A stretch of 64,000 bases of DNA. Source: Elioraea rosea (GTDB lineage: Bacteria; Pseudomonadota; Alphaproteobacteria; Acetobacterales; Acetobacteraceae). The DNA lies in assembly GCF_007644105.1 (NCBI RefSeq), contig NZ_VFAC01000006.1, positions 62,001 through 126,000 on the forward strand, read 5' to 3'. Position 1 is the first letter of the stretch. Each line of letters begins with the position of its first letter. Positions 1-64,000 of this stretch are shown here, one piece after another. The translations under genes were made by a program, and so were the position numbers. Below the pieces are notes generated by a model. That model had not been told where the DNA came from, did no database searches, and saw only the letters and a list, made by a program, of their open reading frames with translations.

Positions 1-269
1 TCAGGGCGACGATCCGCACCGCCACCGCCAACCGCAACGACCAGGACGTGATCGTGCTTGGCAGCAGTCACCCGATCGGCGAGTCGCGGATCGATGTGTA
101 CGCGGAACGCGGCGTGTGGACCTGGCGCTGGCTCGACCCCGACAAGCCGCAGCGGCTCGGACCGGAGCCGCTTCCGCCAGCAGCGCGGGGCCGCCTCCCA
201 TTGAGCATCAACCAGCGCCTCCTGCCGCTGTTGCAACGGATCCAGCAGCTTGAGGGGGTACGCCGATGA
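1..269 (+). CDS. Hypothetical protein, C-terminal part (5' end outside window)
   Basis: An open frame runs in from the left edge (first full codon at 3) and stops at 267-269. About 88 residues are visible. It is open at the edge, so the start is not in the window. A GTG at 48 is available but would remove a sequence that reads smoothly through it. I do not recognise the family. The visible part has a strand-rich, Trp-containing middle (VWTWRWLDP) and a basic, Leu/Gln-rich helical end. Its stop overlaps the next start (ATGA at 266-269), so the two are very probably one transcript and translationally coupled. Function unknown. Confidence 0.55.
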   Translation, partial: RATIRTATANRNDQDVIVLGSSHPIGESRIDVYAERGVWTWRWLDPDKPQRLGPEPLPPAARGRLPLSINQRLLPLLQRIQQLEGVRR

Positions 270-799
270 GCCGCTATCGCGGTGCGCCGGAGGCGCTGCT
301 CAACCTCGTAGTCGCCGACAACAGCCACCGTGACAAGGACGGCAAGCCCAGCGTCCGCCGTGCCCGGATCCTCGACCAGTCGAACGGACGCTCCACCGGA
401 CGGATCATCAGGGCAAGCGTGCATGGGGCGCGAATGCGGGGAGAGCGCGACCGCACAATCCCATACGCCTATTTTTTCGAGTATGCGCATCGTGTGCTCT
501 ATCGCGGCACCGTCCGCTTTCCCGTCAAGGTCGACCTCTTCGATCCGAACCCCACCGATGAGGTGATCAGGGATCCTTCGAGGCCGCTGCGGATCCTGGA
601 GACGGTCGAGGAGGTGATCGAGCCGAACCATTTCCTGTTCCGCCTCGCTGGAACGTTCCACGCCGTGTACATGGACGACGCCGTCTTCAACGAGCTGTCC
701 CGCGATGCGCGCTATGGGCTGCAGTTCGGCACGGCGCTGGACGTGGAGTTTCTCAACTGCGAGAAGGATTTTGACCCCGATGGCGAGACCACCGGGTAG
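266..799 (+). CDS. Hypothetical protein of 177 aa, coupled to the preceding gene
   Basis: The ATG at 266 overlaps the stop of the upstream gene by four bases. The protein is charged and soluble, with no signal peptide or membrane segment. The N-terminal third is basic (DKDGKPSVRRARI); the centre is rich in aromatics (YAYFFEYAHRVLYRG), followed by a strand-rich part and an acidic tail. Local base use includes runs such as attttttcg that are less GC-rich than the neighbours, a weak hint of different ancestry. It ends six bases before the convergent cyclase gene. I cannot assign a family. Confidence 0.6.
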   Translation: MSRYRGAPEALLNLVVADNSHRDKDGKPSVRRARILDQSNGRSTGRIIRASVHGARMRGERDRTIPYAYFFEYAHRVLYRGTVRFPVKVDLFDPNPTDEVIRDPSRPLRILETVEEVIEPNHFLFRLAGTFHAVYMDDAVFNELSRDARYGLQFGTALDVEFLNCEKDFDPDGETTG

Positions 800-804
800 T
801 CGGC

Positions 805-3465
805 TCACGCCGGGGCTGCGCTGGACAGGGCCCGCACCCGCGCCAGCAGCCCCACCCGCACATCCTGCTGGAACATGAACCCCATCCCGGCCGCCAGGGC
901 CACGGCACGTTCCAGCATCTCCGCCCCCTCCTCCACCGCCCCGCACTCGGCTTCCGCTGCACCCAGGAAGCCGAGGGCGACGGGGCGCATCAACTCGGCC
1001 TCCGCCTCGTCGCACAGGCTCACCGCCTCGCGCAGCGGGCCCCTCGCCGTCTGGGCGTCGCCGCGCCGCCAGTGCAGGAAACCTTCCGCGATGCGGACGA
1101 AGATCCAGTTGAAGGGGCGGACGTCGCCCGCCACCGTCGCCAGCGCCGTCGCGAGTGTCTCCTCCGCCTCGGCGAAGCGTTCGGCGTCGGCGAGCGCGCG
1201 CACGCGATAGCTCAGCGCCGTCGCCGCGAGCGCGCGGTCGAGCCCGTAGCGCCCCAACACCGAGGGATGCTCCGCCCCGGCCGCCACTTCGGCCATCTCA
1301 TCGGCCGCCTCATCCATCCGCAGCAGCCCGATATGCGCGAGCCCCCTCTGGAAGATCGCGCGCAGCCTCAGCGCCGCGTCCCCCGTCTCCTCGGCAAGCG
1401 CCAGCGCGCGGGCGCAGGCGGCGAGCGCGTCCTGGTAGGCGCCGGCGAGCCAGGCATGGAGCGCGGTGTGGATATGGAGCTGGCCAAGCCGCGCCGGGTC
1501 GCCCAGCCTCTCGGCCGGCGCGCCGGCCTCGTCGAGCCGCGCGCGAAGCTCGGCGATCCGCCCCAAGCGATGCAGCGGCTGGCGCATGTCGAAGCGGAGG
1601 TCGACGGCGAGCGCCAGCGTCTCCTCGTCCTGCGGAAGGCGCTCGAGCGCGTCGAGCGCATCGGAGAAGAACGCCACCGCCGTCCGGTTGGCGTTGCGCG
1701 CGGCCGCGCGCCTGCCCGCCTCGCGCGCCTGCCTGACGGCGAGGGACCAGAGCTCGCCGAGCCGCGCGTGCCGCGCCAACGTCTCGGGCTGTCCCGTGCC
1801 GGCATCCATCAGCGCCGCTGCCGCGCGGCCGTGCAGCAGGCGTCGCCGCGCCAGCGTCATGCCGATATAGGCGACATCCTGGTAGAGCGCGTGGCCGCAT
1901 TCCCAGCGGGCAAAGCCGGGGATGGCGGCGAGCCGTGCGAGCCCTCCGCGTGCCAGCGTCACCGCTGCCGGGCCGATCGCGGTCTCGGCAGTGTCGAGCA
2001 CGGCGGCGATCATCGTCTCGTCGGCCGGGTCGCCGAGCACGGCGAGCGCCTCGAGCACCGCCTTCTCATCCTCCCCGAGCCGGTCGATGCGCGCGGCGAT
2101 GAGGCCGCGCGTCGTGGCCGGAACCCGCGGCGGCGCTGGGTCGCGCAGCGCCTCCACCTCCGCCTCGATGAACAGCGGGTTGCCTGCGCCGCGCTCCGCC
2201 GCGCGAGAAGCCGCCTCCCCCGCGCCGGGCCCGAGCAACTCGGCCGCAAGGGTCCTCGCATCCTCCGCCGCCAGGGGCTGTACCGGCACGACGGTGACCG
2301 TTCCGCCGTCGGCCCATGAGGGAGCCCGGTCTGGACGCCATCCGAGCAGGAGAAGCACGGGCGCCGAGCCGATCCGTTCCAGAACCGACCCGATCACCCG
2401 TTCCGTTTCCGGGTCGGTCCAGTGCAGGTCGTCGAGCACGAGCACGGTGGTGCCGCTGGCTGCCGCGCCGAGCAGAGTCTCCGCGGCGGCAGCGATCATC
2501 CGCCTCCCGCGAATGGCTGGGTCGAGCGCCGCCCAGGCCTTGCCAGGCCGGGCCGGGTCAAGGAGCGCGTCGATTGCTTCCTCGTCCTCAGCGCCCACGT
2601 CCTGCCGTTCGAGCGGGAACGCGTCCTCTCCGCGGCCGAGGGTCCGCCTCAGCATCGGCCGGAGAGGGTGGAAGGCCGCGTCCTCCCGCCAGCGGGTGCA
2701 GCGCCCCTGGATGATCCGCGCCGCGCCCCCAATGCGGGAAAGGAACTCCCGCAGGATGCGCGACTTGCCCGTCCCGGCCTCCCCGACGAGGGCCACTGCC
2801 CGCCCCGCCCCGGAGGCGGCCTGTGCGAACGCCTCCTCGAGGGTGGCAAGCTCCCGCCGCCGGTCCACGAAGGGAGAGAGCATCCGCTCCGGCGGCAGGT
2901 CGAGGCGCGTCAGCGAGGGGTCGGCCCGCTCGAGCGCGAAGGTCTCGATCGCGCCGGGAAAGCCGCGCAACTCTACCGCGCCCACTGGCCGTGCGGTGAC
3001 CCTGTGTCCAGCGATGGCGAGCGTCGCGGCACTCACCCAGATCGCGCCCGGTTCGGCGTGCTGTTGCAGCCGTGCGGCGAGATGCATCGTCTCCCCTGCC
3101 GCCTCGATCGTGCCGCTCGGCTCATAGGCGTGGACCACCACCTCCCCCGAGTTGATGCCGATGCGAAGGCGAAGCTCCGGCATCGCGGCCGCGAGGGCCG
3201 ACCGCATGGCCAGCGCCGCGCAGCACGCGGCGAGCGCATGGTCCTCCTGCGCAACCGGCGCGCCGAACAGCACCATGAGCCCGTCGCCGGTCATCTGGCC
3301 AACCGTTCCGCCATAGTGTCGTGCCGCCGTGGTCAGCAGGTCGATCACAGGCCGAAGCACTCTTTCGAAGAAAACCTCCGGGTCCTCCCCGGCTACCAGG
3401 CGGGTCGAGCCCACGAGGTCGGCGAACAGGACGGTGACGACCTTCCGCCCGCGTGCAGGCTGCAT
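805..3465 (-). CDS. Class III nucleotide cyclase domain fused to AAA ATPase and TPR-like region
   Basis: A predicted cytoplasmic signalling protein of 886 aa. Residues about 8-155 form a class III cyclase domain with both metal-binding aspartates (D16 in FADLVGST, D61 in TGDGLMVLFGAP). A large P-loop ATPase domain follows, with Walker A GEAGTGKS at 228-235 and a Walker B-like VLVLDDLHW. The C-terminal third is Ala/Leu-rich helical repeats resembling TPRs. The Lys that usually selects adenine before the second Asp is absent, so cyclase activity and substrate (cAMP, cGMP or none) are uncertain. The frame stays open upstream to 3666, but those residues look like non-coding translation and cross most of the divergent promoter region. 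I chose the ATG at 3465, directly before the cyclase core. Divergent from the monooxygenase-TRAP genes, it may regulate them. Confidence 0.85.
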   Translation of the reverse strand: MQPARGRKVVTVLFADLVGSTRLVAGEDPEVFFERVLRPVIDLLTTAARHYGGTVGQMTGDGLMVLFGAPVAQEDHALAACCAALAMRSALAAAMPELRLRIGINSGEVVVHAYEPSGTIEAAGETMHLAARLQQHAEPGAIWVSAATLAIAGHRVTARPVGAVELRGFPGAIETFALERADPSLTRLDLPPERMLSPFVDRRRELATLEEAFAQAASGAGRAVALVGEAGTGKSRILREFLSRIGGAARIIQGRCTRWREDAAFHPLRPMLRRTLGRGEDAFPLERQDVGAEDEEAIDALLDPARPGKAWAALDPAIRGRRMIAAAAETLLGAAASGTTVLVLDDLHWTDPETERVIGSVLERIGSAPVLLLLGWRPDRAPSWADGGTVTVVPVQPLAAEDARTLAAELLGPGAGEAASRAAERGAGNPLFIEAEVEALRDPAPPRVPATTRGLIAARIDRLGEDEKAVLEALAVLGDPADETMIAAVLDTAETAIGPAAVTLARGGLARLAAIPGFARWECGHALYQDVAYIGMTLARRRLLHGRAAAALMDAGTGQPETLARHARLGELWSLAVRQAREAGRRAAARNANRTAVAFFSDALDALERLPQDEETLALAVDLRFDMRQPLHRLGRIAELRARLDEAGAPAERLGDPARLGQLHIHTALHAWLAGAYQDALAACARALALAEETGDAALRLRAIFQRGLAHIGLLRMDEAADEMAEVAAGAEHPSVLGRYGLDRALAATALSYRVRALADAERFAEAEETLATALATVAGDVRPFNWIFVRIAEGFLHWRRGDAQTARGPLREAVSLCDEAEAELMRPVALGFLGAAEAECGAVEEGAEMLERAVALAAGMGFMFQQDVRVGLLARVRALSSAAPA

Positions 3466-3645
3466 GGTCACCACTGCCGCGCCCTTCGCCGAAGGCCCGT
3501 TGCTGCGCAATGCCCGATCTCCCGATTGGCCCCTTTTCGATCCCACAATGTGGCGCGGCGGCCGATCAACCCGCAAGCGAAAGGGTTCCTTGCCGGGTCG
3601 CGGGTCGCCCACCATCATCACCAGCCTGTCTGGCGAGGAGCCTCG
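3466..3645. promoter_or_regulatory. Divergent intergenic region, cyclase gene / flavin monooxygenase
   Basis: These 180 bases separate two genes that point away from each other, so both promoters must lie here. I see a small perfect palindrome CCACAATGTGG (3543-3553) and a GAGGAG ribosome-binding site at 3635-3640 for the rightward gene. I found no convincing -35/-10 pair on either strand. Confidence 0.35.
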
Positions 3646-5082
3646 ATGGACGTCCTGCCTGCGCACGCGCCGCTGTCCGGTGGCCTCGCCGCTCTCGAGG
3701 CGCGCGTTGCGCGCGACCTCGCCCTGATCGCCTATCCGGAGCCGCGCTGGGTTCCCGGGCGCGTCTCTGGGTCTGGCGAGCCAATCCTCGACGTGCTCGT
3801 GGTGGGCGCCGGCCAGGGCGGGCTCGTGACGCTGTTCGCCCTGCTGCGCGACCGTGTCACCAACATCCTCGCGATCGACCGCAAGCCCGAAGGCCAGGAA
3901 GGCCCGTGGCGGGACTTCGCGCGGATGGTCACGCTTCGGTCATGGAAGACCGTCACCGGCCCCGATCTCGACATCCCGTCCCTCACCTTCCAGTCCTGGT
4001 TCGAGGCGCAATGGGGCGAAGCGGCGTTCGAGGCGCTCGGCAAGATCCCGAAAGGCATGTGGGCCGACTATCTCCTGTGGTACCGCCGCGTCCTCGGCCT
4101 GCCGGTGCGCAACGGGATGGAGCTCGTCTCGCTCGCCCCCGGCGCAGACGGCCTCGCGGCCACGCTCCGCGAGGCGGGGCAGCAGCGAACGGTCGTTGCC
4201 CGCAAGGTCGTGCTCGTGACAGGGATCGAGACGCCGGGGCGGTGGTGGATGCCGGAGTTCATCGCCGCCCTTCCCAGCCACCTCCGCGCCCACACTGCCG
4301 AGGCGATCGACTTCGCCGCGCTCTCTGGCAAGCGCGTCGCGGTGCTGGGCGCCGGCGCCTCGGCCTTCGACAACGCCGCGACCGCGCTCGAGCACGGCGC
4401 GCAGGTCACCCTCTGCTGCAGGCGGCCCGAGCTGCAGCGTGTCCAGCCCTACAAGCAGATCAGCCACGCCGGCTTCTTCCGCGGCTTCCCGCACCTGCCC
4501 GATGCGCAGCGCTGGCGGTGGATGAACCATCTCCTCTCCGTCCGCGAGGCCTTCCCCCGCGAGACCTGGGAACGCGCCACGCGCCATGCCGGCTTCACGC
4601 TGCGCACGGGCTCGCCCTGGCTCGGCGCGCGGGCCCGCGGCGATCATGTCGAGATCGATACGCCGCAGAGCGTGCTCGAGGCCGATTTCATCATCTGCGG
4701 CACGGGTTTCGAGATGGATATCTCGGCCCATCCGGCGCTCTGGCCCCATGCCGGGCTGATCGCGACATGGGGCGATCGCCACACGCCGGCCGAGGGGGAG
4801 GAGAACCCGCGCCTTGCACGCTTTCCCTACCTCACTGCCGGCTTCGCGCTCACCGAGAAGATGCCCGGCACCGCGCCGTGGCTTGCCAACATCCACCTCT
4901 TCAGCTTCGGCGCCACGGTGAGCTTCGGTCCCTCGGGAAGCTCGATCAACGCGATGAAGTTCGCCGCCCCGCGCCTCGCGCAGGCGATCGCGGCCGATCT
5001 CTTCGCGGCCGATGCCGAGGCGCACTACCAGGCCATGCTCGCCTACGACACGCCGGAGTTTCCGCTTCCAGGCGAGACGTGA
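3646..5082 (+). CDS. FAD-dependent, NAD(P)-binding monooxygenase-like protein
   Basis: A 478-aa flavoprotein related to flavin-containing monooxygenases and Lys/Orn N-hydroxylases. The FAD Rossmann motif GAGQGG is at 54-59 and a second nucleotide-binding motif GAGASA at 235-240. The sequence ICGTGFEMD resembles the conserved ATG motif of these enzymes. The Baeyer-Villiger fingerprint FxGxxxHxxxW is not present, so I do not call it a BVMO. The frame is open far upstream, but ATG 3646 has a GAGGAG site six bases away and begins the conserved part. The stop is 50 bases before dctP, suggesting that the TRAP transporter imports the substrate this enzyme oxidises (inference). Confidence 0.85.
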   Translation: MDVLPAHAPLSGGLAALEARVARDLALIAYPEPRWVPGRVSGSGEPILDVLVVGAGQGGLVTLFALLRDRVTNILAIDRKPEGQEGPWRDFARMVTLRSWKTVTGPDLDIPSLTFQSWFEAQWGEAAFEALGKIPKGMWADYLLWYRRVLGLPVRNGMELVSLAPGADGLAATLREAGQQRTVVARKVVLVTGIETPGRWWMPEFIAALPSHLRAHTAEAIDFAALSGKRVAVLGAGASAFDNAATALEHGAQVTLCCRRPELQRVQPYKQISHAGFFRGFPHLPDAQRWRWMNHLLSVREAFPRETWERATRHAGFTLRTGSPWLGARARGDHVEIDTPQSVLEADFIICGTGFEMDISAHPALWPHAGLIATWGDRHTPAEGEENPRLARFPYLTAGFALTEKMPGTAPWLANIHLFSFGATVSFGPSGSSINAMKFAAPRLAQAIAADLFAADAEAHYQAMLAYDTPEFPLPGET

Positions 5083-5083
5083 C

Positions 5084-5098
5084 TGGCACGGAACATGC
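5084..5098 (+). promoter_or_regulatory. Sigma-54 (-24/-12) promoter candidate for dctPQM
   Basis: The sequence TGGCACG-GAAC-ATGC matches the sigma-54 consensus TGGCACG-N4-TTGC with one mismatch and exact spacing. It lies 35-49 bases upstream of the dctP start and begins two bases after the monooxygenase stop. No enhancer-binding activator gene is in the window. Confidence 0.35.
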
Positions 5099-5132
5099 CT
5101 GACCGGATGCCTCGACCGAACGGGAGACACAG

Positions 5133-6164
5133 ATGCTTCGCCGAAGCCTGATCGCCGCCGCCCTCGCCGCCTCCGCGCTTCTGCCCAGCCCGGAGGCAAG
5201 CGCACAGAGCTTCACCTTCCGCCTGCACTCCTTCTCCTCGCCCACGGCGCTCGACCATACGATGCATCTCGACCGCTGGGCCGAGGCGGTCGGCCGCGAC
5301 AGCGGCGGGCGCATCAGGGTCGAGCTCTATCCGGCGCTGCAACTCGGCGGCCAGGCGCGCGACCTCGTCCAGCAACTCGAGGACGGCGTCGTCGACATCA
5401 TCTGGACGGTGCCGGGCTTTACGCCAGGGCGGTTCCCCGGAACGGAAGGGCTCGAGCTTCCCTTCGTCAACACGGGCACCTCGGCAACGATGAGCCCGGC
5501 GGCGATGGAGTTCGCCGAGAAGCACCTCGCCGCCACCGAGTATCGCGGCATCAAGATCATCTCCATCCATTCGACAGACCGGTCCGTGCTGCACACGACG
5601 CGCAAGCCGGTGCGCACGCTCGAGGATTTCAGGGGCTTGCGCATCCGCGTCGCCGGCCGGTTCATCGGCGAGGCGATGACGGCCTTCGGCGCCACGCCCG
5701 TCGGCATCCCGCTTCCCGGCGTGTACGAGGCGCTCGCCCGCGGGCAGGTCGACGGGATGATGATTAACTGGGCCATCACCGCGCCCTACCGTTTCCACGA
5801 GGTGGCGAAGTTCCACACCGACAGCGCGGTGTTCCAGGGCATGCTGCTCACCCTGATGAACGGCCGCTCCTATGACCGGCTTCCGGCAGACCTCAAGGCG
5901 GTGATCGACCGCAACAGCGGCATCGACTACGCGCGGAAGATGGGCGAGATCTGGGACAGCCAGACACCCAGTGCGATCGCCGCCAACCGCGACGCGCCTG
6001 GCAACGAGATCATCACGATCGACGATGCCGAGCGTGCGCGCTGGATCGCCGCCGCGCAGCCTGTGCACCAGAGCTGGATCCGCGAAATGAACCGCCTCAG
6101 CCGGCCCGGCCAGCAGATGTACGACGACCTGATGGCCATCACCGCGAAGCATGGGCGGCGCTGA
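5133..6164 (+). CDS. dctP: TRAP transporter periplasmic solute-binding protein, DctP family
   Basis: The 343-aa periplasmic receptor of a tripartite ATP-independent transporter. It has an N-terminal Sec signal (MLRRSLIAAALAASALL, cleavage near ASAQS). The mature part shows DctP family features: the FRGLRIRV-type segment after an HTTRKPVRTLEDF stretch, the conserved arginine region that binds carboxylates, and VDGMMINW near the hinge. ATG 5133 is preceded by GGGAG at 5122-5126. It overlaps dctQ by 14 bases. The ligand is probably an organic acid, but the exact substrate cannot be read from sequence. Confidence 0.93.
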   Translation: MLRRSLIAAALAASALLPSPEASAQSFTFRLHSFSSPTALDHTMHLDRWAEAVGRDSGGRIRVELYPALQLGGQARDLVQQLEDGVVDIIWTVPGFTPGRFPGTEGLELPFVNTGTSATMSPAAMEFAEKHLAATEYRGIKIISIHSTDRSVLHTTRKPVRTLEDFRGLRIRVAGRFIGEAMTAFGATPVGIPLPGVYEALARGQVDGMMINWAITAPYRFHEVAKFHTDSAVFQGMLLTLMNGRSYDRLPADLKAVIDRNSGIDYARKMGEIWDSQTPSAIAANRDAPGNEIITIDDAERARWIAAAQPVHQSWIREMNRLSRPGQQMYDDLMAITAKHGRR

Positions 6165-6645
6165 GGCGCCGCGCACCGGGCTGCTTGCTGCGGCGGCGCG
6201 CGGCCTCGCCATCGCTGGCGGGCTGCTGCTCGTCGCCGCCATGGCGGTGACGGTCGCCTCCGTCCTGCGCGCCTCCTTCGGCCGGCCGATCCTCGGCGAT
6301 ACCGAGATCGTCGAGATGCTGGTCGGCGTCGCGATAGCCTGGTTCATGCCCTGGTGCCAGGTGCGCGGTGCGCATGTGCGGCTCGATGTGTTCACCGCGC
6401 GCGCGCCCCGTGCCGTGCGCACCGCGCTCGATGCGGCGGCGGGCCTCCTCGTCGCGCTCGTCGTCTCGGTGCTCGCCTGGCGGCTGGTCCAGGGCGGGCT
6501 CGATGCGCATGACCGCGCGCGCGAGACGATGTTCCTGCAGATCCCGTTCTGGTGGGGCTACGGGGCGGCCGCGCTCGGCATGCTTCTCTGGGCCGCGGCG
6601 GCGATCGAGGGCGCTCTGGCGGGCTTCAGGCGCCCGAGCCCGTGA
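6151..6645 (+). CDS. dctQ: TRAP transporter small permease, DctQ family
   Basis: A 164-aa inner-membrane protein with four predicted helices: AIAGGLLLVAAMAVTVASVL, the EIVEMLVGVAIAWFMPW segment typical of DctQ, AAAGLLVALVVSVLAW and WGYGAAALGMLLWAAAAI. It bridges the periplasmic receptor and the large permease. ATG 6151 lies inside the end of dctP and its stop overlaps the GTG of dctM (GTGA), so all three are translationally coupled. Confidence 0.9.
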   Translation: MGGAEAPRTGLLAAAARGLAIAGGLLLVAAMAVTVASVLRASFGRPILGDTEIVEMLVGVAIAWFMPWCQVRGAHVRLDVFTARAPRAVRTALDAAAGLLVALVVSVLAWRLVQGGLDAHDRARETMFLQIPFWWGYGAAALGMLLWAAAAIEGALAGFRRPSP

Positions 6646-7958
6646 ACCCGCACGATATCGGCGTCGCGATGTTCGCGGGAGTTGCCGTTCTCCTGCTCGC
6701 CCGCGTTCCCGTCGGCGTGGCGATGCTGCTCGCGGGCGGCGCGGGCTATGCCGCCATCACCGGCTGGTGGCCACTTCTCAACACGCTGAAGACGCTGACC
6801 TTCAGCCGCTTCTCCTCGTACACGCTCTCCGTCATCCCGTTGTTCCTGCTGATGGGCGAGTTCGCGACGAAGGGCGGCATGAACGCCGCGCTGTTCCGCG
6901 CCGCGCGCGCCTGGTTCGGCCACTGGCGCGGCGGTCTCGCGGTCGCAACGATCGGCGGCTGCGCGGCCTTCGGCGCGATCTGCGGCTCCTCCCTCGCGAC
7001 GGCTGCTACGATGAGCCAGGTGGCGGGGCCGGAGATGCGCAAGGCCGGCTACTCACCCGCGCTCGCCACGGGCACGCTCGCCGCTGGCGGCACGCTCGGC
7101 ATCCTCATTCCGCCTTCGGTCATCCTCGTCATCTACGCGATCTACACCGAGCAATCGATCGGCAACCTCTTCGTCGCAGCGGCGATCCCGGGTCTGCTCG
7201 CGACGGTCGGCTACATGCTGGTGGTCAACCTGCATGCGCGCCTCGCGCCCGGCTCCGCGCCCGCCGCGCCGCGCCTTCCCTGGGCCGAACGCGTCGCGAT
7301 GAGCCGCGAGATCTGGCCGGCAGCCTGCGTGTTCCTTCTCGTCGTCATCGGCATCTATGCCGGCTGGTTCTCGCCCACCGAGGGCGCGGCGGTGGGTGCG
7401 GCAGCAGTGGGGCTCCTGGCCGCGACGGTCGGCGGCATGCGGCTTCGCGGCATCGGCGAGAGCCTGCTCGCGACCGCGGAGACGACGGCGCTGATGTTCC
7501 TCATCCTGCTCGGGGCGGAACTGTTCTCCGCCGCCCTCGCGCTGTCGCGCCTGCCCGCCTCGCTCTCTGGGTGGGTCGTCTCCCTCGGCCTCGCGCCGCT
7601 TGCGGTGCTCGCCATCATCCTCACGATCTACCTCGTGCTCGGCTGCGCGATGGAAAGCCTCGCGATGGTACTGCTGACGCTTCCCGTGTTCCTGCCGGTG
7701 ATGCTCGCGCTCGATTTCGGCCTGTCGCAGACGCAGCTTCTCGTCTGGTTCGGCATCCTCGTTCTCGTCGCCGTCGAAGTCGGCATGATCTCGCCGCCCT
7801 TCGGGTTGAACCTGTTCGTCATCAACGCCATGGCGAAGGACGTTCCGATCACGGAAACCTGGCGCGGCGTGCTCGGGTTCTGCGCGTCCGATGTCGTCCG
7901 CCTCGCCCTGCTGGTCGCCTTCCCCGCCCTGTCGCTCTGGCTTCCGGGACTGTCCTGA
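6642..7958 (+). CDS. dctM: TRAP transporter large permease, DctM family
   Basis: The 438-aa ion-coupled transport subunit with about 12 hydrophobic segments. Family hallmarks are visible: VIPLFLLMGEFATKGGM, GGCAAFGAICGSSLATAATM, GTLGILIPPSVILVIYAIYTEQSIG and the late VEVGMISPPFGLNLFVIN. I start it at GTG 6642, which overlaps the dctQ stop and gives the normal family length. The frame is open about 90 bases further up, but that part lies inside dctQ. It completes a self-contained dctPQM operon. Confidence 0.93.
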   Translation: MNPHDIGVAMFAGVAVLLLARVPVGVAMLLAGGAGYAAITGWWPLLNTLKTLTFSRFSSYTLSVIPLFLLMGEFATKGGMNAALFRAARAWFGHWRGGLAVATIGGCAAFGAICGSSLATAATMSQVAGPEMRKAGYSPALATGTLAAGGTLGILIPPSVILVIYAIYTEQSIGNLFVAAAIPGLLATVGYMLVVNLHARLAPGSAPAAPRLPWAERVAMSREIWPAACVFLLVVIGIYAGWFSPTEGAAVGAAAVGLLAATVGGMRLRGIGESLLATAETTALMFLILLGAELFSAALALSRLPASLSGWVVSLGLAPLAVLAIILTIYLVLGCAMESLAMVLLTLPVFLPVMLALDFGLSQTQLLVWFGILVLVAVEVGMISPPFGLNLFVINAMAKDVPITETWRGVLGFCASDVVRLALLVAFPALSLWLPGLS

Positions 7959-8054
7959 CCCCGTGTGACGCGCGGCATACAGGAGGATGTTCCGCTGTGG
8001 GATCGTTCCCGCGCGGTGCAGGACTGGCCTGCCCCGCAAGGCGGAGAGACGACG

Positions 8055-8294
8055 ATGACGCTCACAGTTGCCCAGCTTCGTGCCATCCCGCTGCTCGTGC
8101 TCGGCGCGGGCGTGTTCGTGCTTGCCGCGACCCATGAGATGCCGGCCGACATGGCAGGCCCGGCGATCGACATCCCTGCCCTGCACGACGCGGCCTACGC
8201 GATCGGCCCTGACCCGTCCGCCTGCGCGGAGAGCGCCTCGCCCGATTGCGTGATCGACGCGCCAGCCGGGCGCGTGCTTGCCGGGGGCCCCTGA
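8055..8294 (+). CDS. Small hypothetical secreted or membrane-anchored protein
   Basis: A 79-aa protein with one hydrophobic segment near the N terminus (IPLLVLGAGVFVLAA) followed by a polar, acidic tail with two cysteines (SACAESASPDC). ATG 8055 has GGAGAG at 8043-8048. It lies 96 bases after dctM in the same direction and could be the last gene of that transcript. No family recognised. The Cys pair could form a disulfide in the periplasm (inference). Confidence 0.5.
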   Translation: MTLTVAQLRAIPLLVLGAGVFVLAATHEMPADMAGPAIDIPALHDAAYAIGPDPSACAESASPDCVIDAPAGRVLAGGP

Positions 8295-8323
8295 CTCCTC
8301 CCCCCCCTCCCCCCCGGAGACGT

Positions 8324-8364
8324 GATTGCGCGGGCCGCGCCCTGGCCGTTAGGCTCGCGCAATC
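8324..8364. terminator. Perfect 9-bp inverted repeat before the DUF937 gene
   Basis: Arms GATTGCGCG (8324-8332) and CGCGCAATC (8356-8364) are perfectly complementary, and the loop contains another GGCC/GGCC pairing. No T-run follows, so it is not a classic intrinsic terminator. It could end the TRAP transcript or fold in the leader of the next gene, whose start is 19 bases away. A C-rich tract precedes it at about 8297-8315. Confidence 0.4.
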
Positions 8365-8382
8365 AAACGGGGGAGAGACATC

Positions 8383-8853
8383 ATGCCGCTTGGAAACATC
8401 CTTGGCAGCGTCCTTCAAGGCATGCTCGGCGGCCAGGCCCAGGCGGGACACGGGGGCGCGCAGGCGAACCCGCTCGCCGGCGTGATCGCAGCCCTCCTCA
8501 CCCCCCAGCAGGGCCAGGCCGCGCAGGCCTTCGGCTCGGGCGGGATCGAGGAGATCCTGTCGCAGTTCCGCAACGCGGGCTACGGCAGCCAGGCAGAGAG
8601 CTGGCTCGGCACCGGGCCGAACAAGTCGATCGAGCCGCAGGCGATGCGGGCCGTGTTCGGCGAGGAGCGGCTCGGCGCGATGGCGGCGGAAGCCGGCCTG
8701 CCGAAGGACGACCTGATGTCCGGCCTCGCGCGCATGCTTCCCCAGGTCATCGACGGCCTGAGTCCGCAGGGGCAGTTGCCGCAGCAGCGGGGCGGCGACA
8801 TGAACCAGATGCTCGCGCAGGTCCTCGGCGGCCTGCTCGGCGGGCGGCGCTGA
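8383..8853 (+). CDS. YidB-like DUF937 family protein
   Basis: A 156-aa protein matching the YidB/DUF937 pattern: a Gly/Gln-rich N terminus (GNILGSVLQGMLGGQ), then a conserved helical region containing GIEEILSQFRNAGYGSQAESWLGTGPNKSI and a C-terminal LPQVIDGLSPQG part before a Gly-Arg tail. It has no signal peptide. A GGGGGAGAG site precedes ATG 8383. The family is widespread in proteobacteria and its molecular role is not established. It is monocistronic by position and converges with the cupin gene four bases later. Confidence 0.8.
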   Translation: MPLGNILGSVLQGMLGGQAQAGHGGAQANPLAGVIAALLTPQQGQAAQAFGSGGIEEILSQFRNAGYGSQAESWLGTGPNKSIEPQAMRAVFGEERLGAMAAEAGLPKDDLMSGLARMLPQVIDGLSPQGQLPQQRGGDMNQMLAQVLGGLLGGRR

Positions 8854-8857
8854 GCGC

Positions 8858-9406
8858 CTAGCGCCCGGCGTTCGCCGCCTCGAACAGGGCGCGGGTCCTG
8901 TCGGCGTCGTAGGGGCCCTCGCGCAGCGTCTCGGCGTCCCACTCGCTTCTTCCGGGGCGGAAGAAATCCCCGCCATAGACGTGCAGCGCCCCGGTCAGGC
9001 GTGGGATCGGGTTCAGCACGGAGTGGATGATGTCCTTGCCGAGGGGCGCGGCCTCGCCGGCCGAGAGCGACTTCGCTCCCGCCGCCTCGACGTGCGAGCC
9101 GGTCTCGTCCTCGATGCGGCGCCAGAAGATGTTGTCCTCCCGCCCCGTGTAGAGGCCGATCACCGCCCACATGCCGTGATTGTGCGGCGAGAGCGTCATG
9201 TGCGGCCCCCAGACGAGGTTGAGCACGGTGAGCGTGTCCGAGCGGTACAGCGTGTTGAGGCCCGCGCGCGTCGGCTCGCCGAGCGCGCGCATCAACGCGG
9301 CGTGGTCGGAACAGGCGCGCGAGACGATCTCCCGCACGTGGCGCTGGCCGTCGTCCTGCCGGACGGCGTCCTGGCACTCGGCGATGAACCGGTCGAGATC
9401 GAACAT
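8858..9406 (-). CDS. Cupin-fold metal-dependent enzyme, cysteine-dioxygenase-like
   Basis: A 182-aa double-stranded beta-helix protein. The segment WGPHMTLSPHNHGMWAVIGLYTG contains the H-x-H of cupin motif 1 with a downstream Glu, and a later His occurs in GKDIIHSVLNP, as in predicted metal-dependent enzymes of the cysteine dioxygenase superfamily. I start it at ATG 9406, preceded on the minus strand by GGAGGGAGG. The frame extends six codons further up. Substrate unknown. It is transcribed in the same direction as the histidine kinase upstream, with a 66-base gap that carries a small palindrome. Confidence 0.8.
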   Translation of the reverse strand: MFDLDRFIAECQDAVRQDDGQRHVREIVSRACSDHAALMRALGEPTRAGLNTLYRSDTLTVLNLVWGPHMTLSPHNHGMWAVIGLYTGREDNIFWRRIEDETGSHVEAAGAKSLSAGEAAPLGKDIIHSVLNPIPRLTGALHVYGGDFFRPGRSEWDAETLREGPYDADRTRALFEAANAGR

Positions 9407-9429
9407 GGTGTCCTCCCTCCGCAAGCGGC

Positions 9430-9443
9430 CGGAGTCTACTCCG
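9430..9443. promoter_or_regulatory. Operator-like palindrome upstream of the cupin gene
   Basis: CGGAGT-CT-ACTCCG is a perfect 6-bp inverted repeat with a two-base centre, too tight for an RNA hairpin but suited to a dimeric repressor. It lies 24-37 bases upstream of the cupin start. Confidence 0.25.
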
Positions 9444-9472
9444 ACGGCGCCAGCTTGGCGATTCCGCCCCGC

Positions 9473-11839
9473 TCAGCCACCCATGGCGCGGCGGCGCGCG
9501 ACGCCGAGGCGTCGCACCTCGGCGGCAAGCCGGACCGGGTCGAACGGCTTCTCGACGATGCTCGGAGGCGGCTCGATCAGCGCCGCGTCGCGGCGGAGCG
9601 ACAGGGCATCGCCCGTCAGCACGATCACGGCGGGGCGCTCGGCGGCAGGCACCTCGGCGAGGCGGCGCAGCAGCCCCGCCCCATCGAGACCGGGCATGCG
9701 CAGGTCCGTGATCAGGACGTCGCACGTCCTGCCGGCGAGCGCGACAAGTGCCGCCTCGCCTTCCGCAGCGGTCGCGACGTCGTGGCCGTCGCGGGCGAGC
9801 ACCTCGGCCAGCACGTCAGTGATGTCGGGCTCGTCGTCGACCACCAGAACCTTGAGCCGCCCGGACGGCGCCTCGACGCGGTCCTTCCCCTCCGCCCGGG
9901 CCTCGCCGCGGCGTGCATGCGGCAGGGTGATGGTGAAGCGGGCGCCGCCGCCCGGCGCATCGTCGATCGTGATCGTCCCGCCATGCGCGGCGATGATGCC
10001 GTGGCAGACGGAGAGGCCAATGCCCGTGCCGACGCCGACGGGCTTGGTGGTGAAGTAGGGCTCGAAGATGCGGCGGCGGATCGAGGCCGGAACGCCTGGC
10101 CCGTTGTCATCCACCATGATCTCGACGCGGCCGTCAGCGACGCGGGCGGAGGCGCGTGCCTGGCGCGGCCGCGGCGCGTCGCGCAGCGCGTGCTGGGCGT
10201 TCACGAGAAGGTTCAGCAGCACCTGGTGCAGCCGCTCCGGCTCGACCTCCACCGCCGCATCGGGCGCGATCTCGCCGCGCTCGAGCGCGATGTCCGCCGT
10301 GCGAAAGCCGTAGGCCACCATGTCGAACACCGCATCGATCACGGCCGGCACGGAGACGACGTCCTTCTCCTGCGGCTTGGCGCGGGCGACGGCGAGGAAG
10401 GTGCGGACGATGCCTGCGCAGCGCTCGGCCGCGCCCTTCAGCGTGCGCACAGCATCGCCCTGCGGCGACTGGCCGAGCGCTTCCTCGAGCAGTGCCGCGC
10501 GCGCGACGACGACGGAGAGCGGGTTGTTCAGCTCATGCGCGACGCCCGCGAGAAGCGAGCCGAGCGCGGCGAGCTTCTCGTTCTGATGCGCGATCTCGCG
10601 CTGGCGGCCGAGCTCGTGCTCAGCCTCGCGCTCGCGCGTCACGTCGTCGATCAGGACGAGCGTCTCGGAGGCCGAGGTCGTGGCCGTCTCGAAGCGGAGC
10701 GTGCGGCCATCGGCGAGGGCAAGCTCGTCCGGCTCCTGCTGGCGTCCCGCCTCGCGCCCCGCCCGTGCCGCCGACTCGCGCCAGGCGGTGAGGCGCGAGA
10801 GCGTCGGCTCAGTCTCGAGCGCCTCGGCAAGCGCGGGGGCGATCGCGGCGAGCCTGCCATTGGAGAGCACGCGCCAGCCATTGCCGTCGAACATGACCAG
10901 CGCCTGGGGCATCGCCTCGACGGCGTCGTGCAGGTGGCGTTCGAGCGAGCGGATGCGGGCGTCGGCCTCCGCCTCGCGGGTCGCATCCGTCCAGAGGGCG
11001 ACAACGCCGCCCTCCTCGCCGAGCCGCTCCTCGAAGCGGAGCCAGCCGCCGTCGCGCCGCTCCAGAAGCAGGGGAAGGCGAACCGGAAGCGCCTCTGGAA
11101 GTGGGCGCTCGGCAAGCCCCTCGAGGCGCGCCGCGGCAGCCGGCACGACGACCTCCGCGGCGATGGTGCGAAGATGGTCTGCCAGCCGCGCGGGCGCGGA
11201 CATGCGCTTGCCAAGCGCTGGGAAGAGGTCGAGATAGCGCTTGTTCGCCGTCACGAAGGTTCCGGCCCGGTCGAACACCGCATAGGCGGTGTCGAGCGCG
11301 GCGAGCGCGCGCGCCGTCTCCCGCCCCGCCCTGCCCTGCGCCTGGCCCGTCTGCTCGGGCGTGACGTCGCGCCAGATTCGGATGCGCCCGTGCCCGGCGA
11401 GCGGAAGCGAGGCCACCTTCACCCAGCGTCCGGAACGCATCTGGAAGACGAAAGGCTGCTCCTGCGTCAGGTGCCGGGCGACGGCCGCCTCGACATGCTC
11501 GTCGAGGCGCACGAGCTCGCTCTCGGGCAGGTTGGTGCGGAAGAAGCGCCGAAGCGTATCGGCATAGGGCATGCCGACGGTGACGGTGCCGTCCTGCTCG
11601 GGGAAGAAGGCGAGATAGGTATCGTTCCAGGCCGTCACCCTGTCGGCCCCGTCATAGAGGCAGAAGGCGAGGCCGAGCTGGTCGAGCAGGCGCGACAGCT
11701 GGGCGATGTCGGCCGCCCCCGCCGCGGCGAGCGCGACGAGACCATCCTCCGGGTCGAGCAGCGTTGCGTTCGGTTTCACGAGCGCCAGTGTCGGGCTCGT
11801 TCGGCGCGACGGCAAGGCCGCAGCCGTCATCCCCCACAT
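9473..11839 (-). CDS. Soluble hybrid histidine kinase: PAS-like sensors, kinase core, receiver
   Basis: About 788 aa with no membrane segment, so a cytoplasmic sensor. Three PAS-like units fill the first 400 residues (LGLAFCLYDGADRVTAWN, LDTAYAVFDRAGTFVTAN, EAMPQALVMFDGNG). The HisKA box GVAHELNNPLS carries the phospho-His at about 435. The HATPase domain has LLVNAQHAL, DDNGPGV and GTGIGLSV. A C-terminal receiver (VLVVDDEPD) has its phospho-Asp at about 712 in LITDLRMPG. The start is ambiguous: ATG 11839 or 11830, both with weak ribosome-binding sites; a GTG at 11890 would lie inside the upstream gene. No output regulator is adjacent, so the partner is unknown. Confidence 0.88.
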   Translation of the reverse strand: MWGMTAAALPSRRTSPTLALVKPNATLLDPEDGLVALAAAGAADIAQLSRLLDQLGLAFCLYDGADRVTAWNDTYLAFFPEQDGTVTVGMPYADTLRRFFRTNLPESELVRLDEHVEAAVARHLTQEQPFVFQMRSGRWVKVASLPLAGHGRIRIWRDVTPEQTGQAQGRAGRETARALAALDTAYAVFDRAGTFVTANKRYLDLFPALGKRMSAPARLADHLRTIAAEVVVPAAAARLEGLAERPLPEALPVRLPLLLERRDGGWLRFEERLGEEGGVVALWTDATREAEADARIRSLERHLHDAVEAMPQALVMFDGNGWRVLSNGRLAAIAPALAEALETEPTLSRLTAWRESAARAGREAGRQQEPDELALADGRTLRFETATTSASETLVLIDDVTREREAEHELGRQREIAHQNEKLAALGSLLAGVAHELNNPLSVVVARAALLEEALGQSPQGDAVRTLKGAAERCAGIVRTFLAVARAKPQEKDVVSVPAVIDAVFDMVAYGFRTADIALERGEIAPDAAVEVEPERLHQVLLNLLVNAQHALRDAPRPRQARASARVADGRVEIMVDDNGPGVPASIRRRIFEPYFTTKPVGVGTGIGLSVCHGIIAAHGGTITIDDAPGGGARFTITLPHARRGEARAEGKDRVEAPSGRLKVLVVDDEPDITDVLAEVLARDGHDVATAAEGEAALVALAGRTCDVLITDLRMPGLDGAGLLRRLAEVPAAERPAVIVLTGDALSLRRDAALIEPPPSIVEKPFDPVRLAAEVRRLGVARRRAMGG

Positions 11840-11861
11840 GTCCTGTCGCAGCAGGGCAGCC

Positions 11862-12290
11862 TTACAGAAGGCCGAGCTCTGCGAGTTCACGGCGCAGCCT
11901 CGCCGGCATCGCCGCGACCGACCGGGCGGAGGCCTGCGCCCCGCGCGAGAGGTCGGGCGGCGCGTCCGGCCCCTCGAGATAGCGCCAGCCCTGGAACGGC
12001 TTCACGGGTCGAAGCTGCACCGGCACGAGCTTCTGGTCGAGATGCAGGCCGCAGCAGGCCGAGCCGTCGTCCCACACATCCGGCTCGATCGCGACGATGC
12101 GCTGGCGCACCTGGATGAAGCCGCCGATCACCCAGTAGAGCGAGCCGCGGCCGACGATCTCCTCCGCCCGCCTGGGGAGGTTGCGCGTCTGGTGCCTGAG
12201 CGGCGGGTCGGCCTTGATGCGGGCCTTCTGCCGCTCGGCGAGGTCCTCGGCCGTGGCGCAGCCGACGGCGAGCTTGATCAGGTGAAGCAT
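11862..12290 (-). CDS. DUF1489 family protein
   Basis: A 142-aa soluble protein that matches the alphaproteobacterial DUF1489 family over its whole length: an N-terminal LIKLAVGCATAEDL, then RHQTRNLPRRAEEIVGRGSLYWVIGG and IVAIEPDVWDDGSACCGLHLD, and a PVKPFQGWRYLEG block near the end. The family function is unknown; the conserved core suggests a compact single domain. It is transcribed toward the histidine kinase, whose start is 22-30 bases after this stop, so the two are probably cotranscribed. Confidence 0.85.
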   Translation of the reverse strand: MLHLIKLAVGCATAEDLAERQKARIKADPPLRHQTRNLPRRAEEIVGRGSLYWVIGGFIQVRQRIVAIEPDVWDDGSACCGLHLDQKLVPVQLRPVKPFQGWRYLEGPDAPPDLSRGAQASARSVAAMPARLRRELAELGLL

Positions 12291-12335
12291 CCCCGGAGCA
12301 TGGCGCCTCGGGGCGGATTCGCAAGCCGGAGTGGA

Positions 12336-12572
12336 TCAGCCCGCTTCGGGCTCGCCGTTCTCCTGGCGCGCCTGCTCCTGCTCGCGTCGGTCCGCCCGCG
12401 AGAGGGCTGCCACCTCGACCACGCGTTCCGCAACGGGCCTGGGGGCGAGGCTTCCAGCCTGGCGCGCTCCCGGGGGGGACCCGGCGGCATCGCCGGTCGC
12501 CGTCCCGGTGCCGGCGGCGAGCCAGGCACCGAGCATTGCCGTCCACAGCCGCATACGTTCCTCCACCGTCAT
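12336..12572 (-). CDS. Small hypothetical protein
   Basis: A 78-aa frame starting at ATG 12572 (the frame is open further up to 12650). The N terminus MTVEERMRLWTAMLGAWLAAG could be an amphipathic or membrane-associated helix; the rest is Ala/Arg/Glu-rich and probably disordered. It sits 45 bases upstream of the DUF1489 gene on the same strand. Composition alone can produce a frame like this here, so support is modest. Confidence 0.35.
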   Translation of the reverse strand: MTVEERMRLWTAMLGAWLAAGTGTATGDAAGSPPGARQAGSLAPRPVAERVVEVAALSRADRREQEQARQENGEPEAG

Positions 12573-12706
12573 TTCCGGCACGCTCGGGGCCCGATGTGTC
12601 AGGTGTGTGGCAGCGAGGGGGAAGGATCGTGCCGATCGCCCCCGACTCACCCGGACGTGACCAGCCGCGGCAGACGCGGCGCGCGCGCTGTGGCATGTGA
12701 AGCGCC

Positions 12707-15067
12707 ATGCGAAGCATTGCCCGTGTCATCCGCCGGATCGTCATCGTTCTCGTTGCCGTCCTCATTGCGCTGCCTGTTATCGCGCTCGGCGCAGGCTGGG
12801 GCGTGATGCGCGTCACGCTGCCCTCGGCAGACGACGAGTCCGCCATCCCCGGGCTCGACGGGCCGGTGAGCATCACGCTCGACCGCCATGGCATCCCCTA
12901 TGTCCGCGCGGGGTCGGAGCGCGATGCCTGGGCGGCGATCGGCTGGCTGCATGCACGCGACCGGATGTTCCAGATGGAGTTGATGCGCCGCGGCGCCGCG
13001 GGCCGGCTCGCCGAGCTGATCGGCGCGCAGGGTCTCCGGCTCGACCGCTACGTACGGCTCCTCGGCCTCGCCCAGGCGGCGGAGGCGGATCTTGCCGCGC
13101 AGTCCGAGGAGACGCGGCAGGCGCTCGCCGCCTATGCGCGCGGGGTGAATGCGTGGATCGCCGAGAAGGGCCGCTGGTCCGCCCCGGAGTTCATCGCGCT
13201 CGGCATCACGCCGGAGCCCTGGCGGGAGACCGACAGCCTGCTCTGGGGCAAGGTGATGGCGCTGTTCCTCTCGGGCAACGCGCGCACCGAGCTCGCCCGT
13301 CTTCGCCTCTCCTCGCACCTGCCGCGCGAGCGGATCGACGAGCTCTGGCCGCGCGACGAGAGCAACGGCAGCCCGGTCGCCTCGCTTGACGGGTTTGGGG
13401 GGCATCTCGAGCGCGTGCTTGCCGCCCTGCCGGTGTTCGGCGAGGACGCGCCTGTGCCGCCCACCGCCTCGAACATCTGGGCGGTGACGGGATCCCGCTC
13501 CTCGACTGGCCTGCCGCTTCTCTCGAACGACCCGCATCTGGCCTATGCCCAGCCGATCCAGTGGCATCTCGCCCGCGTCGAGGCGCCGGGCCTGACCCTC
13601 GTCGGCGCATTCGCGCCGGGCGTTCCCTTCCTGGTGCTCGGGCGAAACGCGGACATCGCATGGGGGATGACGACGACGCATTCCGACACGCAGGACGTGT
13701 TCGTCGAACGCCTTGCCGGCCCCGACAGCTACCTCGCGCCCGACGGCCCCCGCCCCTTCGCATACCGCGAGGAGGTGATCGGCGTGCGCTTCGGCGAGCC
13801 CGTGACGATGCGCGTGCGCACCACGCGGCACGGCCCCGTGCTGTCCGACCTCGACCCGACGCCTGGCATGCCGAATGGACATGTGCTGGCGGTGGCGATG
13901 ACCGCGCTGCAACCGGGCGACGGCGCGGCCGGCGCGCTGCACAGGCTGAACCGGGCGCGCAGCTTCGAGGAGGCCGAGGCGGCCGTCTCAGGCATCGGCG
14001 CGCCGCAGCAGAACATCGTGATCGCAGACCGGGTGGGCCGGATGGGCATGCTGCTTCCCGCCCGCCTGCCGATCCGCCGCGCCGGCGACGGCTCCTTCCC
14101 CGCCCCCGGCTGGGACGGCTCGCATGACTGGACAGGCTTTGCCCCGCGCGAGGCCCTGCCGCGCTTCATCGACCCCGCCTCGGAACGGATCGTCAACGCC
14201 AACAACCGCGTCGTGCCGGACGATTTCCCGGTGTTCCTGACGCGCGACTGGTGGGGCGACTATCGCCACCGGCGCATCCTCGAGCGGCTCGAGGCCCTGC
14301 CGAGGCACGACGTGCTGAGCATGGCCGCCATCCAGATGGACGTCGAAAGCCTCGCCGCGCGCGACCTCCTGCCGCTCATGACAGCCGCGCGCCCCAACCC
14401 CGCGCCGGGCGATGCCGAGGCGCATGCGCTTGTGAAGGCCTGGAACGGGCTGATGGCGGCCGACCGCCCCGAGCCGCTGATCTACACGGCCTGGGTGAAG
14501 CACACCGGCCGGCGCATCGCCAATGCCGCCGTCGGCCCCGAGCAGGAAGCGTTCCGCGAGAGTTCTGCGGAGTTCCTCACCTTCGTGCTCACGCGCGGCC
14601 AGCACTGGTGCGGCGCAGGCGGCTGCCTGCCGCTTCTTGCCGACGCGCTATCCGACGCCGTCACCGAACTTCGGGACGCTCACGGGGCCGACATGGCCGC
14701 GTGGCGCTGGGGCGAGGTTCATGGCGTGCGGTTCCAGCACCCGCTGATGCGATTCGTGCCGGTGATCGGCCCCTGGTTCGGCACCACACTGCCGACGGGC
14801 GGCGACACGCATACCGTCAAGCGCGCTGGCATGCGGCTCGCCGGCCCGACGCCCTACGAGAACATCCATGGCGCGGGCTATCGCGGCTCCTACGACCTCG
14901 CCGTTCCGGAGAACTCCCGGTTCATCATCGCGACCGGCCAGTCGGGCCACCCTCTGAGCCCGCATTACCGCGACCTCGCGGAGGCCTGGGGCGCGGGCGG
15001 CACGATCACGATCCCGGCCGAGCCGCAGGGGCGGATCGGCACGATCACGCTTCGGCCCCGCGGGTGA
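12707..15067 (+). CDS. Penicillin acylase family N-terminal-nucleophile hydrolase
   Basis: A 786-aa precursor of the penicillin G acylase / acyl-homoserine-lactone acylase / cephalosporin acylase family. Residues about 8-32 form an N-terminal signal or anchor helix. The alpha part includes the family sequence VSITLDRHGIPYVRA and AWAAIGWLHARDRMFQMELMR. Self-cleavage is expected before Ser255 in PPTASNIWAV, which becomes the catalytic nucleophile of the beta chain. LLSNDPHL and GVPFLVLGRNADIAWGMT follow as in the family. It acts in the periplasm. The substrate (an antibiotic, a quorum signal or another amide) cannot be fixed from sequence. Confidence 0.9.
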   Translation: MRSIARVIRRIVIVLVAVLIALPVIALGAGWGVMRVTLPSADDESAIPGLDGPVSITLDRHGIPYVRAGSERDAWAAIGWLHARDRMFQMELMRRGAAGRLAELIGAQGLRLDRYVRLLGLAQAAEADLAAQSEETRQALAAYARGVNAWIAEKGRWSAPEFIALGITPEPWRETDSLLWGKVMALFLSGNARTELARLRLSSHLPRERIDELWPRDESNGSPVASLDGFGGHLERVLAALPVFGEDAPVPPTASNIWAVTGSRSSTGLPLLSNDPHLAYAQPIQWHLARVEAPGLTLVGAFAPGVPFLVLGRNADIAWGMTTTHSDTQDVFVERLAGPDSYLAPDGPRPFAYREEVIGVRFGEPVTMRVRTTRHGPVLSDLDPTPGMPNGHVLAVAMTALQPGDGAAGALHRLNRARSFEEAEAAVSGIGAPQQNIVIADRVGRMGMLLPARLPIRRAGDGSFPAPGWDGSHDWTGFAPREALPRFIDPASERIVNANNRVVPDDFPVFLTRDWWGDYRHRRILERLEALPRHDVLSMAAIQMDVESLAARDLLPLMTAARPNPAPGDAEAHALVKAWNGLMAADRPEPLIYTAWVKHTGRRIANAAVGPEQEAFRESSAEFLTFVLTRGQHWCGAGGCLPLLADALSDAVTELRDAHGADMAAWRWGEVHGVRFQHPLMRFVPVIGPWFGTTLPTGGDTHTVKRAGMRLAGPTPYENIHGAGYRGSYDLAVPENSRFIIATGQSGHPLSPHYRDLAEAWGAGGTITIPAEPQGRIGTITLRPRG

Positions 15068-15128
15068 CGGCAGGCCCCGCGCAGCGTGATTGACCGCATG
15101 GCCCCGCTTCCGGTTCACTCCCGCCCAG

Positions 15129-15914
15129 ATGCTGCAGAAGCCCTTCCGACGCCCGCAATTCTTCTACACGACCGCGCCCCTGCCATGCCCGTATCTCGAG
15201 GGCAGGCTGGAGCGGAAGCTCGTCACGGAGCTTTCCGGGGCGGACGCAGAGGCGCTGCATGACCGCTTGAGCCGCGCGGGCTTCCGCAGAAGCCACAACA
15301 TCGCCTACGCCCCCGTCTGCCCCGGCTGCCAGGCCTGCATCCCCATCCGCCTCAACGTCCGCGCCTTCTCTCCGAACCGCACGCAGCGGCGCATCGCGGC
15401 CGCCAATGTCGCGGTGGAAGGCTTCGAGGTGCCGCCGCGCGCGACCACGGAGCAGTTCGCGCTCTTCCAGCGCTACCAGGCCGCGCGCCACGCCGAAGGC
15501 GACATGGCGGCGATGGGGTTCTACGACTTCCGCGCGATGGTCGAGGACACGCCGATCGAGACATCGGTGATCGAGTTCCGCGACCCCGACGACGCGCTGG
15601 TCGCCGCCTGCCTGACCGACCGCCTGTCGGACGGCCTCTCTGCCGTCTACTCGTTCTTCGACCCGAAGCACGCGCGCCGCTCGCTCGGCACCTTCATGGT
15701 GCTGTGGCTCGTGCGCCGCGCTCTCGCGCTTGGCCTGCCGCATGTCTATCTCGGCTACTGGGTGCCGGAGAGCCGCAAGATGGCCTACAAGGCCGCGTTC
15801 CGCCCCGTCGAGATCCTCTGGGGCGGGCAGTGGCGGGTGCTGACCGGGGCCGAAGCCGCGACCGGCCCCGTCCCCGTCTCCACGGGCCTTGCCCAGCCGA
15901 TCACCGCCGGCTGA
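15129..15914 (+). CDS. bpt: Aspartate/glutamate leucyltransferase (Bpt-type N-end-rule transferase)
   Basis: It attaches Leu from leucyl-tRNA to proteins with N-terminal Asp or Glu, marking them for ClpS/ClpAP degradation. The family start is recognisable as RPQFFYTTAPLPCPYLEGRLERK, followed by HNIAYAPVCPGCQACIPIRL with three clustered cysteines, YSFFDP and the GNAT-like end LGYWVPESRKMAYKAAFRP. I start it at ATG 15129 (261 aa), which matches the usual family start. An in-frame TTG at 15090 would add 13 residues. Neither start has a clear ribosome-binding site. Confidence 0.92.
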   Translation: MLQKPFRRPQFFYTTAPLPCPYLEGRLERKLVTELSGADAEALHDRLSRAGFRRSHNIAYAPVCPGCQACIPIRLNVRAFSPNRTQRRIAAANVAVEGFEVPPRATTEQFALFQRYQAARHAEGDMAAMGFYDFRAMVEDTPIETSVIEFRDPDDALVAACLTDRLSDGLSAVYSFFDPKHARRSLGTFMVLWLVRRALALGLPHVYLGYWVPESRKMAYKAAFRPVEILWGGQWRVLTGAEAATGPVPVSTGLAQPITAG

Positions 15915-15917
15915 GCG

Positions 15918-17030
15918 CTACCTCAGCACCCCGATCGTTTTCGCCTTTACGAGATCCCAGTCGATCTCCGCGCCAACGCCTGGGCGCTCGAACGCGTCGA
16001 TCGTGACGGTGCCGTCGGGCTCGATCTCGATGTCGTGCACGAGGCCGAATTTCTGCGCCCCGTCAGGCAGGAGCACCTCGAAGTACCGCGCGTTCGGCAG
16101 CGCCATCATGAGCTGGAGCTGCGCGACGTTGTTCCAGGAATTGCCGCCATGGTGCACCTCGAAGGTGGTGGCGAAGGCCTCCGCCAGATGCGCCGCCTTG
16201 TGGAGCGGCGTGAGCCCGCCCTTCACCGCGATGTCGCCGCGCAGATAGTCAGTCGCGCCCCGCACCAGCCATTGCGTGAACGCCTCGAACCCGCCCGAGC
16301 TGTACTCGGTGGCGAGGATCGGGATGTCGAGCTTCCGGCGCAGCGTGACATAGTTCTCGATGTCGTCCTCGCCGAGCGGGTCCTCGTACCATTCGAAGCC
16401 GAGCTCCTCGAGGACGCGGCCGAGCCGCATCGCCTCGGGCAGCCTGTGCATCATCATCGTGTCGATCATCAACGTCATCTCCGGCGCGGCGCGGCGCACG
16501 GCACGGCAGAGCGAGATCGTCGCCTCGACGTCTGCGGGCGGGTGGAGCTTGTAGGCGCGGAAGCCGCGCGCGCGCACCTCCTCGAGCTGCGCGAGATAGG
16601 CCGCCTCGTCCCCGAGCGAGCCGGAGCTCGCATAGGCCGGGATACGCCTACGGAACGAGCCGATCATCTGGTGGATCGGCAGGCCCGCCACCTTGCCGCC
16701 AAGGTCCCACAGCGCGGTGTCGAGCGCGCCGATGACGCGGTAGGTGACGCCGCGGCGCGCCTTGTTCATCGCCTGCCACAGCGCCTCGCGCGCGAGCGGG
16801 TCCTGCCCCATCAGCCGGGGCTTCAGGCTCTCGACAAGCATCGTGGCGTCGAGATGCGCGGGCCGGAACGAGGCGCCGAGGAAGGAATGGCCGGTGATGC
16901 AGGCATCGGTCTCGATCGCGACGACGCCGATGTCGCTCCGCCCCACGGTCGCCGGATTGGCGGTGCCGTAGCGCACTGCCGGAATGTTCTCCCATGCGAC
17001 CATGGTGACCGTGATGTCGGTGATGCGCAT
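15918..17030 (-). CDS. Enolase superfamily (mandelate racemase/muconate lactonizing) enzyme
   Basis: A 370-aa soluble enzyme with an N-terminal capping domain and a beta-barrel. Metal ligands fit D190 (LMIDTMMM), E216 (WYEDPLGEDD) and E242 (ILATEYSSGG); the dyad is probably D266 (RGDIAVKGG) with H293 or H294 (EVHHGG). The first catalytic motif reads K161-L-H163 rather than the K-x-K of many racemases, suggesting a sugar-acid dehydratase or similar (inference). I start it at ATG 17030, preceded on the minus strand by GGAGGAA. It is divergent from a Bug-type binding protein across a perfect palindrome, so uptake and catabolism are probably co-regulated. Confidence 0.88.
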   Translation of the reverse strand: MRITDITVTMVAWENIPAVRYGTANPATVGRSDIGVVAIETDACITGHSFLGASFRPAHLDATMLVESLKPRLMGQDPLAREALWQAMNKARRGVTYRVIGALDTALWDLGGKVAGLPIHQMIGSFRRRIPAYASSGSLGDEAAYLAQLEEVRARGFRAYKLHPPADVEATISLCRAVRRAAPEMTLMIDTMMMHRLPEAMRLGRVLEELGFEWYEDPLGEDDIENYVTLRRKLDIPILATEYSSGGFEAFTQWLVRGATDYLRGDIAVKGGLTPLHKAAHLAEAFATTFEVHHGGNSWNNVAQLQLMMALPNARYFEVLLPDGAQKFGLVHDIEIEPDGTVTIDAFERPGVGAEIDWDLVKAKTIGVLR

Positions 17031-17083
17031 CCGTCGTTCCTCCCGTTTCGTGGCGCGCATGCTCGGGGCGCATGGCGGCACCG

Positions 17084-17102
17084 GTCAACCCGCGGGGTTG
17101 AC
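17084..17102. promoter_or_regulatory. Perfect 19-bp palindromic operator candidate
   Basis: GTCAACCC-GCG-GGGTTGAC is a perfect 8-bp inverted repeat around a three-base centre, placed in the 126-bp region between the enolase-superfamily gene and the Bug gene. It overlaps a TTGACG (17098-17103) that could be the -35 element of the rightward gene, although a good -10 is not visible. Symmetry and size fit a GntR-, LacI- or LysR-type dimer site. The regulator gene is not in the window. Confidence 0.55.
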
Positions 17103-17156
17103 GCACCATCCATGCGGCGGGAACGTCGCTGCAACGACACGAAGAGGGAGGAAGCA

Positions 17157-18107
17157 ATGCGCCGCATCGTCATCGCGCTCGCGCTCGGCCTCGGGTTCGC
17201 CCACGCTGCGCAGGCGGAATGGCCCGAACAGCCCGTCCGCATCGTCGTGCCGGCCGCACCTGGCGGGCCGACCGACATCGCCGCGCGGCTGCTCGGCCAG
17301 TATCTCGCCCCACGCCTCGGCCAGCCCGTCGTGATCGAGAACCGGCCGGGAGCTGGCGGCAACATCGGCACCCAGGCCGTCGCCTCCGCAGCACCGGACG
17401 GCTACATGCTGCTGATGGCGAGCTTCTCCAACGCCGCCAACCCGGCGCTGTTCGAGCGCCTTCCCTACGACACGCGGCGCGACCTCGTTGCCGTGAGCCA
17501 GGTCACGCATGTGCCGGTGATCCTCACCGTGCCCGCCGCGTCGCCGGCGAAGACGCTCGGCGAGCTCGTGACGCTCGCGAAATCGGGCAATCTCACCTAC
17601 GGGACGGGCGGCGTCGGCACCTCGAGCCACCTGATCGCGGAGCTGTTCAACCGTGCGGTGGGCATCACCGTTCCGGTCGCGCATTATCGCGGGGCTGCGC
17701 CGGCGAACCAGGACCTCGTTGCCGGCCGCGTCTCCTACCTGTTCGACAACCCGCAGACGGCGCTGCCGCTCCTCTCCGCCAACCGCACGCGCGCACTGGC
17801 CGTGACGACGGCGGAAAGGCTTCCAGAGCTGCCGGACGTGCCGACGCTGTCGGAGACGGTCCAGCCCGGCCTGGTCGTCACCTCCTGGCACGGCATCATG
17901 GCGCGGGCAGGAACGCCCGAGCCGGTGCTCGCGCGGCTTGCCCGCGACATCGCCGCGGCGACCCGCGACCCCGAGGCGGCTTCGCGCTGGAAGGAGCTCG
18001 GCGTCCAGCCCGTCGGCTCGTCCCGCCAGGAGTTCGCTGCCTTCTTCGAGGCGGAGCTGGACCGCTGGGCGCGCGTGGTGCGCGAGGCCAACATCAAGGT
18101 CGAGTAG
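17157..18107 (+). CDS. Bug/TctC-family tripartite tricarboxylate transporter binding protein
   Basis: A 316-aa periplasmic receptor with an N-terminal signal peptide (cleavage near AAQAEW). Typical Bug sequence follows: WPEQPVRIVVPAAPGGPTDIAAR, VVIENRPGAGGNIGTQAVA, PDGYMLLM, the LTYGTGGVGTSSHL turn and HYRGAAPANQDLVAGRV. ATG 17157 follows a GGGAGGAAG site. No TctA/TctB membrane genes are nearby, as is common for Bug proteins, which often serve a distant transporter or sensor. Divergent pairing with the enolase-superfamily enzyme suggests an organic or sugar acid ligand. Confidence 0.92.
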   Translation: MRRIVIALALGLGFAHAAQAEWPEQPVRIVVPAAPGGPTDIAARLLGQYLAPRLGQPVVIENRPGAGGNIGTQAVASAAPDGYMLLMASFSNAANPALFERLPYDTRRDLVAVSQVTHVPVILTVPAASPAKTLGELVTLAKSGNLTYGTGGVGTSSHLIAELFNRAVGITVPVAHYRGAAPANQDLVAGRVSYLFDNPQTALPLLSANRTRALAVTTAERLPELPDVPTLSETVQPGLVVTSWHGIMARAGTPEPVLARLARDIAAATRDPEAASRWKELGVQPVGSSRQEFAAFFEAELDRWARVVREANIKVE

Positions 18108-18110
18108 CGC

Positions 18111-18905
18111 CTACCGTTCGACCACCCGGTTGCCCCACGGGTCGGTCACGGGGCCCTCGAGCGCCGCGTCGAACGCCACCTCGACGAGGCCGCGCACGCC
18201 CTCGGGGCGGCGGCCTGCGCCGCGGCTTCCCCAGGCATTCGCCGCCAGGTGGTGGTGATAGCCGTTTCGCGCGAGGAACACCGCGGCGTCGGCATAGTGG
18301 GCGCTGACCTCGAGGCCGGCAACGCCCGTCCAGAACCGTTCCGCCTCCGCGACGTTACCGACGCGGAGATGCACGTGGCCGATCACCGTGCCCGCGGGCG
18401 CGGTCGCTGGAACGGGCCCCGGAGAGGCTTCGGCAAGAGCGCGAAGGTCGAGCGGTTCCGTTGCCATCACCACCTGGCCGCCCTGGCGCTGCCAGGTCTC
18501 CGGCGCGCGATCGGCATAGACCTCGATGCCGTTGCCCTCGGGGTCGGAGAGATAGATCGCTTCCGATACGAGATGGTCCGACGCACCTTCGAGCGCTACC
18601 CCCTTCTCCGCGATCGCGCGAAGCCACAGACCCAGATCGCGGCGCGAGGGGAGAAGGAAGGCGGTGTGGAACAGCCCGGCCGAACCGCGCGGTGCGGGCG
18701 GCGCAGCAGGGTCGGCGATCAGGGTGAGCAGGCGTCGTCCGCCCACGCCCAGCGCCGTCTCCGTCCCGTCGCGCGCAATGTCGTCGAGCCCGATCACCTC
18801 GCGGTAGAAGCGCGCGACCCGTTCGGCATCGCCAACCCGGAGCGTGAGCCCGGCGATGAGCGTGTCCGTCCGGGTGTCCCTCTGGCCAAGCGTTTCGGTG
18901 GTCAT
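18111..18905 (-). CDS. Two-domain VOC (glyoxalase/extradiol dioxygenase, CatE-like) protein
   Basis: A 264-aa protein with two vicinal-oxygen-chelate domains. The first runs from LRVGDAERVARFYREVIGLD to LSDPEGNGIEVYADR; the second from IGHVHLRVGNVAEAERFWTGVAGLE to DPWGNRVVE. GYHHHLAANAWGSRG in the second domain is characteristic of the CatE/YfiE group annotated as catechol-2,3-dioxygenase-like. Candidate metal ligands are the domain-start histidines and the NGIE glutamate. Actual ring-cleavage activity is not proven by sequence. It converges with the Bug gene, three bases apart. Confidence 0.85.
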   Translation of the reverse strand: MTTETLGQRDTRTDTLIAGLTLRVGDAERVARFYREVIGLDDIARDGTETALGVGGRRLLTLIADPAAPPAPRGSAGLFHTAFLLPSRRDLGLWLRAIAEKGVALEGASDHLVSEAIYLSDPEGNGIEVYADRAPETWQRQGGQVVMATEPLDLRALAEASPGPVPATAPAGTVIGHVHLRVGNVAEAERFWTGVAGLEVSAHYADAAVFLARNGYHHHLAANAWGSRGAGRRPEGVRGLVEVAFDAALEGPVTDPWGNRVVER

Positions 18906-18995
18906 GGCGTTCTCCTTCTCGGAGCACCATGCGCCTGCCGGGCAGCGAAAGGGAAATCGCCGCCGCGGATGCCGCTTATCGGCCCAGGAGGTCCG

Positions 18996-21233
18996 CTACC
19001 CGAAGCGGCCGGAGCTTGGAAACCCCTTCCAGGGGAGCCGCCCTGCGGCGGCGCGGTGGCCCATCCATTCGGCGAGCTCGGCCTTCGCCCGCACGCTCAC
19101 CCGGTTCTCGCCGAGGCGCACGGCAAGCCCCTCCGCCATGGAGAAGGGCTTGGCGTCGGCGAGCCCGCCATCCTTGAACTTCTGCAGCGCAACGCCCTTG
19201 CCCCTGGCCAGCACCGGCAGCTCCTCGAGCGGGAAGATCAGCACCTTCCGGTTCTCGCCGATGGTCGCGACATGGTCGGCCCCCTCGGGGATCGGGGCGC
19301 AGACGACCGCCTCCTCGCCGGGGTCGAGCGTGATCACCTGCTTGCCGGATTTCGTTCCGGCGACGAGCTCCGACGCCTCGACCACGAACCCCTTCCCCTG
19401 CGCGCCCGCCACGAGGAAGCGGCCCTCGGTCCCCTGAACCTGGAGGTCCAGAAGCGCAGCATCGTTCGGCAGGTCGATCAGGAGGCGGATCGGCGTGCCG
19501 TCGCCGCGGCCACCCGGCAGCTTGTCGACAGCGATCGTGTAGGCCCGGCCGTTCGTTCCGAAGGCGAGGAGCCTGTCGGTCGTCTCGGCATGGATGGCGG
19601 CGAAGAGATGGTCGCCATCCTTGAACTTGAGGCCGGAGACATCGGCCAGATGCCCCTTCATGGCGCGGATCCAGCCCTTCTCGGAGTAGACGACGGTGAC
19701 GGGCTCGCGCACCGTCAGCGCCTCCTCCACCGCCTCCGCTGCCGCCGCCGGCGCCTCGGCGAAGCGGGTGCGGCGCGTGCCCAGCGTTCCGCCGCCGAAC
19801 TTCTTCCGGGTCTCCTCGATCTCGGCCGCGATCGCCGCCCAGCGCTCCTTCTCCGAGGCGAGCAGCGCGCGCAGCCGCTTGCGCTCGCCCGAAAGCGACT
19901 TGTGCTCTTTCCTGATCTCCATCTCCTCGAGCTTGCGCAGGGAGCGGAGCCGCATGTTCAGGATCGCGTCGGCCTGGATCTCGCTGATCGTGAAGCGCTT
20001 CATCAGCACCGGCTTCGGCTCGTCCTCGGTGCGGATAATGCGGATCACCTCGTCGAGGTTGAGATAGACGGCGAGATAGCCCTCAAGCACCTCGATCCGC
20101 CGCTCGGCCGCGGCGAGGCGATGGCGCGAGACGCGCTCGAGCACGACATGGCGATGGTCGAGCCAGGCGCGAAGACACTCCTTCAGCGACATCACCCGCG
20201 GCGTGCGCGTCGCGTCGAGCACGTTCATGTTCAGCGATACGCGGCTCTCGAGCGCGGTGGCGCGGAACAGGCTCTCCATCAGCACCTCGGGGTCGACCGT
20301 CTTGGCGCGCGGCTCGAGAACGAGGCGCACCTCATCGGTGCTCTCGTCGCGCAGGTCGGCCAGAAGCGGCAGCTTCTTCTCCTCCATCGCCTGCGCGATC
20401 TGCTCGACGAGGCGCGCCTTCTGCACCTGCCAGGGGATCTCGGTGACGATGATACGCCAGGTGCCGAACTTGCCCTCCTCCACCTGCCACTGCGCACGAA
20501 GCCGGAACGATCCGCGCCCCGTCTCGTAGGCCGAGCGGATCGCCTCCCGCGGCTCGATCAGCACGCCGCCGGTGGGGAAGTCAGGGCCCTTCACGAAGCG
20601 CATGAGCTGCGCGACCGACGCATCGGGGTTGTCAATCAGGTGCAGCGCGGCGGCGCAGAGCTCGCCGGCATTGTGCGGCGGGATCGAGGTGGCCATGCCC
20701 ACCGCGATGCCCTGCGCGCCGTTGGCGAGCAGGTTCGGGAAGGCGGCGGGAAGGACGACCGGCTCCTTCTCCTCGCCGTCATAGGTGGCGCGGAAATCGA
20801 CCGCGTCCTCCTCGATGCCGGCGAGCAGCGCCTGCGCCACCTCCGTCAGCCGCGCCTCGGTGTACCGCATGGCCGCGGGGTTATCGCCATCGATGTTGCC
20901 GAAATTGCCCTGGCCCTCGACGAGCGGGTAGCGCTGCGCGAAATCCTGCGCGAGCCGCACCAGAGCCTCGTACACCGCCGCGTCGCCATGTGGGTGGAAC
21001 TTGCCGATCACGTCGCCGACCACGCGGGCGCACTTCTTGAAGCCCGAGGCCGGGTCGAGCCGGAGCTGGTGCATCGCCCAGAGAAGCCGGCGGTGCACGG
21101 GCTTGAGCCCGTCGCGCACGTCGGGAAGCGAGCGTGCCATGATGGTCGAGAGCGCGTAGGCGAGGTAGCGCTCCGACAGCGCGTCGGCGAGAGGCGTGTC
21201 GAGGATGTCGCCACCCGTCAGGTCGATCGGCAT
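18996..21233 (-). CDS. parC: DNA topoisomerase IV subunit A
   Basis: A 745-aa type IIA topoisomerase breakage-reunion subunit; with ParE it decatenates replicated chromosomes. The N-terminal [32 protein letters not shown] is diagnostic and the catalytic tyrosine is Y124 in [11 protein letters not shown] coiled-coil tower follows, then a short C-terminal blade region, which favours ParC over GyrA. I start it at ATG 21233, with AGGAGA on the minus strand; the frame stays open to 21446, into recO. The quinolone-determining loop reads GDAAVYEAL, with Ala where E. coli ParC has Ser80. It follows recO by 35 bases. Confidence 0.95.
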
Positions 21234-21268
21234 GGTGGAGTCGCTCTCCTGGGGTTCGGGCCGGACAG

Positions 21269-21985
21269 TTAGCTGAAGCGGTCGGCCAATCTCAACCGCG
21301 CCGGAGGCAGGGGGAGGTTGCGCAGGCCGAACACGTCCCGGCCAAGGAAATGCGCCGTCAGCCGCAGGCCGGCAGCGACGTCCCCGGGCGCGATCGCGGC
21401 GTTGCCGAGAAGGAAGGGCGGGAGCGGCAGAAGCCGGTCCAGCCAAGGGCCTGCGGCGCCGCGCGAGACGGCACGGCCGGTGCGCGGCGAGACGAAGGCA
21501 AGATCGTCCGGCTGGCCCGTCACCGCGCAGACCGAGAGGTCAAGCCCATAGCCGAGCTCGGCGAGCAGCGCCACCTCCCAGCGCACATAGTCGGGCGCCA
21601 GCGCGTCCCCCTCGCCGATGCGGTCCATCAACGCCGCGAGCCCGCCATAGGCGAGCGGGTGCGCCTCGTGCTCATGCAGCGCGCCTTCCGCCACGGCGCA
21701 GGCAGAGGAGAGAAGCGCGAGCGCGCCGGCATCGTCGAGCGCGCGGGCGGCTGCGGCATCCTCGAGCTCACCCGTGAAATGCCCGAGCTGGTCAGCGAGC
21801 CGGGCCGACCAGCGCATTGCGAGGCGATTGCCTGGCTGCCACACGCCGCGCCCCGCCTTGCCCTGGCCGCCGCGCACATGGCCGCGCCAATGCCCGTGTT
21901 CGCGGGAGAGCACGGAGGCGAGCGCGTGCCCCTCGCCATGCGCCCGCACGGCGAGCACGATCGCCTCGTCCTCCCAACCCTCCAT
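21269..21985 (-). CDS. recO: DNA repair and recombination mediator RecO
   Basis: A 238-aa protein that, with RecR/RecF, loads RecA onto SSB-coated single strands. The N-terminal OB fold begins [28 protein letters not shown]; a helical domain follows. [23 protein letters not shown] retains the alphaproteobacterial RecO pattern around a degenerate zinc-site region. It lies seven bases after era and upstream of parC in the same direction, a common alphaproteobacterial order. Confidence 0.93.
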
Positions 21986-21992
21986 GCCGCGC

Positions 21993-22901
21993 TCAGTCGG
22001 GCTCGAGCCCGAGGTCGCGAAGTCGATCCTTCTCCTCGTCCCAGCCCGGCCTGTGCAGGACGGTGAGGAAGAGATGCACCGGCCGCTCGAGCTCCTTCGC
22101 GAGCTCCGTGCGTGCGGCAGCGCCGATCGCCTTCAGACGTGCCCCGCCCTTGCCGATGATGATCGCCTTCTGCCCTTCGCGCGCGACGCAGATGGCAAGC
22201 CGCACGACGACCGAACCGTCCGGCTTCTCCTCCCAAACCTCGGTCTCGACCGTGGTGCCGTAGGGCACTTCCTCATGCGTCTGGCGGAAGATCTGCTCGC
22301 GCACGATCTCGGCGGCGAGAAGCCTGTCCGTCTGGTCGGTCAGCTCGTCCTCTGGGTAGAGGAACGGGCCTTCCGGCATCGCGGCTGCGAGGCGGTCGAG
22401 AAGCGTCTCGACGCCGTCGCCCTTCTCCGCCGAGATCATGAAGGTCTCGCCGAAGGGAGTGAGCTCGTTGAGCTTCGCCGTCAGAGGCAGGAGCTTCGGC
22501 GGCGAGACAAGATCGACCTTGTTGAGCACGAGCCACACGGGCCTTGCCGCCTCGCGCAGCCTCGCGGCGATGGTGCGTACGTCGTCTGCGAGCCCCCGCT
22601 CGGCATCGACGAGGAAGAGGGTGATGTCGGCATCGGTCGCGCCTGTCCAGGCGGCGCGGACCATCGCGCGGTCGAGCATCCTGCGCGGGCTGAAGATGCC
22701 CGGCGTATCGACGAGCAGCACCTGCGCCCGCCCCCAGGCGCCCTCGCGCGGCACGATGCCGAGGACGCGGAAGCGCGTCGTCTGCGGCTTGGGCGAGACG
22801 ATGGCGAGCTTCTGCCCCGCGAGCCGGTTCAGCAGCGTCGACTTGCCCGCGTTCGGCGCGCCGATGATCGCGGCGAAGCCGCAGCGTGTGACCCCGCTCA
22901 T
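21993..22901 (-). CDS. era: Ribosome-maturation GTPase Era
   Basis: A 302-aa GTPase that binds the 3' end of 16S rRNA during 30S assembly. The G1 motif is GAPNAGKS near the N terminus, with TTRFRVLGI (G2), DTPGI (G3), NKVD (G4) and a SAEKGDG (G5), followed by a KH RNA-binding domain containing IIIGKGGARLK. ATG 22901 overlaps the rnc stop (ATGA); the frame is open upstream only because of base composition. Coupling to rnc is typical, since both act on rRNA. Confidence 0.96.
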   Translation of the reverse strand: MSGVTRCGFAAIIGAPNAGKSTLLNRLAGQKLAIVSPKPQTTRFRVLGIVPREGAWGRAQVLLVDTPGIFSPRRMLDRAMVRAAWTGATDADITLFLVDAERGLADDVRTIAARLREAARPVWLVLNKVDLVSPPKLLPLTAKLNELTPFGETFMISAEKGDGVETLLDRLAAAMPEGPFLYPEDELTDQTDRLLAAEIVREQIFRQTHEEVPYGTTVETEVWEEKPDGSVVVRLAICVAREGQKAIIIGKGGARLKAIGAAARTELAKELERPVHLFLTVLHRPGWDEEKDRLRDLGLEPD

Positions 22902-23623
22902 CCGTCCCCCTTCTCGAGCAGCGCCAGGAGCGAGGCGGCCGCCGCCTTCTCCGCCGCCTGCTTCACCCCCGCCTCCGCTTCCGCCCATGTGTCGCGGCAC
23001 GAGGCGCGCACCCGGAACGTCGGCGCGTGCGAGGGACCGGAGGTGGCGACGACACGATACTCGGGAAGCCCGAGCCCGCGCCCGAGCGTCCATTCCTGCA
23101 GCGCCGATTTCGGATCGCGCGGCGCATCGACCACCATCTCGGGTGCAAGGGCGCGGCGGATGAAGCCGCGCGCGGCCTCGAGCCCCGCATCGAGATAGAG
23201 CGCACCGATCATCGCCTCCACCGCATCGGCGAGGACGGCGGGGCGGTCGCGCACACCTGCCCTGTCATCGCCCGGTGCGACGGCGAGCAGCGCGCCGAGG
23301 CCGAGCCGCCCGGCAACGGAGGCGAGCGAGGGTTCGGCGACGAGATGGGCGAGCCTTCGGCCGAGCGCACCCTCGCGTTCGGCAGGAAAACGCTCGATCA
23401 GCCATTCGGCGACGACGAGGCCGAGCACGCGGTCGCCCACGAACTCGAGGCGCTCATTCGAGGCGAGCCCCTGGTCCCGCCCCTGGCTGAGGCCGCTGTG
23501 CGACAGCGCCTGGGCAAGAAGCGCGCGATCGTTGAAGGCATGGCCGAGGATCGCCTCCGCGGCGGCGAGATCCGCTTCCGCGGGGGAGGACGAAGGCGCT
23601 CCGCTGCCGCGGCGGCGCCTCAC
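22898..23623 (-). CDS. rnc: Ribonuclease III
   Basis: A 241-aa double-stranded-RNA endonuclease for rRNA and mRNA processing. The signature NERLEFVGDRVLGL supplies the catalytic Glu and Asp, a second acidic cluster is in LADAVEAMIGALYLD, and the C terminus is a dsRNA-binding domain (DPKSALQEWTLGRGLGLPEYRV to AAEKAAAASLLALLE). The start is GTG 23623, overlapping the lepB stop (GTGA); its own stop overlaps era. Three-gene coupling lepB-rnc-era is expected for this lineage. Confidence 0.95.
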   Translation of the reverse strand: MRRRRGSGAPSSSPAEADLAAAEAILGHAFNDRALLAQALSHSGLSQGRDQGLASNERLEFVGDRVLGLVVAEWLIERFPAEREGALGRRLAHLVAEPSLASVAGRLGLGALLAVAPGDDRAGVRDRPAVLADAVEAMIGALYLDAGLEAARGFIRRALAPEMVVDAPRDPKSALQEWTLGRGLGLPEYRVVATSGPSHAPTFRVRASCRDTWAEAEAGVKQAAEKAAAASLLALLEKGDG

Positions 23624-24354
23624 CGCACCATCTGGAAGAACCGGCCAAGGCGCCAGTTCAACGGGTTGAAGGCGGTTCCCTCGTGGCTGAAGAAGATGAT
23701 CTCCGCCCGCCCGATCAGGTTGTCGATCGGGATGTAGCCGACGCCGCCTGCGGAGAAGTCGCGGCTGTCGGAGGAGTTGTCGCGGTTGTCGCCCATCGCG
23801 AAGACGTGGCCGGCCGGCACGCGGAACTCCTCGGTGTTGTCGAAGCGCTCGGTGTCTGAGAACTCGCAGATCGCGTGGCTGCGGCCGCCCGCGGCTGCGG
23901 GAAGCGTCTCGATGTAGCGGCGCGAGCGGATGCGCACGCCCGTGCCGTCATCCTCGCAGAGGCCCGCAGCCTCGCGCCTCACCGCCTCGCCGTTGAGATA
24001 GAGCACGCCGCCGATGACCTGGATGCGGTCACCCGGCAAGCCGACGATGCGCTTGATGTAGTCGGTCGCGTTGTCGCGCGGCCAGCGGAACACCGCGACG
24101 TCACCGCGCTCGGGCATGGAGAACAGGATGCGCCCCTGCCACAGCGGCGGCGAGAACGGCATCGAGTAGCGCGAGTAGCCGTAGCTGAACTTCGAGACGA
24201 ACAGGTAGTCGCCCACCAGCAGCGTCGGCACCATCGAGGAGGAGGGAATGTTGAACGGCTCGAAGGCGATGGTGCGAATGCCTATCGCGATCAGGCCGGC
24301 ATAGACGATCGTCTTGACCGTCTCGAGCCAGCCGCCGCCCTTGCGCTTGGCCAT
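23620..24354 (-). CDS. lepB: Signal peptidase I
   Basis: A 244-aa inner-membrane peptidase that removes Sec and Tat signal peptides. There is one N-terminal helix (VKTIVYAGLIAIGIRTIAF), the nucleophile S40 in IPSSSMVPTL and the general-base K101 in DYIKRIVGLPGD, plus the late GHVFAMGDNRDNSSDSR box. I start it at ATG 24354. An in-frame ATG at 24405 would add 17 residues that look untypical. Neither has a strong ribosome-binding site. Confidence 0.94.
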   Translation of the reverse strand: MAKRKGGGWLETVKTIVYAGLIAIGIRTIAFEPFNIPSSSMVPTLLVGDYLFVSKFSYGYSRYSMPFSPPLWQGRILFSMPERGDVAVFRWPRDNATDYIKRIVGLPGDRIQVIGGVLYLNGEAVRREAAGLCEDDGTGVRIRSRRYIETLPAAAGGRSHAICEFSDTERFDNTEEFRVPAGHVFAMGDNRDNSSDSRDFSAGGVGYIPIDNLIGRAEIIFFSHEGTAFNPLNWRLGRFFQMVR

Positions 24355-24423
24355 GGATGATCCGCGTTCGGATGGTGAATGGGATGCCGGCATCAGGCCG
24401 GGCATCTCGAAGGGTAACCGTGG

Positions 24424-24444
24424 GGGCGGCTTTGCCCGCCGCCC
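24424..24444. terminator. GC-rich hairpin between acpS and lepB
   Basis: GGGCGGC (24424-24430) and GCCGCCC (24438-24444) form a perfect 7-bp stem with a seven-base loop, 27 bases after the acpS stop and 70 bases before the lepB start on the minus strand. No T-run follows, so read-through into lepB is likely; it may act as a weak attenuator or mRNA-stabilising element. Confidence 0.3.
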
Positions 24445-24470
24445 GGGCGCTTGTCAAGCAACGGCGGCGC

Positions 24471-24893
24471 TCACGCGACGCGCATCGGCAGCGCCGGCGC
24501 GGCGGAGAGGCTGATCACCACCACCGCCTGGGCGTAGGGATACTCGTCGGTCATCGTCAGGCTGATCGCGCTCGCCATGCCCTCGGGCGTGAGCATCGCG
24601 AGGCGCGCGGCAGCCCCGCCGGTGAGCGAGAGCGTCGGCTGGCCGGAGGGGAGGTTCACCACCTCCATGTCGCGCCAGAACACGCCGCGGCGAAGCCCCG
24701 TGCCGAGGGCCTTGGCGCAGGCCTCCTTGGCGGCGAAGCGCTTGGCGTAGGTGGCGGCGGCACCTGGCCTGCGCTCCGCCCTCGCCCGCTCGCGCGCGGT
24801 GAAGATGCGCAAGGTGAAGCGCTCGCCGAAGCGCGCGAGCGTCTCCTCGATGCGCCGGATGTCGCAGATGTCGGAGCCGAGGCCGATGATCAT
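24471..24893 (-). CDS. acpS: Holo-[acyl-carrier-protein] synthase
   Basis: A 140-aa phosphopantetheinyl transferase that activates acyl carrier protein with coenzyme A. The N terminus [17 protein letters not shown] carries metal-binding D8, and the second motif [15 protein letters not shown] supplies the catalytic Glu. Length is normal. It starts 12 bases after the pdxJ stop, the usual pdxJ-acpS pairing. Confidence 0.95.
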
Positions 24894-24905
24894 CGCGAGC
24901 CTCCG

Positions 24906-25649
24906 TCAGGCTGCCTTCCGGGCGCGGGCCTCGTCCATCAGCGCGCGCATGCGGCGGATCGCGGGGCCGAGGCCGAGGAAAACCGCCTCGCCGATCAGGA
25001 AGTGCCCGATGTTCAGCTCCATCAGCTCGGCGATCGCCGCGACGGGCCCGACCGTCTCGAAGCCGAGGCCGTGCCCGGCATGCACCTCGAGGCCGATCGA
25101 GGCGCCGTGGCGCGCGGCGGCGGCGAGGCGGGCAAGCTCGCGCGCCCGCGCCTCGCCCTCGTGCTCGCAATAGGTACCCGTGTGAAGCTCGACCACCGGG
25201 GCGCCGACCGCGCGCGCGGCGTCGAGCTGGCGCGGATCGGCCTCGACGAAGAGGCTCACCCGCATGCCGGCCTCGGCGAGCCGCGCGACATAGTCCTTGA
25301 GCGCGGGAATGTTGCCCGCGACGTCGAGCCCGCCCTCCGTCGTGCGCTCCTCGCGCTTCTCGGGAACGAGGCAGGCGGCATGCGGGCGCAGCCGCGTCGC
25401 GATCGCGGCCATCTCCGCGGTCGCCGCCATCTCGAAGTTCAGCGGCACCTGGAGCGCGGCCATCAGCCGCTCCATGTCGCCGTCGCGGATGTGGCGGCGG
25501 TCCTCGCGCAGATGCGCGGTGATCCCGTCCGCCCCGGCCTCGACCGCGAGCAGGGCAGCGCGGACCGGGTCTGGCGCATCGCCGCCGCGGGCGTTCCGGA
25601 TCGTCGCCACATGGTCGATGTTCACGCCAAGGCGAAGCTTGCCCTGCAT
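24906..25649 (-). CDS. pdxJ: Pyridoxine 5'-phosphate synthase
   Basis: A 247-aa TIM-barrel enzyme that condenses 1-deoxyxylulose 5-phosphate and 3-amino-2-oxopropyl phosphate into pyridoxine phosphate. Diagnostic segments are [49 protein letters not shown]-like [23 protein letters not shown] and [14 protein letters not shown]. Gap to rsh is 13 bases and to acpS 12 bases, all on the minus strand, so one operon. Confidence 0.96.
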
Positions 25650-25662
25650 TGCCTCACTCCTC

Positions 25663-27873
25663 TCAGGCGCGCGCGCGCTCGACGCTCGTGATGTGCTGGC
25701 TCGCGCGCAGCGCGGCGATGATGTCGCCGAGATGGCGAAGGTCGCGCACGTCGAGGTCGACGAGCATCTCGAAGAACTCGGGCGTGCGGTTCACGATCTT
25801 CAGATTGACGATGTTGCCCTCGCGCTTGGCGATCACGTTCGTCAGCGTCGCGAGCGAGCCAGGTTCGTTGGTCGTCACCACCGCCAGCCGGCCTGTGTGG
25901 CGCTGCGCGAGCCCACCATCGCTGTCCCAGCCGACATCGAGGAAGCGCTCCGGGGTGGCCGCGAAGCTCTCGAGCGTTGGGCAGTCGCGCGTGTGGATCG
26001 TCACCCCCTTGCCCGTGGTGACGATGCCGACGATCGGGTCGCCCGGAAGCGGGTGGCAGCAGCCGGCGAAGTGGATCGACATGCCCGCGACGAGGCCCGA
26101 GATCGGCATCGCCGCGCGGCCGTCGCGGCCAGGTGCACCGGGCGTCGGTCCGGCCGGCTTGGCGCGGCCGCGCGCGAGCGGCATCACGAGCGAGGAAGGG
26201 CGCGGCGTGGGGCGGAGCTCGGGGTAGGCGGCGAGCACCACCTCGCGCGGCCCGAGGGCACCGGAGCCGACGGCCGCCTGGAGATCCTCGACCGAAGGCT
26301 GCTTCAGTGCCTTCAGCACGCCCTCGAGCACGGCGGCACCACCTTCGACGCCTTCCTGGCGGAACGCCTTCACGAGGGCAGCGCGACCGGCCTCGACATT
26401 CTGCGCCCGCGCCTGGGCATGGACGAAGCGGCGGATGCGCGCCCTTGCCTTGCCCGAGACGACGAAGCGCTCCCAGGCCGGGTTCGGCGTGTGCCCGCGC
26501 GCGGTGACGATCTCGACCTGGTCGCCGTTGGAGAGCTCGGTCTTCAGCGGAACGATCCGCCCGTTCACCTTGGCGCCGACGCAGGTGTCGCCCACCTCGG
26601 AATGCACCGCATAGGCGAAGTCGACCGGCGTCGCGCCGCGCGGCAGGGTGATCAGGTCGCCCTTCGGCGTGAAGCAGAACACCTGGTCCTGGAACATCTC
26701 GAGCTTGGTGTGCTCGAGGAACTCCTCCGGACCCGAGGCCTGCTCGAGGATCTCGAGAAGCGAGCGAAGCCAGCGATACTGTTTCGGCGCCTCCGCCCCC
26801 GGCGGCGTTCCGTCCTTGTACGACCAGTGCGCGGCGACGCCGTACTCGGCGATATCGTGCATCTCGCGGGTGCGGATCTGCACCTCGATCTTCTGGCTGC
26901 TCTCGGCAAGGATCACGCCGGTGTGGAGCGAGCGGTAGCCGTTCGGCTTCGGCGTCGAGATGTAGTCCTTGAACCGCCCCGGCACGACGCGGAACGCGGC
27001 ATGCACGATGCCGAGCGCGCGGTAGCACTCGTCGACCGTTCCGACGACGACGCGGAACGCCATGATGTCGGAGAGCTGCTCGAAGGCGACGTTGCGCCGG
27101 TGCATCTTGAGCCAGATCGAGTAGGGGCTTTTCTCCCGGCCGGTGATCTCCGCGCGGATGCCGTGCTCTGCGAGAAGACGCTTGAGGTCCTCCGTCACGC
27201 GGTCGATCACGTCCGCGCCTTCGCCGCGCAGGAAGGCGATGCGCGCGAGGATGGAGGCGCAGGCGTCTGGCTGGAGCTCGCGGAAGGCGAGGTTCTCGAG
27301 CTCGGTCTTGACCGCATCCATGCCGATGCGCTCGGCGAGCGGGGCATAGATCTCGAGCGTCTCGGCGGCGATCCGCCTGCGGCGGCTCTCCTCGCGCACG
27401 AAACGCAGCGTGCGCATGTTGTGCAGACGGTCTGCGAGCTTCACGAGCAGGACGCGGATGTCCTCGCTCATCGCCAGCACGAGCTTGCGGAAGTTCTCCG
27501 CCTGCTTGGTGCGGTCGGACTGGAGCTCGAGCCGGGTGAGCTTGGTCACGCCATCGACGAGGCGGGCGACATCGCGCCCGAAGCCCTTCTCGATGTCTGC
27601 GAGCGTGACGGGGGTGTCCTCCACCACGTCGTGCAGGAGCGCGGTGACGATGGAGTTCGTGTCGACGCGGTAGCCCGTCAGGATCTGGGCGACCTCGACG
27701 GGGTGGGTGAAGTAGGGGTCGCCGTTGTCGCGCGTCTGCTTCGCGTGCGCCTTCTCGGCGAAATCGTAGGCGCGGGAGATGATGTCGCCGTCGGCCTTGG
27801 GGTCGTAGGTGCGGACCTGGGCGACGAGATCCGCCCGCATCGCATCGACCTGGGCGGCGGACCCGTCAGGCAT
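25663..27873 (-). CDS. rsh: Bifunctional (p)ppGpp synthetase/hydrolase (RelA/SpoT homologue)
   Basis: A 736-aa stringent-response enzyme. The HD hydrolase domain carries HPVEVAQIL and [11 protein letters not shown]; the synthetase domain has [13 protein letters not shown] and [19 protein letters not shown] plus [20 protein letters not shown] domain ([28 protein letters not shown]) and a C-terminal ACT domain complete the Rsh architecture. Both HD and synthetase motifs are intact, so it should be bifunctional, as expected for the single Rsh of alphaproteobacteria. It lies downstream of rpoZ, whose product binds RNA polymerase near a ppGpp site in other species. Confidence 0.95.
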
Positions 27874-27904
27874 CGGCGCACCGGGATCGGGCCGCCCGCG
27901 TGGC

Positions 27905-27933
27905 GGCAGGGCCTGCGCTTCGGCCGCCCTGCC
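27905..27933. terminator. Hairpin between rpoZ and rsh
   Basis: GGCAGGG (27905-27911) pairs perfectly with CCCTGCC (27927-27933) across a 15-base loop, in the 81-bp gap between the rpoZ stop and the rsh start. There is no T-run on the minus strand. It may be a partial terminator or processing site that lowers rsh relative to rpoZ. Confidence 0.3.
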
Positions 27934-27954
27934 CCTCTGTCATCCGCGGCCCGC

Positions 27955-28350
27955 TCAGCCGCCGCCGAGTTCGCGGGCGATCGCGGCCTCGATGTCGTCC
28001 TCGGGTCCGGCATCGCCGCCGGCCTCCTCCGCCGCAACCTCCTCGGGGGAGATGTCCATGCCGGCGAAGATGTTGCTCTCGGTCGGCAACAGGTCCATGA
28101 CCTCCTCCGACGAAGGCTCGGGCTCGGGCACGCGCTGCAGGCTCTTGATCAGGTCGGCCTGGAGCCCGTCGAGCGGGACCGTCTCGTCGGCGATCTCACG
28201 CAGGGCGACGACGGGGTTCTTGTCGTTGTCGCGCTCGAGCGTCAGTGCCTCGCCGCGGCTGATGTTGCGCGCGCGCTGGGCGGCGAGCATCACGAGCTCG
28301 AAGCGGTTCGGGATCCTCTCGACGCAGTCTTCCACGGTGACGCGCGCCAT
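27955..28350 (-). CDS. rpoZ: RNA polymerase omega subunit
   Basis: A 131-aa subunit that helps beta' folding and forms part of a ppGpp site in proteobacteria. [31 protein letters not shown] and [11 protein letters not shown] are the canonical omega core. The C-terminal 60 residues are acidic and low-complexity ([35 protein letters not shown]), longer than in E. coli but usual in alphaproteobacteria. It lies between folK and rsh. Confidence 0.95.
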
Positions 28351-28435
28351 GCGCTCGACCCTCCGGTAATGACCCCATGGGGCGGATCAGATGAAATAGC
28401 GTGCTGCGGCGCGGCAATCAAGCGCCAGCGCGCCG

Positions 28436-28954
28436 TCAGGCCTCGCCCGGAGCCTGCCCGAGGGGTCGGCACTCCGCCCGGTCCGCCTCCGGCAGGGCAT
28501 GGATCATCGCCTCGACCGTCTCGCCGCTCACCGGATGGCGCCAGCCGGGGGCGACCTCCGTGAGCGGCATAAGCACGAAGGCCCGGCCGGCGAGCCGGGG
28601 GTGCGGCAGGATGGGGGCCTTGTCGTCGCGGACGATGCCATCGAGGTCGAGCAGGTCGATGTCGAGCGTGCGCGGGGCATTGCGCTCCCCCCTCACCCGG
28701 CCGAACCGCGACTCGATGCCGTGCAGCGCCGCGAGCAGGATCGAGGGGTCGGCCCGCCCCTCGAGGCGGCAGACGGCGTTGACGTAGCGCGGCTGGTCGG
28801 AGGCAGGCACGGGCGCGCTGTCCCACAGCCCGGACAGCGTTCCGCCCGTTATGCCTGGCAGTGCAACGAGGGCGTCGAAGGCGCGTTGGATCGTCTCGGC
28901 TGGCGCCGATCCGTCAGGGGTGCGAAGATTTCCGCCGAGGGCTATGAGGATCAC
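28436..28954 (-). CDS. folK: 2-amino-4-hydroxy-6-hydroxymethyldihydropteridine pyrophosphokinase
   Basis: A 172-aa folate-biosynthesis enzyme that pyrophosphorylates the pterin before dihydropteroate formation. ILIALGGNLRTPDGSAPAETIQRAF is the N-terminal core, QPRYVNAVCRLEG the middle, and RNAPRTLDIDLLDLDG plus LPHPRLAGRAFVLMPL the ATP/pterin motifs. The start is GTG 28954. It is divergent from the NYN gene and upstream of rpoZ with an 85-bp gap. Confidence 0.94.
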   Translation of the reverse strand: MILIALGGNLRTPDGSAPAETIQRAFDALVALPGITGGTLSGLWDSAPVPASDQPRYVNAVCRLEGRADPSILLAALHGIESRFGRVRGERNAPRTLDIDLLDLDGIVRDDKAPILPHPRLAGRAFVLMPLTEVAPGWRHPVSGETVEAMIHALPEADRAECRPLGQAPGEA

Positions 28955-29081
28955 TCTTCATCTTTCGGACACGATGCGGTTAGCTGGCCTACGTCATCTG
29001 TTGACGGGATTCGGCGCCGTTGACCCAGCGGGTGTACCATTCAGTTGCACGGCATGACCATTGCCGGGTGAGGAGTTGTCA
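28955..29081. promoter_or_regulatory. Divergent promoter region folK / NYN gene
   Basis: This 127-bp region serves two outward-facing genes. GTTGAC occurs twice, at 29000-29005 and 29019-29024, 19 bases apart; each could act as a -35 core for the NYN gene, though no good -10 follows at 17 bases. AGGAG at 29071-29075 is the NYN ribosome-binding site. Confidence 0.35.
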
Positions 29082-29780
29082 ATGTTCCACGAAAAAGAGC
29101 GAGTCGCCGTCTTCATCGATGGCGCGAACCTCTATTCTGCCTCACGCACCCTCGGGTTCGACGTCGACTACAAGTCACTGCATGCGTACTTCAAGAACAA
29201 GGCGTATGTCGTTCGCCTGTTCTACTACACCGCCGTGCTGGAGACCGAGGAGTACACGCCGCTGAAGCCCCTGGTCGATTGGCTCGGCTACAACGGCTAC
29301 TCGGTGGTGACGAAACCGGCGAAGGAGTTCACCGATTCCACCGGGCGCCGCCGCGTGAAGGGCAACATGGACATCGAGCTTGCGATCGACATGCTCGAGA
29401 TGGCCCCGCATGTGGAGCACATCGTCCTGTTCTCCGGAGACGGCGACTTCCGCCGGCTGATCGAGGCCGTGCAGAGGAAGGGCGTGCGCGTGACCGTGGT
29501 CTCGACGATCAAGACCCAGCCCGTGCTGATCGCCGACGAGCTTCGCCGCCAGGCAGACCAGTTCGTCGATCTTGCCGACATCATGGGCGAGTTCACCCGC
29601 CGCATCGTACCCCCGCGCGACCGTGACGCGCCGCGCGAGGCAGCCCCCTCGCTCGGACGCGACCGCGGCGAGGGCGTCGCCGCCACCGGCCGGACGTTCA
29701 CGGTCGAGACGGTCGGCGGTACGCCGCGGCCGACGCCGGACGCGCCCTGGCGCGGCCTTCCCGAAACCGGCAACACCTGA
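29082..29780 (+). CDS. NYN domain (LabA/DUF88-like) putative nuclease
   Basis: A 232-aa protein with a PIN-like NYN fold. Candidate metal-binding acids are D13 in FIDGANLY, the Asp pair in GNMDIELAIDML and the FSGDGDFRRLIEA box. A C-terminal 60-residue tail is Arg/Pro-rich and probably flexible. ATG 29082 has AGGAG six bases upstream. Family members are believed to cleave RNA, but substrates are mostly unknown. The stop overlaps the first possible codon of the uracil-DNA glycosylase frame. Confidence 0.9.
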   Translation: MFHEKERVAVFIDGANLYSASRTLGFDVDYKSLHAYFKNKAYVVRLFYYTAVLETEEYTPLKPLVDWLGYNGYSVVTKPAKEFTDSTGRRRVKGNMDIELAIDMLEMAPHVEHIVLFSGDGDFRRLIEAVQRKGVRVTVVSTIKTQPVLIADELRRQADQFVDLADIMGEFTRRIVPPRDRDAPREAAPSLGRDRGEGVAATGRTFTVETVGGTPRPTPDAPWRGLPETGNT

Positions 29781-30457
29781 CCGGTCACCACCTGACCGGC
29801 CTTCCCTCGCCGCCTGAGCCGGATTGCCGGCTCTGCGCGCGCCTGGCCGCGTTCCGCGACGACAATCGTCGCCGGTTCGCGGCCGACCCGGAAGGCCCCT
29901 GGCACAACGCGCCCGTTCCCTCCTTCGGCCCGCTCGGCGCGCCCCTCCTCATCGTCGGGCTCGCACCGGGCCTGCGGGGCGCGAACCGGACGGGGCGGCC
30001 CTTCACCGGCGATTGGGCGGGCGATCTCCTCTACGCCGCGCTGCTGCGGTTCGGCCTCGCCTCAGGCACGTATGACGAGCGGGCCGATGACGGGCTGGTG
30101 CTGACGGGGGCGCGCATCTGCAACGCGGTGCGCTGCGTGCCGCCAGAGAACAAGCCAACCCCGGCAGAGATCGCCACCTGCAGCCGGTTCCTCGCCGACG
30201 AGATTGGCGCGATGCCGGGCCTTAGGGTGGTCCTCGCCCTCGGGGCGATCGCGCATGGTGCGGTGCTGCGCGCGCTGGGGCAGAGGCTGTCGGCGCACCG
30301 CTTCGCCCACGCCGCGCTCCACACGCTCGCCCCTGGGCTCGTGCTGGCCGACAGCTATCATTGCAGCCGCTACAACACCAATACCGGCCGATTGACTGAA
30401 TCGATGTTCTTCAACGTATTCGAGCAGATCATTCCTATCCTGCATGAGAAACGCTGA
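29777..30457 (+). CDS. Family 5 (UDGb-type) uracil-DNA glycosylase, non-canonical start
   Basis: An iron-sulfur DNA repair glycosylase of about 226 aa. GLAPGLRGANRTGRPFTGD is motif A of family 5 and SYHCSRYNTNTGRLT is the motif B region. Four cysteines (PDC, RLC, CNAVRC and IATC regions) fit a 4Fe-4S cluster. The conserved frame reaches back to the end of the NYN gene with no ATG, GTG or TTG before the first Cys motif. The only candidates I see are CTG at 29777 (inside CTGA with the NYN stop) or 29792. The first GTG, at 30098, would remove the catalytic part. It overlaps the next gene by 14 bases. Confidence 0.82.
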   Translation: MTGHHLTGLPSPPEPDCRLCARLAAFRDDNRRRFAADPEGPWHNAPVPSFGPLGAPLLIVGLAPGLRGANRTGRPFTGDWAGDLLYAALLRFGLASGTYDERADDGLVLTGARICNAVRCVPPENKPTPAEIATCSRFLADEIGAMPGLRVVLALGAIAHGAVLRALGQRLSAHRFAHAALHTLAPGLVLADSYHCSRYNTNTGRLTESMFFNVFEQIIPILHEKR

Positions 30458-31652
30458 CGCGTCCTCCCGCCCGTCCGTGCCACCGGTGTGGCTGCTCGCT
30501 GCGCTGATCTCGCTCGGACCGCTCTCGACTGACCTCTACCTCCCTGCCCTGCCAGCGATTGCCGACGCCTTCGGAACCGACGCAGCGGGGGTCCAGTGGA
30601 CGCTGTCGGGCTTCCTTCTCGCCTTCGCTCCGAGCCAGCTGGTCTACGGACCGATGGCAGACCGGTTCGGCAGGCGCCCGGCCATGCTCTGGGGGCTCGG
30701 CCTGTTCCTCGCCGGAACCGCCGCCTGCGCCGTCGCGCCGACGTTGGGGCTGCTCGTGCTCGCCAGGCTCGTCCAGGCCATCGGCGCCTGCGCCGGTCCC
30801 GTCGTCGCGCGTGCCGTCGTCCGCGACACCGTGCCGCCGGAGCGTGCGCCGGCGGTGTTCGCCACCATGGCTGGGCTGATGTCGCTCGCCCCCGCCATCG
30901 GGCCCGTGCTCGGCGGGGCCGTCACCGCCCTGTCGGGCTGGCGCGCGACCTTCGTGCTGCTCGGCCTCGTCTCAATCCTGGTGAGCGTCGCCGCAACCCG
31001 GCGGCTCGCCGAGACCGCGCCTGCGCTCGACCGCGCCGCCCTCGACCCCGCCTCGCTCCGGCGCGCCTATGGCGGGCTGGTCGCCGACCGGTGGTTCCTC
31101 CGTCACGCGCTGGTGGCGACGGCGAGCTACACGGGCCTGTTCTGCTTCATCTCCGGCAGCTCGCACGTCATCCAGCGCGGCCTCGGCATCGGACCGGGCG
31201 CGTACGGGCTCGTCTTCGCCTCGGCCGTCGGCGGGTATCTCGCAGGAAGCCTTCTGGTGCGCCGGCTTGCCGGGCGAATCTCGCCGCGGCGGATGATGCA
31301 GGTGGGCTCCGCCTGGTGCCTCGTCTGCGGCTGGGCAGGGCCTCTCTCGCTCGCGTTCGCCGGGCCGAGCCTCGCGACCGTCGCGCTTCCGCTGATCCTC
31401 TACATGGTCGGCTTTGCCGTGGTCCAGCCGAACGCCCAGGCCGGGGCGATCGCGCCCTTCCCGGCGATGGCGGGCCGGGCCTCTGCCCTGCTCGGCTGCC
31501 TGCAATGGAGCCTCGCGGCCCTCGCCGGCCTCGCCCTCGGCAGCGTTCTCGACGAGCAAGGCTGGGCGATGGCGCTCGGGATCGCGCTCTCGGGCTCCGC
31601 CGCCTTCGCCCTCGTGCTCAGCCTTCCGGAGGAGCCGTCCCGCTCAGGCTGA
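30444..31652 (+). CDS. Bcr/CflA-type major facilitator drug efflux transporter
   Basis: A 402-aa inner-membrane antiporter with 12 hydrophobic segments. LISLGPLSTDLYLPALPAIADAFG is the Bcr/CflA opening, followed by QLVYGPMADRFGRRPAMLWG (motif A) and the LARLVQAIGACAGPVVARAVVRD helix with motif C-like LAPAIGPVLGG. Typical substrates in characterised relatives are bicyclomycin, chloramphenicol or sulfonamides; the substrate here is unknown. It starts inside the end of the glycosylase gene and converges with the peroxidase gene (9-bp overlap). Confidence 0.9.
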   Translation: MRNADASSRPSVPPVWLLAALISLGPLSTDLYLPALPAIADAFGTDAAGVQWTLSGFLLAFAPSQLVYGPMADRFGRRPAMLWGLGLFLAGTAACAVAPTLGLLVLARLVQAIGACAGPVVARAVVRDTVPPERAPAVFATMAGLMSLAPAIGPVLGGAVTALSGWRATFVLLGLVSILVSVAATRRLAETAPALDRAALDPASLRRAYGGLVADRWFLRHALVATASYTGLFCFISGSSHVIQRGLGIGPGAYGLVFASAVGGYLAGSLLVRRLAGRISPRRMMQVGSAWCLVCGWAGPLSLAFAGPSLATVALPLILYMVGFAVVQPNAQAGAIAPFPAMAGRASALLGCLQWSLAALAGLALGSVLDEQGWAMALGIALSGSAAFALVLSLPEEPSRSG

Positions 31653-32213
31653 GGGGGCGGCGAGCGCCTGCTCGATCGCGCGGCGGATCGTGCTGCTCTC
31701 CGGCGCCGTCGAGGCACCCCAGGAGCCGGCAATGCGCCCGTCCCGCGCGACGAGGTACTTGTGGAAGTTCCAGCGCGGCGGCGAAGCAGCGTTGGCGGCC
31801 CAGCGGTAGAACGGATGCGCCTCGCGCCCCGTCACGCGGGTGATCGCAGCGAGCGGGAACTCGATGCCGAACTCCACCTCGCAGAAGGTCTTCACCTCCT
31901 CGTTCGTCGCCTTCTCCTGCCGGAAATCGCCGGACGGGACGCCGATCACCGAGAAGCCGCGCGGGCCGTAGGTCTCGTGCAGGGTGCGAAGCCCGGCATA
32001 CTGGTTGGTGAAGCCGCAGAACGAGGCGGTGTTGACGACGAGCAGCACCTTCCCGCGGAACTCCGACAGCGGAAGCGGTTCGCCCTCGATGCTCTCGAAG
32101 GTGAAGTCCCACGCGACCGAGGCGGCCGCCGCGGCCGGATCGGGGCGGAAGGGCGCGAGCGCTGCGCCAAGGGCGGCAAACATGCCGAGGCTTCGTCTCA
32201 CCTGGTCCACCAT
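31644..32213 (-). CDS. Secreted glutathione peroxidase (Cys type)
   Basis: A 189-aa thioredoxin-fold peroxidase with a signal peptide (hydrophobic run GMFAALGAALAPF, cleavage near PAAAA). The active site is C66 in NTASFCGFTNQYAGL, Cys rather than selenocysteine; GVPSGDFRQEKATNEEVKTFC and WNFHKYLV provide the remaining family motifs. I start it at ATG 32213, with GGAGAG on the minus strand. It probably reduces lipid or hydrogen peroxides in the periplasm. Divergent from the acyl-CoA synthetase. Confidence 0.9.
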   Translation of the reverse strand: MVDQVRRSLGMFAALGAALAPFRPDPAAAAASVAWDFTFESIEGEPLPLSEFRGKVLLVVNTASFCGFTNQYAGLRTLHETYGPRGFSVIGVPSGDFRQEKATNEEVKTFCEVEFGIEFPLAAITRVTGREAHPFYRWAANAASPPRWNFHKYLVARDGRIAGSWGASTAPESSTIRRAIEQALAAPSA

Positions 32214-32272
32214 CGCGATCTCTCCACGTCCCGGCCATAGATGCGCAGCTATTCGACAGCTACAAGGGAGGC

Positions 32273-33892
32273 ATGACGCGGCGGATGCTCGCGCGGGAGG
32301 AGACGTACGAGGCACTCGCCGGGCGCTTCCGCTGGCGCGTGCCGGCGCGGTTCAACATCGCCGCCGCGATCGACGCCTGGGCCGACGGCTCGGGCCGCAC
32401 CGCGCTGATCGCCATCGCCGAGGACGGGCGCGAAGAGCGCTGGTCCTTCGACAGGCTGAAGGCGCTGTCGTGCAAGATCGCCAACGTGCTCGCAGCCCGA
32501 GGGGTGCGGCGCGGCGACCGTGTCGCCATCCTCCTGCCCCAGCGGCCAGAGACGGCTGCAGCCCACCTCGCCGCCTACCGGCTGGGTGCGATCGCCGTGC
32601 CGCTCTTCACCCTTTTCGGCCCCGATGCCGTGTCGTTCCGGCTCGCAGACAGCGGCGCGGCGGCCGTCATCACCGACCGTGCGGGCGCGGCCCTGCTCGC
32701 GCCGCTGCGCGCCTTGCTTCCTGATCTCCGCTGCGTCCTCTCGGCCGACGGCGCAGCGGACGGCGCGGAGGACCTGCCCGCGCTCGCCTCCCGCGCGTCC
32801 GACAGCTTCGCCACGGCCGACACCGCCGCCGATGATCCGGCGCTGATCATCTACACCTCGGGCACCACCGGGCAGCCGAAGGGCGCGCTGCATGCACACC
32901 GTGTCCTGCTCGGCCACCTTCCCGGCGTGGAGCTGCCGCACCGCTTCTTCCCGCAGGACGGCGACCTGTTCTGGACGCCGGCCGACTGGGCCTGGATCGG
33001 CGGGCTTCTCGACGTCCTCCTGCCGAGCCTGTTCCACGGCGTGCCCGTTCTCGCGCGACGCTTCGCCAAGTTCGACGCGGATGCCGCCTACGCGCTGATG
33101 GCGCGCGCCGGGGTGCGCAACGTGTTCATGCCCGCGACGGCGCTCAGGCTTCTGCGTGCGGCGAAGCCACCACCCGGGCTCACGCTCCGCAGCCTCGCCT
33201 CGGGCGGGGAGACGCTGGGGGAGGCGCTTCTCGACTGGGGCCGCGCGACCTTCGGCCTCACCATCAACGAGTTCTATGGCCAGACGGAAGCCAACCTTCT
33301 CGTCGCCAACTGCGCCGACCTCTTCCCTCCCGCGCCTGGCTCGATGGGCCGCGCCGTGCCGGGCCACCAGGTCGCCGTGATCGGGCCGGAGGGCGAGGCG
33401 CTCCCGCACGGCACGCTCGGCGACATCGCCGTGCGCCGCCCGGACCCCGTGATGATGCTCGGCTACTGGAACAACCCGGAGGCGGCCGCGGCGAAGTTCC
33501 GCGGCGCGTGGCTTGTGACCGGCGATCAGGGCCGGCAGGACGAGCAGGGCAACCTGTTCTTCGTCGGCCGCGACGACGACGTGATCACCTCCGCCGGCTA
33601 CCGCATAGGCCCGGGCGAGGTCGAGGAGTGCCTGACGCGCCACCCCGCCGTCGCGCTCGCCGCCGTCATCGGCGTGCCCGACCCGGTGCGCACCGAGCGG
33701 GTGAAGGCCTTCCTCGTGCTCCGCCCCGGCCATGCGCCGGGCGAGGCGCTTGCGGCCGAGATCCAGCACTTCGTCCGCACGCGGCTCGCCGCGCACGAGT
33801 ACCCGCGCGAGATCGCGTTCCTCGACGCGCTGCCGATGACAGCGACGGGCAAGGTGATGCGCAAGGCGCTGAGGGAAAGCGAGCGCGGCTGA
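32273..33892 (+). CDS. Acyl-CoA synthetase, AMP-forming (acetyl/medium-chain type)
   Basis: A 539-aa ANL-family ligase. The P-loop-like A3 motif is YTSGTTGQPKGALHAH, A5 is NEFYGQTEANL, the hinge region is GDQGRQDEQGNLFFVGRDDDVITSAGYRIGP, and the catalytic lysine is K527 in ATGKVMRKAL. The WTPADWAWIGGLLDVLLPSL segment matches AcsA/medium-chain synthetases. Start ATG 32273 lies 60 bases from the divergent peroxidase gene. Substrate chain length cannot be decided. Confidence 0.9.
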   Translation: MTRRMLAREETYEALAGRFRWRVPARFNIAAAIDAWADGSGRTALIAIAEDGREERWSFDRLKALSCKIANVLAARGVRRGDRVAILLPQRPETAAAHLAAYRLGAIAVPLFTLFGPDAVSFRLADSGAAAVITDRAGAALLAPLRALLPDLRCVLSADGAADGAEDLPALASRASDSFATADTAADDPALIIYTSGTTGQPKGALHAHRVLLGHLPGVELPHRFFPQDGDLFWTPADWAWIGGLLDVLLPSLFHGVPVLARRFAKFDADAAYALMARAGVRNVFMPATALRLLRAAKPPPGLTLRSLASGGETLGEALLDWGRATFGLTINEFYGQTEANLLVANCADLFPPAPGSMGRAVPGHQVAVIGPEGEALPHGTLGDIAVRRPDPVMMLGYWNNPEAAAAKFRGAWLVTGDQGRQDEQGNLFFVGRDDDVITSAGYRIGPGEVEECLTRHPAVALAAVIGVPDPVRTERVKAFLVLRPGHAPGEALAAEIQHFVRTRLAAHEYPREIAFLDALPMTATGKVMRKALRESERG

Positions 33893-33899
33893 AGCCTGC

Positions 33900-34382
33900 T
33901 CAGCCCCGCGCGCGCAAAAGCCGCGCTTTCTCGCGCTGCCAGTCGCGCTGCTTGATCGCCTCGCGCTTGTCCGCCTTCTTGCGGCCGACGGCGACGCCGA
34001 GCAGCACCTTCGCCCGGCCCTTCTCGTTGAAGGCGATCTCGAGCGGAACGATCGTCGAGCCCTCGCGCGCGATCGCGCCGAACAGCTCGCGCATCTGCTT
34101 CCGGTGCACCAGCAGCTTGCGCGGCGAGCGCGGCTCGAAGCGCGAGAGCACGCCGGCCTGGTACTCGGGGATGTAGGCGTTGAACAGCCAGAGCTCTCCG
34201 TCGCGCTCGCCCGCCCAGGCTTCGGTCAGCGTCGCGCGGCCGTGGCGGAGGCTCTTCACCTCCGGGCCCTTGAGCACGATGCCTGCCTCGAGCGTCTGCT
34301 TGATCGTGTAGTCGTGGCGCGCCTTGCGGTTCTGCGCCGCGACGCCGTGCGAGATCAGGCCCTTCTTGCGTGGCTCTGCCAC
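33900..34382 (-). CDS. smpB: SsrA-binding protein SmpB
   Basis: A 160-aa partner of tmRNA in ribosome rescue. NRKARHDYTIKQTLEAGIVLKGPEVKSLR and LFNAYIPEY are the OB-fold core; the C-terminal KKADKREAIKQRDWQREKARLL helix enters the ribosomal mRNA channel. The start is GTG 34382 (VAEPRKKG), with GGAG upstream on the minus strand. It lies ten bases after dapA, a frequent alphaproteobacterial pairing. Confidence 0.94.
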   Translation of the reverse strand: MAEPRKKGLISHGVAAQNRKARHDYTIKQTLEAGIVLKGPEVKSLRHGRATLTEAWAGERDGELWLFNAYIPEYQAGVLSRFEPRSPRKLLVHRKQMRELFGAIAREGSTIVPLEIAFNEKGRAKVLLGVAVGRKKADKREAIKQRDWQREKARLLRARG

Positions 34383-34392
34383 CGGAACTCCA

Positions 34393-35271
34393 TCAGTTGA
34401 GCAGCCCGGCCTGGACGAGGGCCGAGCGCACGCGGCCCTTGTTCGCCTCGGACACGGGCGCGAGCGGCAGCCGGCACGTCTCCTCGCAATGGCCGAGAAG
34501 ATGCGCGGCATACTTCACCGGGCCGGGCGAGGTTTCGCAGAACATCGCGTCGTGCACGGGAAGCAGCCGCTCCTGGATCGCCATCGCCGCGGCCGTCTCG
34601 CCTCGCTCCCACGCCTCGTGCATGTCGGCGCAGAGCCTTGGCGCGACATTCGCGGTCACGGAGATGCAGCCGACGCCGCCGGAGGCAAGGAACGCCACTG
34701 CCGTATGGTCCTCGCCGGAGAGCTGAACGAAATCGGGCCCGCAGGCGCTCTTCTGGTGCAGCGGGCGGGCGAGGTTCGCGGTCGCATCCTTCACGCCGAG
34801 GATGTTCGGCAGCTTGGCGAGCCGCGCCATCGTCTCGACGGTCATGTCTACGGCAGACCGGCCCGGAATGTTGTAGATGATCACCGGAAGATCAACGGCT
34901 TCGGCGATTGCCTTGAAATGGAGATAGAGCCCCTCCTGCGTCGGGCGATTGTAGTAGGGCGTCACGACCAGGGCGGCGTCGGCGCCGGCGGCCTTGGCGT
35001 GCCGGGTGAAGTCGATCGCCTCGTCGGTCGAGTTCGAGCCCGTGCCGGCGACGACGGGAACGCGCCTGCCCGCGGCCTCGATGCAGAGCTCGACCACCCG
35101 CTTGTGCTCGGCATGCGACAGCGTCGGGCTCTCGCCTGTCGTTCCGACCGGGACGAGGCCATGCGTGCCCTGCCGCACCTGCCAGTCGACGAAGTCCTGG
35201 AACGCCTTCTCGTCGAGCGCGCCGTCCTGGCGCATCGGCGTGATCAGCGCGACGAGCGATCCCTTCAGCAT
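34393..35271 (-). CDS. dapA: 4-hydroxy-tetrahydrodipicolinate synthase
   Basis: A 292-aa aldolase-type enzyme that condenses aspartate semialdehyde with pyruvate, the first committed step of lysine and diaminopimelate synthesis. T44-T45 (GTTGES), Y107 (TPYYNRP), Y133 (IYNIPGR) and the Schiff-base lysine K161 (GVKDAT) are in place. ATG 35271; the frame is open upstream by composition only. It is divergent from the lytic transglycosylase gene and leads into smpB. Confidence 0.95.
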
Positions 35272-35395
35272 GGCTCTCTCCCTGGCGGGCGGCGCGCGCA
35301 CCGCGCCACGCCCGCGACCCTGGCCCAACTCCCGGGCACACTCGCGCCTGAGGCGATCCGTGACAAGAGGCACCCCAAGGCCATACAAGGGCGGC

Positions 35396-37372
35396 ATGCC
35401 AGCATGGATCGTCACGAGTCTTGGGGCATTGCTACTGGCGGTTGCTTCGCCCGCCGCGCATGCCCAGCAGGCCGTGCGGGCGCACTCACTCGACACTGCC
35501 TGCCGTGCCGTCGTCACCGCGGCATCAGAGGGTCGCTGGGCCGAGCCTGCGCGCTGTACCCAGGCTGTGCCCGCTAAGGTCGCGCAGTGGCTCCGCCTCG
35601 TCTGGGGCCCCGCGAGCGCAGGCGAGATCGCCCGCTTCGTCTCCGAGAATCCCGATTGGCCAATGCAGGTCACGCTCACGCGACGGGCGGAGGACCTGCA
35701 CGCCCAGCTTCTCGACGATGCAGCCTTCCGCCGCTTCTTCTCCCGGCGCCCTCCCGCAACGGCATCCGGCAAGCTGCGGCTCGCCGAGGCGGTGGAGACG
35801 ACCGACCGCGCGGCAGCGACGCGGCTTCGGCGCGAGGCCTGGGTGGCGATGCGCGCCGACGCGGCCGATGAGCAGGCCTTCCTCGAGCGCTACGGCAGCG
35901 CAATCCGCGCGGAGGATCATTGGGCGCGATTCGACAGGCTGACCTGGGCGCGCGAGGAGGCAGGCGCGCAGCGGCTGCTGACCCTGCTGCCCACCGGCCG
36001 TCAGGTGGCCGCACGCGCACGCCTCACTGCACTCGAGGGCTCGGAAGGCGATCTCGTCCAGATGGAGGAGGCGCTGCGCGACCCGCTCGTCTTCCTCGAG
36101 CGCGCCCGCAGCCTGCGCAGGCAGGAGCGCGACGACGAATCGCTCCGCCTCTGGGCCACGCATGCGGCGGCCGCGCAATCGGCTGCCGGCGTGGAGCGGC
36201 TGCCGCAGTTCTGGGCAGAGCGGCAGATCCTCATCCGCCGCCTCCTGCGCCGGGGCGAGGACGCCCGCGCGCGCGACCTTGCCGCAGCACACGGCCTGCC
36301 CGCCGCGCCGCAGGAGGCCTATCTCGAGGCAGAGTTCGTCGCGGGCTGGATCAGCCTCCGCAGGCGTGGAGACCCGGCCCGCGCGCTCACCCATTTCACC
36401 GCTCTCGAGCGTGCCGCGGTCGCGCCCATCTCGGTCGCGCGCGGCTCCTACTGGCGCGGCCGCGCGCTCGCCGCCCTGCAGCGGCCGGAGGAGGCGCAGG
36501 CCGCCTATCGTGCCGCGGCAGATCACCCGTTCACCTACTACGGCCAGCTCGCAGCGCTCGCCTCCGGAGAGAGCGAGGCGGAGCTCGCGCTTCGCATCGC
36601 TGGCACGCTTCCCCCCGCGGCAGAGCCGGGCCATGTCGCGGCCTTCGCCGGACGCGAGCTTGCGGAGGCCGCGCGCATCCTCGTCTCGGTCGGCGACCAG
36701 CGCCGGGCGCGGATCGTTCTCCTCCGCATGGCAGAGATCGCGCCGGACCCGGTCGACCGCGGCCTCGTCGGCTCGCTTGCCGTCGTGCTCGGCCAGGCGG
36801 AGACGGGCGTGTGGCTCGCCCGCCGCGTGATGGCGACGACGGGAACGGTGCTGCCGGATGCAGGCTGGCCGATCCCCGTCGAGCCGCCGCCCGGGATCGA
36901 GCGCGCCGTCGCGCTCGCGTTGATGCGGCAGGAGAGCAATTTCGAGGTGGGCGCGGTGAGCCCGGCCGGCGCACGCGGGCTGATGCAGCTGATGCCCGGC
37001 ACGGCGCGGGCGATGGCGCGCGAGCTCAAGGAACCCGCCCTCGCCAACCGGCTGCATGACCCGCAGTCGAACATGCGCCTCGGCACGGCCTATCTCGCCA
37101 AGCGGCTCGACGAGTTCGACGGCGCCGTGCCCCTCGCCCTTGCCGCCTACAATGCGGGGGCGCATCGTGTTCGCCAGTGGCTCGACGCGAACGGCGACCC
37201 GCGCACCGGCAGCGTCGACCCGATCGACTGGATCGAGCTGATCCCCTTCTCGGAGACGCGGAACTACGTGATGCGTGTGATCGAGAGCGTGACGGTCTAT
37301 CGCGCACGCGGCAGCACGGCGGAGGCCTCCGCGCGGCACCCCGTGCGCAGCCTCGCGGCGGCACGCCAGTGA
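35396..37372 (+). CDS. slt: Soluble lytic murein transglycosylase
   Basis: A 658-aa periplasmic enzyme that cleaves peptidoglycan to form 1,6-anhydromuramyl ends. It has a signal peptide ([16 protein letters not shown]), a long alpha-helical solenoid, and a C-terminal SLT domain with catalytic E513 in [29 protein letters not shown] and the NMRLGTAYL / [13 protein letters not shown] motifs. I start it at ATG 35396. A GTGACA-16-CATACA promoter-like pair at 35360-35387 would give an almost leaderless message. First gene of a five-gene overlapping operon. Confidence 0.9.
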
Positions 37373-38073
37373 GCCAGGCGCTCGGGCCCGTGCGCGCCGT
37401 GGTGCTTGCCGGGCACGGCACGGTGTTCGACAGCACCGCTGCCGTTCTCGCCGCGGCCGAGTCGCTGGATGGACGGGGCGAGGCGCTCGCCGCGCTGTGG
37501 CAGGCCAAGCGGTTCGAGTATGCCTGGATCGCCACCGCAACGGGGCGACGGACCGAGCTCTGGCAGATCACCGGCGAGGCGCTCGACCATGCGATGGGCG
37601 CGCTCGGCTTCGGGCATGACAGGCTGCTCCGCGCGCGGCTGATGCAGGGGCTCTTGCAGGCCCCGCCCTTCGCCGACGCCAAGCCCGCGCTCACCGCGCT
37701 CGCGGGCAACCGCGCGCGTCCCGTCGCCCTGCTCACCAACGCCTCGGCGATGATGGCGACGGCGACGGCCAAGGCAGGCGAGCTGTTCGGACTGTTCGAC
37801 GCGCTTCTCTCCGCCGAGCCGACGGGCGTGTTCAAGCCGAGCCCTGCCGTCTACCAGCTCGCGCCCGCGCGCTTTGGTGTCGCGCCGGCCGAGATCGCCT
37901 ATGTCTCCGCCCATGCGTGGGACGTCGCGGGTGCGGCGCTCGCCGGCATGCGGGCGATCTGGCTCAATCGCTCGAAGGCGATGGCGGAGTTCGCCTGGGC
38001 ACCGCCCGCGGCCGAGATCAACAGCCTTCTCGCTCTGCCCGAGCTGCTCGAGCCGGGCCAGAAGGTGGCGTGA
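37369..38073 (+). CDS. Haloacid dehalogenase (type II)-like protein lacking the nucleophile Asp
   Basis: A 234-aa protein whose fold follows L-2-haloacid dehalogenases: LLTNAS (motif II), VFKPSPAVY with K156, and YVSAHAWDVAGA with D185. The motif I position that should read D-A-Y-G-T is A14-G-H-G-T18 in VVLAGHGTVFDS, so the catalytic aspartate is Ala, and the usual Asn of SSNAWD is His182. It is therefore probably not a working dehalogenase; a binding or regulatory role is possible (inference). GTG 37369 overlaps the slt stop and its own stop overlaps the next GTG. Confidence 0.85.
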   Translation: MSQALGPVRAVVLAGHGTVFDSTAAVLAAAESLDGRGEALAALWQAKRFEYAWIATATGRRTELWQITGEALDHAMGALGFGHDRLLRARLMQGLLQAPPFADAKPALTALAGNRARPVALLTNASAMMATATAKAGELFGLFDALLSAEPTGVFKPSPAVYQLAPARFGVAPAEIAYVSAHAWDVAGAALAGMRAIWLNRSKAMAEFAWAPPAAEINSLLALPELLEPGQKVA

Positions 38074-38939
38074 GAGAGCATGCCGTCACCCCTCGCCCGG
38101 GTGGCGAGACGCGGCGCATCAGGGTTCGCGGCGGGCTTTCGGTTTCCGTCATGACGTGGGGGGCGATGACCGATCGCACGCCCCTTCTCTGCCTTCCGGG
38201 CCTGGTGCGCACCGCGGGGGATTTCGACCGCCTCGCCCGCCGCCACGCGCCACGCCGCCTCGTCGTCTCCCTCGACTATCCCGGACGCGGCAGTTCCGAC
38301 CGCGCGCTCCTCTGGCGCCGCTACCTTCCCGAGCGGGTGCTGAAGGACGTGGTCGATGTCTGCTCGGCGCTCAGGCTCCGCCGCGTCGTCGCCGTCGGCA
38401 CCTCGCTGGGCGCGGTGCTGGCGATGGGGCTCGCGACCGTTCGCCGCCGGCTCGTGACGGCTGCGCTGCTGAACGACGCGGGGCCGGTGTTCGAGACCGG
38501 CGGGCTGGACTTCGTGCGCGGCTTCGTCGGCGCCGAGCATCGCCAGCCGAGCCTCGAGGCCGCCGTCGCGTTCCTGCGCGGCGCGCTGCCGTGGCTGTCG
38601 CTGCGCACGGAGGAGGAGTGGCGCGAGATGGCGCTCCTGACCTTCGCCGAGGACGGCTCCGGCACCTGGCGCGCGAACTGGGACACGCGGATCGTCCGCG
38701 TTCTCGAGCGGCCAATCGAGGGCGATCTCTGGGCGCTGTTCGCCCCGCTCGCGCGCATGCCGGCGATGCTCGTGCGCGGCGGGGCGAGCGACGTCCTCTC
38801 TGCCGGGACGGCTACGGAGATGCAGAGGCGCTTCCCGTCCCTCGCCTTGATCGAGCTTCCCGGCGTGGGCCATGCGCCGCATCTCTCCGAACCCGAGATC
38901 GCGCCCGCGGTCGACGCGTTCCTCGAGGCGCAGCTGTGA
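38070..38939 (+). CDS. Alpha/beta hydrolase
   Basis: A 289-aa alpha/beta-fold hydrolase. The oxyanion region is LLCLPGLVRTAGDF, the nucleophile elbow is VGTSLGA (Ser), a later Asp is in GGASDVLS, and the catalytic His is in GVGHAPHL. No signal peptide. The start is GTG 38070, overlapping the HAD stop in GTGA; downstream ATG codons would lose conserved strands. Substrate unknown. Confidence 0.85.
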   Translation: MREHAVTPRPGGETRRIRVRGGLSVSVMTWGAMTDRTPLLCLPGLVRTAGDFDRLARRHAPRRLVVSLDYPGRGSSDRALLWRRYLPERVLKDVVDVCSALRLRRVVAVGTSLGAVLAMGLATVRRRLVTAALLNDAGPVFETGGLDFVRGFVGAEHRQPSLEAAVAFLRGALPWLSLRTEEEWREMALLTFAEDGSGTWRANWDTRIVRVLERPIEGDLWALFAPLARMPAMLVRGGASDVLSAGTATEMQRRFPSLALIELPGVGHAPHLSEPEIAPAVDAFLEAQL

Positions 38940-39391
38940 CGGGCCTCGCCGCGCTCTGGGGCGTCGGCCGCCTCCCCTACGGCCCGGGGACCTGGGCGAG
39001 CCTCGTCGCGCTCGCCCCGGGTGCGATGCTTCTCGCGCTCGGCGGGCCGCTGCTCGTCGCCGCAGCCGCGCTCGCGCTCTGCTGGCTCGGCTGGCGCGCG
39101 GTCTCCGTCCTGCCTGACGAGGCGCAGCAGGCCGATGCGGGCTGGATCGTCGTCGACGAGGCGGCCGGGCAGTGGCTCGCGCTCGCGGGCCTCGGAGCTG
39201 TGTCGCTGGCGGGCATCCTCTTCGCCTTCCTGCTGTTCCGCCTGTTCGACATCGCCAAGCCCTGGCCCGTGTCCTGGGCCGACCGCCAGGTCGGCGCGAC
39301 AGGCATCATGCTCGACGACATGCTCGCCGGCGCGCTTGCCGCGCTCGCGCTGATCCTGCTTCGCCTTCTCGCCCCGGAGGTGCTGCCATGA
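38936..39391 (+). CDS. pgpA: Phosphatidylglycerophosphatase A
   Basis: A 151-aa inner-membrane phosphatase that makes phosphatidylglycerol. GVGRLPYGPGTWASLVAL, WIVVDEAAGQWLAL, LFRLFDIAKPWPVSWADR and GIMLDDMLAGALAAL are the family motifs, with acidic residues in the second and fourth. It has about four hydrophobic segments. GTG 38936 overlaps the previous stop. In many alphaproteobacteria pgpA sits next to cinA, as here. Confidence 0.92.
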   Translation: MTGLAALWGVGRLPYGPGTWASLVALAPGAMLLALGGPLLVAAAALALCWLGWRAVSVLPDEAQQADAGWIVVDEAAGQWLALAGLGAVSLAGILFAFLLFRLFDIAKPWPVSWADRQVGATGIMLDDMLAGALAALALILLRLLAPEVLP

Positions 39392-39873
39392 CGCCTGCCC
39401 TGCTTGCCGAGGCGGAAAGCCTGCTCGCGCTGCTTCGGTCGCGGAAGCTGATGCTCGCGACGGCGGAAAGCTGCACGGGGGGGCTCGTCGCCGGAACGCT
39501 CACCGCCATCGCCGGCTCCTCCGACGTGGTCGACCGCGGCTTCGTCACCTACTCGAACGAGGCCAAGCGCGAGATGCTCGGCGTGACGGACGAGAGCCTC
39601 GCCATGGCGGGCGCTGTGAGCGAGGAGGTCGCCCGCGCGATGGCGGACGGCACGCTCGCCCGTTCGCGCGCCGACATCGCGCTATCGGTCACAGGCATCG
39701 CAGGCCCGGGCGGCGCAACGGCCACGAAGCCCGTCGGCCTCGTGTTCATCGGCGCGGCGCGGCGGGGCGGCACGCTCCTCGTCGAGCGCCATGTCTTCGG
39801 CGGCGACCGTGCGGCGATCCGCAATGCCAGCATCGCCGTGGCGTTCCGGCTGGCGCGGACGCTGGCGGGCTGA
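39388..39873 (+). CDS. cinA: CinA C-terminal domain protein (nicotinamide-nucleotide amidase type)
   Basis: A 161-aa stand-alone CinA C-terminal domain, the size of PncC enzymes that deamidate NMN in pyridine-nucleotide salvage. LATAESCTGGLVAGTLTAIAGSS, GFVTYSNEAKREMLGV and VTGIAGPGGATATKPVGLV are hallmark sequences. There is no N-terminal MoCF-like domain. ATG 39388 overlaps the pgpA stop (ATGA); last gene of the operon. Confidence 0.92.
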   Translation: MTPALLAEAESLLALLRSRKLMLATAESCTGGLVAGTLTAIAGSSDVVDRGFVTYSNEAKREMLGVTDESLAMAGAVSEEVARAMADGTLARSRADIALSVTGIAGPGGATATKPVGLVFIGAARRGGTLLVERHVFGGDRAAIRNASIAVAFRLARTLAG

Positions 39874-39947
39874 GCGCGTCGGACCGGGTTGTCGCGGAGC
39901 CGTAGGGCACCGTACTGTCGGCGGAACGACACCAGGAGGAAACGGCC

Positions 39948-41057
39948 ATGACGACGGGCACCATCGGCGCGGGGCGCCGCGCCGTGCTGCGGCTTGGGGC
40001 GAGCGGGCTCGGGGCGCTTGCGCTCGGGCGCGAGGCGCGCGCCCAGGGCCAGCCGCAGCGCAACTTTCCTGAGCCGCGCGAGGCGAGCTGGGTGGCGCGG
40101 GACTTCCGTTTCCACACCGGCGAGGTGATGCCCGAGCTGCGGCTTCACTACCGCACCATCGGCGACCCGTCCGGCGAGCCGGTGGTCGTCCTGCACGGAA
40201 CCGCAGGCTCCGGCGCCGGCATGCTGAGCCCTGGCTTCGCCGGCCAGCTCTTCGGCCCCGGCCAGCCGCTCGACGCCGCGAAGCACTTCATCATCCTGCC
40301 CGATGCGCTGGGTGCCGGCCGCTCGGCCAAGCCCTCGGACGGGCTGCGCGCACGCTTTCCCCGCTACAACTACGACGACATGGTGCAGGCCCAGTACCGC
40401 TTGCTCAGCGAGGGGCTGGGGCTTCGCCGCGTCCGCCTCATCATCGGCAACTCGATGGGGGGAATGCATGCCTGGGTTTGGGGCGTCACCTACCCCGATT
40501 TCGCCGATGCGCTCGTGCCCATGGCCTCGCAGCCAACCGCGATGGCGAGCCGCAACTGGCTGATGCGTCGGATGATCGTCGACGGCATCCGCAACGATCC
40601 GGCCTACATGGGCGGCGACTATACGAGCCAGCCGCCGATGGCGCGGTTCGTCGCCGTGTTCTACGGCATCGGAACGAATGGCGGCACGCTCGCCTGGCAG
40701 AGGAACGCACCGACGACGGAGGCCGCGAACCGCATCCTCGAGCAGCGCATGGCCGCACCCTTCAACGCGGATGCGAACGACTACCTCTACCAGTGGGACA
40801 GCTCGCGCGACTACGACCCATCGCCCAGGCTCGAGCGCATCACCGCGCACGTGCTCGCCATCAACGCCGCAGACGACGAGCGCAACCCGCCCGAGACGGG
40901 GCTGAAGGACGCGGCGATGAAGCGCATCCCGAACGCGCGCCTGCTGCTCATCCCCGCGAGCGGCGAGACGACCGGGCATGCCACGACCGGCAATGCCCGC
41001 CTCTACGCGCGCGAACTCGGCGAATGGCTCGCGACGGTGCCGCGCCGGAGCGGCTGA
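39948..41057 (+). CDS. Exported alpha/beta hydrolase, homoserine-acetyltransferase-like fold
   Basis: A 369-aa protein with a twin-arginine-like signal (GRRAVLRLGASGLGALAL, cleavage near ARAQG). The core resembles MetX-type alpha/beta hydrolases: LRLHYRTIGDP, VVVLHGTAGSG, nucleophile Ser in IGNSMGGMHAW, Asp in INAADDERNP and His in TTGHATTGNARLYARELGEW. Export argues against homoserine acetylation, so a hydrolase acting in the periplasm is more likely. GGAGGAAA precedes ATG 39948. Convergent with the molybdenum hydroxylase genes. Confidence 0.85.
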   Translation: MTTGTIGAGRRAVLRLGASGLGALALGREARAQGQPQRNFPEPREASWVARDFRFHTGEVMPELRLHYRTIGDPSGEPVVVLHGTAGSGAGMLSPGFAGQLFGPGQPLDAAKHFIILPDALGAGRSAKPSDGLRARFPRYNYDDMVQAQYRLLSEGLGLRRVRLIIGNSMGGMHAWVWGVTYPDFADALVPMASQPTAMASRNWLMRRMIVDGIRNDPAYMGGDYTSQPPMARFVAVFYGIGTNGGTLAWQRNAPTTEAANRILEQRMAAPFNADANDYLYQWDSSRDYDPSPRLERITAHVLAINAADDERNPPETGLKDAAMKRIPNARLLLIPASGETTGHATTGNARLYARELGEWLATVPRRSG

Positions 41058-41063
41058 GCCGCC

Positions 41064-41861
41064 TCAGCCCGCGGCGGCGAGGGCGCGCCTGGCCATCACG
41101 CCGATCAGGTGGGCGCGATACTCCTTCGAGGCATGGATGTCGCCGTTCAGCGTGTCCTGCGGCGTGGTGATGCCCTCGAGCGCGGAGGCAGACCATTTCG
41201 TCGCAAGCGCCTCCTCCATCGCCTTGTGGCGGAAAGCGCCGTCCGCGCCCGCGCCCGTCACGGCCACGCGCACGCCGGAAGGTCCCTTGGCGACGAACAC
41301 GCCAACCATGGCGTAGCGCGAGGCCGGGTTGGGGAACTTGGCGTAGGCCGCCTTCTCCGGCACGGGGAAGGACACGGCGGTGACGATCTCGCCGGGGTTC
41401 AGAGCGGTCGAGAACATCCCGGTGAAGAAGTCATCGGCGGCGATGGTGCGCTTGTCGGTGTGCACCGTCGCACCGAGCCCGAGAAGCGCGCCGGGATAAT
41501 CCGCAGCCGGGTCGTGGTTGGCGACGGAACCGCCGATCGTTCCGCGGTTGCGCACCTGGTTGTCGCCGATATGCGCGGCGAGCTTGGCGAGCGCGGGGAT
41601 GGCCTTCTGCACCTCGGCCGAGGTCGCCACCGCGGCATGCGTGGTCATCCCGCCGATCTTCACCGTACCGCCAGAGACGGTGATGCCCTTGAGCTCGGCA
41701 ATGCCGGAGAGGTCGACCACCGAGGTGGGGCGCGCGAGGCGCTGCTTCAGCGTCGGGATCAGCGTCATGCCGCCGGACATCGGGCGTGCGTCAGGGTCGC
41801 CGGCAAGAAGCTTCACGGCATCCGCGATCGAACCCGGGCGGTGATAGGTGAACTCGTACAT
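41064..41861 (-). CDS. coxM: Molybdenum hydroxylase FAD-binding (medium) subunit
   Basis: A 265-aa FAD subunit of the xanthine dehydrogenase / CO dehydrogenase superfamily. The FAD motifs are ARPMSGGMTLIPTLKQR and TIGGSVANHDPAADYP. It passes electrons from the iron-sulfur subunit to the acceptor. It is the last gene of the coxS-coxL-coxM set, 15 bases after coxL. The cox name reflects family, not proven CO oxidation. Confidence 0.88.
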   Translation of the reverse strand: MYEFTYHRPGSIADAVKLLAGDPDARPMSGGMTLIPTLKQRLARPTSVVDLSGIAELKGITVSGGTVKIGGMTTHAAVATSAEVQKAIPALAKLAAHIGDNQVRNRGTIGGSVANHDPAADYPGALLGLGATVHTDKRTIAADDFFTGMFSTALNPGEIVTAVSFPVPEKAAYAKFPNPASRYAMVGVFVAKGPSGVRVAVTGAGADGAFRHKAMEEALATKWSASALEGITTPQDTLNGDIHASKEYRAHLIGVMARRALAAAG

Positions 41862-41876
41862 CGCTGTCCCCTTCCG

Positions 41877-44258
41877 CTACTCGGCCGCCATGCGGGGCCG
41901 GTTTGCATTGATGATGCCCCACACCTTCTGCGGCGTGGCGGGCATGTCGATATGGCGAACGCCATGGTCCTTCAGCGCATCGACCACCGCGCCGATCACT
42001 GCGGGCGGCGAGCCGATCGCGCCGACCTCGCCGCAGCCCTTCACCCCGAGCGGGTTGTGGGTGCAGAGCGTGATGGCGGTGCCGACGGAGATGTTGGGCA
42101 GGTCATCGGCCCGCGGCATCGTGTAGTCCATCATCGAGCCGGAGATGAGCTGGCCGTCCTCGTCGTACACGCAGGTCTCCAGCAGCGCCTGGCCGATGCC
42201 CTGCGCCACGCCGCCCTGGATCTGGCCTTCCACGATCATCGGGTTGATGACGCGGCCGACATCGTCCACCGCCGTGAAGTTCACGACATGCGTCACCCCC
42301 GTGTCGGGGTCGATCTCGACCTCCGCGATGTGGCAGCCGCCCGGGAAGGTGAAGTTCTTGGGGTCGTAGAACGCCGTCTCCTCGAGGCCGGGCTCGAGCT
42401 CCTCGATCGGGTAGTTATGCGGCACGTAGGCGGTGAGGCTGATCTCAGCGAGGGCCTTGGCGCGGTCTGTTCCGGCGACCTGGAACCTGCCGTCCTTGAA
42501 CTCGATGTCGGCCGCATCGGCCTCGAGCAGGTGGGCAGCGATCTTCTTGCCCTTGGCGATGATCTTGTCTGCTGCCTTGACCATCGCCGAGCCGCCGACG
42601 GCGAGGCTCCGGCTGCCATAGGTGCCCATGCCGAACGGGATGCGCGCGGTGTCGCCGTGCACGATCTCGATCTGGTCCATCGGGATGCCGAACTTGTCGG
42701 CCATCAGCTGGGCGAAGGTCGTCTCATGTCCCTGGCCGTGGCTGTGCGTTCCGGTGAACACCGTGATCGAGCCGGTCGGGTTCACACGGATGTTGGCGAC
42801 CTCGTAGAGCCCCGCGCGGGCGCCGAGCGAGCCGACGACCGCCGAGGGCGCGATGCCGCACGCCTCGAGATAGGTGGAGATGCCGATGCCGCGAAGCTTG
42901 CCGCGCGCCTTCGCCTCGGCGCGGCGCGCCTCGAACCCGGCCCAGTCCGCCGCCTTCAGGCAGGCCTCGAGCGTCGCTCCATAGTCGCCGCTGTCGTACT
43001 GCAGCGCGACGGGCGTCTGGTAGGGGAAGGCCGAGGAGGGAATGAAGTTGCGCTTGCGGATCTCCACGCGGTCGAGACCCATCTCGATCGCGCACTGGTC
43101 GACCAGCCGCTCGAGCAGGAACGTCGCCTCCGGCCGACCCGCGCCGCGATAGGCATCGACCGGAACGGAGTTGGTGAACACCGCCTTCACCTCGGCATAG
43201 ATCGCGGGCGTGGTGTAGGTGCCGGCGAGCAGCGTGGCGTAAAGGTAGGTCGGCACGCAGGGCGCGAAGGTCGAGAGATAGGCGCCCATGTTGGCGAGCG
43301 TCCTCACCCGTAGACCGAGGAACTTGCCGTTCGCGTCCATCGCCATCTCGGCGACGGTGACATGGTCGCGCCCATGTGCGTCCGACATGAAGCTCTCGGT
43401 ACGCTCAGCCGTCCACTTCACCGGGCGCTTCACCTTTGCCGAGGCCCAGGTGACGATCGCTTCCTCGGCGTAATGGTAGATCTTCGACCCGAACCCGCCG
43501 CCGACATCGGGCGCGACGACGCGCAGCTTGTGCTCGGGGATGTGCAGGACGAAGGCGCCCATCAAGAGGCGGATGACGTGCGGGTTCTGGCTCGTCGTGT
43601 AGAGCGTGTACTCGCCCGACATCGTGTCGTACTCGCCGACCGCGGCGCGCGGCTCCATCGCGTTCGGGATCAGGCGGTTGTTGACGAGCTCGAGCCTGGC
43701 GACCTTGTGCGCACCGGCGAAGGCGGCATCCGTCGCGTCCTTGTCGCCGAGGTGCCAGTCGTAGCAGACATTGCCGGGCACATCGTCATGCACGGCCGGA
43801 GCGCCGGGCTTCAGCGCAGCCTCGAGCGTCGGCGCGCCCTTCAGCTCCTCGTAGGTGACGGAGACGAGCTCGGCCGCGTCGCGCGCCTGCGCCTTGGTCT
43901 CGGCGATCACCACGGCAACGGGGTCACCCACGTGGCGGACCTTGCCGATCGCGAGCACCGGGTGCGGGGGCTCGGCCATGGGCGAGCCGTCCTTGTTCTT
44001 CACCTGCCAGCCGCAGGGAAGACCGCCGATGTTCTCCGCCGCCATGTCCTCGCCGACGAACACCGCCGCGACGCCCGGCGCGGCCCTCGCCGCCGCGGTG
44101 TCGATCGCGGTGATGCGCGCATGCGGGTGCGGGCTTCGCACGATCACCGCATGCAGCTGGCCGGGGCGATTGATGTCGTCGGTGTAGTTGCCGCGGCCGG
44201 AAAGGAAGCGGAGGTCTTCGCGCCGCTTCACGGAAGCACCGATGCCCTCGAATCCCAT
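41877..44258 (-). CDS. coxL: Molybdenum hydroxylase large (molybdopterin) subunit, form II CoxL-like
   Basis: A 793-aa catalytic subunit binding molybdopterin cytosine dinucleotide. It has [13 protein letters not shown], then AYRGAGR at 369-375, the form II signature rather than AYxCSFR of genuine CO dehydrogenase, and the active-site Glu in [15 protein letters not shown]. The true substrate may be an aromatic aldehyde, a purine or another heterocycle. It starts at ATG 44258, 54 bases after coxS. Confidence 0.9.
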
Positions 44259-44312
44259 GGTCGTCTCCCCGCCTTGTGGCGTCGGTTCTTGTCGTTCGTT
44301 GCGTACGCGAGG

Positions 44313-44819
<507 letters not shown>

Positions 44820-44842
44820 GCGCTCTCTCCCCATGCAATTGA

Positions 44843-44860
44843 CGCCGCGGCTTCGCGGCG
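44843..44860. terminator. Perfect 7-bp hairpin upstream of coxS
   Basis: CGCCGCG (44843-44849), loop GCTT, CGCGGCG (44854-44860). On the minus strand it lies 43 bases after the membrane-protein stop and 24 bases before the coxS start. No T-run follows. It could end the upstream transcript weakly or be part of the coxS leader. Confidence 0.35.
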
Positions 44861-44903
44861 GGTCCGTTCCGGGCGGGAGTGTCGGGGGACGGGAGCGTGC
44901 GCG

Positions 44904-45269
44904 TCAAGCACCCCTGCGCGCATCCGGCGAACGCCGACGCGACCAGGCACGCGCGAGCAGCCAGGCGCCGCCGAGCATCAGCGTCACCGGCACCCAGGCG
45001 GGAAGGATGACGAGCACCGCCATGATGCCGATGGCGCCGAGGAAGGCCGCGATGTCGTTCCAGAACAGGCTCTCGGCAAGCAGGGCGAGGCCGAGGCAGG
45101 CGAGCACGAAGAGGCTCAGGCCCTGCCACGCCCAGAACAGGAAACGCCAGAGCCGGACGAGGCGGCCGTCCGCGCCCGTCGCGCTCGCTGCCCCCATCCC
45201 TGCCCCGGAGTTCGCTCTAGCCGTCGGGCTCGCCGCCGGCCCGTCCTCGTGCCGTTCCGGACCGGTCAC
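44904..45269 (-). CDS. Small integral membrane protein of unknown function
   Basis: A 121-aa protein with a polar N-terminal 35 residues and three hydrophobic segments ([57 protein letters not shown]) ending in a basic tail ([11 protein letters not shown]). The start GTG 45269 is preceded by GGAGGG on the minus strand. It lies between dppF and coxS in the same direction and could belong to either. No family recognised. Confidence 0.6.
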
Positions 45270-45310
45270 GACCCTCCGTCCGGCCTCTTCGTGCCGGGCA
45301 GGCCGCCGGG

Positions 45311-46362
45311 TCAGGCCGCCTGGGTCACAGGCGTCGGCCGCATCACGCCCGCGTCGTGCAGGTGGCAGGCGGAGAGATGGCCCGGGCCGATCGCCTTCAG
45401 CGCCGGCTCCTCCTGCCTGCAGCGGTCGAACGCATGCGGGCAGCGCGTGTGGAACCGGCAACCGGGTGGCGGCTTGATCGGGCTCGGCACGTCGCCGGTC
45501 AGGATGATGCGGTCGCGCTTGGCGGTCGGGTCCGGCAGCGGAACGGCGGAGAGAAGCGCCTCGGTGTAGGGGTGCTTCGGTGCCGCGAACAGCGCCGACT
45601 TCTCCGCCACCTCGACGATCTTGCCGAGATACATGACCGCGACGCGATGGGTGATGTGCTCAACGATCGCGAGGTCGTGGCTGATGAAGAGAAGCGACAG
45701 GCCGAGCTCGTCCTGCAGGTCGGACAGGAGGTTGACGATCTGCGCCTTCACCGACACGTCGAGCGCGGAGACCGCCTCGTCGCAGATGATGAGGTCGGCC
45801 CCGGGGGCGAGCGCGCGGGCGATGCCGATCCGCTGGCGCTGCCCGCCGGAGAATTCGTGCGGGAAGCGCTTCATCGCATCGCGCGGCAGCCGCACCTTGT
45901 CGAGCAGCTCCGCCACGCGCTCCTCGACGTCGCGCGCCGATGAGGCGAGGCCGAAATTGGTGATCGGCTCGGCAAGGATGTCCTTCACCTTCAGGCGCGG
46001 GTTCAACGACGAGAACGGGTCCTGGAACACCACCTGCATCCGCCGGCGCAGCGGCCTGAGCTCGCTCGCCGGAAGGTCGTCGATGCGCTTGCCGTCGAGC
46101 AGAACCTGGCCCGATGTCGGCTCGATGAGGCGGAGAACGGTGCGGCCGACCGTGCTCTTGCCGCAGCCCGATTCGCCCACGAGCGACAGCGTCTCGCCCT
46201 TGTCGATCGAGAACGACACGCCGTCGACCGCGTAGACGTAGCCTGTGACGCCGGAGAGGAACCCCGAGCGGATGGGAAAGTGCTTCTTGAGGTCGTTTAC
46301 CTCGAGCAGCGGCCGCCTGGCCGCGCCGGAGGGAGGCGCTTGTGTCTGCATCGGTGCGGTGC

Positions 46363-46366
<4 letters not shown>
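45311..46366 (-). CDS. dppF: Oligopeptide/dipeptide ABC transporter ATPase, DppF/OppF type
   Basis: A 351-aa ATPase. Walker A is GESGCGKS, the signature is [15 protein letters not shown], and Walker B is [13 protein letters not shown]. The C-terminal oligopeptide ABC extension has a [14 protein letters not shown] cysteine cluster that binds 4Fe-4S in characterised relatives. ATG 46366 overlaps the dppD stop (ATGA). Last gene of the binding-protein/transporter cluster. Confidence 0.94.
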
Positions 46367-47412
<1,046 letters not shown>

Positions 47413-47422
47413 CGATGCCCCC

Positions 47423-48322
47423 TCAGATCCGCTTCGCAAGTCGCGGGTCGAGCGCGTCGCGCAGACCGTCGCCGAGCAGGTTCACCGCAAGCACGGTGAT
47501 CGAGAGGAACACCGCGGGGAAGAACACGATGTACGGCGCGACCTGCCACAGGGCTCGGCCCTCCGCCATCACGTTGCCCCAGGAGGGGATGATCGGCGGC
47601 GTGCCGGCGCCGATGAAGGACAGGATCGCCTCGGTGATCATCGCCGAGGCGGCGATGTAGGTCGCCTGCACGGTGAGCGGGGCGAGCGTGTTGGGCAGGA
47701 TGTGGCGCCAGATGATGCGCGGCGTCGTCGTTCCGGCCGCGATCGCGGCCTCGACATAGGGCTGCTCGCGCAGCGAGAGCACCACGCCGCGGACGAGGCG
47801 CGAGACGCGCGGGATCTCGGCAACCGTGATGGCGATGATCACGTTCTGCACCGACCCCCGCGTGAGCGCCATCAGGGCGATCGCGAGCAGGATGGAGGGG
47901 ATGCTCATCAACCCGTCCATGATGCGCATGATCACGCCATCGACCACGCGTATGAACCCCGACACGAGGCCGATGAACAGCCCCGCGGCGGAGGCGAGGA
48001 TGGCGACCGAGAGCCCCACGATCAGCGATACGCGTGCGCCGTAGATGACGCGCGAATAGACGTCGCGGCCGAGCATGTCGGTGCCGAACCAGTGCACGTC
48101 CGAGGGCGGCCGCACGCGGCGGGCCGGGGCGAGCGCCTGCGGGTCGCTCGTGCCGAGGAAGGGCGCGAAGACCGCGAGCACCACCATCAGGATCAGGAGG
48201 AAGCCGCCCAGCGCGATCGTCGGGTGCCGGCGGATGAAGGTGCGGACGCGTCCCCGCTGCACCTCAGCGGGGAACACATCCACCGCCGCGGGCGCGGCGG
48301 CGACGGCTGTGTCGGGGCTCAA
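47423..48322 (-). CDS. dppC: Peptide-type ABC transporter permease, DppC family
   Basis: A 299-aa inner-membrane permease with about six helices. The N-terminal [21 protein letters not shown] and the EAA-loop region [27 protein letters not shown] are diagnostic. The start is TTG 48322, which overlaps the dppB stop (TTGA); no ATG or GTG fits as well. It forms a heterodimeric channel with DppB. Confidence 0.93.
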
Positions 48323-49260
48323 TAGCGGATCCTCGGGTCGAACACGGTGTAGAGGAGATCGATGGCCAGGTTCACCAGCACGTAGACGAAGCTGAACAGC
48401 AGCACCACGCCCTGGATCACCGGGTAGTCGCGGCGGAGAATGGCATCGACGGTGAGCCGGCCGAGGCCGGGGATCGCGAACACGCTCTCGGTCACCACCG
48501 CGCCGCCGATGAGCAGCGCGATGCCGATCCCGATGACGGTGGAGATCGGCACCGCGGCGTTCTTCAGCGCATGCAGGAACAAGATTCCCCGGCTGCCAAG
48601 GCCCTTGGCCTTGGCTGTCCGGATGTAGTCCTGCGCCAGCACCTCCAGCATCGTCGCGCGGGTGATGCGCGCGATCAGCGCGATGTAGATGGACCCGAGC
48701 GCGATCGCGGGCAGGATGAGGTTCTCGAGGAACGGCCAGAAGCCCTCGCTCAGCGGCGTGTAGCCCTGCACCGGCAGCCAGTCGAGCTGGAGCGCGAAGA
48801 TGTAGGCGAGCACGTAGCCGGTGACGAACACCGGCACCGAGAAGCCGAACACCGCGAAGGCCATCACCGCGCGGTCGATCCACGAACCGGCCTTCCAGGC
48901 GGCGACCACGCCCATCGGCACCGCGATGCAGATCGCGAGCACGATGGTGATGAGCATAAGGCTCGTCGTGGGCTCGATGCGCTGCGCGATCATGTGGCTG
49001 ACCGGCAGGTTGGTGAAGATCGAGACGCCCAGATCGCCCTGGACGATGCGCCACAGCCATTCCGTGAAGCGCACCACGAAGGGCCTGTCGAGGCCGAGCG
49101 AGGCGCGGATGCGCTCGACATCCTGCGGCGTCGCTTGGTCACCCGCGATCACGGCGGCGGGATCGCCCGGCGCGAGGTAGAGAAGCGAGAACACGAAGAA
49201 GGCGACGATCAGCATCACCGGAATGGTGGCCAGAACGCGCCGTGCGATGTACGCGAGCAT
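48319..49260 (-). CDS. dppB: Peptide-type ABC transporter permease, DppB family
   Basis: A 313-aa permease with six helices. MLAYIARRVLATIPVMLIVAFFVFSLLYLAPGDPA is the typical DppB start; the coupling loop is LEVLAQDYIRTAKAKGLGSRGILFLHALKNA. ATG 49260 lies 57 bases after the stop of the last binding-protein gene. It is the first gene of the membrane core and must be transcribed through the long receptor array upstream, unless a promoter lies within. Confidence 0.94.
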   Translation of the reverse strand: MLAYIARRVLATIPVMLIVAFFVFSLLYLAPGDPAAVIAGDQATPQDVERIRASLGLDRPFVVRFTEWLWRIVQGDLGVSIFTNLPVSHMIAQRIEPTTSLMLITIVLAICIAVPMGVVAAWKAGSWIDRAVMAFAVFGFSVPVFVTGYVLAYIFALQLDWLPVQGYTPLSEGFWPFLENLILPAIALGSIYIALIARITRATMLEVLAQDYIRTAKAKGLGSRGILFLHALKNAAVPISTVIGIGIALLIGGAVVTESVFAIPGLGRLTVDAILRRDYPVIQGVVLLFSFVYVLVNLAIDLLYTVFDPRIRY

Positions 49261-49317
49261 CGCCCTAGCCGCCCCGCGGCAACGAGATTGCGCCGATGTC
49301 GATCACGCCACTCACCC

Positions 49318-50907
49318 TCATGTCTTCTGAACACCCCAGAACACCGGCATCGGCCCCTTGCCGACGCCGCTGACGCTCCGCCGCCACGCCTGATACGACA
49401 TGAAGAGCCCGTTGGGCACCCATGTCATGAACTCCATCGAGGCGGCGTTCAGCCGTGCCACCGCCTCGCGCTCTTCCGCAACCCCCTCGGCCGCGAACCA
49501 CCCTGCGATCGCCGCCTCGATCCCCGCGTTGCTCGGCCAGCCGAACCAGGCATCCGGCCCGTTGGTGCGGAGCGCGGTGTAGGAGGCAGGGGTCGCACAG
49601 TCCGCGCCCGCGTGCCAGGTGTGGAACACGTTCCACCCGCCCTGGTCCGGCCGGTCCTTGCGGGCACGGCGCTGCGCCACCGATCCCCAATCGGTCGCAA
49701 CCCGCTCGACGGAGAGGCCGAGCTCGCCGAGCAGGCGCTCGCTCACGTCCGCCATCGCCTTCAGCGGCGCCACATCGTCCGCCGACAGGAGAACGACCGG
49801 CGCGCCCTGCTGCCCCGCGGCGACGACGAGGCGACGCGCGCCCTCGAGGTCACGCGGGCCGCTCAGGATCTCGCCCCCCTCTTCGGAGTAGAGCGGCGTG
49901 CCAGGCGTGAAGAAGCTCGGGCAGAACCGCCAGAGCACGTCGTCGGCCCCGACCACGGCGCGCATGAAGTCGCCCTGGTCCGCCGCGATGGCGACGGCGC
50001 GGCGGACGCGCACGTCATCGAAGGGCGGGAAGAGGTGGTTGAAGCGGATCGCGCCGATCGCACCCATCGGATCGGCAATCTCGACCGCGACGGAACGGTT
50101 CCGCCTGAGCCCGGGTGCGAGATCGGGAAGCACGGTCTCGACCCAGTCGACAGTGCCTGAATCGAGGGCAGCCGCGGCTTCGTCAGGCACCGCCATGCTG
50201 CGCCACTCGATGCGGTCGAGCGCCATGCGCTTGCCGCCCGAGAGCCAGTCGGGCTGCTCCTGCCGTGGCGCATACTCGGCGAAGCGCTCGAACACCGCGC
50301 TCCGCCCCTTGTCCCAGAGATCGGCGCGGAACCGCATCGGTCCCGAGCCGACCGCCTCGTCGATCTCGGCGAACGGGTCGGTGCGCGCGAGGCGCTCGGG
50401 CATGATGAAGGCGCAGGGCGCCGATTGCTTGCCGAGCGCGTGGAGGAGCTTCGGATAGGGCCGCGACAGAACGAGCCGGACCGTGCGGTCATCCGATGCG
50501 GAGAGCTCCTGCCTCAGCGCGCGGATCATCTGCCCCATCGGGTCGCGCACCATCCACCGCTCGAGGCTCGCGACCACGTCCGCCCCGCGCACCGGCGCGC
50601 CATCGTGGAAGCGCAGGCCCTCGCGCAGGCGAATGGTCCACACCAGGGCGTCGGCCGAGGTCTCGTGGCCCTCGGCCATCTGCGGCTGCGGGCGGAACTG
50701 GCTGTCGATGCCGTACAGCATGTCCCACACGAGCAGCGCGGCGTTGCGAACGACGTACTGCGTGCCCCAGACCGGGTCGATGCTGGAAAGACCCGCCTGC
50801 GGCACGAAGCGGAGCGTGCGGGCCGCGGCACCTTGCGCGTGCACGGACGGTGCGGCGAGGCCGAGCCCCGCCGCAGCAACGGCCGTGATCAGCGCCCTGC
50901 GCCGCAT
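49318..50907 (-). CDS. ABC transporter solute-binding protein, family 5 (array member SBP1)
   Basis: A 529-aa periplasmic receptor, last of the array and adjacent to dppB. The signal MRRRALITAVAAAGLGLAAPSVHAQ has a weak twin-arginine character. It shares WGTQYVVRN, HTWHAGADC and a DWVE block with SBP3, its closest relative by eye. FTPGTP and the terminal MPVFWGVQK are intact. ATG 50907. Possible ligands are short peptides, but family-5 proteins also bind sugars, opines, nickel chelates or glutathione. Confidence 0.9.
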   Translation of the reverse strand: MRRRALITAVAAAGLGLAAPSVHAQGAAARTLRFVPQAGLSSIDPVWGTQYVVRNAALLVWDMLYGIDSQFRPQPQMAEGHETSADALVWTIRLREGLRFHDGAPVRGADVVASLERWMVRDPMGQMIRALRQELSASDDRTVRLVLSRPYPKLLHALGKQSAPCAFIMPERLARTDPFAEIDEAVGSGPMRFRADLWDKGRSAVFERFAEYAPRQEQPDWLSGGKRMALDRIEWRSMAVPDEAAAALDSGTVDWVETVLPDLAPGLRRNRSVAVEIADPMGAIGAIRFNHLFPPFDDVRVRRAVAIAADQGDFMRAVVGADDVLWRFCPSFFTPGTPLYSEEGGEILSGPRDLEGARRLVVAAGQQGAPVVLLSADDVAPLKAMADVSERLLGELGLSVERVATDWGSVAQRRARKDRPDQGGWNVFHTWHAGADCATPASYTALRTNGPDAWFGWPSNAGIEAAIAGWFAAEGVAEEREAVARLNAASMEFMTWVPNGLFMSYQAWRRSVSGVGKGPMPVFWGVQKT

Positions 50908-50931
50908 GCCCGCTCCGCTCCCGCCCTCCGT

Positions 50932-52545
50932 TCAGCCGCCGCCCTTGCCCATGTTGTAGAACAGCACGACCGGGCTCTTGATCACGCCCGTGACGTCGCG
51001 CCGCCATGCCGAGGGCGAGAGGAAATGCCCGAGCGGAACATGCGGCACCACCTTGAACGCCTCGATCTGCAGCTCGCGCGCGAGCCGCTGCTGCTCGGCG
51101 AGGTTCGGCGCCTCGAACCACTCCGCGCGCAGCGCCTCCATCTTCTCGCTCGAAGGCCAGCCGAACCAGCCGCCCGGTCCGGTGCCGACCGCGCGCATGC
51201 CCACAGCCGCCGGCGGGTCGAGCCAGTCAGGCCCAGCCCAGGTCGTGTGGAAGATGTTCCAGCCGCCGCGATCGACCGGCTCGCGGCTCGCGCGGCGCTG
51301 CACCACCGTGCCCCAATCGGTCGCGACGAACTCGTGGTTGACGCCGAGGCGGCGCATGAGGTCGGCCGTCACCTGGCTCTGGGCGGCGATGGTCGGGAAG
51401 TCCGAGGCGTGCAACTGCACGATCTTCTGGCCGGAGTAGCCGGCCTTGGCGAGCGCCTCCTTCGCCTTCTCGATGCTGCGCACCTGCAGCGCCTCCGAGC
51501 CGGCTTCGGTGTGCATCGGCCCACCGAGCGACCAGTAGGAGTAGCTCGTCTTGTACATCGAGCTTTCGTCGCCGACGACGGCGCGCAGGAAGTCCTCCTG
51601 GTTGACGGCGAGCAGGAGCGCCTGGCGGATCTCCGGGTTGTCGAAGGGCGGATGCAGGTGGTTGAGCCGCATCATGCCGATCGTTCCGATCGTGTCGCGG
51701 TTCTCGACGACGACCTGGCGGTTGCGTCGGAACAGCGGCAGCAGGTCATGCAGCGGCAGTTCGATGAAGTCGACCTCGCCGTTCATCAGCGCGTTGCCGG
51801 CCGTGGCCGGGTCGGTGATGATGTGCCACTCCATCCGCTCGGCGTTCGCGCGCTTGCCGCCGGCCGTCCACGACACCTCCTCCTGGCGCGGAACGTAGGC
51901 GTCGTTCCTCATGTACACGGCGCGCGAGCCGGGCACCCACTCGTCGCGCATGAAGCGATACGGCCCGGAACCGACCCAGGAGGTGATCTGGGTGTTCGGG
52001 TCGGTCGCCGCGACGCTCTCTGGCATGATGAAGCAGGGGCTCGCATTGGGCTTGGCGATCGCCGCGAGCAAGTGCGTGAAGGGCCGCTGCAGCTTGATGC
52101 GGAAGCGGCGGTCGTCGATCGCCTCGATGGTGTCGAGGCGCTTGGCGATCTCCTGCCCGAACCCGTCGCGCGCCCACCAGCGCTTGATCGAGGCGACGCA
52201 ATCCTGCGCGCGCACCGGCTCGCCGTTGTGGAACTTCTGCCCCTCCCGCAGCGTGAAGACATAGGTCTTGCCGTCGTCCTCAATCTGCCAGCCGTCCGCG
52301 GCCTGCGGCTTGACCTCGAACTTCTCGTCGACGGAGAGGATGGTGTCGTAGACGAGATAGGAGTGCGTGCGGGTGATCGTCGCGGTCGTCCACACCGGGT
52401 CGAGGCTGGTGAGGTTCGCCTGCGGCACGATCCTGAGCGTGCGCGCGGCCGCACCCTGGGCGACGGCAGGCGCGCTGACGGTGCCTCCGAAGCCCGAGGC
52501 GGCGAGGCCGCCGGCGGCGGCTCCAAGAAGTTGACGACGGCGCAT
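50932..52545 (-). CDS. ABC transporter solute-binding protein, family 5 (array member SBP2)
   Basis: A 537-aa receptor with a twin-arginine-like signal (RRRQLLGAAAGGLAASG, cleavage near PAVAQG). It is the most divergent member: ITRTHSYLVYDTI replaces the TRNHG block, VDFIE replaces DWWE, FTPGTP is missing (YSYWSLGGP), and it ends LFYNMGKGGG instead of FWxVxK. It shares PCF-MPE and MMR-NHLHPPFD with SBP6. ATG 52545 has GAGGGAG on the minus strand. It probably recognises a distinct ligand (inference). Confidence 0.9.
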   Translation of the reverse strand: MRRRQLLGAAAGGLAASGFGGTVSAPAVAQGAAARTLRIVPQANLTSLDPVWTTATITRTHSYLVYDTILSVDEKFEVKPQAADGWQIEDDGKTYVFTLREGQKFHNGEPVRAQDCVASIKRWWARDGFGQEIAKRLDTIEAIDDRRFRIKLQRPFTHLLAAIAKPNASPCFIMPESVAATDPNTQITSWVGSGPYRFMRDEWVPGSRAVYMRNDAYVPRQEEVSWTAGGKRANAERMEWHIITDPATAGNALMNGEVDFIELPLHDLLPLFRRNRQVVVENRDTIGTIGMMRLNHLHPPFDNPEIRQALLLAVNQEDFLRAVVGDESSMYKTSYSYWSLGGPMHTEAGSEALQVRSIEKAKEALAKAGYSGQKIVQLHASDFPTIAAQSQVTADLMRRLGVNHEFVATDWGTVVQRRASREPVDRGGWNIFHTTWAGPDWLDPPAAVGMRAVGTGPGGWFGWPSSEKMEALRAEWFEAPNLAEQQRLARELQIEAFKVVPHVPLGHFLSPSAWRRDVTGVIKSPVVLFYNMGKGGG

Positions 52546-52656
52546 AACGAGCACTCCCTCTCTCGTGTTCCCCAAAGCAGAAGCCGCGCGGCGGGCCAGT
52601 CCCGGCACCTCCTCGCAGCCCCCTCCCCCTCGCCGGCATCGTTGCGCCGGCAGCAC

Positions 52657-52680
52657 GGGGCGGCGCACGCGCGCCGCCCC
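52657..52680 (-). terminator. Perfect 10-bp hairpin after the SBP3 stop codon
   Basis: GGGGCGGCGC (52657-52666), loop ACGC, GCGCCGCCCC (52671-52680). On the minus strand it begins 13 bases after the SBP3 stop, at the head of the 147-bp gap before SBP2. It is very stable but lacks a T-run, so it may be a partial terminator or a 3' stabiliser of SBP3 mRNA. Confidence 0.5.
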
Positions 52681-52692
52681 GCCAGTCCGAGC

Positions 52693-54291
52693 TCAGCTCT
52701 TGGTCACGCCCCAGAAGAACGGCAGCGGACCCTTGGTGATGCCGGTGACGTTCCGCCGCCACGCCTGGTAGCCGAGATAGAAGCCGTTCGGGATGTAGAC
52801 GACGTGCTCCATCGCGGTCTTGTTGATGCCGTCGAACGCGGCCTTCTCATCGGCCGGCGTCGCGGCATTCAGCCACTTGTCGATCTCCGCCTCCACCTCC
52901 GGGCTGTTCGGCCAGCCGAACCACGCGCCGTCTCCGTTCGCACGCACCGCGTTGTACGAGGCGGGCGCGATGCAGTCGGCGCCGGCGTGCCAGGTGTGGA
53001 AGATGTGCCACCCGCCCTGGCCCGGAGGCGCCTTCGAGGCGCGCCGCTGCCCGACCGTGCCCCAGTCAGTCGCGACGAAGTCGACGGTCATGCCGAGGCT
53101 GCGGAGGAGCGCGTTCGTCACCTCGCCCATCGCCTTCAGCGGCGCCTGGTCCTGCGCCACGAGAACGGTGATCGGCTGGCCGCTGTAGCCGCTCTCGGCG
53201 AGCAGGCGCTTGGCGCCGTCGATGTTGCGCGGTCCCTTCAGCACGTCGCCGCCGACTTCCGTGTAGGCCGGCGTGCCCGGCGTGAAGAACGACGGCAGCG
53301 TCTTCCAGAGCGCCTCGTCATTGCCGACGACGGCGCGCATGTAGTCCTCCTGGCTCAGCGCCATCTGCACGGCCCGGCGCACGCGCACGTCGTTGAACGG
53401 GGCGTGAAGGTGGTTGATGCGGAAGCTGCCGATGTTGCCGAGCGGGTCGGCGATGTCGACCATGATGTTGCGGTTGCGCCGCAGCACCGGAACGAGGTCG
53501 GGGATCGGGGTCTCCCACCAGTCCACCTCGCCGTTCTGCAGCGCGCCGGCGGCCGTCGCGGGGTCGGGGATGATGTTCCACTCGATCCGGTCGAAGTTGA
53601 TCTTCTTGCCGCCGGAGAGCCAGTCGGGCGCTTCGTCGCGCGGCTGGTAGTCGGCGAAGCGCTCGAACACGGCCTTGGAGCCGGGCACCCACTCGTCGCG
53701 CTTGAAGCGCATCGGGCCGGAGCCGATCACCTCCTCGGGCTTGATCTGGGTGAAGCTGTCCGTCTTGGCGACAGCCTCGGGCATGATGAACGCCATCGGC
53801 GTGTTGTTCTTGCCGAGCGCGAAGATCATCTTGGTGAAGGGCTGGTTGAGGCGGAACCGGAACGTCCGGTCGTCGACGGCCTCGAGCGCATCGAGCCGCG
53901 CACGGATCAGCTGGCCGAGCGGGTCGCGCGGCATCCAGCGGATCAGGCTCTGCACCACGTCCTTGGACAGGACCGGCTCGCCGTTGTGGAACTTGAGGCC
54001 GGGGCGGAGCCGGAACGTCCAGGTCTTGAAGTCGGCGGAGTGCTCCTCGCTCTCGACCATCTGGCGCTTCGGCTCGAGCTGGCTGTCGACGCCGTAGAGC
54101 GTATCCCAGATCAGCGCCGAGCCGTTGCGCACGACGTACTGCGTGCCCCAGATCGGGTCGAGATTGGCAAGGTTCGCCTGCGGCACGAAGCGCAGGACGC
54201 GCGTGGCCGAGGCCTGCCCGTGCACCGACGGTGCGGCAAATGCTGCTGTACCCGCCGCGATGCTGCCGGCGAGAAAGTCACGACGTTTCAT
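52693..54291 (-). CDS. ABC transporter solute-binding protein, family 5 (array member SBP3)
   Basis: A 532-aa receptor. The signal MKRRDFLAGSIAAGTAAFAA, with cleavage near VHGQA, is a good twin-arginine match (RRDFLAG). It shares WGTQYVVRN and HTWHAGADC with SBP1. The DWWE block, FFTPGTP and terminal PFFWGVTK are intact. ATG 54291 has a GGGGG run upstream on the minus strand. It is bordered by the two largest gaps of the array, each with a stable hairpin, so its expression may be set separately from its neighbours. Confidence 0.9.
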   Translation of the reverse strand: MKRRDFLAGSIAAGTAAFAAPSVHGQASATRVLRFVPQANLANLDPIWGTQYVVRNGSALIWDTLYGVDSQLEPKRQMVESEEHSADFKTWTFRLRPGLKFHNGEPVLSKDVVQSLIRWMPRDPLGQLIRARLDALEAVDDRTFRFRLNQPFTKMIFALGKNNTPMAFIMPEAVAKTDSFTQIKPEEVIGSGPMRFKRDEWVPGSKAVFERFADYQPRDEAPDWLSGGKKINFDRIEWNIIPDPATAAGALQNGEVDWWETPIPDLVPVLRRNRNIMVDIADPLGNIGSFRINHLHAPFNDVRVRRAVQMALSQEDYMRAVVGNDEALWKTLPSFFTPGTPAYTEVGGDVLKGPRNIDGAKRLLAESGYSGQPITVLVAQDQAPLKAMGEVTNALLRSLGMTVDFVATDWGTVGQRRASKAPPGQGGWHIFHTWHAGADCIAPASYNAVRANGDGAWFGWPNSPEVEAEIDKWLNAATPADEKAAFDGINKTAMEHVVYIPNGFYLGYQAWRRNVTGITKGPLPFFWGVTKS

Positions 54292-54433
54292 TGTATTCAG
54301 CCCCCACTGCCTTTCTTCGGCCTGAGGACCGGCGCCCCCGCACGGCGGGCGCAGCCAGGCTTGCCGCCAGGTCCGCCCCCGCCATGTCCGGGACCCGCAT
54401 TCGGGCCCCAAGCCATCCCACCGCGCACTTTAC

Positions 54434-54480
54434 GGGCAGGGCAGCGCGGCGCAAGCCGTTATCGCAACCCTGCCCTGCCC
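54434..54480 (-). terminator. Perfect 11-bp inverted repeat after the SBP4 stop codon
   Basis: GGGCAGGGCAG (54434-54444) and CTGCCCTGCCC (54470-54480) are perfectly complementary across 25 bases that contain an inner CGGC/GCCG stem. On the minus strand it starts 19 bases after the SBP4 stop, in the 208-bp gap before SBP3. No T-run follows. An attenuator, partial terminator or RNase-protected 3' end are all possible. Confidence 0.5.
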
Positions 54481-54499
54481 TTTCCTCATCCGTTACGGT

Positions 54500-56086
54500 T
54501 CAGCCCTTGCGGATGTTCCAGAACACCGGAATACCCTTGAGCACGCCCTGCAGGTTCCGCCGGTAGGCGGTGAACTGCTTGTAGTGCCCAAGCGGGATGC
54601 CGGGCGCAGCCTGCAGGGCCGCCGCCTGGATCTCCGCCGCGATGCGCTTCTGCTCGGCGAGGTCGGTCGAGGCGAGCCACCGGTTCCGGAGCTCCTCGAG
54701 CTTCGGCACGTTCGGCCAGCCGAACCAGGCCTGGTCGCCGTGGCCGCGGATCTGGCTGTGCACCAGCGGGTCGAGGAAGTCGTAGCCAGCGAAGCTGGTG
54801 CAGAGCACGCTCCACCCGCCCTGGCCGGGCGGCTGCTTGCTCGACCGCCGCTGCAGCACCGTTCCCCAGTCCATCGCCTGGTAGTCGGTGTCGAAGCCGA
54901 TCTGGCGGAACACGTCGCCCATCACCTCGGACGCCGCCTTCGGCGCGAGGATGTCGGTGGGCCCGAGGAAGACCACCTTCTCGCCGCGATAGCCGGCAGC
55001 CCGCACGGCCTCCCGGGCGGCGGCGATATTCTTCTTGAACGCATCGAGCCCGGCCTCGTTCGCCATCGGCGTGCCCGGCGTGAACCAGCCGACGCCGGTC
55101 GTGTAGCCGGCGGGGTCGTTGCCGTTGATGGCGACGACCACGTCCTCCTGGTTCACCGCGGCGATCACCGCACGGCGAACCGCTTCGTTGTCGAAGGGCG
55201 GGTGAAGCGTGTTGAACCGGAGCGCCGAGATCAGCCCGATCGGGTCCTGCACGTCGACCACGATGTTCCGGTTGCGGCGGAGCAGCGGCTGGATGTCGAC
55301 CTGCGGCTGCTCCCACCAGTCGATCTCGCCTGCCTGCAGCGCCGCGGCGGCCGTTGCCGGGTCGGGTAGGATGCGCCACTCGATGCGGTCGACGTTCATG
55401 ACCTTCGGCCCAGCCGTCAGGCTCGGCGTTCCGCTGCTCACCGGCACATAGTCGGCGAAGCGCTCGTAGACGAGGATCTGGCCGGTGATCCATTCCTCGC
55501 GCTTGAAGCGCATCGGGCCCGAGCCCGTGTAGTCGGTGATCTGCTGGAACGGATCGGTCTTCGCGACCCGCTCGGGCATGATGTATAGCCCGTTCGAGGG
55601 CTTCGCCAGCGTCGGGATCAGGCGAGGATAGGGCGCCTTCAGCCGGAAGCGGATGCGCTTGTCGTCGAGCGCTGTGACCTCGTCCGTCGCCGCAGCCGCG
55701 GCCTGGCCCATCGGGTCGCGCCGCCACCAGCGGGTGATCGAGGCAACGCAGTCGGCCGCCCGCACGGGCTCGCCGTCGTGGAACTTGAGCCCGTCGCGCA
55801 GGGTGATGACGACCGTCCGCCCGCCATCCTCCTCCTGGTGGCCTGCCGCCATCTGCGGGTGCACGTTGAGTTCGGCGTCGGAGCCGTAGAGCATGTCGTA
55901 GACGAGCAGGCCGTGATTGCGCGTCACGTAGGCGGTCGTCCACACCGGGTCGAGGCTGCCGGGGTTCGACTGCGGAACGAACCGCAGGACCCTGTTCGCA
56001 GCCACGCCCTGCGACACCGCGGGGGCCGACAGCCCCGCCGTTGCCGCCAGCGCGGCACCACCCTTCAGAACGTCACGACGCTTCAT
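54500..56086 (-). CDS. ABC transporter solute-binding protein, family 5 (array member SBP4)
   Basis: A 528-aa receptor in the middle of the array. The signal MKRRDVLKGGAALAATAG, with cleavage near AVSQG, is the best twin-arginine match (RRDVLKG). VWTTAYVTRNHGLLVYDMLYG, GEIDWWEQP, WFTPGTP and PVFWNIRK are intact. It has no obvious single sister in the array; its end region reads FAGYDFLDPLVHSQIRGHG. ATG 56086; 18 bases after SBP5. Confidence 0.9.
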   Translation of the reverse strand: MKRRDVLKGGAALAATAGLSAPAVSQGVAANRVLRFVPQSNPGSLDPVWTTAYVTRNHGLLVYDMLYGSDAELNVHPQMAAGHQEEDGGRTVVITLRDGLKFHDGEPVRAADCVASITRWWRRDPMGQAAAAATDEVTALDDKRIRFRLKAPYPRLIPTLAKPSNGLYIMPERVAKTDPFQQITDYTGSGPMRFKREEWITGQILVYERFADYVPVSSGTPSLTAGPKVMNVDRIEWRILPDPATAAAALQAGEIDWWEQPQVDIQPLLRRNRNIVVDVQDPIGLISALRFNTLHPPFDNEAVRRAVIAAVNQEDVVVAINGNDPAGYTTGVGWFTPGTPMANEAGLDAFKKNIAAAREAVRAAGYRGEKVVFLGPTDILAPKAASEVMGDVFRQIGFDTDYQAMDWGTVLQRRSSKQPPGQGGWSVLCTSFAGYDFLDPLVHSQIRGHGDQAWFGWPNVPKLEELRNRWLASTDLAEQKRIAAEIQAAALQAAPGIPLGHYKQFTAYRRNLQGVLKGIPVFWNIRKG

Positions 56087-56104
56087 TCCGTACCTCCCTG
56101 TTCG

Positions 56105-57688
56105 CTACGCGCTCTCCACTCCCCAGAAGCGCGGTATGCCCCCCGGCTGGGCGACGCCGCGCAGTGTGCGACGATATGCCATCGGCTGGAAGAACTGTCC
56201 GAGCGGGACGTAGGGCACGTCCTCGAAGGCCTGCTCTTGCATCGCCGCCGCAATGAGCTTCTGTTCGGCGAGCGCCACCGCCTCGAACCATTCCTCGCGC
56301 AGCCTCTCGAGGCGCGGGCTGTCCGGCCAGCCGATGAAGCCCTGCGCGCCCTGCCCGCGCAGCACGAGATGGCCGGCGGGGTCGACATGGTCGAGCCCTG
56401 CCCAGTTCGAGAAATAGGCGCTCCAGCCGCCGCGCGAGACCGGCTCGCGCGAGCCAAGGCTGCGCACCACGCTGCCCCAGTCCATCGCCTTCTCCTCGAC
56501 GGACAGGCCGATGCGCCGGAGCATGTCGATGCCGACGGCAGACAGCGCGGCGAGGGCCGGAACATCGGTCGCGGTGAGCACGACGACGGGCTCACCCCTG
56601 TAGCCGCTCTCCGCGACCAGGCGTCGCGCCCGCTCGAGGTCGAAACGGAGTGCGTCCATGCCGGCCTCGGTCGCGAGCGGCGTGCCGGGGGTGAACACGC
56701 CGACCCCCGTTCGCCAAAGGGAACGATCGGTTCCCATGACCGCCTGCATGTAGTCTTCCTGGTTCACCGCGGGCAGCACCGCGCGGCGAAGGGCCGGGTT
56801 GTCGAAGGGCGGCTGCAGGTGGTTCATCCTGAGCGTCGAGATGAAGCCGAGCGGATCGGGGATCTCGACGGCAAGCGCGGCGTCGCGCCTCAGGGAAGCC
56901 AGCAGGTCGGGCGTGACGCGCTCCCACCAGTCAACCTCGCCTGCGCGAAGAGCCGCGGCCGCGGTCGCCGGGTCGGGAATGATCGTCCACTCGATGCGCG
57001 CGACGGAAGCGCGCTTCGGCCCCGCGAGGAACGAGACCGCCCCGTCCTCGCGCGGCACGTAGCCGTCGAAGCGCTCGTAGGCCACGCGCGCGCCTGGGTT
57101 CCACTCGTCGGCGCGGAACCGGAACGGCCCTGAGCCGATCGCTTCCGCCCCGCCGAAGGGCTGGAACGGATCGCGTGCCGCGATCCGCGCCGGCATGATG
57201 AAGGGGGCGAGGCTGCCGGGCTTGCCGAGTGCTGCGCGCATGTGCGGAAACGGCGCGCGGAGCCGGATCGCGAAGCGCCTGTCGTCGAGGGCGCGTATCT
57301 CCTCGGCGAGCGCGGCAAGCCGCGAGCCCATCGCGTCGCGCCTGCTCCAGCGCATCAGGGAGGCGACGCAATCCTCCGCGCGGACGGGTTCGCCGTCATG
57401 GAAGCGCAACCCCTCGCGGAGCGTGAACACCCAGCGCCGTCCGTCCTCCTCCACCCGGTCGCCGGCGAGCATCTGCGGTTGCGGCTGGAAGCCGTCATCG
57501 AGCGCGTAGAGCGTGTCCCACACCAGGAACCCGTGGTTGCGCGTGATGTAGGCGGTCGACGCGACGGGATCGACCACGGACAGGTTCGCGTGCGGGACGA
57601 AGCGAAGCGGCCGCGTCGCCTGGGCACGGGCCACGCTGGGTGCCGCGAGCGCCGCTGCGCCCGCGAGGAGGGAACGACGAGGGATCAT
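56105..57688 (-). CDS. ABC transporter solute-binding protein, family 5 (array member SBP5)
   Basis: A 527-aa receptor. The signal MIPRRSLLAGAAALAAPSVARAQ fits the twin-arginine pattern. TAYITRNHGFLVWDTLYALD, GEVDWWERV and VFTPGTP are present, and it shares WAGLDH and FIGWP with SBP7, its likely sister. The end is PRFWGVESA. ATG 57688 overlaps the SBP6 stop (ATGA), the tightest junction in the array, so the two receptors should be made in similar amounts. Confidence 0.9.
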   Translation of the reverse strand: MIPRRSLLAGAAALAAPSVARAQATRPLRFVPHANLSVVDPVASTAYITRNHGFLVWDTLYALDDGFQPQPQMLAGDRVEEDGRRWVFTLREGLRFHDGEPVRAEDCVASLMRWSRRDAMGSRLAALAEEIRALDDRRFAIRLRAPFPHMRAALGKPGSLAPFIMPARIAARDPFQPFGGAEAIGSGPFRFRADEWNPGARVAYERFDGYVPREDGAVSFLAGPKRASVARIEWTIIPDPATAAAALRAGEVDWWERVTPDLLASLRRDAALAVEIPDPLGFISTLRMNHLQPPFDNPALRRAVLPAVNQEDYMQAVMGTDRSLWRTGVGVFTPGTPLATEAGMDALRFDLERARRLVAESGYRGEPVVVLTATDVPALAALSAVGIDMLRRIGLSVEEKAMDWGSVVRSLGSREPVSRGGWSAYFSNWAGLDHVDPAGHLVLRGQGAQGFIGWPDSPRLERLREEWFEAVALAEQKLIAAAMQEQAFEDVPYVPLGQFFQPMAYRRTLRGVAQPGGIPRFWGVESA

Positions 57689-59274
57689 GCGCGCCTGACG
57701 TTGAGGGGAAGAACCATGCCCTTGAGCACGCCTGTGAGCGAGCGCCGCCAGGCGGAGGACACGAAGTACTGGCCGAGCGGCCAGTAGGGAACGTCCTGCC
57801 AGAAGCGCGCCTGGATGCGCCGCCCCAGCAGGGCCTGCGCCTCTGCGTCCGGCGCGTCGAACCATTCCTCGCGAAGGGCCTCGAGCTCGGGGCTGGTCGG
57901 CCAGCCGAACCACGCATCCTCGCCATTGCCGCGCAGAAGCAGGTGCGCGCCGGGGTTCATCAGGTCGGCGCCTGCGAACAGGGCGATGACGACGTTCCAG
58001 CCGCCCTGGTCCGGCGGGTCCTTCTTCGCCCGCCTGCCGAGCACGGTGCCCCAGTCCGACGGCGCAGGCTCGACGGCAAGCCCCGCCCGTCGCATCGCAT
58101 CCACCGCGACGATGCTCAGCGCGTTGTTGTTCACGACATCGGTCGGGTGAAGGAACACCACCTTCTCGCCGCCATAGCCCGCCGCGTCGAGCGCCGCCTT
58201 CGCTGCCTCGAGGCTCCTCGCGCCGGTGACGGTCTCGATGCCCATGTCGGAGGCCATCGGCGAGGCGACGGGGAAGCAGCCCACCCCGTCGCGCCAGACC
58301 GACCCGTCGGCTCCCATGATTGCGGTCATGTAGTCGGCCTGCGCGATCGCGGGCCAGAGCGCGCGGCGGCGCTCCGGCGTGTCGAAGGGCGGGTGCAGGT
58401 GGTTCGGCCGCATCATCGCCATGATGCCGGAGGTGTCGACGCGGTCGACCACCACCTCGCGGTGGCGCTGGACGACGGGGCGGAGATCGTTGGCGACCTG
58501 CTCCCACCAATCCACCTCGCCTGCCTGCAGCGCCGCAGCGGCCGTACCGGCATCGGGGATGATGCGCCACTCCATCCGGTCGAAATGCGCGAGCTTCGGC
58601 CCCGCCGTCATCGAGGGCATGCCCTCGCGCGGGACGTAGCGGTCGTAGCGCTCGTAGACGAGCTGCGCGCCGGAGACGCGCTCATCGGCCCTGAACCTGT
58701 ACGGCCCCGACCCGATGATCTCGGCGATCGCCGTCGTTGCGGGGGTGCGGGCGAGCCGCTCAGGCATCACGAAGCAGGGGTAGCTCGACGCCTTGGCGAG
58801 CGCGTCGAGCATCGGGCCGAAGGGGCGCGTCAGGCGCATCTCGAAGCGCCTGTCGTCGAGCACCTCCATTCCCGCAAGCCGCGCCTTCAGCGTCTGTCCG
58901 TGCGTGTCGCGCGCCATCCAGCGCTCGATCGAGGCCATCGCATCGGCCGCGCGCACCTTCTCGCCGTCATGGAAGGTCGGGCCGTCGCGGAGGGTGAAGG
59001 TCCAGCGATGGCCGTCATCCTCGACGACATGGCCCTCGGCGAGCTGCGGCTGCGGGCGGAAGTGCTCGTCGAGCCCGTACAGCGTGTCCCACACCATGTG
59101 GCCGTGGTTCCGCGTCGGGTAGGCGGTGGTCACCATCGGGTCGAGGATCGTGACATCCGCCTGCGGAACGAACTTCAGGACGCGCGCGGCCGCGGGCTGC
59201 GTGATCGCCGGGGCCGGAAACGACGCGGAGGCGGCAAGCGCCGCCCCCGCGCGGAACAACTGGCGTCGTCGCAT
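57685..59274 (-). CDS. ABC transporter solute-binding protein, family 5 (array member SBP6)
   Basis: A 529-aa receptor with the signal MRRRQLFRAGAALAASASF (cleavage near PAITQP). TAYPTRNHGHMVWDTLYG and GEVDWWEQV are present, but the FTPGTP loop is CFPVASPMA and the terminal FWxVxK is LPLNVRRA, losing the Trp. It shares PCFVMPE and MMRPNHLHPPFD with SBP2. ATG 59274 follows SBP7 by 14 bases. Confidence 0.9.
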   Translation of the reverse strand: MRRRQLFRAGAALAASASFPAPAITQPAAARVLKFVPQADVTILDPMVTTAYPTRNHGHMVWDTLYGLDEHFRPQPQLAEGHVVEDDGHRWTFTLRDGPTFHDGEKVRAADAMASIERWMARDTHGQTLKARLAGMEVLDDRRFEMRLTRPFGPMLDALAKASSYPCFVMPERLARTPATTAIAEIIGSGPYRFRADERVSGAQLVYERYDRYVPREGMPSMTAGPKLAHFDRMEWRIIPDAGTAAAALQAGEVDWWEQVANDLRPVVQRHREVVVDRVDTSGIMAMMRPNHLHPPFDTPERRRALWPAIAQADYMTAIMGADGSVWRDGVGCFPVASPMASDMGIETVTGARSLEAAKAALDAAGYGGEKVVFLHPTDVVNNNALSIVAVDAMRRAGLAVEPAPSDWGTVLGRRAKKDPPDQGGWNVVIALFAGADLMNPGAHLLLRGNGEDAWFGWPTSPELEALREEWFDAPDAEAQALLGRRIQARFWQDVPYWPLGQYFVSSAWRRSLTGVLKGMVLPLNVRRA

Positions 59275-59288
59275 CAGCTCGGCACCGC

Positions 59289-60893
59289 TCAGCTCTGGCG
59301 CCGGACGTTCCAGAAGACCGGCACCCCGCCCGCGGCCATCGGCCCGGCGAGGCTGCGGCGATAGGCGATCGGCTGGAAGTACTGGCCGAGCGGGATGTAG
59401 GGCACGTCGATGAAGAGCTGGCGCTGCAGGTCGGCAGCGATCGCCTTCTGCGCATCGAGCGTCGGCGCCTCGAACCAGGCATCGCGAAGCTGCTCGAGCC
59501 GCTCCGAGGTCGGCCAGCCGATGAAGCCCGCGTCGCCCTGGCCGCGCAGCATGTGGTGGCTTGCCGGGTTCAGGTGGTCGAGCCCTGCCCAGAAGGTGAA
59601 GAACACGCTCCAACCGCCACGGTCGAGTGGCTCCTTGCTCGCGCGCCTCTGCACCACCGAGCCCCAGTCCATCGCCTGGGTGTCGAGGTTGACGCCGAGG
59701 TCGCGGAACATGCCGCCGCCGACCTGCGAGAGCGCGACGAGGCTCGGCAGGTCGGTGGTGGATAGCAGGACCAGCCGCTCGTTGTTGTAGCCGCTCTCGG
59801 CGATCATCCGCTTCGCGAGCGCTGTGTCCTCCTTGTACACATCGGCGATGCCGACATCGGTCGCCAGTGGCGTGCCTGGCGTGAAGGCGCCCACCCCCTT
59901 CCTGTGCAGCTTCGGGTCGGTGCCGATCACGGCCTGCATGTAGTCGGACTGCTTGACCGCGCGGATCAGCGCCTGGCGGAACTTCGGGTTGCTCATCGGC
60001 GCGTGCAGGTGGTTCGGCCGGAGCACGGCGACGAGGCCGAGCTCGTCCTGCACCTCGACGGAGATGTTCCGGTTGCGCCCGAGCAGCTGGAGGTAGTCGC
60101 CCGTCGGCTGCTCCCACCAGTCGATCTCGCCAGCTTGCAGCGCCGCTGCCACCGTCGCGGCATCGGGGATGATGCGCCACTCGATCCTGTCGAAGTTGAC
60201 GACCTTCGGCCCGGCGGTGAAGGAGGGCTGCCCCTGTTCGCGCGGGCGGTACTCGGCGAACTTCTCGTAGACGACGAGCGAGCCCGAGTTGAACTCGTCG
60301 CGCTTGAACCGGAACGGACCTGAACCGATCATCTGCTCGGGGCGGATCTGGGTGAACGGGTCGGTCGCAGCGATCCGCTCGGGCATGATGAAGGGCGGGT
60401 TGGACGTGGGCTTGGCCAGCGCGTCGAGCATCAGCGGGAAGGGCTTCGAGAGGCGGATCTGGACGCGCCTGTCGTCGAGGGCGACCATCTCGGTCACCAC
60501 GGTTGCCATCTTGGCGCCGAACGCGTCGCGCGCCGCCCAGCGCTTCAGCGAGGCGATGACGTCTGCCGAGCGCACAGGCTCGCCGTCATGGAAGCGGAGG
60601 CCCTGGCGGAGAGTGAACGTCCAGCGCTTGTCGTCATCCTCGAGGGTGTGGCCCTCGACCATCTGCGGCTGCGGGCGGTACTGCGCATCGAGGCCGTAGA
60701 GCATGTCCCACACCATGAACCCATGGTTGCGGGTGACGTAGGCGGTCGTCCAGATCGGGTCCATCACCGTCAGGTTCGCCTGCGGCACGAAGCGCAGCAC
60801 CCGCGCCGAGGCCGGCTGGGAGAGTGCCGGTGTTGCCAGCGTCGCCCCGGTCGTGACCGCCGCCGCAGCGGCAAGCAAGTCGCGTCGCTTCAT
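59289..60893 (-). CDS. ABC transporter solute-binding protein, family 5 (array member SBP7)
   Basis: A 534-aa receptor, first gene transcribed in the array. The signal MKRRDLLAAAAAVTTGATL, with cleavage near ALSQP, is twin-arginine-like. IWTTAYVTRNHGFMVWDMLYG, GEIDWWEQP, AFTPGTP and PVFWNVRR are intact; WAGLDH and FIGWP are shared with SBP5. ATG 60893 is preceded by GGGAGACAG on the minus strand; the frame is open upstream to 61331 only because of composition. The cluster promoter should lie just upstream. Confidence 0.9.
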   Translation of the reverse strand: MKRRDLLAAAAAVTTGATLATPALSQPASARVLRFVPQANLTVMDPIWTTAYVTRNHGFMVWDMLYGLDAQYRPQPQMVEGHTLEDDDKRWTFTLRQGLRFHDGEPVRSADVIASLKRWAARDAFGAKMATVVTEMVALDDRRVQIRLSKPFPLMLDALAKPTSNPPFIMPERIAATDPFTQIRPEQMIGSGPFRFKRDEFNSGSLVVYEKFAEYRPREQGQPSFTAGPKVVNFDRIEWRIIPDAATVAAALQAGEIDWWEQPTGDYLQLLGRNRNISVEVQDELGLVAVLRPNHLHAPMSNPKFRQALIRAVKQSDYMQAVIGTDPKLHRKGVGAFTPGTPLATDVGIADVYKEDTALAKRMIAESGYNNERLVLLSTTDLPSLVALSQVGGGMFRDLGVNLDTQAMDWGSVVQRRASKEPLDRGGWSVFFTFWAGLDHLNPASHHMLRGQGDAGFIGWPTSERLEQLRDAWFEAPTLDAQKAIAADLQRQLFIDVPYIPLGQYFQPIAYRRSLAGPMAAGGVPVFWNVRRQS

Positions 60894-60918
60894 CGCTCTG
60901 TCTCCCTTATCCTTAAAC

Positions 60919-60946
60919 CCCCGTCTTGGCGGGGAGCATGACGGGG
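60919..60946 (-). promoter_or_regulatory. Leader of the receptor array with two competing hairpins
   Basis: CCCCGTC (60919-60925) can pair with GACGGGG (60940-60946), or its first five bases with CGGGG (60930-60934), so the two stems exclude each other. This lies 26-53 bases upstream of the SBP7 start. A TGGACA -35-like element on the minus strand (60959-60964) has a weak CATGCT at -10 spacing (60935-60940), which would put the transcript start inside this region. Confidence 0.35.
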
Positions 60947-60990
60947 AGCGGCGCCTGCTGTCCACACCCCTGCAGTCCGGGAGAATTGCG

Positions 60991-61620
60991 ATGATCCGAC
61001 GACGCGTCCTGCTCGCCGCCGCCCTCGCCTCGCCTGCCGCCGCGCGGGCGGCCATCCCACCCGTCGACACGGGCGCCGAGGCCCTCGCCGCGTCCCTGCG
61101 CGGGGGCGGGGCGGTGCTCTTCATCCGCCACGCCATCACGACGAGGACCGACCGCGACAGCGGCGTTCTCGGCCCGCGCGAGGGGCAGAGGAACATCAAC
61201 GCCGCCGGGCGCGCCCAATCCCGCCGCCTCGGCGCGGCATTTCGTGCGCTTCCCGTGCCGCATGGGCGCGTGCTGGCAGGGCCCGTCTGGCGGGCGCGCG
61301 ACACGGCAGAGATCGCCTTCGGCGCAGGCAATGTCGAGATCGTGACAGACCTGGTGGCGGACGACTATGCCTCGGGGCTCGACTACCGCGCCATCGTCGA
61401 GGCGATGCGACGCCGCCTCGCCACCCCGCCCCCGCCGCGGCTCAACACCGTCCTGGTCGGCCACCGAACACCGCTCGAGCACTATGTGGGCGCGCAGCTT
61501 CCGGACACGATCATGCCGGAGGGCGCGATCGCGGTGATCGAGCCGCTCGGGCCGGAGGGGTTCCGCTGGCGCGGCAGCGTGACGACCGAGCGGCTGGCAG
61601 AGATCGCACGCGTACCTTAG
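60991..61620 (+). CDS. Exported histidine phosphatase (phosphoglycerate-mutase-like fold)
   Basis: A 209-aa protein with an N-terminal signal (RRRVLLAAALASPAAARA) and the histidine-phosphatase core: R46-H47 in FIRHAITTR, NINAAGRAQSRRLGAAF, AGPVWRARDTAEIAF, and the second His in VLVGHRTPLE. It probably hydrolyses a phosphoester in the periplasm; substrate unknown. GGGAG precedes ATG 60991 by eight bases. Divergent from the receptor array; its stop overlaps the aldehyde dehydrogenase stop. Confidence 0.82.
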   Translation: MIRRRVLLAAALASPAAARAAIPPVDTGAEALAASLRGGGAVLFIRHAITTRTDRDSGVLGPREGQRNINAAGRAQSRRLGAAFRALPVPHGRVLAGPVWRARDTAEIAFGAGNVEIVTDLVADDYASGLDYRAIVEAMRRRLATPPPPRLNTVLVGHRTPLEHYVGAQLPDTIMPEGAIAVIEPLGPEGFRWRGSVTTERLAEIARVP

Positions 61621-63164
61621 GCCTTCGCCGGCCCGTAGCCGAAGGCTACCGCCGGGTCGGCTGCCGTCTCCACCCAGATCGCCTTGCTGCGCGTGTAGGC
61701 GGCGAGCGCCTCGGTGCCGGATGAGCGCCCGTGGCCAGAGGCGCCGAAGCCGCCGAAGGGAACCGAGACATGGATGGTGCGGTAGCCGTTCACCCAGAAC
61801 GTGCCGGCCCGTACCGCAGCCGCCACACGATGGGCGCGGCCGACATCGCGCGTCCACACCGCTCCAGCGAGGCCAAATCGCGTGGCATTGGCGAGCGTGA
61901 TCGCCTCCTCTTCCGTGTCGAAGGGGATTGCGGCGAGCACGGGGCCAAACACCTCCTCCTGCGCGATCGTCATGCTGTTGCCGACATCGGCGAGAAGCGT
62001 CGGCGACAGCCAGAACCCCTCGCGCGGCAACCCCGCGGGCGCATTGCCGCCGGTCGCGAGGCGCGCCCCGTCCGCCAGCCCCTGCGCGACCATCGCCGTC
62101 ACCTTCGCGTGCTGCCTGGCATTGGCGATGGGGCCCATCTCGGTGTCGGGGTCGAGCGGGTGGCCGAGCCTGATCCGCGCGGCGCCCGAGGCGACCTCGG
62201 CGACAAGCCGCTCATGCACGGTCCTCTGCACGAGAAGGCGGGAGCCCGCGACGCAGCTCTGCCCGCAGCCGGCGAAGATCGCCGATTGCGCGCCGAGCAC
62301 GGCGCGGGAGAGATCGGCATCCTCGAACACGATGTTGGCGCTCTTGCCGCCGAGCTCGAGCACAGCCGGGATGCCGCGCGCTGCCGCAGCGGCGCCCACC
62401 GCCGCACCGCCCTCGGGGCTGCCGACGAACACGACCTGCGCGACCTCCGGGCAGCGCAGCAGCGCCGCGCCCGTGGTCGCGCCGAAGCCGGGGACGACCG
62501 TGACCACGCCCTCAGGGACCCCCGCCTCGAGCGCGAGCTTCGCGAAGGCGAGCGAGGTGAGCGGAGTGAGCTCCGAGGGCTTCAGGATGCAGGCATTGCC
62601 GGCCGCAAGGATGGGCGCGACGTTCCAGCCCGCGGTGAAGAGCGGCGCATTCCACGGCGTGATGGCGAGGATCACGCCATACGGCTCGTGGCGGACCGTG
62701 ACGTGGTGCGTCGTCGGCACGGGGATGACGCGGCCTTCGAGCTTGTCGGTCCACCCCGCCCAGTAGCGAAGCATGTCGGCGACCGCCGCGACCTCGCGCA
62801 GGCAGTCCCGCACAGGCTTGCCCGACACCGATGCCTCGAGCCGGGCGAGCGGCTCGGAGGCCCCGGCGACACGCTCACCCCAGGCCCAGAGCGCGCGGCC
62901 ACGCGCTGCGGCGGTGAGCGAGGACCAGGCACGGAACCCTTTCCCCGCAGCCTCTGCCGCGCGCGCGGCGACGCCCTCGCCCGCATCCGGATAGGCGAGG
63001 ATGGCCTCGCCGGTCGCCGGGTCGGTCAGCGTCACCGGATCGCCGGACCCGCGGACGAGGCCTGCGCCGACCCAGGACCCCGGCTGCGCCCCCTCGCCCA
63101 CCAGCGCGTCGAACGCTGCCCTCGCCGCCTCGGCCGAGCTCGGCCGCATCACCCCGTCACTCAT
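61617..63164 (-). CDS. NAD(P)-dependent aldehyde dehydrogenase
   Basis: A 515-aa ALDH-superfamily enzyme oxidising an aldehyde to its acid. ITPWNAP, K195 in LKPSELTP, FVGSPEGG, E270 in LELGGKSA and the catalytic C304 in GQSCVAGSR are all present, along with EEVFGPVL. An extra C300 sits next to the active Cys. The start overlaps the upstream dehydrogenase stop by eight bases, so the two are cotranscribed and may act in one pathway. Confidence 0.93.
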   Translation of the reverse strand: MSDGVMRPSSAEAARAAFDALVGEGAQPGSWVGAGLVRGSGDPVTLTDPATGEAILAYPDAGEGVAARAAEAAGKGFRAWSSLTAAARGRALWAWGERVAGASEPLARLEASVSGKPVRDCLREVAAVADMLRYWAGWTDKLEGRVIPVPTTHHVTVRHEPYGVILAITPWNAPLFTAGWNVAPILAAGNACILKPSELTPLTSLAFAKLALEAGVPEGVVTVVPGFGATTGAALLRCPEVAQVVFVGSPEGGAAVGAAAAARGIPAVLELGGKSANIVFEDADLSRAVLGAQSAIFAGCGQSCVAGSRLLVQRTVHERLVAEVASGAARIRLGHPLDPDTEMGPIANARQHAKVTAMVAQGLADGARLATGGNAPAGLPREGFWLSPTLLADVGNSMTIAQEEVFGPVLAAIPFDTEEEAITLANATRFGLAGAVWTRDVGRAHRVAAAVRAGTFWVNGYRTIHVSVPFGGFGASGHGRSSGTEALAAYTRSKAIWVETAADPAVAFGYGPAKA

Positions 63165-63999
63165 CGCGAAACACCGCCTCCGCCACCCTGTTGAAATCGG
63201 CCCCGTTGGTGACAGCGCTCTCGGCCCAGGCCGCGAGAACGGATTGCGAGACAGGCCCCGCCCCGCCCTGGGCTTCGGCGAGCGCGGCGGCGAGCCGGAG
63301 ATCCTTCCGCATCAGCCCGGCGGTGAAGCCGGAATCGAACGCGCCGGAGGCGATCCAGCGGGGGAAGTTCACCTCCGTCGCAGCACTCCGGCCCGAAGCG
63401 CCGTTGACGACCGCCAAGAGCGCCTCGAGATCGACGCCCGCGCGAACGCCCATCCGAAGCGCCTCGGCTGCGGTGAGCAGGTGCGCCGCGACGAGCAGGT
63501 TGTTGACGAGCTTTGCCACCGCCCCCGCGCCCGGGCCGCCAACGTGCACGACCTTGCCCGCGATCGCATCGAGCACGGGCCGGGCACGGTCGAGCACGCC
63601 AGGCTCCGCACCGGCCATCACGGTCAGCGTTCCCGCCGCCGCCCCGGCCGGCCCGCCGGAGACGGGGGCGTCGACCCAGGCAAGCCCCGCTTCGGCGAAG
63701 CGCGGAGCCAGCGCGCGCGGCGTCTCGGGTGCGACGGTGGAGCAGTCGAGCACGACGCAGCCCGGTGCCGGCCCCGAGGTGAGGATCGTCTCCGCCGCGC
63801 CACGAACGGCATCGTCATGCGGAAGGCTGAGAACGATCACCTCCGCCCCGCGCGACCCCCTCTCGACAAGCGTGATGCCGAGCGCCTCGTTGCGGCGTGC
63901 TACGGAGAGGTCCCACGCCGTCACGTCATGGCCTGCGGCGAGGATCCGCCGCGCCATGGGCAGCCCCATCGCGCCCAGCCCGATCACAGCAACGCGCAT
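63157..63999 (-). CDS. 3-hydroxyisobutyrate dehydrogenase family oxidoreductase
   Basis: A 280-aa beta-hydroxyacid dehydrogenase. The Rossmann motif GLGAMG is at 7-12, substrate loop DAPVSGGPAGAAAGTLTVMAG, and the catalytic lysine K163 in GAGAVAKLVNNLL. ATG 63999 is one base from the right edge; the gene looks complete, but the ribosome-binding site is outside. Alternatives are tartronate semialdehyde reductase or a 6-phosphogluconate-like enzyme. Coupled to the aldehyde dehydrogenase. Confidence 0.9.
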   Translation of the reverse strand: MRVAVIGLGAMGLPMARRILAAGHDVTAWDLSVARRNEALGITLVERGSRGAEVIVLSLPHDDAVRGAAETILTSGPAPGCVVLDCSTVAPETPRALAPRFAEAGLAWVDAPVSGGPAGAAAGTLTVMAGAEPGVLDRARPVLDAIAGKVVHVGGPGAGAVAKLVNNLLVAAHLLTAAEALRMGVRAGVDLEALLAVVNGASGRSAATEVNFPRWIASGAFDSGFTAGLMRKDLRLAAALAEAQGGAGPVSQSVLAAWAESAVTNGADFNRVAEAVFRDE

Positions 64000-64000
64000 C

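Follow-up and report, generated by a model that had tools for sequence, protein, structure and literature searches.

A chance-level inverted repeat between divergent enolase-superfamily and Bug receptor genes of Elioraea rosea, and a probable -35 element in its right arm

The window analysed here is the whole stretch of 64,000 nucleotides of Elioraea rosea DNA, and within it two genes diverge across a gap of 126 bp. The gene on the minus strand (15918..17030) encodes a 370 aa protein of the enolase superfamily (MR_MLE), with Pfam matches to MR_MLE_N (52.6 bits against a cut-off of 22) and MR_MLE_C (150 bits against 29.4). The gene on the plus strand (17157..18107) encodes a 316 aa Bug/TctC periplasmic solute-binding protein (Pfam TctC, 222 bits against a cut-off of 27). 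The original prediction, a divergent pair of an enolase-superfamily enzyme and a Bug receptor, is thus borne out in outline, both families being clear from Pfam. The enzyme had also been called a dehydratase, and this was not established: no NCBIfam equivalog cut-off was reached, and the best match was to L-talarate/galactarate dehydratase (109 bits against 500). In terms of its superfamily, the protein has both Pfam domains above cut-off but stays below the NCBIfam equivalog cut-offs of all named dehydratases among the matches listed. Its best-scoring solved relatives (4hcd, 1rvk and 4mmw) are called isomerase or lactonizing enzymes. Solved relatives of the receptor include Bug27 and BugD; compared with these it is a clear TctC protein, and apart from its arrangement the gene pair has no specific feature.

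Pfam scans of the pair and of three neighbouring proteins (an arginyltransferase, a penicillin-amidase-family protein and a glyoxalase-family protein) identified no recognised regulator among them. The genome encodes 55 TctC genes; the MR_MLE genes that exceed the cut-off number 15, a 16th match below it being excluded. Seven of these 15 have a TctC gene no more than 5 kb away, and 11.6% of the genome is that close to one (binomial 0.0008); when genes are counted as clusters the figure is 5 of 13 (P = 0.012). Three of the seven share a cluster on C1. A functional link of enolase-type enzymes with Bug receptors is therefore likely; their clustering favours one shared compound and is silent on any regulator. 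It had been proposed that one regulator controls uptake and conversion of the same acid: a tie between enzyme and receptor is supported, but a shared dimeric regulator is not.

On the plus strand, positions 17084..17102 of the divergent gap read GTCAACCC-GCG-GGGTTGAC, an inverted repeat that has no strand of its own. The feature had been described as a perfect 19-bp palindrome. The repeat exists and its arms are perfect over 8 bp, but the 3-nt GCG centre is non-self-complementary (the opposite strand of the string shows three mismatches, all within the centre), hence an 8+3+8 form. Longer symmetry about the same centre was sought by repeat search, which found the 8-bp arms only, and an extended symmetry was rejected. 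The reported overlap with a -35 candidate was confirmed: TTGACG lies at 17098..17103 on the plus strand, with one of its bases outside the right arm and the others within it.

An inverted repeat that lies in a divergent gap and over a -35 element is a typical form of operator, bound by a dimeric regulator at divergent catabolic promoters. The repeat resembles such operators in these same respects, and a dimeric regulator that binds both arms could control both genes. Consistent with this, the repeat is situated midway in the 126-bp gap, the two genes plausibly serve one function and the arms match exactly along their 8 bp.

Although real, the repeat is ordinary, and its symmetry is not beyond chance. 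A count of distinct inverted repeats whose arms pair perfectly over 8 bp or more, with spacers of 0-12, gives 42 for the window, and Markov models of this sequence (70.6% G+C), each represented by 8 simulated sequences, give means of 41.75 (order-1) and 44 (order-2). When the bases of 17034-17156 were shuffled, such a repeat arose in 721 of 20000 shuffles (3.6%), a figure for this single stretch in which the other intergenic stretches of the 64 kb are uncounted. An expectation of 0.02 applies to this exact string and is no test of symmetry, because the string was chosen after being seen.

A scan of GTDB, covering close relatives, returned one comparable locus, that of a sister Elioraea species (NZ_JALHPR010000042.1). 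The same divergent pair is present there, with the same gene order around it (identities are 89% for the arginyltransferase, 94% for the enolase-type protein, 93% for the Bug protein and 79% for the glyoxalase). The corresponding site reads GCCGACCATGTCGGTTGAC, which is identical to that of E. rosea at 5/8 positions of the left arm, 0/3 of the centre and 7/8 of the right arm; in the remainder of the gap, 72 of 98 ungapped columns are identical. Five of the eight arm pairs are kept in the sister, with no compensatory change. Random placement of 3 + 1 substitutions leaves 4 to 6 pairs, and therefore these two sequences give no sign of selection keeping the symmetry. Lack of conservation in orthologous regions had been named as the outcome that would speak against a shared site, and this is what we observe, in one ortholog: the two half-sites are not both kept and the symmetry is lost. 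The TTGAC of the right arm is retained in the sister. The alignment has a 10-base identical run over GGTTGACGCA, which is of usual length (9741 of 20000 shuffles reach 10).

Further copies of the repeat were sought in the genome (4.49 Mb, 95 contigs), in the family and upstream of Bug genes. A genome-wide search found the exact arms at this one site, so that scattered random occurrences, the other outcome that had been named as speaking against a regulator site, are not seen. With up to three mismatches allowed, 7 places match, and a reversed control matches 3; five of the seven were inspected, and the sole place at two mismatches lies beneath long open frames. Among 397 family genomes (a draw from a larger group), the exact arms are found in one, E. 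rosea itself, and the reversed control is likewise found in one of the 397. A genome-wide operator family was thus rejected.

Upstream regions of Bug genes were compared in two sets. The first consists of 30 regions from three Elioraea genomes (those of 35 matches for which loci were available, the other five being moved to the second set), and the second of 38 further regions from E. rosea (40, minus L057, whose gene was in the first set, and L081, which had no usable start). Together they cover 49 of the 55 TctC genes of E. rosea, 11 in the first set and 38 in the second. Only the region under study comes within three mismatches of the repeat in the first set, where the sister ortholog and one other region are at 4 mismatches and the remainder at 5 or more; in the second set none is within three mismatches and the best is at 5. 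With its own site excepted, 0 of 68 Bug upstream regions fall within three mismatches, and an operator common to Bug genes was rejected. Copies at co-regulated genes were not found, although a regulator with a single site would need none.

More distant relatives of the enzyme place Bug genes differently. With at most 5 candidates scored per genome, the enolase-superfamily protein was identified at E <=1e-130 in 3 of the 397 genomes: E. rosea, the sister and one further genome (G408), at 60% identity. In G408 (L054 7111-10419), a Bug gene (42% identical) is convergent with the 59-60% enzyme relative, and its upstream stretch is not comparable because of this orientation. The Bug gene is followed there by another gene similar to the enzyme (30%), and this second arrangement of the pair likewise favours one compound for enzyme and receptor. 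Six more homologue regions at 47-53% identity, between 10.6 and 13 kb long, were compared: one includes Bug genes, which are non-adjacent, and in the other five no Bug gene was found at E 1e-5. Upstream of a distant enolase homologue (L009), a long inverted repeat with about 50 bases per arm was seen by eye and is perhaps a dispersed repeat element. A Bug-like match in the third Elioraea genome (G002:C1:1760617-1761570) has an internal TAG stop.

The right arm can be read as part of a promoter of the Bug gene. The candidate -35 element, TTGACG, is followed on the plus strand after 17 nt by a candidate -10 element, GAACGT (17121..17126), and 30 nt separate the latter from the ATG of the Bug gene. 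In the sister the sequence is TTGACG-N17-AACCAT, followed by 29 nt; this keeps the -35 element unchanged and in place, the same spacing, and A2 and T6 of the -10 hexamer, in the one ortholog available. A spacing of 17 nt would suit a sigma70 promoter (16-18 nt), but a standard sigma70 scan of the gap returned no promoter, as GAACGT is a poor -10 hexamer and too weak for such a scan.

We counted TTGACG-N-NANNNT genome-wide at spacers of 14, 17 and 20, which share one codon phase. Spacer 17 has 22 sites (the site in the window being one of them), spacer 20 has 56 and spacer 14 has 59; reversed-pattern controls give 29, 23 and 27 at spacers 17, 20 and 14, so that the total of 22 at spacer 17 is not above its control of 29. 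What distinguishes spacer 17 is where the sites lie. With sites classified by simple codon-model gene calls with crude starts, 13 of the 22 are at most 150 nt upstream of a start on the same strand (14 of 22 are intergenic), against 4 of 56 at spacer 20 (13 of 56 intergenic) and 1 of the first 40 of the 59 sites, in list order, at spacer 14 (6 of 40 intergenic). For placement upstream of starts, the Fisher P for spacer 17 is 3e-6 against spacer 20 and 7e-7 against spacer 14. The preference persists among intergenic sites alone, where 13 of 14 at spacer 17 but 4 of 13 at spacer 20 are upstream of a start (P = 0.0013). Intergenic counts as such are alike (14 and 13), and the contrast lies in the place beside starts and in fewer coding matches.

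Coding matches number 8 at spacer 17 and 43 at spacer 20. At spacer 20 or 14 the pattern is some 2.5 times as frequent as at spacer 17, and what spacer 17 lacks are sites in coding sequence, a distribution that would arise if genes were cleared of promoter-like pairs.

Spacers were also counted in 253 kb of Elioraea DNA, a set that includes the E. rosea and sister sites and in which Bug loci are abundant. Among pairs of TTGACG with NANNNT, spacer 17 is the most frequent there (7 of 84), and every other spacer from 8 to 35 has at most 3. When the base that follows TTGAC is left free, the same 253 kb shows no peak at spacer 17 (8 of 150, compared with 9 at spacer 32 and 8 at spacer 29). Upstream of Bug genes, TTGAC occurs in the sense direction in 8 of the 30 regions of the first set and in the antisense direction in 1; the excess is not repeated in the 38 others (3 sense, 2 antisense). 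Enrichment of TTGAC at Bug genes was accordingly dropped as proof of a -35 element (8/30, then 3/38).

The spacing results agree with a sigma70-type promoter whose -10 hexamer is weak. According to PMC2873474, sRNA start sites of S. meliloti carry CTTGAC-N17-CTATAT. Compared with this alphaproteobacterial sigma70 promoter, the candidate is similar in TTGAC, in a near-identical spacing and in A2 and T6 of the -10 hexamer, but differs in that G, not C, precedes TTGAC and that GAACGT bears little resemblance to CTATAT or TATAAT. A limited literature search found no promoter study for the genus Elioraea.

The left arm offers a mirror image of this arrangement. On the minus strand, TTGACC (17083..17088) is a possible, weak -35 element directed towards the enolase-superfamily gene, with an equally weak possible -10 element, GAGCAT (17059..17064), 18 nt after it. 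The sister reads TCGGCC at the former position and has no NANNNT hexamer at spacers 15-19. Because of this, a leftward -35 element, if any, would be peculiar to E. rosea of the two species, and chance is a simpler reading of the left arm than a second -35 element.

We conclude, with a probability of roughly 0.62, that the right arm is the -35 element of a sigma70-type promoter of the Bug gene, that its mirror image on the left is probably accidental and that the pair of arms is no conserved regulator site. The predicted promoter would point to the right, towards the Bug gene, with TTGACG, a spacer of 17 nt, GAACGT and then 30 nt to the ATG, and transcription would start from it. The left arm may do nothing in particular, or it could act as a weak mirror -35 element for the enzyme gene, in E. 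rosea only.

Of the alternatives, binding of a dimeric regulator to both arms survives best, and we regard it as unlikely. The site might be recent, or the regulator might have changed in this lineage, and either would explain why the site is not seen in the sister. Position over the -35 element, exact arms and the probable common function of the two genes all suit such an operator, but dimeric-regulator operators differ from what we find here: the scanned proteins include no regulator, there is no convincing second site in the genome or at other Bug genes, and the symmetry, at chance level to begin with, is lost in the sister. The original prediction of a dimeric regulator site thus received no support from the search for a second copy or from the only ortholog found; as a lineage-specific single site, a dimeric operator is possible.

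Slightly less probable is that the repeat consists of back-to-back -35 boxes, each arm providing TTGAC for one of two divergent promoters (TTGACG-N17-GAACGT to the right and TTGACC-N18-GAGCAT to the left). Both hexamer pairs are present at near-canonical spacing and both genes begin about 30 bases beyond the supposed -10 boxes, but the leftward pair is missing in the sister. An extension of this idea, which we consider doubtful, is that the repeat forms a compact two-way core promoter whose arms would compete for RNA polymerase and so tie expression of receptor and enzyme together without a dedicated regulator; it would have arisen in E. rosea from a one-way form still present in the sister. 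That neither arm matters, repeat and TTGACG both being accidental, is very improbable: the chance-level symmetry, the usual length of the conserved run and the unrepeated excess of TTGAC at Bug genes would agree with it, but the spacing-specific preference of TTGACG-N17-NANNNT for positions upstream of starts and the TTGACG-N17 counterpart in the sister argue against it.

The locus illustrates that, in a genome rich in G+C, even a palindrome that catches the eye can be at chance level. If the regulator reading were true, the site would provide a handle on the ligand of the Bug receptor. For the genus Elioraea, our results indicate that a spacing-controlled count can recover the form of a promoter.
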